DNA from: a virus
DNA length: 25,476 bases
Direction: 5' to 3' (one strand)
Virus record (IMG/VR): IMGVR_UViG_3300018481_000067
Location: 1-25,476 of that record
In this document: positions 1 to 25,476 of the stretch, piece after piece
Layout: every line of letters begins with the position of its first letter
How positions within the stretch are numbered: position 1 is the stretch's first letter
Program-made: the position numbers and the translations under genes
The notes under the pieces: model-generated
Seen by the model: only the letters and a program-made list of their open reading frames with translations
The model's database searches: none
What the model was told of the DNA's origin: nothing

Positions 1-135
1 CGCGCCAAGGACATGCTGATCCGGGGCGGCGAGAACATCTACTGCGTCGAGGTCGAGAACGCGCTCTACGACCATCCGGCCGTCATGGACGCCGCCGTCG
101 TCGGCCGTGCGCACAAGACGCTCGGTGAGGAGCCG
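1..135 (+). other. Acyl-CoA ligase C-terminal fragment (chimeric)
   Basis: The reading frame is open from base 1 and reads as the hinge and start of the C-terminal subdomain of an adenylate-forming (ANL) fatty-acyl-CoA ligase: [20 protein letters not shown], then [11 protein letters not shown] and TLGEEP. The K-D plus GGENI...EVE pattern is the A8 hinge motif of this family. Residues that should follow (the rest of the C-terminal subdomain and its catalytic lysine) are missing, because the frame turns into phage protease sequence after about base 135. The piece resembles actinobacterial FadD-type ligases. It has no role in a phage structural operon, so I read it as a contig chimera or recombination scar. 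Confidence 0.85.
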
Positions 136-1290
136 CCCGAGGTGATCGCCTCATCCGGCTGGATGGCCCCACAGACCGCGACCACCGCCAGTGGCGGGGC
201 GACGATGACAGTCACCTACGACCTGGGACCGATGGTCGTGAACGGCAACCCGGGGACGCTCAGCGTGGAGATGGCGCGCGGCCCCGGCTGGGTCACCGAC
301 CCGGTGGCAACCAAGCGCATCCACGACTACTGGACGGTCCCCGGCCACGAGGGGTACGCCAAGATCGGCTGGGGCACCAACGGCGACTTCCGTCGGCTGC
401 GCGCCTACCTGTCCAAGTACATCGGCCCCAGGTTCCTGAACCGGACCACCGCCCAGTGGCATCACGACGCGCTCGGCTACTGGCCGGGTGAGTTGGGCAA
501 GCCGGGCAACCCGGTGACCCGTGGCAGCGGGGAGTTCGGACCGGCGGTGATCCTCGCCTCCGTCCCGTCGCTGACCGACTACCGGCTGCCGCGCGAGTGG
601 TTCACCGACCCGGAGTTCACCGAGGCCACCCCGCTGACGGTGACCGAGGACGGACGGGTGCTCGGCCACCTCGCCGAGTGGGGCGTCTGCCACATCGGCA
701 TCCCCGGCACCTGCGTGGAGGCACCGCACTCGGCGTACTCGTACGCCTACTTCACCACCGGTGTGGTGCAGACCGACAACGGGGCGGTCGCGGTCGGCCA
801 GATCACGATGGACACCGGCCACGCCAGCCGCAACGCCGGGCCGAATGTCGCTGCCTCGCACTACGACAACACCGGCTCGGTCGTCGCCGACATCGCGGTC
901 GGCGAGGACGAGTTCGGCATCTGGATCGCCGGGGCGCTGCGCGACGGGGTGCCCGCCGAGAAGCGGCACGCCCTCCAGGCCGGTGCCCTGTCCGGTGACT
1001 GGCGGCTGATCCGCGACTCGCTGGAACTGGTCGCCGCACTGGCCGTCAACGTCCCCGGCTTCCCGATCCCTCGCACCGGGCTGGCTGCCTCAGGTGGGGT
1101 GCAGACCTCACTCGTCGCTGCCGGTGTCGTGGTGCGGGAGGCCGGGGACTCCGACGACGTCGCCGAGTTCATCCAGGCGGTCGCCGACGAGGTGGAGGCA
1201 AGGTCTGCTCGCCGGACACGGGCCGCTGCGCTGCTGGAAGATACGAGGGCGGTACGTGTCGCCGCGCTGATGTCAACGATGGAGGGCTGA
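136..1290 (+). CDS. Capsid maturation protease (5' end replaced)
   Basis: This reads as the capsid maturation protease of actinobacteriophages, which trims the scaffold part of the capsid protein during prohead maturation. An N-terminal block ([33 protein letters not shown], about bases 319-500) is followed by a protease-like core with [14 protein letters not shown] and CHIG (about 643-696), then [28 protein letters not shown] and [18 protein letters not shown]. The His-containing GHLAEWG, CHIG and DTGHA segments are likely active-site regions, but I cannot assign a catalytic triad. The position just before the capsid gene fits. The native start is absent: upstream of about base 136 the frame is acyl-CoA ligase. 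An in-frame ATG at 13 lies inside the foreign part and should not be taken as the true start. Confidence 0.8.
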
Positions 1291-1293
1291 ACG

Positions 1294-1443
1294 ATGGGCT
1301 GCGGCTGCGGGAGTGGCAAGAACAAGCAGAAGTACGAGGTGGTCACCGCCGACGGTCGGGTGATCGAGGTCGACTCCCGTACGGAGGCGCTTGCCACCGT
1401 GCGCAAGGAAGGCGGCAAGTGGGGTCCGGCCAAGCCCAAGTAG
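1294..1443 (+). CDS. Small Cys-rich protein between protease and capsid
   Basis: This is a 49-residue protein starting MGCGCGSGKNKQKYEVVTAD and ending in a Lys-rich tail. A GGAGGG ribosome site at 1281-1286 lies inside the end of the protease gene, and the ATG follows four bases after the protease stop. The N-terminal CGCG pair and the central strand-like YEVVTADGRVIEV are visible. I recall similar short proteins starting with Cys-Gly motifs at this position, between protease and capsid genes, in actinophages. Their function is unknown. Co-translation with the protease suggests a head-assembly role, which is inference. It is short, but the ribosome site and context make it a credible gene. 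Confidence 0.7.
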   Translation: MGCGCGSGKNKQKYEVVTADGRVIEVDSRTEALATVRKEGGKWGPAKPK

Positions 1444-1565
1444 CCCATTGCCGTGCTGCGGTGATGTACCGTTCGGCCTGAGCGATCGCAATGGCGTAAC
1501 CCTGCGTTCGGCCTCGCGGAGTCGAGGGACGAGTACGACGTTCCTACGAACCGGGAGAGACGCCG

Positions 1566-3191
1566 ATGTTCCAACTTCCTGAGTCACTGACTGGCCTGTC
1601 TGACGACGAACTGAGCAGCCTGCTCAACGACGGCCTGGACGCCTTCCGCGCGCTCGGCATCACTGCTGAGGCGACAGAGGAAATCATCTCCGAGGGTGAG
1701 CGCATCGCGCCCCTCATCGGGCAGATTCGCGAGGAGCAGCAGTCGCGTGTCGCTGCCTCCGAAGCACGCGCGCAGCGCGCCAACGATCTTCTGGCGACCG
1801 TGCCAGATCAGACCGCCGAGAACACCGAGCCGGAGCCTGAGGCCGAGGTAGTGGTGGAGCAGGAGGCCCCCACCCCCACCGCAGAGGAGGCCCCAGTGGC
1901 CGAGAACACTCCCGTGCCGGTCGCCGCCTCCGCGCAGACCCCGGTGCAGCGGGCGGCGCAGAACACGCCCGCCCAGCAGGTCGCTCCCCGCCGGACGGCG
2001 TCGCTGGTCGCCGCCGCCGACGTGTCCGGCTTCGCCGCCGGTCAGGAACTGGATCACCTGGGCCTCGCCGGTCAGGCGATCGTGGCCCGGCTCCGCTCCC
2101 TGCCGCGCGGAATGGCCCCGTCGCCGGTCCGCCAGCGGTTCGGTGCTGCGGTGATCCGCAAGGACTTCGATCTGGCCCAGGGCCGCGACTTCGACGACTA
2201 CTCGCTGGTGCAGCGCACCGGTGAGGAGAAGCGGCTCCCCGGAGGCTCCCTCGTGGCAGCCGGTGGCTGGTGCGCACCGTCGGAGACGGTCTACGACATG
2301 TGTCAACTGGAGACGGTGTCGGGCATCCTCGACATCCCCGAGTTCGGTGTCACCCGGGGCGGCATCCGCTACACCCCCGGCCCGGACTTCTCCGACATCT
2401 ACAACAACTGCGGCTTCCACCAGACCGAGGACGACGCCATCGCAGGCGAGTGCAAGACCTGCTGCGAGGTCGACTGCCCCGACTTTGAGGAGGTCCGCCT
2501 CGACGCCGTCGGCTACTGCGTGAAGGTCCCGATCCTCACCGAGTCGGCGTACCCGGAACTGACGCGCCGGTTCACCGAGGGTGCGCTCGTCGCACACGCC
2601 CACAAGGTCAACGCCTGGACGATCGGCCAGATCAACACCGCCGCAGGCGCAGGCGTCTCCGCTGCTGCCGACCAGCCGCTGTCGTTCGCGCTCGACGCCC
2701 TGGAGTTGCAGGCGATCGGCATGCGCTACCAGTACCGGCTCGGCGAGAACGCGCTCATCGAGGTCATCCTCCCGGTGTTCGCCAAGGCCCTGATCCGCAT
2801 GGACGTGGCCCGGCGCAACGGCCAGCAGTGGCAGTCGGTCACCGACGCGCAGGTCGACGCCACGTTCTCCGACCGCAACCTCAAGGTGCAGTGGGTCTAC
2901 GACTGGCAGGACCTCGTCGTCGCCGGTTGCGTCGTCACCCTCCCGGCCACCGTCTCGGCGCTCATGTACCCGGCAGGCACCTGGACCAAGGGCACGTCGG
3001 ACGTCATCTCGATGGATGCCGTGTACGACAGCGTCGGCCTGGAGTCCAACACGTACACCGGCATCTTCGTCGAGGAGGGCGTCCTCGTCGTGCAGCGCTG
3101 CACGCACACCTGCAAGGTCACCCTCCCGATCTGCGTCTCCGGTGAGACGGGCGCGGCCACCTTCGCCGCCTGCCTCGCTGCCGCTGCGTGA
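1566..3191 (+). CDS. Major capsid protein with N-terminal scaffold-like region
   Basis: This 541-residue protein forms the head shell. Residues 1 to about 80 are predicted helical (SDDELSSLLNDGLDAFRALG). Residues about 80-140 are an acidic, Pro/Ala-rich linker (NTEPEPEAEVVVEQEAP), as expected of a fused scaffolding domain. The capsid core starts near residue 229 with the actinophage capsid signature SLVAAGGWCAPSETVYDMC, followed by ILDIPEFGVTRGGIRYTPGP and GALVAHAHKVN. The protease two genes upstream is the likely processing enzyme. The start ATG follows GGGAGAG. The 122-base gap before it carries a 10-base direct repeat (cgttcggcct at 1470 and 1505) and a small inverted repeat (gttc/gaac, 1540-1551), but no convincing promoter. 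Downstream lies a strong hairpin. Confidence 0.9.
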   Translation: MFQLPESLTGLSDDELSSLLNDGLDAFRALGITAEATEEIISEGERIAPLIGQIREEQQSRVAASEARAQRANDLLATVPDQTAENTEPEPEAEVVVEQEAPTPTAEEAPVAENTPVPVAASAQTPVQRAAQNTPAQQVAPRRTASLVAAADVSGFAAGQELDHLGLAGQAIVARLRSLPRGMAPSPVRQRFGAAVIRKDFDLAQGRDFDDYSLVQRTGEEKRLPGGSLVAAGGWCAPSETVYDMCQLETVSGILDIPEFGVTRGGIRYTPGPDFSDIYNNCGFHQTEDDAIAGECKTCCEVDCPDFEEVRLDAVGYCVKVPILTESAYPELTRRFTEGALVAHAHKVNAWTIGQINTAAGAGVSAAADQPLSFALDALELQAIGMRYQYRLGENALIEVILPVFAKALIRMDVARRNGQQWQSVTDAQVDATFSDRNLKVQWVYDWQDLVVAGCVVTLPATVSALMYPAGTWTKGTSDVISMDAVYDSVGLESNTYTGIFVEEGVLVVQRCTHTCKVTLPICVSGETGAATFAACLAAAA

Positions 3192-3197
3192 CCCGCT

Positions 3198-3231
3198 CCG
3201 GGGGGGTCGATGGGACCGTCGGCCTCCCCGG
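3198..3231 (+). terminator. Hairpin after capsid gene (attenuator or RNA stabiliser)
   Basis: CC plus seven Gs (3198-3206) can pair with CCTCCCCGG (3223-3231), giving nine pairs with one G-T wobble. Within the 16-base loop, CGA (3208-3210) can pair with TCG (3219-3221). It begins seven bases after the capsid stop. There is no T-tract after it, so it is not a classical intrinsic terminator. Partial attenuation or 3'-end protection of the capsid message is the more natural reading. The next gene has its own strong ribosome site (GAGGAGGTGAG). Confidence 0.55.
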
Positions 3232-3262
3232 AACCCACGCTCCAACGAGGAGGTGAGGTCCG

Positions 3263-4051
3263 ATGCCTAACATCGCTGGGGCGAGTCTGTACGTCGATGT
3301 GCCAGCGCCGGAACGCAAGACCGGTGGGGCGCTCGACACGGTGCGCGTCATCGACGTGACCGGCCACGCCCTGCTGGGCGCGGAGTACCTGACCGACGCC
3401 TGCAACACGCTCAACGAGTGGTTGTCGAACTGCGAGACGGTCTACCCACCGGGCTGCGAGGGTGGTCCGGCGCTGATCAACACGAAGGACTTCGACGACC
3501 TCGATCTGGTGGCCGGGGAGCCGTTCGCGCTGTACAACGGTGTGCGGTGCGTGGGTCCGGGCAATCAGGTGGATGCGCTGGAGGCGCGCGCGAAGGCGTC
3601 GCTGGAACTCAAGGAGTCCCGGGGTGTCGAGAACTACCTCAAGGGGCTGCTCATCGGGCTGTCCGGCTCCAACACCCTCGCGGCTGCCGACGTGGTCGAC
3701 GCGGTGGCCCAACTGGAGGACTGGCTCGACGACAACTACGGCGGCAAGGGCTTCATCGAAATGTCCCGTGGCATGGCCGTGTACGCCTGCAACGCGCAGA
3801 TCATCGGTGCCGGGCTGGACGGTCGGATGGCGACCTGCGGCGGCACCCCGGTGATCCTGGGGATCGGCGACGACACCACGCTGTTCGCGTCCGGGCAGAT
3901 CACCCTGCTGCGCGGGCCGATCGGGGTGTACTCGGTCCCCGAGATGAACCTCGCCGACGGCACCTGTGCCCCGGCGCGGACCCTCGCTGAGCGGTCCTAC
4001 GTGCCACTGATCGAGTGCGCCGCAGCGAAGGCAACCATTACCACTCCGTAG
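3263..4051 (+). CDS. Virion structural protein, function unassigned
   Basis: This 262-residue protein starts at an ATG behind a strong GAGGAGGTGAG ribosome site, directly downstream of the capsid gene and 11 bases before the probable major tail protein. Visible features are a mid-protein helical stretch (NQVDALEARAKASLELKESR, then AADVVDAVAQLEDWLDDNYG) and a C-terminal half rich in short strands (FIEMSRGMAVYACNAQIIGA, GTPVILGIGDD, FASGQITLLRGPIGVYSVPE) ending AERSYVPLIECAAAK. The C-terminal pattern resembles proteins encoded beside capsid genes in other actinophages. I cannot name its role: capsid accessory, second shell component and head-tail protein all remain possible. No signal peptide or membrane segment is seen. 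Confidence 0.75.
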   Translation: MPNIAGASLYVDVPAPERKTGGALDTVRVIDVTGHALLGAEYLTDACNTLNEWLSNCETVYPPGCEGGPALINTKDFDDLDLVAGEPFALYNGVRCVGPGNQVDALEARAKASLELKESRGVENYLKGLLIGLSGSNTLAAADVVDAVAQLEDWLDDNYGGKGFIEMSRGMAVYACNAQIIGAGLDGRMATCGGTPVILGIGDDTTLFASGQITLLRGPIGVYSVPEMNLADGTCAPARTLAERSYVPLIECAAAKATITTP

Positions 4052-4062
4052 GAGGAGCAGAT

Positions 4063-4821
4063 ATGCCTGGAACCAGTTTCCCCCTCTTGCGGGGCCGGAC
4101 CCTTCGGGTCACCAAGACCAACGGCTGCGGGGTTCCGCTGACCGGGGTCGACAGCAGCATCGCGGTCACCGACGGCTACGTCTCCGTCGCCCTCACGGCG
4201 GAAATCAACGAGCCGGAGGAACTGGAGGTCATCAACGCGAACGGCCAGACCTGTGTCCGTGACCCCGGCTGCGCCGAGTTCAAGGGCTACAACGTCGAAA
4301 TCGTGTTCTGCAACGTGGACCCGTGCCTGTTCTCGATGACCACCGGTCAGGACCCGATCTACAACACTGCTGGCGACGCGGTGGGCTTCCGCATGAACTC
4401 CAAGGTGAAGGCGTGTGACAACGCCTTCGCCATGGAAATCTGGGCCGGTTCCCCGGGCGGCGCTGGCTGTCAGGGGCAGGCCAGTGAGTCCGGCTCGTTC
4501 GGCTACATCGTGATGCCGTTCCTCCGCGCTGGCGTGGTGGGCGACTTCACGATCGAGAACGCGGCCATCTCGTTCACGATCACCGGCGCGGTCACCCTCG
4601 ACGGCAACTCGTGGGGCGTCGGGCCGTACAACGTGATGGAGGTCGCTGCCAATCCGGCACCGCTGCCCGAGGCACTGGACCCCAACGACCACCTCGCCGT
4701 GCTGTACACCACGCTCGCGCCCCCGGAGTCGACTGTGGGCTACTGCCTCACCGACACTGAGTACGCCGCATTCGAGGCCGATGGCACCCTGCCAGCAGCC
4801 GATGAGCAGGCCGCTGCCTAA
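4063..4821 (+). CDS. Probable major tail protein (tail tube)
   Basis: This 252-residue protein is probably the tube-forming tail protein. The start is the ATG at 4063, six bases behind GGAGGAG (4051-4057), which itself overlaps the previous stop. An in-frame upstream ATG at 4015 lies inside the previous gene and lacks such a site. The chain is mostly beta: RVTKTNGCGVPLTG, GYVSVALTAEI, VINANGQTCV, GYNVEIVFCNVDPCLFSMTT, then AVGFRMNS, FTIENAAISFTITGAVTLDG and SWGVGPYNVM. These phrases match my memory of actinophage major tail proteins. The odd point is position: tube genes usually follow the head-tail connectors, but here the gene precedes them. An unrelated beta-rich head decoration protein is a weaker alternative. 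Confidence 0.7.
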   Translation: MPGTSFPLLRGRTLRVTKTNGCGVPLTGVDSSIAVTDGYVSVALTAEINEPEELEVINANGQTCVRDPGCAEFKGYNVEIVFCNVDPCLFSMTTGQDPIYNTAGDAVGFRMNSKVKACDNAFAMEIWAGSPGGAGCQGQASESGSFGYIVMPFLRAGVVGDFTIENAAISFTITGAVTLDGNSWGVGPYNVMEVAANPAPLPEALDPNDHLAVLYTTLAPPESTVGYCLTDTEYAAFEADGTLPAADEQAAA

Positions 4822-4829
4822 GGAGACAC

Positions 4830-5657
4830 ATGACCGACCCGTGCGCTGCTTGTGGGTCGTGTGTCCCCTGGTCACCAGACCTGACGTGCTTCCCTGAGTG
4901 GGGCGACTACGACGACGCCCTGCTCTGCAAGTCCGTCGCCCTCGCTTGGGACACCCTGCGTGTCCTGAGCGGGGGTCAGGTGGGCAACTGCCCGGTGCTG
5001 GCCCGCCCGTGGGTGTCCAAGCCGTGCTCGTTCTGCGCGGACGCCACCCTGCACCACCTGCCGGGGACGGCCTGCGGCGGTGACTGCTGGGCGAACTGCT
5101 GCGGCACCGGCGGCTGCGGGTGCGCGCCGCTGCCCGAGGTGGTGCTGCCCGGCCCGGTCGCGGAACTGTGGCAGGTGAAGATCGACGGTGAACTGCTGGA
5201 CGTCATGGACTACCGGGTCGACAACGGCAACCGGCTGCTGCGCACCGACGGCTACAAGTGGCCGTCGTGCCAGAACATGGTCGGCGACGCGGAGACGGAC
5301 GTGGGCACGTTCGGTGTCTGGTATGTCCCTGGAATCGTTCCAAACTCGGCGGGCCTGTGGGCCGCTGGGGTGATGACCAGCGAGTTCATGAAGGCGTGCT
5401 CCGGTGGCAAGTGCCGCCTGCCGTCGTCGGTCACGTCGATCGCCCGCCAAGGCGTGACGATGCAGTTCTCCAGCGGCATGTTCCCCGACGGGATGACCGG
5501 CATCCGCGAGGTGGACGCCTACCTGACCGCCATCAACCCGTACTCGCTGCGGACCCCGCCGAAGGTGTGGTCACCGGACCTCGCCCCGGCGAAGCATCGC
5601 TATCCGTCCTGGCAGGCGCGTCCCGAGGCTGTTGTCGATCCTTGGGCGCAGTCGTGA
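4830..5657 (+). CDS. Head-to-tail adaptor, cysteine-rich
   Basis: This 275-residue connector would bind below the portal and join head to tail. It matches the actinophage head-to-tail adaptor pattern: WGDYDDALLCKSVALAWDTL near the N-terminus, a Cys-dense centre, VKIDGELLDVMDYRVDNGNR, then ACSGGKCRLPSSVTSIARQG, GMTGIREVDAYL and PKVWSPD. The chain has 17 cysteines, nearly all in the first 200 residues, including CAACGSC and CWANCC. This suggests metal binding or a disulfide network. The ATG sits behind AAGGAGA, nine bases after the previous stop. Its stop overlaps the next start (GTGA at 5654-5657), implying translational coupling. Confidence 0.75.
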   Translation: MTDPCAACGSCVPWSPDLTCFPEWGDYDDALLCKSVALAWDTLRVLSGGQVGNCPVLARPWVSKPCSFCADATLHHLPGTACGGDCWANCCGTGGCGCAPLPEVVLPGPVAELWQVKIDGELLDVMDYRVDNGNRLLRTDGYKWPSCQNMVGDAETDVGTFGVWYVPGIVPNSAGLWAAGVMTSEFMKACSGGKCRLPSSVTSIARQGVTMQFSSGMFPDGMTGIREVDAYLTAINPYSLRTPPKVWSPDLAPAKHRYPSWQARPEAVVDPWAQS

Positions 5658-6139
5658 ACGGGCTCGGCACCTCCATCTCGTCGGTCATCGCGGACCTCGT
5701 CGACTGTGTGTGCGTGGCGCTGGAGACGGATGGTGCGGGGCCGACCTGCTGGTGTGGCTTCTACCCGGGGTCGCAGGTGTCGTGGGACTACTGCGGCGAG
5801 TGCTCCGGCGGGTCCTGCGGGATGGGCTACGTCCGGCTGGTCAACGCCTACCGCTCTGAGGACATGCTGAACCCGGACCTGAACACGCGGTGCGCGTCGC
5901 CGCTGACGTTGCAGTTGGCGGTTGGTGCGATCCGGTGCATCCCGGTCGCCGACGACGACGGCAGGCTGCCGGACCCGGAGTCGATGTGGGAGTCGTCGCT
6001 GGCGGTCCTGGCCGACATGGCGGCGCTGTTCGTCGCCGCTGACTGCTGCCCGGGGGAGCACATCCTCGGCGAGTACACCCCGGTCGGGCCGCAGGGCGGC
6101 TGCGCCGGTGGTGAGTGGACGGTGTGGGTGAGCCTCTGA
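5654..6139 (+). CDS. Head-tail connector or tail terminator, cysteine-rich
   Basis: This 161-residue protein starts at the GTG in the GTGA overlap with the adaptor stop. A longer in-frame extension to 5258 only shadows the adaptor gene. It has 12 cysteines, with a conspicuous run CWCGFYPGSQVSWDYCGECS and a late CC pair, and ends in EYTPVGPQGGCAGGEWTVWV. The pattern recalls a small protein next to head-to-tail adaptors in other actinophages, variously annotated as head-tail connector or tail terminator. From the sequence I cannot choose between these. It ends in a TGATG overlap with the next gene, so adaptor, connector and neck protein are probably made as one coupled unit. Confidence 0.65.
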   Translation: MNGLGTSISSVIADLVDCVCVALETDGAGPTCWCGFYPGSQVSWDYCGECSGGSCGMGYVRLVNAYRSEDMLNPDLNTRCASPLTLQLAVGAIRCIPVADDDGRLPDPESMWESSLAVLADMAALFVAADCCPGEHILGEYTPVGPQGGCAGGEWTVWVSL

Positions 6140-6672
6140 TGGCTGCCTCTGTCCGCACAGTCATCTCCGACGCGCTCATCATCAAGGCGCTGAACACGCC
6201 CGGTGGGTCCGGCGGTGTGTACAAGGAGATGGAGCGGATCAGGCGGTCCACGCTGGCGATCGCCCGTGGCATCGCACCGGTCGGCAAGCCGGTCAACGCG
6301 ATGCACCGTGGTGGCGCGGTCGGCAAGTACAAGGCGTCGTTCGGGTCCGACCGGCGTGGCTCCAACGGCCACTACGTGCGCCGGGCCATGTACAACAGCG
6401 CCGACTACGCCTACTTCGTGGAGCACGGTCGCGGGTCGTCCAAGTTCGACCTGGGCCTGCGGGAGTACATGCGGATGCGCAACTGGATCGCGCGGACCGG
6501 CGGGGTGCCGAAACGCTGGGAGCGGTACTCGTCGGAGTTCACCGGCGGCATCATCATCACGTCACCGGGCACCAGCGGCTGGGAGGGCTTCCACACCCTG
6601 GAGATTGCGTTCGATGAGGCGATGCGCCGCAGCAAGGTGCACATCGGCGCAACCGGGGGATTCCTGCGGTGA
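6139..6672 (+). CDS. HK97 gp10-like neck / tail completion protein
   Basis: This 177-residue protein starts at the ATG in the TGATG overlap (6137-6141). An earlier in-frame ATG at 6115 lies within the previous gene. The helical N-terminus carries IARGIAPVGKPVNAM, followed by a basic strand region (KYKASFGSDRRGSNG) and the phrase YADYAYFVEHGRG-type motif (SADYAYFVEHGRGSSKF). These features are characteristic of the HK97 gp10-like family of tail-completion or neck proteins. It ends shortly before the tail chaperone gene, where this family is usually found. The C-terminal half (WERYSSEFTGGIIITSPGTS, GFHTLEIAFDEAM) is compatible with a joining protein at the head-tail interface. Confidence 0.65.
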   Translation: MAASVRTVISDALIIKALNTPGGSGGVYKEMERIRRSTLAIARGIAPVGKPVNAMHRGGAVGKYKASFGSDRRGSNGHYVRRAMYNSADYAYFVEHGRGSSKFDLGLREYMRMRNWIARTGGVPKRWERYSSEFTGGIIITSPGTSGWEGFHTLEIAFDEAMRRSKVHIGATGGFLR

Positions 6673-6700
6673 GGGCTACCATGCGAGCACCTACACCAAC

Positions 6701-6714
6701 GGAGGTCCACGTTG
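6701..6714 (+). promoter_or_regulatory. Ribosome site selecting a TTG start
   Basis: GGAGG at 6701-6705 is followed six bases later by TTG (6712-6714), the only initiation codon at correct spacing for the tail chaperone. This fixes its start at a rare TTG. An ATG at 6681 is upstream of the site and in another frame. Confidence 0.7.
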
Positions 6715-7149
6715 AGGGAGTTCAGCACCGCTGCCCGAAGATCGGCCCCGCTAGCGCTGGAGGGCTCGGAGCCGATCGAGTTCACGGTAGATGGCGACAA
6801 ATACACCGCATACCCGCCGACGCCGGGACAGTTCATGCTGCTGATGTCGGCGCAGGCGAAGGGTCGCGACGAGGTGGAGTCGGTGGCGTCGATCATCGAC
6901 TTCCTCGACGGCATCCTCGACGAGAACGCGCAGGCGGACTTCCGCAGGCGGCTGATGGACCGCGACGACCCGTTCGACTTCGACACGGTCACCCAGATCA
7001 TGGAGGGTCTGATCGAGGAGTGGTCCGCCCGCCCTACGCAGTCACCGTCCGCCTCGTCCTCATCGCCCGCGAACGGTGGCCGGAAATCGACGGCGAGACG
7101 GCCCTCAAGGGCATCGACCTCACGCACCTCCCCCTCGACCGATTCCTGA
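6712..7149 (+). CDS. Tail assembly chaperone G
   Basis: This 145-residue protein helps load tail tube subunits onto the tape measure protein. It has the usual shape: a strand-rich start (IEFTVDGDKYTAYPPTPGQF), a helical middle (VESVASIIDFLDGILDENAQ, then FRRRLMDRDDPFDFDTVTQI), the EEWSARPT segment typical just before the frameshift site, and a low-complexity Ser/Arg tail. The tail reads like noncoding-frame sequence and overlaps the T frame. Position immediately before the tape measure gene is diagnostic. As in lambda gpG/gpGT, a fraction of ribosomes should shift into the T frame, given as a separate entry. Confidence 0.85.
   Translation: MREFSTAARRSAPLALEGSEPIEFTVDGDKYTAYPPTPGQFMLLMSAQAKGRDEVESVASIIDFLDGILDENAQADFRRRLMDRDDPFDFDTVTQIMEGLIEEWSARPTQSPSASSSSPANGGRKSTARRPSRASTSRTSPSTDS
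7032..7037 (+). promoter_or_regulatory. Candidate -1 frameshift site (CCCTAC)
   Basis: In the G frame the codons are CGC-CCT-ACG. A tRNA-Pro on CCT (7033-7035) could slip back one base to CCC (7032-7034), making TAC the next codon. The joint product would read EEWSARP then YAVTVRLV, which gives a natural G-T junction. No canonical X XXY YYZ heptamer is present between 6990 and 7080, so the exact site is inference. Confidence 0.4.
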
Positions 7150-7328
7150 ACGCCATCTATGTGTGGTGCCTGAGCCGGGTCGAGCCGGACAAGCACGACC
7201 AGTGGCTGTTCCAGTTGACCCAGCCGATCCCGGGCCGGGTGGAGCCGGTCGACGTTGAGGCAGAGATGGACGACTTCGCCTCGTTCGCGTCGGCGTTCGG
7301 TGTGAAGCCACCAGTACCCTCGGCCTGA
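7035..7328 (+). CDS. Tail assembly chaperone T (frameshift extension of G)
   Basis: This is the T part of the G-T fusion, made by a -1 shift from the G gene. The T frame is one base back relative to G. It codes for YAVTVRLVLIARERWPEIDG, then ETALKGIDLTHLPLDRFLNA, CLSRVEPDKHDQW and EAEMDDFASFASAFGV. YAVTVRLVL is the typical start of T domains in actinophages. No start codon with a ribosome site precedes this region in frame, which favours frameshifting over independent initiation. The stop at 7326-7328 overlaps the tape measure ribosome site. The shift point is inferred; the existence of the coding extension is well supported by its protein-like composition. Confidence 0.75.
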   Translation, partial: YAVTVRLVLIARERWPEIDGETALKGIDLTHLPLDRFLNAIYVWCLSRVEPDKHDQWLFQLTQPIPGRVEPVDVEAEMDDFASFASAFGVKPPVPSA

Positions 7329-7340
7329 GGAGGTGACCTG

Positions 7341-10166
7341 ATGGTCGACACCGTGGGCGCTGTCTACGTCAAGGTCTACTCCGACTCGTCCGGCTTCAAG
7401 AAGCAGTTGGAGGGCGACGCGGAGACGGCTGGCAAGAAGGCCGCCGTCCACTTCGGTGACTCCTTCGACAAGCAGGTCACGAAGAACCTCAAGCAGATCA
7501 ACCTGGAGAAGTCCCTCGGCCCGCAGATGGACAAGTGGGGGAAGGACTTCGCCAAGAGGGTGTCCTCAGCGGTGTCCGGCGAGACGGTCAAGTTCAAGTT
7601 GGACGACGTGATCGACAAGGCCGAACTCAAGCGGATGAGCCGGGACCTGGGGGTCCCGTTCAAGGACCTCGCCCAGTTCTTGAAGACCGAGATACCGAAG
7701 GCTGCCCGGAAGGGTTTCAGCACCATCGAGAAGGAGGCTGCCGACGCCGCGCGGGCTGCCGAGCGGGAGTTGAAGCGGCGGCTGAGCATCACCGACCTGC
7801 TCGACGACGCCGGGTTCAAGAACAAGATCCACCAGATGGCCTCTGAGTTCCAGAAGACCATGACCCCGGCGATGAAGAAGGCGCTGACCGACGGTCAGAA
7901 GGTCGACTGGCGGTTCGACGACGACATCCGCAAGGCGCTCAAGAACATCGCGCAGGACTCCAAGGCGTCGTTCTCGGATGTGGCGACCGTCTGGGACCGC
8001 ACGATTCGGCGGATGGCGCAGTCCAGCGAGGAGGCGGGCTTCTTCACCCGGATGCGGGCCGGGGCACGGGAGGTCACCGGCGACATCGAAATCATCGACC
8101 GCAGCGTCATCAAACTGCGGTCGTCGCTGCGCCGGGCCGGGACCGGCGGGTTCTTCGACTCGTTGACCAGCGTCTTCGGCGGCATCATCGGGCTGTCGTT
8201 CAAGTTGGGCAGCGTCATCCCCAAGAGCGTCGGGCTGATGGCGAAGGCGTTCACCGGGCTGGGGAAGGTGTTCACCAGCCTCGCGGCGAAGGCGGGCAAG
8301 TTCGCTGGCGCGATGGGCAAGATCGGCGGGGTGCTGGGCCGGGTCGGCGCGGCCCTGAGTTCCACCGGCGTGGGCGCGGCTGTGGCGGTCGCCGGTCTGC
8401 TGGCGTCCATGGTGGCGCTGACCCGGTTCATGGGGGCGTTCGTCACCCTGGTCGTCGATGCTGCCGGGGTCATGTCGATGCTCGCCGCAGGGATCGCGGC
8501 AGCGGCCATCCAGGCGGTGGTCCTGGTCCCGGTACTGGTGTCGCTGGGGGCCGGGCTTGGCGCGCTGGTCATGGGTGCCGGTGGGGCGACGAAGGCGCTC
8601 GGCCTGTGGTCCAAGGCGATGAAGGAGACGGACCCGAAGAAACGGGCCGAGGCGTTGAAGGCGTACAACGCGGCGATGAAGGACCTGGGTCCGAACGCCC
8701 AGGCGGCGGTGCGCGGGATGCAGCCGCTGGTCAAGCAGTTCGAGAGTCTGCGCAAGCAGATGGCTGAGAAACTGTTCGACGGGTTCGCCTCGGCGTTGAA
8801 GCAGGCCAGCCCCATGGTGAAGGTCCTCAAGGACGGCCTGCTGTTCGTCTCCGAGGCGATCGGCGACGTGATCGACCAGTTCCTCCGGCTGGGCCAGAAC
8901 GACACGTTCATCAAGAACTGGGGCGACCTGTGGGCCAGCGCCGGGACGATCATCCGCGATGTCGGTTCCGCGATAGTCAACGTCTTCGCCGGGCTGGTGG
9001 CGGTCTTCGCCGCGATCATCCCGCAGACCGAGGAGTTCACGAACGGGATTCGTAACATCGGTCAGGCGTTCCGGGTCTGGGCTGAGAGCGAGGGGGGCCG
9101 TCAGGCCATTCAGGACTGGTTCACCCGCGTCTGGGAAATCGGCAGTCAGGTGTGGACGATCATCAAACTGGTCGGCGAGGCGCTGGGCAACCTGTTCACC
9201 GGGATGATTAGCGGGGGGGCTGGCGATGTGGAGGAGACGTTCCTCGCCAAGATCGTCCGCAAACTGGAGGAACTGAACGAGTGGATCAAAACGGTGTCGG
9301 AGAACGGGGAACTGGAGGGCTGGCTGCAAACCGCGAGTGACACTGCGACCACCCTGTGGAACTCGCTGGTGTCGATATCCACCTCGCTCAAGAGCCTGAA
9401 CACGGAGGAGAACCGGGCGTTCGCCCACAACCTCGTCAGCGTGATGAACGGGCTGATCGCGGTGTTCAACGCCTTCGCTTGGTTCGCCAATCAGGTAGCC
9501 ATCTCGGTCGGTGCCGGGTTCCAGGGGCTGGGTACGATCCTCAACGGCATCACGCAGTCGGTCGGTGCCGGGTGGAACGGGCTCAAGGCGATCTGGGCGG
9601 GCGTCTCGGCCTCGTTCACTGCCGGTGTCCATGGGATGACCTCGATCTTCAACGGCTTCCTCAACCAGATGAAGGCGGGATGGGCTTCCGCCATGGCTAC
9701 CATCAAGTCGCTCTGGCAGGGCGTGGTGACCTCGGTTTCGGCTGGTGCCCGGGGCATCTCGGCTGCCGTCCGGGGGATCGGTTCGGCATTCGACTGGCTG
9801 ATCGGGAAGATCAAGAGCGTGATTTCATGGATCAGTCGCATCAAGATGCCGTCGCTGTCGGGCCTCCGCGCCGCCTTGAACCCGTTCGGCGCAGCAGGCG
9901 GGGTGTTCACCAGTCCCACCACCAAGATCATCGGCGAGGCCGGGCCGGAGGCGCTGATCCCGCTGAGCCGACCGCTGTCCCTGGTCGATCCGAGTGTGCG
10001 GGACATGGCCGCGCAACTGCGTGGGAAGGGTGGGGCACCGTCGTCGCCCCGTTCGGCGTCCGGTGGGCGTCAGATGACGAACTACTGGAACATCACGTCG
10101 CCTTCGCCGGACGCGCGGGTCGTAGCATCGCAGGTCATGAACCGTATGACCGCGATGGCCGGATAG
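7341..10166 (+). CDS. Tape measure protein
   Basis: This 941-residue tape measure protein sets tail length; at about 0.15 nm per residue it implies a tail near 140 nm. The start ATG lies behind a near-perfect AGGAGGTGA (7328-7336). The N-terminal third is charged and helical (KQVTKNLKQINLEKSLGPQM, then AADAARAAERELKRRL). Residues about 345-417 form a long hydrophobic Gly/Ala-rich stretch that could insert into the host membrane during DNA injection. Around residues 723-806 there is an 18-residue repeat. The end has the common closing phrase of these proteins: AAGGVFTSPTTKIIGEAGPE followed by ALIPLSRPLS. I see no lysozyme or peptidase domain. The preceding G/T chaperones agree with the call. 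Confidence 0.92.
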   Translation: MVDTVGAVYVKVYSDSSGFKKQLEGDAETAGKKAAVHFGDSFDKQVTKNLKQINLEKSLGPQMDKWGKDFAKRVSSAVSGETVKFKLDDVIDKAELKRMSRDLGVPFKDLAQFLKTEIPKAARKGFSTIEKEAADAARAAERELKRRLSITDLLDDAGFKNKIHQMASEFQKTMTPAMKKALTDGQKVDWRFDDDIRKALKNIAQDSKASFSDVATVWDRTIRRMAQSSEEAGFFTRMRAGAREVTGDIEIIDRSVIKLRSSLRRAGTGGFFDSLTSVFGGIIGLSFKLGSVIPKSVGLMAKAFTGLGKVFTSLAAKAGKFAGAMGKIGGVLGRVGAALSSTGVGAAVAVAGLLASMVALTRFMGAFVTLVVDAAGVMSMLAAGIAAAAIQAVVLVPVLVSLGAGLGALVMGAGGATKALGLWSKAMKETDPKKRAEALKAYNAAMKDLGPNAQAAVRGMQPLVKQFESLRKQMAEKLFDGFASALKQASPMVKVLKDGLLFVSEAIGDVIDQFLRLGQNDTFIKNWGDLWASAGTIIRDVGSAIVNVFAGLVAVFAAIIPQTEEFTNGIRNIGQAFRVWAESEGGRQAIQDWFTRVWEIGSQVWTIIKLVGEALGNLFTGMISGGAGDVEETFLAKIVRKLEELNEWIKTVSENGELEGWLQTASDTATTLWNSLVSISTSLKSLNTEENRAFAHNLVSVMNGLIAVFNAFAWFANQVAISVGAGFQGLGTILNGITQSVGAGWNGLKAIWAGVSASFTAGVHGMTSIFNGFLNQMKAGWASAMATIKSLWQGVVTSVSAGARGISAAVRGIGSAFDWLIGKIKSVISWISRIKMPSLSGLRAALNPFGAAGGVFTSPTTKIIGEAGPEALIPLSRPLSLVDPSVRDMAAQLRGKGGAPSSPRSASGGRQMTNYWNITSPSPDARVVASQVMNRMTAMAG
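9507..9758 (+). repeat. 18-residue repeat in the tape measure C-terminal region
   Basis: The tape measure chain repeats with an 18-residue period: VGAGFQGLGTILNGITQS, VGAGWNGLKAIWAGVSAS and FTAGVHGMTSIFNGFLNQ, then a 22-residue unit starting MKAGWASAM and a partial VSAGARGI. Each begins with an AG pair and carries hydrophobic residues at constant spacing. At DNA level the units have diverged. Confidence 0.6.
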
Positions 10167-10175
10167 GAGGCCAGC

Positions 10176-11357
10176 ATGTACGGCGGATACCTGATGCTGG
10201 GCACCACGGAGGTCATCAACAACCACCGGGCGCTGAACTATGCGCAGGCCGCTGGGATGAACTCGGTCCTGCCGTGCACCGAGTGCAGCAGCATCAACGC
10301 CGGGATGGTCACCAACTACGAGACACCGGCCCGGGACAACCCGCATCCGCCGTGGTGGCAGGAGACGTACCCGATCGGCTCGGCTGACTTCTTCGGCGTC
10401 ATCGGCATCAACATCGACAACATCGACGACTCGACCCGCAAGATGCAGGTGTCGGAGGCTCCGGGGTCGGGCGGGTTCATCGGACCGCTGCGGTTCGCGG
10501 TCCGCACGCTGACGGTCAAGGCGGTCGCCGTCGCCGGGAACGACTGCTCGCTGGGGTACGGGTTGAACTGGCTGCGGTCCCTGGACTCCACCTACAACTG
10601 CTCCACCTCGACGGTGACGATGTACGAGTGCTGCCCGCATGTGGCGCAGGAGGACTGCGACACGGTGGAGTGCCGGGAGAAGTGCATCTTGAAGGTGCAG
10701 CGGCAGATGCACGAGGCGCGGATCACGTCCGGGCCGCAGGTGCTGATGCGCCGCGACATGCTGTCGCGTGGGGCGATCGCGCAGATCGAGTTTGTCATCA
10801 CAGCGGGCGACCCGTTCCTGTACGTGCCGCCGTTCCCGATCCCGACCGGGGCCGTGGCCGACGAGTATCTGGTGACAGACCCGGAGGACGAGCCGGAGGA
10901 CGAGGACCCGTTCGCGTCCGGCCCGCCGACGGTCCGCCCGCCGTCGCTGCATCCGACCCGGAGCCTGCCGGAGCGCACCCAGTGGCTGCGTGAGGAGTAC
11001 GTGCTGCCGATGCCGGAGGTCGGCTACGCGGTGGTCCCGTCGGTGACGCTGGCGTCGGAGTCGGGTGCGGAGGATGTGCGGCTGACGGTGGTCGGCCCGG
11101 AGGGTGTGGCGGGGTCGTACCGGATGGTGAACTTCCCGGCGGGCGGCTCGGTCGAGTTCGACTTCCGCAAGCGGCAGGTGACGACGGAGGCGAAGGGCAT
11201 CCGGCGCAACGGCTCGGCGTTCGTCTCAAACCCCACGGGTGGGGTTTTGCGCTGGCCGAAGGACTTCGGCTGGGGGGAGTACCGGCTGCTGGTGGATCGG
11301 GTTCCGGGTACCGAGCCGCTGCTGCTGGATGCGTCGGTGTCCGGGCGGTTCGCCTGA
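10176..11357 (+). CDS. Minor tail protein at the distal-tail (Dit) position
   Basis: This 393-residue protein starts at an ATG behind AGGAGG (10165-10170). As the first gene after the tape measure it sits where the distal tail protein is normally found. Features include WWQETYPIGSADFFGVIGIN early, a central Cys-rich part (YECCPHV, EDCDTVECREKCILK; nine cysteines in all), then GAIAQIEFVITAGDPFLYVP. After an acidic linker (TDPEDEPEDEDPFASGPPTV) there is a C-terminal beta domain with TVVGPEGVAGSYRMV and NFPAGGSVEFDF. I recall this layout from actinophage minor tail proteins. A terminator-like hairpin lies inside the coding sequence at 11228-11248. The stop overlaps the next start (TGATG). Confidence 0.75.
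   Translation: MYGGYLMLGTTEVINNHRALNYAQAAGMNSVLPCTECSSINAGMVTNYETPARDNPHPPWWQETYPIGSADFFGVIGINIDNIDDSTRKMQVSEAPGSGGFIGPLRFAVRTLTVKAVAVAGNDCSLGYGLNWLRSLDSTYNCSTSTVTMYECCPHVAQEDCDTVECREKCILKVQRQMHEARITSGPQVLMRRDMLSRGAIAQIEFVITAGDPFLYVPPFPIPTGAVADEYLVTDPEDEPEDEDPFASGPPTVRPPSLHPTRSLPERTQWLREEYVLPMPEVGYAVVPSVTLASESGAEDVRLTVVGPEGVAGSYRMVNFPAGGSVEFDFRKRQVTTEAKGIRRNGSAFVSNPTGGVLRWPKDFGWGEYRLLVDRVPGTEPLLLDASVSGRFA
11228..11248 (+). terminator. Terminator-like hairpin inside a coding sequence
   Basis: AAACCCC (11228-11234) pairs with GGGGTTT (11241-11247), with a further T after it; the loop ACGGGT can tighten by two more pairs. This has the form of a short intrinsic terminator, yet it lies inside the minor tail protein gene about 110 bases before its stop. 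It resembles the hairpin at 20237-20256. Its activity on a translated message is unknown. Confidence 0.45.
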
Positions 11358-12457
11358 TGCCGGAACTGGGCTGCGGTGAGCACACCGCCTACATGTACAA
11401 GCGTGGTGGGGTGACTCGGCTGTTTGAGTTGGACAAGGTCATCTCGTTCGACTGGAAGCGGGTCCGTGACGACATCTCCACGGCCCAGATCGAGGTGCAG
11501 GCCGAGGCTGAGTGCTGCCGCCAGTTGGGCGGTCTGACTACCGGCAACACGGAACTGCACATCTACCGGGATGGGCAGATGGTGTGGCTGGGGGTGCTCA
11601 CCCGGATCGAGTACGAGCGGACGCAGATCACCTTGTTCGCCGAGGACATCCTGTGGGTGGCGAAGCGGACGGCGCTGGAGGTGGGCTACAACAAGGCGTA
11701 CCCGAACATCGCCAAGGCTGGGTGGGTGATGAACTGGCTGTTGAAAAGCCAGACGTACAACAAGAACAACGACCCGTGGAAGGTGCTGCCGCACGTTCAT
11801 TGGGTTCAGGGCAGTGATGATCCGTCCACGTCGGCGGCGGTGAAGGCGTGGTCGCTGGCGACGTGGGAGGACTTCGACAAGTCCGCCGAGGACCGGGGGA
11901 TGGACTACACGGTCGTTGGGCGGGACATCTACTTCTGGGACACCCACCTCAAGTGGCGGACGATCGAGCAGGAACTGCGCGGCGAGTTCCTGATGGGTGG
12001 GATGGCGGTCGTGGAGTACGGCAACGAGTTCGCGACCCGGGTCATCAAGACCAACGGCAACGGCTACGCGGCGCAGGCGGTGGCCCCGCCGTGGGCGATC
12101 GCCGAGTTCGGCTACATCGACCTGATCGAGTCGACGGCGAACGAGGCTGCCGGGAACGAGACGCCGACGGCTGAGGAGAAGACGGCGTGGCAGCAGCAGG
12201 CGCAGTCGCTGCTGGACCACTCCTTCCCGGCTCCGACGCGGATCAGGGTGTCGGAGAACTCGACGCTGGCCCCGACCTGCCCGTACACCATCAACGATCT
12301 GGTGGCCGGGTCGTGGTTGCAGGTGGTGGTGGAGGACTTGTGCCGGACGATGGACCAGTGGCACAAGTTGGAGTTGGTGCATGTGCACAGTGAGTCCGGT
12401 GACGAGAAGGTGACGGTGACGACTGCCGCCGCGCCGGAGAATATGGTGCCGCTGTGA
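11357..12457 (+). CDS. Minor tail protein, baseplate-hub-like
   Basis: This 366-residue protein starts at the ATG in the TGATG overlap with the preceding gene. As the second gene after the tape measure it occupies the tail-hub (Tal/gp27-like) position. The N-terminal part has FELDKVISFDWKRVRDDIST, then NTELHIYRDGQMVWLGVLTR, a beta pattern typical of hub proteins of the siphovirus ReqiPepy6 Gp37-like type. The middle has WEDFDKSAEDRGMDYTVVGR and DIYFWDTHLKWRTI. The C-terminal third contains PYTINDLVAGSWLQVVVEDL. No peptidase or lysozyme motif is seen. The GTGA overlap at its end couples it to the next small gene. Hub identity is inferred from position and pattern. Confidence 0.72.
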   Translation: MPELGCGEHTAYMYKRGGVTRLFELDKVISFDWKRVRDDISTAQIEVQAEAECCRQLGGLTTGNTELHIYRDGQMVWLGVLTRIEYERTQITLFAEDILWVAKRTALEVGYNKAYPNIAKAGWVMNWLLKSQTYNKNNDPWKVLPHVHWVQGSDDPSTSAAVKAWSLATWEDFDKSAEDRGMDYTVVGRDIYFWDTHLKWRTIEQELRGEFLMGGMAVVEYGNEFATRVIKTNGNGYAAQAVAPPWAIAEFGYIDLIESTANEAAGNETPTAEEKTAWQQQAQSLLDHSFPAPTRIRVSENSTLAPTCPYTINDLVAGSWLQVVVEDLCRTMDQWHKLELVHVHSESGDEKVTVTTAAAPENMVPL

Positions 12458-12723
12458 AGTCGAACGCGCTGGAGGCCCAGGACTCGATGCTGGGTTGGAT
12501 GCGGCAGATCAACAAGCATCTGCTGCGGCTGAACCGGGCGGGAAGGATCGACCTGCTCAGTACCGGCATCGAGGTGTTTGAGGCAGGCGAGTTGACGGTC
12601 GCCACACTGGATGAGGTGCCGGAGAGTCTGCCGTTCGGAAGTCCGGTGTTCGTGGTGGAGAGCCAGCAGATGTACGTGCAAGACCCCGACACGAGGGAGT
12701 GGCAGCCAGCGCCTTCGGAGTGA
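12454..12723 (+). CDS. Small tail-region protein, unknown function
   Basis: This 89-residue protein starts at GTG in the GTGA overlap with the hub-like gene (12454-12457). The N-terminal half is helical (AQDSMLGWMRQINKHLLRLN), the second half strand-rich and acidic (VPESLPFGSPVFVVESQQMY), and it ends WQPAPSE. I do not recognise a family. Between the tail hub and the first collagen fibre, it could be a small adaptor for fibre attachment, which is inference from location only. Codon use and coupling make it a credible gene. Confidence 0.65.
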   Translation: MKSNALEAQDSMLGWMRQINKHLLRLNRAGRIDLLSTGIEVFEAGELTVATLDEVPESLPFGSPVFVVESQQMYVQDPDTREWQPAPSE

Positions 12724-12755
12724 CCACGCCCCTACCATGAGCGTCAGGAGGCGTC

Positions 12756-14543
12756 ATGGGTAGCAGGAGTCCGGGCCTGATCGCACGGCCCACCACATCT
12801 GCGGACTGCGTGTCACCCGCTTTTGGGGCTGGACCGCCTGGACCGATCGGTCCTGAGGGTGCTCAGGGTCCGTGTGGTCCGACCGGCCCTACCGGCGCTT
12901 CGGGACCGCAGGGTCCGCAGGGCGAGTTCGGTGGCCCGACCGGCTCAACGGGTCCACAGGGTGCGGCGGGACCACCTGGGGTGACAGGTCCGACGGGGAC
13001 GCGCGGGGTCGAGGGCAACCAGGGTCCGGTGGGTCCGTCGGGGCCGAAGGGTGACCCGGGTGCGCCGGGCACGCCGGGGCCGACCGGGCCGCAGGGCAAC
13101 GCCGGTCCGCAGGGCGCGCAGGGCGCGCAGGGTGTGACCGGGCCGACGGGTGCGTTGGGTCCGACGGGGGCCGGGGTTCAGGGTCCGACCGGCACGTCAG
13201 GTGCGACGGGTCCGACCGGCCCGTCGGGTGCGTCGGGTTCAGCAGGTGCGCCGGGAGCCACTGGGGCGACGGGTCCAACTGGCACATCCGGTGGGCTGGG
13301 TGCGACGGGTCCGTCGGGTGCGTTGGGTGCGACCGGTCCGACCGGCCCACATGGCCCATCCGGGCCGACTGGTCCCACTGGGGCTGCGTCGACCGTCGTC
13401 GGACCTACCGGCCCGACGGGTGCGCAGGGCGCGGACGGCACATCGGTGACCATCGAAGGGTCGGTTCCGACCGGCCCGCCAGGGTTCGCCGGGTCGACCC
13501 CAGGTGAGGGCTGGATCAGCAACAACGACGGCCACCTGTGGGTGTGGGACGGCGACTCCTGGGTCGACGTAGGCGCGGTTCGTGGCCCGACCGGTCCGGC
13601 TGGGGTGGCGGGTGCCACCGGTCCTGCTGGTGCTGCCGGGGCTACGGGTGCCACCGGACCGTCGGGGACGGCTGGAGCCAACGGTGCGACTGGCCCGACG
13701 GGTCCGTCAGGGACTGCTGGTGCTGCCGGTCCGACCGGTTCGCAGGGTTCGACTGGGACGCCGGGGACCGCCGGGGCGACGGGGCCGACCGGCCCGTCAG
13801 GTACGGCGGGTGCCACTGGCCCGACTGGGGCGCACGGCCCGACCGGGGCGACGGGGACCAGTGGGGCGACCGGCCCGACAGGTCCGACCGGAGTTCAGGG
13901 TGTCGGCGGCATCCAGGGCATCCAAGGCATCCAAGGTCCACCCGGCCCGACAGCGGTCAGCACCGATCCGGGGAACTACGCCCGGCTCGGCACGGACACC
14001 AAGATATTCGTGCCCACCCCGGCGACGGGTGGCGGCACCGGAATCGACGAGGTGACGATCCAGTCGTCGTACCCGTCGCTGGAGGGCCTGGAACTGTGGG
14101 TCGACCCCAACGCGACGGCGGGTTCTTCAACCGGCAACCACTCGACGCTGAACGGGCTAGCCAACGACGACCACTTGCAGTACCACAACGACGCGCGCGG
14201 CGATGGCCGCTACATCAAGAAGACCGGCGACGCGATGGCCGGTCCGCTGGTGGTGCAGATTCCGACGTTGCAGAATCAGGCGGCGCGGCTACAGGACGCT
14301 GATGCGTGGAAGTTCCGCAAGGTCGTCGGCGGCAACGGGCTGACCCAGACCGGCGACGGGTCGCTGGCTCAGGACGTCACCCTGGCGGTCGGCAAGGGCG
14401 ACGGCATCGTGGTGGCGGCGGATCAGGTGTCAGTGGACACCAACTACCTGGACGTGCGGTACGTGACCCAAGCGAAGTTCGTCGTGTCCACTGCCGACCC
14501 GTCGGGCGTCTACCCGCAGGGTTCGGTGTGGGTCAAGTACTGA
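12756..14543 (+). CDS. Collagen-like tail fibre 1
   Basis: This 595-residue minor tail protein starts at an ATG behind AGGAG (12746-12750). Residues 1-25 are a short N-terminal region. Gly-X-Y triplets run from about 26 to 227, are broken by a 49-residue knob at 228-276 ([20 protein letters not shown]), and resume at 277-399. Most triplets are [12 protein letters not shown] and GPA, with almost no charge. Two small breaks occur in the first block (GAGVQG and the STVV site near 13390). The C-terminal domain contains [20 protein letters not shown] and DAMAGPLVV, a common phage fibre motif, and ends [11 protein letters not shown]. The triplets predict a trimeric collagen stalk displaying a receptor-binding tip. 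Confidence 0.88.
13437..13583 (+). repeat. Non-collagen knob module, copy A
   Basis: A 147-base segment encodes 49 residues interrupting the collagen stalk of fibre 1. The copy at 20773-20919 has exactly the same length, and by hand alignment 38 of 49 residues are identical. Shared phrases include [18 protein letters not shown] and DGHLWVW. The tryptophan-rich strands suggest a small beta fold that could bind sugar or set the register of the trimer. The DNA has diverged mostly at third positions. Confidence 0.8.
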
Positions 14544-14552
14544 GGAGCGGGC

Positions 14553-16270
14553 ATGGGTCTGGATGTCTACACCGGCTCGGCGTGGGTCGACGCTGAGGAC
14601 GTCCGTGTCTCCAACGGCTCGTCGTTCGTGCAGGCCAAGAAGGTCAAGGTGTCCGACGGCGCTGGCGGCTGGAGGCTGGCCTGGGTGCCGAAGGTGCCCG
14701 TCGTCACCGTGACGTTCTCCAACCAGGACGTGGAGACGGGTGAGAAGTTCGACACCATCGCCACGCTGTCGATCCCGGCCCCGGAGGGAACGACGGTCAG
14801 GTTCGACTTCCCCGGCTGGACGCAGACCATCGCCGCAGTGGAGGGCGCGACGACGGTGGTGAAGTCGCAGGGCTTCCATTCGACGGCGGGCTCGTACTCG
14901 TGGACCGCGACGGCGATCAACATGGGCGGCCAGACTACGTCGGCGGCGAAGAAGCAGAACGTCAGCGTCCCGGTCCCGATCCCCGACGTTCACTACCACG
15001 TGAAGGTGCCGTCCGGGGCGAGCGCGTCGACGATCCAGACGGAGATGAACAAGGCCCGCGACTGGTTCCTGGCGAACAAGAACGCGCCGGTCAACTTCGC
15101 TGACGAGGACACGTTCGCCTGCGTCGAGTTGGTCGAGAACGGCGTGTACAACCTGGGGTCCGCCGAGTTGAAGGCCCGGCGTGGGGTGCGGCTCGTCGGC
15201 GGCGGGTCGGGGGCGTCGCGCCCGCTGGTCAGCGCCCGGGGCTCGCACTTCATGAACACCGACAACAACGGCGGCGGCTCCTACAACAACCCGGACTACG
15301 ACTGGCTGGTTCACAACATCGAGGTCGACTGCTACAACCTGTCCGGTGGGCTGTCGATCGCGCATGTGAAGCGGTTCCAGGTGTCCAACTGCTACTTCCA
15401 CAACATGGGCTGGAAGAAGCACTACATCGAGGTGAACTCATCGGGCGGCCCGCGTGCCGACGGCACGTACAACGTCATCATCAAGGGCAACGAGTTCACC
15501 AACAGCCAGAACATCGCCAACCGTCGGGTCGAGGACGAGTGCGTCCAGTTGGACTACTCCTGGTCCGGGGCGGCGTCGAACACCGCCAACGACGGCACGA
15601 TCGCCAACAACGTGCTGATCGAGAACAACAACTTCCACGACGCCCCACGCGCGATCGGCAGCCACCACTTCCAGACCGAGGGTGGAGCGCCGGACAACTG
15701 GCATGCCAACGTGCTGATCCGCAACAACACGTTCACGAACATCGACCCGTCGCAGTACAACGGTGGTGACGCCCCGAACGGGATCGGCTCGGAGGGTGCG
15801 GTGCGGCCCTATGCGTGGGAGAACGTGCAGATTCTGAACAACACGTTCACGTCGTGCTTCCAGCCGATCTGCCTGTACATCCCCGACGACGCGCCGACCG
15901 CCTTCGGCAACCCGAAGTACTACCGGATCGCCGGGAACTATCTGCGCAACGTGACGCAGGACCGCTACGGCATCTACGGCACGTCGGGGCATGCGTCGCT
16001 GGATTTCGAGCAGGTCATCATCGAGAACAACATCGCCGACGGAACGTGGGACACCAGCCCGGACATCTACTTCGCGGGCTGCGACGACACCCGAGGTGCG
16101 GTGTCGGGCACCTCGTACGGGGTCCTCATCCGCAACAACCAGTTCAAGCCGACGAACATGACCGCAGCCGAGGAGAAGGCGTACAACAAGTACAAGGCGG
16201 CGGGTGCAGCGAACATCACCGGGGTGCTGATCGACGGCAACACGGTCAGCGACGGCACTGAGGACAACTC

Positions 16271-16274
<4 letters not shown>
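14553..16274 (+). CDS. Parallel beta-helix tailspike, putative depolymerase
   Basis: This 573-residue protein starts at an ATG behind GAGGAG. Residues 1-48 resemble a small tail-adaptor domain ([20 protein letters not shown]). Residues about 50-140 read as an Ig/PKD-like domain ([20 protein letters not shown]). From about 145 to 565 there is a right-handed parallel beta-helix with a repeating strand and asparagine-turn ladder: [85 protein letters not shown]. Such folds occur in phage tailspikes that cut host surface polysaccharides (pectate-lyase-like superfamily). Acidic residues are present (for example [12 protein letters not shown]) but I cannot prove a catalytic set. A non-enzymatic receptor-binding spike is the alternative. 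It overlaps the next gene by ATGA. Confidence 0.8.
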
Positions 16275-17889
<1,615 letters not shown>

Positions 17890-17893
<4 letters not shown>

Positions 17894-19899
17894 CGCTCAA
17901 CACGGCTGATGCCGTCTACGTCGGTGACGTGGCGGCGGATCGGGTGTACCTGGGGGATCTGCTGGTGTGGGAGTCCACACCCACGTCCTACCTGCCCCCG
18001 GAATGGATGCTCAACCCAGCCGACCCGTACCAGGGAAGCAACTCCGGGGAACACACACTGGGTCTACGGTTCACCGCTACCGCGCCGGGGATCATCACCC
18101 ACCTTCGCTACCACCATCTCGCGACCTGTCCTGCCCCGGACCATGCCCTGACCGTCTGGAACGACGCGGGGGCGAAACTGGCCGCTGTCAGCGACCCCGC
18201 TCCGAGCGGCTACACCGGCTGGCGTGAGGTGGCCCTGCCGCAGCCGTTGACCGTTGCCGCCGGGCAGCGGCTGACCGTCTCCTACGCCGTGAACAACGGG
18301 GCTCGCTACTCCTACCGATGGACGACTCCGGTATCCCTCGCCCCGCATCTGGTTATCGACTCTGCGGTCTGGGCGTACGGCTATGACCTAGTGCCGACCC
18401 TGACTTCTGCGGAGCAGTACATGGCCGATGTCACGTTCCGGGCCGAAGGCAGTGTTCCGTGGGCACCGGACAGCATCGCCGGGCTGGTGACGTGGCTGGA
18501 CGCAGCCGACTACACACCCGGTTCCTGGCCCAACAAGAGCACCGGGCCGACGCCGACCATCGTCAGCAGTCCGGCGATGGTCAATGGTGCGCCGCAGAAC
18601 GGGCTGCCGACCGTTCGGTTCAAGATCAACGAGGGACGGCTGCGCTCGACCTTCCCGCACCCGGTCCACGACTACACGCTGGTCTACCTCGTCCGCTGGG
18701 TCGGGCCTAACGCCGGTCGGGCGTTCTCGGTGCAGTACCCACCCAGCAACATCACCATCGGGATGCACACCACATCGGCAGACACGATGTACGACAACGG
18801 GACGTGGCTCGGCGGGTACGGCTGGAACGGCTGGAATCCACCTCCTGGCCCGTGGCGGATGTACGAGGCCGACTGCCAGCAAGGGGCGGCGAGCCGGTTC
18901 TTCGTCGATGGGGAGTTCAAGGGCTCACCGGCTGCGATCGACGGCGGCGGACTCACTGGCGGCTGGGGCCTGAGCGGGTACGAGTCCACCGGGCCGGGCG
19001 AGACGATGGACATCGAGGTCGCTGAACTGGTGCTGTACAACCGCAAGTTGCCCGACGCTGAGCGCAAGCAGGTCGAGGACTACCTCTACGACAGATGGTT
19101 CGTTACTCATTGGGACCCCGACACGCAGGCATATCTGACGGCGACCGGCCTGAACGTCTCGTACGCCCCGGCGCTGGACGGGCTGGTGCGTGGGCTGAAA
19201 GACGCCGGGCTGTGGTCGAAGATGGTCGCGATCTACCCGTTCATCGGCGGCACCGAGGCGCTGCACAAGTGGAACCTCAAGGACCCGCGTGACGCTGACG
19301 ACGCCTACCGGCTGACGTTCCGGGCCGGGACACACTCACCGGCACTGGGCTACCAGCCCAACCCTGTAGCCATCGACGCCAACGGTCAGGGCCGCGCCGA
19401 TACCCACTTGGTCCCGCTGGGTCTGCTGGCGCAGAACTCGACCCACCTGTCGATGTACTCGTTGCAGAGCAAGGATGTCTACCAACGCTGCGACATGGGG
19501 GCTTACAACTGGGACGGGGCTTTGTCCCGGTTCCATGTCATCGCCCACTACCTAGGTGAGCGGTTCTACTACGGCATGGCCGAGAGTGGGGCATCAAGCG
19601 CTCCCTCACCGGCGTCGACGGGCCTGTTCGTTGCCACCCGCACGGGGGCGAATGAGCAAAGCGCGTACCGTAATGGCGTTTCGGTCGGAACCTCGTCGTC
19701 GCCATCCGTTTCGTTGCCGAGCATCGCCTTGCACATCGGCGAGATTTCCGGCTATGACCGGGAGTACAGCGACCTCCCTGTCGGGTTCGCATCCATCGGA
19801 GCAGGTCTAAGCGCGACCGACGTGGCTAGCCTGAACCTCGTCGTCACTGACTACCAGATCGCGCTCGGACGCCGCCCGGCTTTCACCGGGTTCTGGTGA
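17890..19899 (+). CDS. Multi-domain carbohydrate-binding-like tail fibre
   Basis: This 669-residue protein starts at the GTG overlapping the previous stop (GTGA, 17890-17893). Residues 1-28 are a short adaptor ([20 protein letters not shown]) of a kind seen at the start of actinophage minor tail proteins. Residues about 48-187 resemble DUF4082 ([20 protein letters not shown], then [20 protein letters not shown]). Residues about 195-400 look like a LamG/concanavalin-type lectin domain ([18 protein letters not shown] ... [18 protein letters not shown]). Residues about 405-669 are a further lectin-like phage domain ([40 protein letters not shown]). The stacking suggests a receptor-binding protein with several glycan-binding surfaces. 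No enzyme signature is seen. Confidence 0.75.
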
Positions 19900-19918
19900 C
19901 CGCAATGAAGGAGATGGA

Positions 19919-20230
19919 ATGAGTTACCTGACACAGAACGAGATTGCCAGCAGCACGGCCATGCTCAACCGGGTGGCGCAGGCGGCGGCTGAGGAGAACC
20001 TGGGTTCTGACCCGGACCGGTGGACGTACGAGAACCGCCGGGACTGGGCGTCGGCCCCCGGCTGGGATGATGCGTGGGAGTCGTACAAGGTGGGCAACCC
20101 ACCGACCGGTGAGCCGGGCGAGGTGTATGACCCTGGTCTGGATGAGGGTGTCATCACCGACGGGATGATCCTGTCGCAGGTGCAGTCGATGATCCCCGCC
20201 CCGCCCGGTGGTTCGGGGCAGAACGGGTAA
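19919..20230 (+). CDS. Small conserved-type tail-region protein
   Basis: This 103-residue acidic protein starts at an ATG behind AAGGAG (19908-19913). The N-terminal helix LTQNEIASSTAMLNRVAQAA is followed by a Trp-rich segment (DRWTYENRRDWASAPGWDDA) and by DEGVITDGMILSQVQSMIPA; the chain ends in Pro/Gly. I recall similar small proteins among actinophage tail genes, but no function is known to me. A hairpin with the form of a weak terminator follows seven bases after the stop, so this may be the last gene of the transcript that starts upstream. Confidence 0.7.
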   Translation: MSYLTQNEIASSTAMLNRVAQAAAEENLGSDPDRWTYENRRDWASAPGWDDAWESYKVGNPPTGEPGEVYDPGLDEGVITDGMILSQVQSMIPAPPGGSGQNG

Positions 20231-20236
20231 CTGCGT

Positions 20237-20256
20237 AACCCCACAGTGTGGGGTTT
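20237..20256 (+). terminator. Stem-loop between tail genes (weak terminator)
   Basis: AACCCCAC (20237-20244) pairs perfectly with GTGGGGTT (20248-20255) around an AGT loop, with one further T. The T-run is only three bases, so termination is probably partial. It lies just after the stop of the small protein gene and 19 bases before the third collagen gene. The stem is nearly the same as that at 11228-11248. Confidence 0.6.
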
Positions 20257-20274
20257 GACCGTTGGGAGTAGGGC

Positions 20275-23200
20275 GTGGCCGTCCTCAAGTATCAGGACCC
20301 GGACACACTGGTTTGGCATCCGCTGCTGGCGGGCGCTGCTGGTGCCACAGGTCCGACGGGTGCTCAGGGTCCGACCGGGGCGACGGGGGTGGCTGGTGCG
20401 ACGGGTGGAGTCGGACCTACTGGCGCTCAGGGCAGTGTCGGTCCAAGCGGTGCGACTGGTCCCCAGGGCGCTGCTGGTGTTACTGGCCCCACCGGGCCGC
20501 AGGGCGTCCAGGGTGTCTCCGGCCCTACGGGGCCGCAGGGTGGTCAGGGTGTCTCCGGCCCTACGGGACCGCAGGGTGTCGCGGGCGTGTCTGGACCCAC
20601 TGGGCCGCAGGGTGCGGTTGGTGCTACTGGTCCGTCAGGTCCGCAGGGGGCTCAGGGTGTCGTCGGTGCTACGGGACCAACAGGGACGCAGGGTCCGACT
20701 GGTTCGCAGGGAATCCAGGGTGCTGCGGGGGTCACCGGCCCGACGGGGGCGACGGGCCTCACCGGGCAGGATGGCACGTCGGTCACGATCACCGGCTCGG
20801 TCCCGACCGGGCCTCCCGGCTTCGCTGGCACAACCCCGGGTGAGGGCTGGATTTCGGAGGACGACGGCCACCTGTGGGTGTGGAGCGGCAGTGCCTGGGT
20901 CGACGCGGGACAGATCGTCGGGCCGACTGGACCCTTGGGTCCGACTGGCCCGCAGGGTGTCCAGGGAGTCACCGGCCCAACGGGTGGGCAGGGAGTTCAG
21001 GGTGTCCAGGGTGCGATCGGTCCGACTGGCCCGTTGGGGCCGACAGGTCCGGTTGGCATCACGGGGGCCACGGGTGCGACTGGTGGACAGGGAGTTCAGG
21101 GTGTCGTCGGTGCAACGGGTCCGCAGGGAGCGGTGGGCGCTACTGGGCCACAGGGTGTGGTTGGCCCCACAGGTGCTAGCGGACCCCAGGGCACTGCGGG
21201 TGTCGTCGGCCCGACGGGTGCCACCGGCCCGCAGGGGACCGCAGGCACGGCTGGGGTTACGGGTCCGACGGGTGCGCAGGGAACAGCGGGCGTGGTTGGC
21301 CCCACAGGACCGCAGGGAACCACGGGTGGTGTGGGTGCGACCGGCCCGCAGGGAGCAGCCGGGGCGGTAGGCGCGACCGGCCCGCAGGGCACGCAGGGTG
21401 TCGCGGGTCCGAGTGGCCCGACGGGGCCGGGTGGCGCGCAAGGTGGTGTAGGACCTACGGGGCCGCAAGGGACGCAAGGTGTCTCAGGCCCGACCGGGCC
21501 GGGTGGCGCGCAGGGTGTGACGGGTCCAACTGGGGCACAGGGTGTGCAAGGTGTGGTGGGTCCGACCGGGCCGCAGGGCACGCAGGGTGTCCAGGGTGTC
21601 GTCGGCCCGACGGGGGCGTCCGGCGCTCAGGGGCCGTCAGGTCCGCAGGGCGTGGCAGGCCCGACAGGTCCGCAGGGTACTGCTGGTTCGGTGGGTGCCA
21701 CCGGTCCGACGGGTGCTCAGGGCACAACCGGATCGCAGGGTCCGACCGGACCGTCAGGCACAGCGGGTACGGCTGGTGTGACTGGGCCGACTGGCCCGCA
21801 GGGCACCGCCGGTGGTGTGGGTCCGACCGGACCTCAGGGCACCGCTGGGGTGCAGGGTCCGTCAGGTCCGCAGGGCATCCAAGGTGTGACCGGGCCGCAG
21901 GGCAATGCGGGTGGGGCTGGCCCGACAGGTCCGGCTGGCTCAACAGGCGGCGTCGGCCCGACCGGACCCCAGGGCACAGCCGGTACTGCCGGTGGCGTGG
22001 GACCAACGGGGCCGCAGGGTGTCGTGGGTCCGACCGGTCCGCAAGGGACGGCTGGCACAGCGGGCGGTACTGGGGCGACCGGCCCTACGGGTGCGTCCGG
22101 CCCGAAGGGCGACACTGGGACGACGGGTGGCGTTGGTCCGACAGGTCCGCAGGGCACCGCTGGCACAGCGGGTGGGATCGGTCCGACGGGTCCGTCCGGA
22201 ACCGTCGGGGCCACAGGTCCGACCGGCGCACACGGGCCGACCGGGACGACGGGTCCCACGGGTCCGCAGGGCACGGCGGGAACGACGGGTGGCGTGGGTC
22301 CGACAGGTCCCACAGGTGCGGCGTCCACGGTTGCTGGCCCGACCGGTCCGTCCGGTTCGATCGGTCCTACCGGGCCGACAGGCCCGGGGTTGACGCAGGC
22401 GCAGTCCGACACCCGGTACGTCAACGTGACCGGGGATACGGTGACTGGTGACCTGACCCTCGCCGCCACAGGCAGCGATGGCAGGTTCTTCATCTTCGGG
22501 CGTGACGGCTTGCCGCAATGGATGTTCGGCAACTCCGGCGGCAACCTCATCGCGGGCAGGTACGACGACACCGGGGAATGGGTCGACAACCCGTGGGGGA
22601 TGAACCGCGCTGACGGTTCGATGGTTGTCGACAAACCACTATGGCTGGGCGATCCGACGCCTTACGAAGACAATCACGCCGCCAGCAAGCAGTACGTGGA
22701 CACCACCAGGGTCGCCAAGGCCGGGGACACGATGACCGGCGACTTGAAGATCAACGTGGCCCGCCATCACGGCGTGGAGTTCCGTGAGCCGGGCGGTGAG
22801 CGCCGAGTCCTCGGCATACGCACGACAACCAGTGGGGTGGCGGGACTGGGGGCGTTCAAGGCTGAGGACGATCCGACGCAGCCGCTGATGTTGCAGCCGT
22901 TCGGGGTGGGTGCCCCGAATCAGGCGGAACATGCGGTCAACCGCGACTACTTGCTGACGCAGTACGACACCAGCACTGTCACGCCAGCATCGGGCTGGGC
23001 CGCGAACAGCATCACCTGGATGACGCGGAACGGGTGGGCGGTGGTCACGTTCGACAGCGTCAGGAAGACCACCGCCCCGGCAGCGAACGACATCATGTTC
23101 ACCCTGCCGGTCGGGGCGCGCCCGATATCTGGAACGTGGTGGCTGTCAATGGTCGGTAACGTGGCGACGACCGGCGGTGGCGCTCGGGTGTACCTGGGTT

Positions 23201-23295
23201 CGGTGGAGTCCAACGGGCAGGTGAAGATTCGCGGGCTGGTGATGCCCCCGGCGAACGAAATCCTGTACGCGACGATCGCTTTCCCGTGCGTGTGA
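20275..23295 (+). CDS. Collagen-like tail fibre 3 (long)
   Basis: This 1006-residue fibre is the largest protein in the window. The GTG start is preceded by GGGAGTAGGG. Residues 1-19 ([19 protein letters not shown]) are an N-terminal peptide. Gly-X-Y triplets occupy 20-166, stop for the 49-residue knob at 167-215, and continue at 216 to about 705 with one STVA break. The triplets are mainly [15 protein letters not shown] and GGV, nearly uncharged. The C-terminal 300 residues contain fibre motifs [37 protein letters not shown] and [10 protein letters not shown], then a terminal beta domain ([40 protein letters not shown]). A fully folded stalk of over 200 triplets would extend on the order of 150-200 nm. 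Confidence 0.88.
20503..20610 (+). repeat. Tandem 36-base collagen repeats
   Basis: Three consecutive 36-base units (20503-20538, 20539-20574, 20575-20610) encode [24 protein letters not shown] and [12 protein letters not shown]. The first two differ at only four bases, which indicates recent slippage or unequal recombination. Similar but more diverged units continue through the gene. Confidence 0.75.
20773..20919 (+). repeat. Non-collagen knob module, copy B
   Basis: A 147-base segment encodes 49 residues interrupting the stalk of fibre 3, homologous to 13437-13583 (38 of 49 residues identical by hand alignment). Both copies start right after a (Q/A)-D residue pair closing a triplet and end just before GPTGP. 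This implies a module moved or duplicated within the collagen frame. Confidence 0.8.
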
Positions 23296-23296
23296 T

Positions 23297-23392
23297 GTGG
23301 AACTCTTGGTCTACGTCGGCTTCTGGATACTGTGGGCGGCGGCCCTGTTCGCCATCACATACTTCGCGTTCTGGTTCGGCAACAAGTTCTGA
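23297..23392 (+). CDS. 31-residue single-helix membrane protein
   Basis: This very short gene starts at a GTG one base after the stop of collagen fibre 3, so it depends on translational coupling. The product begins MELLVYVGFWILWAAALF, continues AITYFAFW and ends FGNKF. Almost the whole chain is one hydrophobic helix with an acidic start and a basic end. Its stop is followed at once by GAGGAGG, the ribosome site of the next small gene. Function is unknown; small one-helix proteins near phage lysis genes may be holins, antiholins or exclusion proteins. An overlapping frame from 23295 gives a Ser/Arg-rich, unlikely peptide. Confidence 0.55.
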   Translation: MELLVYVGFWILWAAALFAITYFAFWFGNKF

Positions 23393-23401
23393 GGAGGCAC
23401 G

Positions 23402-23488
23402 ATGAACGGACTGAATCTGCTGTGGACAGTGCTGGCCGTGGTGATCGCCGTGCTGCTCATCATCTATCTGGTGAACGCTCTGGGCTGA
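23402..23488 (+). CDS. 28-residue single-helix membrane protein
   Basis: An ATG six bases after a strong GAGGAGG (23390-23396 region) opens a 28-residue frame. MNGLNLLWTVLAVVIAVLL is followed by IIYLVNALG. It consists of one strongly hydrophobic segment with no charged residue. The TGA stop overlaps the next ATG (TGATG, 23486-23490), so it is coupled to the two-helix protein downstream. The strong ribosome site and the stop/start overlap argue that it is translated. No function can be assigned. Confidence 0.55.
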   Translation: MNGLNLLWTVLAVVIAVLLIIYLVNALG

Positions 23489-23778
23489 TGAAGATCGACC
23501 CGGAGATGCAGGCGGCTGTCCGCAGCCGGTCGACCGGGGACATCCTCATGCTGGTGGTCGCTGCGACGATCTGCTTCTCGGTGCTCACCATCGGGGCGAC
23601 GGTCGCGTTCATCCGGGTCGCCAACCCGGAGCAGGACGTCTCAGGGGGGGCGGCTTTCATCAGTGACACGATCAACACGCTGATCGGCCTGCTGGCGGGG
23701 TTCCTCGCCGGGCGCACCGATGCGACGGCGCAGCGGCGGGCAGTGCTGCGGGACCTCAAGCCGGATGCTGAGGACTGA
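23488..23778 (+). CDS. Two-helix membrane protein, holin-like
   Basis: This 96-residue protein starts at the ATG in the TGATG overlap. An amphipathic N-terminus ([17 protein letters not shown]) leads into a first membrane helix at residues 19-42 ([20 protein letters not shown]), a short polar loop ([12 protein letters not shown]), and a second helix at about 55-75 ([20 protein letters not shown]). The tail is charged ([20 protein letters not shown]). Size, two helices and a highly charged end match class II holins and small phage membrane proteins of actinophages. No endolysin lies next to it in this window, so holin activity is inference. Confidence 0.6.
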
Positions 23779-23780
23779 GG

Positions 23781-24434
23781 GTGCTGGATCGACTGACGTC
23801 CCGTCCGATGCTCGCCTATGGGCTGGTCGTGCTCCTGTTGATCGGTTCGATCGCGCTGTCGCTGCTGACAGCGCCGCCGACATCTGTCACGCCGGTCGCT
23901 GGGGATGGGTCCAGCGCGGTGGGTCCGGTGGGACCTCCTGGGCCAGCGGGGCCACCGGGACCCCGGGGTCTGCGTGGTACGAACGGCAGCAATGGTGAGG
24001 ATGGCGCGCGCGGCCCGCGCGGTTCGTCGGGGGAGCAGGGGGAACAGGGGTCGCAGGGTTCGCGTGGCCCGCAGGGGTCGCGTGGCCCGCAGGGATCGCA
24101 GGGTTCGCGTGGCCCGCAGGGTGCTACTGGCCCGCAGGGTGAGCGTGGTCCGCAGGGTGAGCGCGGCTCACAGGGGAGGCAAGGCCCGCCCGGTCCGTCG
24201 ACGGGGGTGCCTGGACCGCAGGGACCGCCTGGACCGAGGGGACAACGAGGTCCGCGCGGGGTGCCTGGGCCGCAGGGGCAGCAGGGTCCGCGAGGCGTGC
24301 CGGGGCCACGGGGGCCGCAGGGTCCGCGAGGACTGCCCGGCATGACGTGCCCGCCGGGCTTCACACCTGAGACGGTTACTCTGCCCACGCTGTTCGATGA
24401 CACGCTGACGCTGTACGTCTGCGCGGCCAACTAG
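23781..24434 (+). CDS. Membrane-anchored collagen-like protein
   Basis: This 217-residue protein starts at GTG two bases after the previous stop. Residues 1-10 ([10 protein letters not shown]) are basic, 11-31 are a membrane helix ([19 protein letters not shown]), and 32-47 a linker. About 47 Gly-X-Y triplets follow (48-189), with one break at [10 protein letters not shown]-terminal cap of about 28 residues holds two cysteines (190 and 214). Positive-inside topology would place the collagen outside the membrane. Triplets are rich in Arg and Glu (GPR, GER, GEQ, GSR), unlike the uncharged tail fibres; such pairs stabilise collagen without hydroxyproline. There is no lipobox. The cap may nucleate trimers through a disulfide. 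Its role is unknown. Confidence 0.8.
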
Positions 24435-24455
24435 GAGGGGAGAATGGCGCGATGA
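24433..24455 (+). promoter_or_regulatory. Ribosome site with three-codon minicistron
   Basis: AGGAGG (24433-24438) overlaps the stop of the collagen gene. The ATG at correct spacing (24444) opens only Met-Ala-Arg-stop, and its TGA (24453-24455) overlaps the methyltransferase ATG (24452) as ATGA. The methyltransferase start is 13 bases from the site, too far for efficient direct initiation. Termination-reinitiation from the minicistron is the likely route. Confidence 0.5.
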
Positions 24456-25045
24456 AGACGGCGTTGGAGCGGCCCGGCCCGGACTGGTTCACCGACACGT
24501 ATGCGCGTGCGCTGTTCGCCCGCTTCTTGGAGCCGCTGGCCGGGAAGCCGAACCTGCGGTTCCTCCAGATCGGCGCGTACTGCGGCGACGCCTCAGCGTG
24601 GCTGCTGACCCACGTGCTGACCCACTCCACGTCGTACCTGATCGACGTGGACACCTGGGAGGGGTCCGCCGAGGTGGCCCACGAGAGCATCGACTTCAAC
24701 GACGTGTTCGGCTTCTACCACCAGCGGATGAATGCGCTGCGTGGCCCTGGCGGGTTCACCCAGTTCCGGCGGCAGACGTCCGACGAGTTCTTCGTCAACT
24801 ACATGGGGCCGAAGTTCGACTTCATTTACATCGACGGCTCGCATGAGACGCATCAGGTGCTCCGCGACGCGGTGAGCGCCGAGCGGCTGGTCGCACCGGG
24901 TGGGCTGATCGCGTTCGACGACTACATGTGGGACGACGGCACCGAGAACTACCCGCGTCCGGCGATCGACGCCTTCCTGCGCTGTTTCCGTGAGCGGATC
25001 ACCGTGCTGCATGTCGGGTTGCAGGTGTGGGTGGTGGGCAAGTGA
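24452..25045 (+). CDS. SAM-dependent methyltransferase (class I)
   Basis: This 197-residue protein carries a class I methyltransferase fold, closest by eye to the Methyltransf_24 type. Motif I is LRFLQIGAYCGDASAWLL (about residues 35-52). The acidic end of strand 2 is YLIDVDTWEG. FDFIYIDGSHETHQVLRDA (about 127-145) and APGGLIAFDDYMWDDG are motifs typical of the family, and the D-x-S-H and DDY residues may bind metal or substrate. It is short but complete. The substrate is unknown: related enzymes modify small molecules, sugars or glycopeptides. Because it follows fibre and collagen genes, virion glycan or protein modification is possible, but this is inference. Its stop overlaps a GTG start (GTGA, 25042-25045) of what looks like another gene. 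Confidence 0.8.
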   Translation: MKTALERPGPDWFTDTYARALFARFLEPLAGKPNLRFLQIGAYCGDASAWLLTHVLTHSTSYLIDVDTWEGSAEVAHESIDFNDVFGFYHQRMNALRGPGGFTQFRRQTSDEFFVNYMGPKFDFIYIDGSHETHQVLRDAVSAERLVAPGGLIAFDDYMWDDGTENYPRPAIDAFLRCFRERITVLHVGLQVWVVGK

Positions 25046-25068
25046 AGATCGCGGTGACGACGTTAGGG
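25042..25068 (+). pseudogene. Apparent start of an interrupted downstream gene
   Basis: A GTG overlaps the methyltransferase stop as GTGA, the usual coupling seen at other gene joints here. It begins MKIAVTTLG, a plausible start for an enzyme such as a glycosyltransferase. After about nine codons the frame runs antisense through the HNH gene, whose stop lies at 25063-25065. The rest of the frame, though open to the window end, has the composition of an antisense shadow. The simplest reading is that the HNH element lies within or replaced this gene. Confidence 0.35.
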
Positions 25069-25476
25069 GACGTGCTTCCACGTCCGTCGGCGGCGCACGT
25101 CGTGGATCGTGGTTCGCCACACGCCGTACTGCCGAGCAAGCGCGGTGTCGCCTTCGCTCGACGCGCGGATCGCACACACGTCGTCCTCGGTCAGCACGGC
25201 CTTGACGTTCCGGGCTCCGCGCGCTGTGCGTTCGCGGGCCACCTTGTCGCGCATGTTGTCGGCGTGCGTGCCAAGACGCAGATGCGCCGGGTTGCAGCAG
25301 GGCGGGTTGTCGCAGGAGTGGAGCACCTGCGTCCCGTCTGGGATTGGCCCGACCCACACGAGATAGGCGACCCGGTGCGCAGTGCGTTGGCCGAGCGCGT
25401 TCAGTTGTCCGTAGCCAGCGACGTACCGAGCGCGTTGCCAGTCCCAGCACCCATCGGTGGGCCGACTCGGCAGTCC
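25063..25476 (-). CDS. HNH endonuclease, 5' end outside the window
   Basis: This is the only convincing minus-strand gene. The frame is open from the right edge and ends at a TAA (complement of 25063-25065). Reading from the edge: TDGCWDWQRARYVAGYGQLN, then RTAHRVAYLVWVGPIPDG, VLHSCDNPPCCNPAHLRLGT and HADNMRDKVARERTARG. This is the classic order of phage HNH homing-type nucleases, with the H-C-DN-C-NP-HL core as metal and catalytic site. The C-terminal part (LTEDDVCAIRAS, LARQYGVWRTTIHDVRRR) is a helix-turn-helix-like DNA-binding segment. A GTG at 25359 is in frame but would cut off the N-terminal W/G-rich part, so the true start is probably beyond 25476. Opposite orientation to all neighbours suggests a mobile insertion. 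Confidence 0.85.
   Translation of the reverse strand, partial: GLPSRPTDGCWDWQRARYVAGYGQLNALGQRTAHRVAYLVWVGPIPDGTQVLHSCDNPPCCNPAHLRLGTHADNMRDKVARERTARGARNVKAVLTEDDVCAIRASSEGDTALARQYGVWRTTIHDVRRRRTWKHVP

What the first reader, a model, noticed from the sequence alone, without database searches (positions are those of the whole stretch)
23781..24434. Membrane-anchored, charge-rich collagen beside holin-like genes
Unlike the tail fibres, this collagen has an N-terminal membrane helix, Arg/Glu-rich triplets and a two-cysteine cap. It probably projects a rod of roughly 40 nm out of the host membrane into the cell wall. It is encoded with three small membrane proteins, not with the tail fibres. It could span the envelope during lysis like a spanin-type rod, block incoming phage, or decorate the infected cell. 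I know of no described phage system with this form.
Basis: partly seen in the sequence, partly recalled or inferred. Interest (0 to 1): 0.72.

Follow-up and report, generated by a model that had tools for sequence, protein, structure and literature searches.

The report
Membrane-anchored collagen rod in phages
Many uncultured viruses of actinobacteria carry a two-gene cassette, a small double-helix membrane protein followed by a membrane-anchored collagen rod about as long as a cell wall is thick, which probably helps the virus break open its host and has no counterpart in any isolated phage that we searched.

Summary
ORF 23781-24434 encodes an N-terminal membrane helix, 47 Gly-X-Y triplets (about 40 nm) and a two-cysteine C-terminal cap. 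It is the second gene of a conserved cassette: a 2-TM protein with a glycine zipper (23488-23778), then the collagen, usually coupled by an ATGA overlap. A search with the 2-TM protein found 55 viral loci; 47 of the 53 that could be judged have the TM-collagen-cap gene directly downstream. A reciprocal search with the 34-aa cap alone always led to a rod of 25-51 triplets (35 of 35), mostly behind the same 2-TM gene. Neither gene matches any of 50,697 isolated phage records. Rod length is constrained (22-47 nm) but charge is not (-22 to +12), so 'charge-rich' is not a defining trait. In about a dozen lineages the cassette adjoins unrelated endolysins (GH25, M23, M15, Amidase_2) or holins; in others it lies about 25 kb away. 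Best explanation: an accessory lysis or envelope-disruption module that works like the 2-TMD holin plus 1-TMD LysZ arrangement of corynephages but is not homologous to it. Superinfection exclusion remains a serious rival. Everything about function is inference.

The parts
23297..23392 (+). micro-ORF, 31 aa, one predicted TM helix (MELLVYVGFWILWAAALFAITYFAFWFGNKF)
   Evidence: membership in the cassette is inference, micro-TM ORFs just upstream occur in 5 of 43 cassettes against 4 of 720 random places
23402..23488 (+). micro-ORF, 28 aa, one predicted TM helix (MNGLNLLWTVLAVVIAVLLIIYLVNALG); its stop overlaps the start of the 2-TM gene by one base
23488..23778 (+). 2-TM partner protein, 96 aa, charges suggest N-in/C-in, glycine zipper GLLAGFLAG in TM2
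   Evidence: alignment of 40 homologues, model with two long helices, mean pLDDT 87
23781..24434 (+). TM-anchored collagen protein, 217 aa
23808..23873 (+). N-terminal membrane helix (about residues 10-31)
   Evidence: hydropathy; conserved small-residue face in the family
23922..24347 (+). collagen rod, residues 48-189, 47 triplets with one 1-residue interruption at Thr141
24348..24431 (+). C-terminal cap, CPPGF...LYVC, Cys190 and Cys214
   Evidence: both Cys invariant in A1 and A3; modelled as a beta-hairpin in homologue L100

Best explanation
The pair 23488-24434 is an accessory lysis (envelope-disruption) module of actinobacterial phages. Shown from sequence: a 2-TM protein with a conserved GxxxGxxxG face is followed, usually with ATGA overlap, by a 1-TM protein whose exported part is a 22-47 nm collagen rod ending in a two-cysteine cap. 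Inferred: the 2-TM protein oligomerises in the cytoplasmic membrane through its glycine zipper, as a holin or holin partner. The collagen protein inserts N-in/C-out, trimerises through the small-residue face of its helix and through the C-terminal hairpin (which would start triple-helix folding much as a foldon does, with the disulphide formed outside the cytoplasm), and reaches across the wall to touch outer-wall material with its cap. Once endolysin has cut the peptidoglycan, this membrane-to-wall link helps tear or unblock the envelope, the task given to LysZ in corynephages and to spanins in Gram-negative hosts.
For: Conserved gene order and coupling: 47 of 53 judgeable 2-TM loci have the collagen gene directly downstream; in the reciprocal cap-only search, 35 of 35 parsed cap ORFs are collagen rods and 27 have the 2-TM gene directly upstream. 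Neighbours include unrelated peptidoglycan hydrolases: GH25 (overlapping the 2-TM start in L092), M23, Amidase_2, M15_3, M15_4, and PHROG holins directly upstream (L120) or downstream (L098). Of 27 records with an endolysin-type domain, 13 have it within 3 kb on the same strand, against about 3.4 by random placement. Rod length is limited to 22-47 nm, median 31, unlike other phage collagens, median 58 nm, 5-95% range 24-199. The helix face and the cap cysteines are conserved while linker and charge are free. Viruses are of actinobacterial type: capsid matches are mostly actinophages, WhiB in 11 of 39 records. The same gene order, 2-TMD holin then 1-TMD protein, is reported in corynephages, where the latter (LysZ) is needed for lysis (PMC13148394; PMC13056207).
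Against: In the DnaB-linked lineage (L104, L125, L131, L134, L137, L138 and others) the pair heads the replication genes, and the endolysin, with its own classical holin in those read closely, lies about 25-28 kb away; in L096, L100 and L141 it is also distant and on the opposite strand. No endolysin domain was found in the window itself, though the record is a fragment. Six 2-TM loci have no collagen gene downstream (L116, L122, L126, L130, L136, L142). Adjacency counts are not corrected for kinship of the records. Neither gene is homologous to the CL31 holin or to clg_49. No expression or phenotype data exist.
Confidence: 0.5

Rival explanations
1. Superinfection exclusion or surface shield: made early, the rod array projects through the wall and blocks receptor access or DNA entry of other phages; the 2-TM protein anchors or clusters it in the membrane.
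For: In the DnaB-linked lineage the pair lies at the head of the replication genes, 25-28 kb from an endolysin that has its own holin. The rods are long enough to pass a wall; drift of rod charge and of the cap turn (three cap types) fits an arms race.
Against: In about a dozen other lineages the pair sits inside or beside lysis genes of unrelated types. No match to known defence families.
Confidence: 0.25
2. Secreted collagen: the N-terminal helix is a signal peptide, and a free, disulphide-capped trimer is released to coat the cell, the progeny or the surroundings.
For: 16 of 38 homologues have an AxA motif near the end of the helix, 30 of 38 a looser [AVST]xA motif.
Against: The window has neither motif. 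The helix is long (19-30 uncharged residues) and keeps a conserved small-residue face (G 29/33, A/S 30/33, L 32/33) while the following linker is free, which is not expected of a disposable signal peptide. Constant linkage to a membrane partner.
Confidence: 0.12
3. Virion part: a short fibre or tail-tip protein like the other collagens of the window.
For: In the window it lies directly after a run of collagen-type tail-fibre genes.
Against: N-terminal membrane helix and no tail-attachment domain; rod length range much narrower than in other phage collagens; in relatives it lies beside lysis or replication genes.
Confidence: 0.06

Closest known systems
LysZ of Corynebacterium glutamicum phages (McKitterick et al. 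2025, as described in PMC13148394 and PMC13056207)
   Same: Gene downstream of a 2-TMD holin, one TM helix, N-in/C-out, large extracytoplasmic part, similar size (about 170-180 aa against 159-232 aa), actinobacterial hosts, ATGA-type overlap in CL31.
   Different: clg_49 of CL31, presumed to be LysZ from its position, has no collagen repeat and no two-cysteine cap; no profile similarity of either gene.
LysF1a / LysF1b of F1 mycobacteriophages (PMC13056207)
   Same: Adjacent 2-TMD (88 aa, N-in/C-in) and 1-TMD genes near the lysins.
   Different: LysF1b is predicted N-out/C-in with a charged cytoplasmic part, the reverse of the topology inferred here; no collagen.
i-spanins and unimolecular spanins (PMC6139136)
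   Same: Membrane-anchored protein that spans the envelope and acts after the endolysin.
   Different: Spanins join inner and outer membranes of Gram-negative hosts; no o-spanin lipoprotein here and the hosts are actinobacteria.
Streptococcal Scl1/Scl2 and collagen-like adhesin Lcl
   Same: Surface-projecting prokaryotic collagen rods; NCBIfam models hit the repeat only.
   Different: Scores 37-93 bits against cut-offs of 325-500, no LPXTG anchor, viral, paired with a 2-TM gene.
Collagen-like phage tail fibres (PHROG tail families)
   Same: Gly-X-Y repeat.
   Different: TM anchor, two-cysteine cap, confined rod length, no tail domains, different partner.

Membership tests
LysZ (corynephage lysis protein) | gene directly downstream of a 2-TMD membrane protein | tested here: met
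   mostly -4 overlap; 47 of 53 judgeable loci
LysZ (corynephage lysis protein) | single TM helix, N-in/C-out | tested here: inconclusive
   one helix by hydropathy, short mostly basic N-terminus; topology not measured
LysZ (corynephage lysis protein) | sequence homology | tested here: not met
   hhalign against CL31 clg_49: probability 0.2%; identity of clg_49 as LysZ is itself presumed
LysZ (corynephage lysis protein) | loss gives a lysis defect that depends on lipoglycan | not testable with these tools
   needs phage genetics
holin (2-TM gene) | small protein with two TM helices | tested here: met
holin (2-TM gene) | match to a known holin family | tested here: not met
   only weak hits to PHROGs of unknown function; 1 of 40 members weakly hits Phage_holin_3_3, E = 0.009
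holin (2-TM gene) | adjacent to an endolysin gene | tested here: inconclusive
   true in many lineages, not in others
spanin | outer-membrane lipoprotein component, or lipobox plus TM in one protein | tested here: not met
   the collagen protein of the window has no cysteine before the cap, hence no lipobox, and the 2-TM partner is not a lipoprotein
collagen-like tail fibre | tail-attachment or tail-tip domain | tested here: not met
   Pfam finds only Collagen in P0001, whereas fibre 16271-17893 has Phage_tail_C
prokaryotic collagen-like protein | Gly-X-Y repeat scoring above the Pfam Collagen cut-off | tested here: met
   91 bits against cut-off 27.2
known anti-phage defence family | match to a PADLOC model | tested here: not met
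   no hit for six proteins

The most novel reading that the evidence does not exclude
A collagen triple helix is used as an envelope-spanning device: phages of actinobacteria insert a translationally coupled 2-TM partner and a trimeric, disulphide-capped collagen rod, of length matched to the cell wall, into the host membrane during infection, to carry out lysis (or exclusion). It would be a class of phage membrane machine not seen in any isolated phage.
Probability: 0.55. Interest if true: 0.85.

Novelty: new variant of a known kind. Interest (0 to 1): 0.7.

Why it matters
How phages breach the thick, layered envelope of actinobacteria (including mycobacteria) after the wall is cut is an open question, raised recently by LysZ and LysF1b. 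A rigid rod of defined length anchored in the membrane beside holins and endolysins is a concrete and testable part for that step, and would be the first collagen known to us with such a task in a virus. The family is spread over many uncultured viruses and absent from 50,697 isolated phage records, so it was invisible to laboratory work.

Tried and rejected
Nearest isolated phage by DNA: none. Cap, collagen and 2-TM proteins against isolated phages: no match. Bacterial genomes: the only hit, L108, is a chance match inside an unrelated 518-aa ORF, so no prophage host was found. Solved structures: no relative of the cap, only chance hits for the 2-TM protein; fold searches gave nothing significant, as expected for a helical hairpin and a mostly unreliable monomer model. 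The first collagen-wide scan returned mostly unrelated repeat proteins and was used only for the length comparison. The charge pattern was considered as a defining feature and dropped. Homology to corynephage LysZ was tested and not found.

Full report
What is there. Window 23781-24434 encodes 217 aa beginning with GTG. It has one strong membrane helix near the N-terminus, a short linker, 31 Gly-X-Y triplets, one extra Thr, 16 more triplets, and an end [30 protein letters not shown] with two cysteines. At 0.286 nm per residue the rod is 40.6 nm long. Pfam sees only Collagen. Directly upstream are a 96-aa protein with two membrane helices (23488-23778) and two micro-ORFs of 28 and 31 aa, each a single helix. 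Downstream are a Methyltransf_24 protein and an HNH endonuclease on the other strand. The window is a 25,476-base viral record, probably a fragment.

It is one half of a conserved pair. A search of viral contigs with the 2-TM protein found 19 loci, and with its alignment 55. In 37 of the 43 loci parsed first, the gene directly downstream is a TM-collagen-cap protein, mostly overlapping the 2-TM stop by four bases. Reading the remaining loci by eye adds ten (L124, L125, L129, L131-L134, L138, L140, L141), leaves six without it (L116, L122, L126, L130, L136, L142), and two whose contig ends there (L106, L120) (L125, L132, L133 and L141 have the same gene maps as L124, L131, L131 and L140). That is 47 of 53 judgeable loci; several are near-duplicates, so the number of independent lineages is smaller. 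In the reverse direction, a search with the 34-residue cap alone, which holds neither helix nor repeat, found 43 loci. Of the 39 with new ids (some on contigs already seen), 35 gave a cap ORF, all with 25-51 triplets; 27 of those have the 2-TM gene directly upstream. Four of the eight others (L150, L151, L152, L154) share an apparently over-extended ORF start that defeats the helix and distance tests, and L161 is cut by the contig end. Both genes are under purifying selection (dN/dS about 0.05-0.56 for the 2-TM gene, 0.30-0.37 for the collagen gene, five pairs).

What is conserved and what is not. In the collagen protein the two cap cysteines (22-26 residues apart) and the CPxG start are nearly constant, and so is one face of the membrane helix: G (29/33), Y/F (32/33), A/S (30/33), L (32/33) and A/S/G (32/33), while the linker that follows is free. 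Rod length runs from 22 to 47 nm, median 31 (the upper values for L110, L104, L128 and L135 include upstream sequence caught by the pattern). Other phage collagens found here have median 58 nm with a 5-95% range of 24-199. The cap exists in at least three versions: VHQRxPVDxD in most, a NAPGGQ version (for example L118, L143), and that of the window. In a model of homologue L100 the cap is a beta-hairpin with pLDDT above 90, while the repeat is unreliable, as expected for a monomer of a trimeric fold. The 2-TM protein keeps RSTGDLLVL..A.TVC in helix 1 and [16 protein letters not shown] in helix 2, which holds a glycine zipper GxxxGxxxG; the model is a helical hairpin, pLDDT 87. Charges suggest N-in/C-in.

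Hosts. The major capsid protein best resembles those of phages of Curtobacterium, Arthrobacter and Gordonia, and most of its 848 matching records are Mycobacterium, Gordonia and Microbacterium phages, although the single top hit is a cyanobacterial phage. WhiB, which among the 14 control genomes occurs only in the actinobacterium, is in 11 of 39 records. No bacterial genome with the pair was found.

Genomic setting. The gene just before or near the pair is often a peptidoglycan hydrolase, of unrelated kinds in different lineages: GH25 (L092, L114), M23 (L110-L112, L107, L097, L119), Amidase_2 (L113, L139), M15_3 (L117), M15_4 (L118, L119, L120, L130). PHROG holins lie directly upstream in L120 and directly downstream in L098. 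Of 27 records with an endolysin-type domain, 13 have it within 3 kb on the same strand, about 3.4 being expected from random placement; this count ignores kinship. Against this, in the DnaB-linked lineage the pair heads the replication genes, 25-28 kb from an endolysin that has its own classical holin, and in L096, L100 and L141 it is also far off. In the window no endolysin domain was found in the ORFs scanned.

How it most likely works. The position beside lysis genes of many unrelated kinds, the coupling with a 2-TM protein, the single anchor and a rod with the thickness of a wall point to an accessory lysis or envelope-disruption module. Two papers report that in corynephages a 2-TMD holin is followed by a 1-TMD protein, LysZ, that is needed for proper lysis and is thought to act on lipid-anchored glycans outside the membrane (PMC13148394; PMC13056207). 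In CL31 the same order is seen: lysin, 80-aa holin, 171-aa one-helix protein, the last presumed by me to be LysZ. Neither protein is related in sequence to the pair. So the pair works like that arrangement, if I am right, but is not a member of it. The steps 'oligomerises', 'trimerises', 'spans the wall', 'binds wall material' and 'aids lysis' are inference. The foldon comparison for the cap rests on my knowledge of T4 fibritin, not on a test here, and so does the statement that rod length is near the thickness of a Gram-positive wall.

Rivals. Superinfection exclusion explains the position beside replication genes in the DnaB-linked lineage and the drift of rod and cap, but not the repeated partnership with lysis genes. 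A cleaved, secreted rod is possible (AxA near the helix end in 16 of 38, none in the window), but the conserved helix face speaks against it. A virion part is least likely.

Novelty. No match in 50,697 isolated phage records for either gene, none in Pfam, NCBIfam or PADLOC beyond the collagen repeat, and no description of a membrane-anchored phage collagen in the papers searched (subscription journals are mostly not held). I file it as a new variant of a known kind, because the probable role, a 1-TM partner of a 2-TM protein in actinophage lysis, has a precedent, while the collagen build has none that I found.

Noticed in passing
window 1-135: The first frame begins with a piece of an acyl-CoA synthetase (Pfam AMP-binding_C, residues 17-45, E = 2e-6) and then turns into a phage protease-like sequence; probably a chimeric contig end.
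   Followed up: partly
window 12756-14543, 16271-17893, 20275-23295: Three long collagen-like fibre genes, the last with about 700 residues of Gly-X-Y repeat, alternate with 14553-16274 (no Pfam hit) and 17890-19899 (DUF4082, weak Laminin_G).
   Followed up: no
L092, L110-L112 and relatives: Endolysin and the 2-TM/collagen pair lie between the portal gene and the major capsid gene, an unusual place for lysis genes.
   Followed up: no
L130 5983-6997: In this low-GC (47%) virus the 2-TM gene is followed directly by an M15-type hydrolase instead of the collagen gene.
   Followed up: partly
L160, L163, L172, L173, L178, L180: A divergent branch of the pair, with caps close to the main type but 2-TM proteins that match the profile only weakly (E 1e-6 to 1e-15).
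   Followed up: no
L096 6803-12219 and L100 6752-12231: The pair is followed directly by a giant ORF of 1805-1826 aa or more of unknown function.
   Followed up: no
L184 1900-2415 (CL31 clg_49): Annotated as exonuclease in MW582634, but its sequence is a one-helix membrane protein in the position of LysZ; probably misannotated.
   Followed up: partly
L092 3570-4274, also L089, L114, L116, L139, L143: A recurrent neighbour upstream of the endolysin or pair that matches phrog_12298, 'membrane associated protein'.
   Followed up: no
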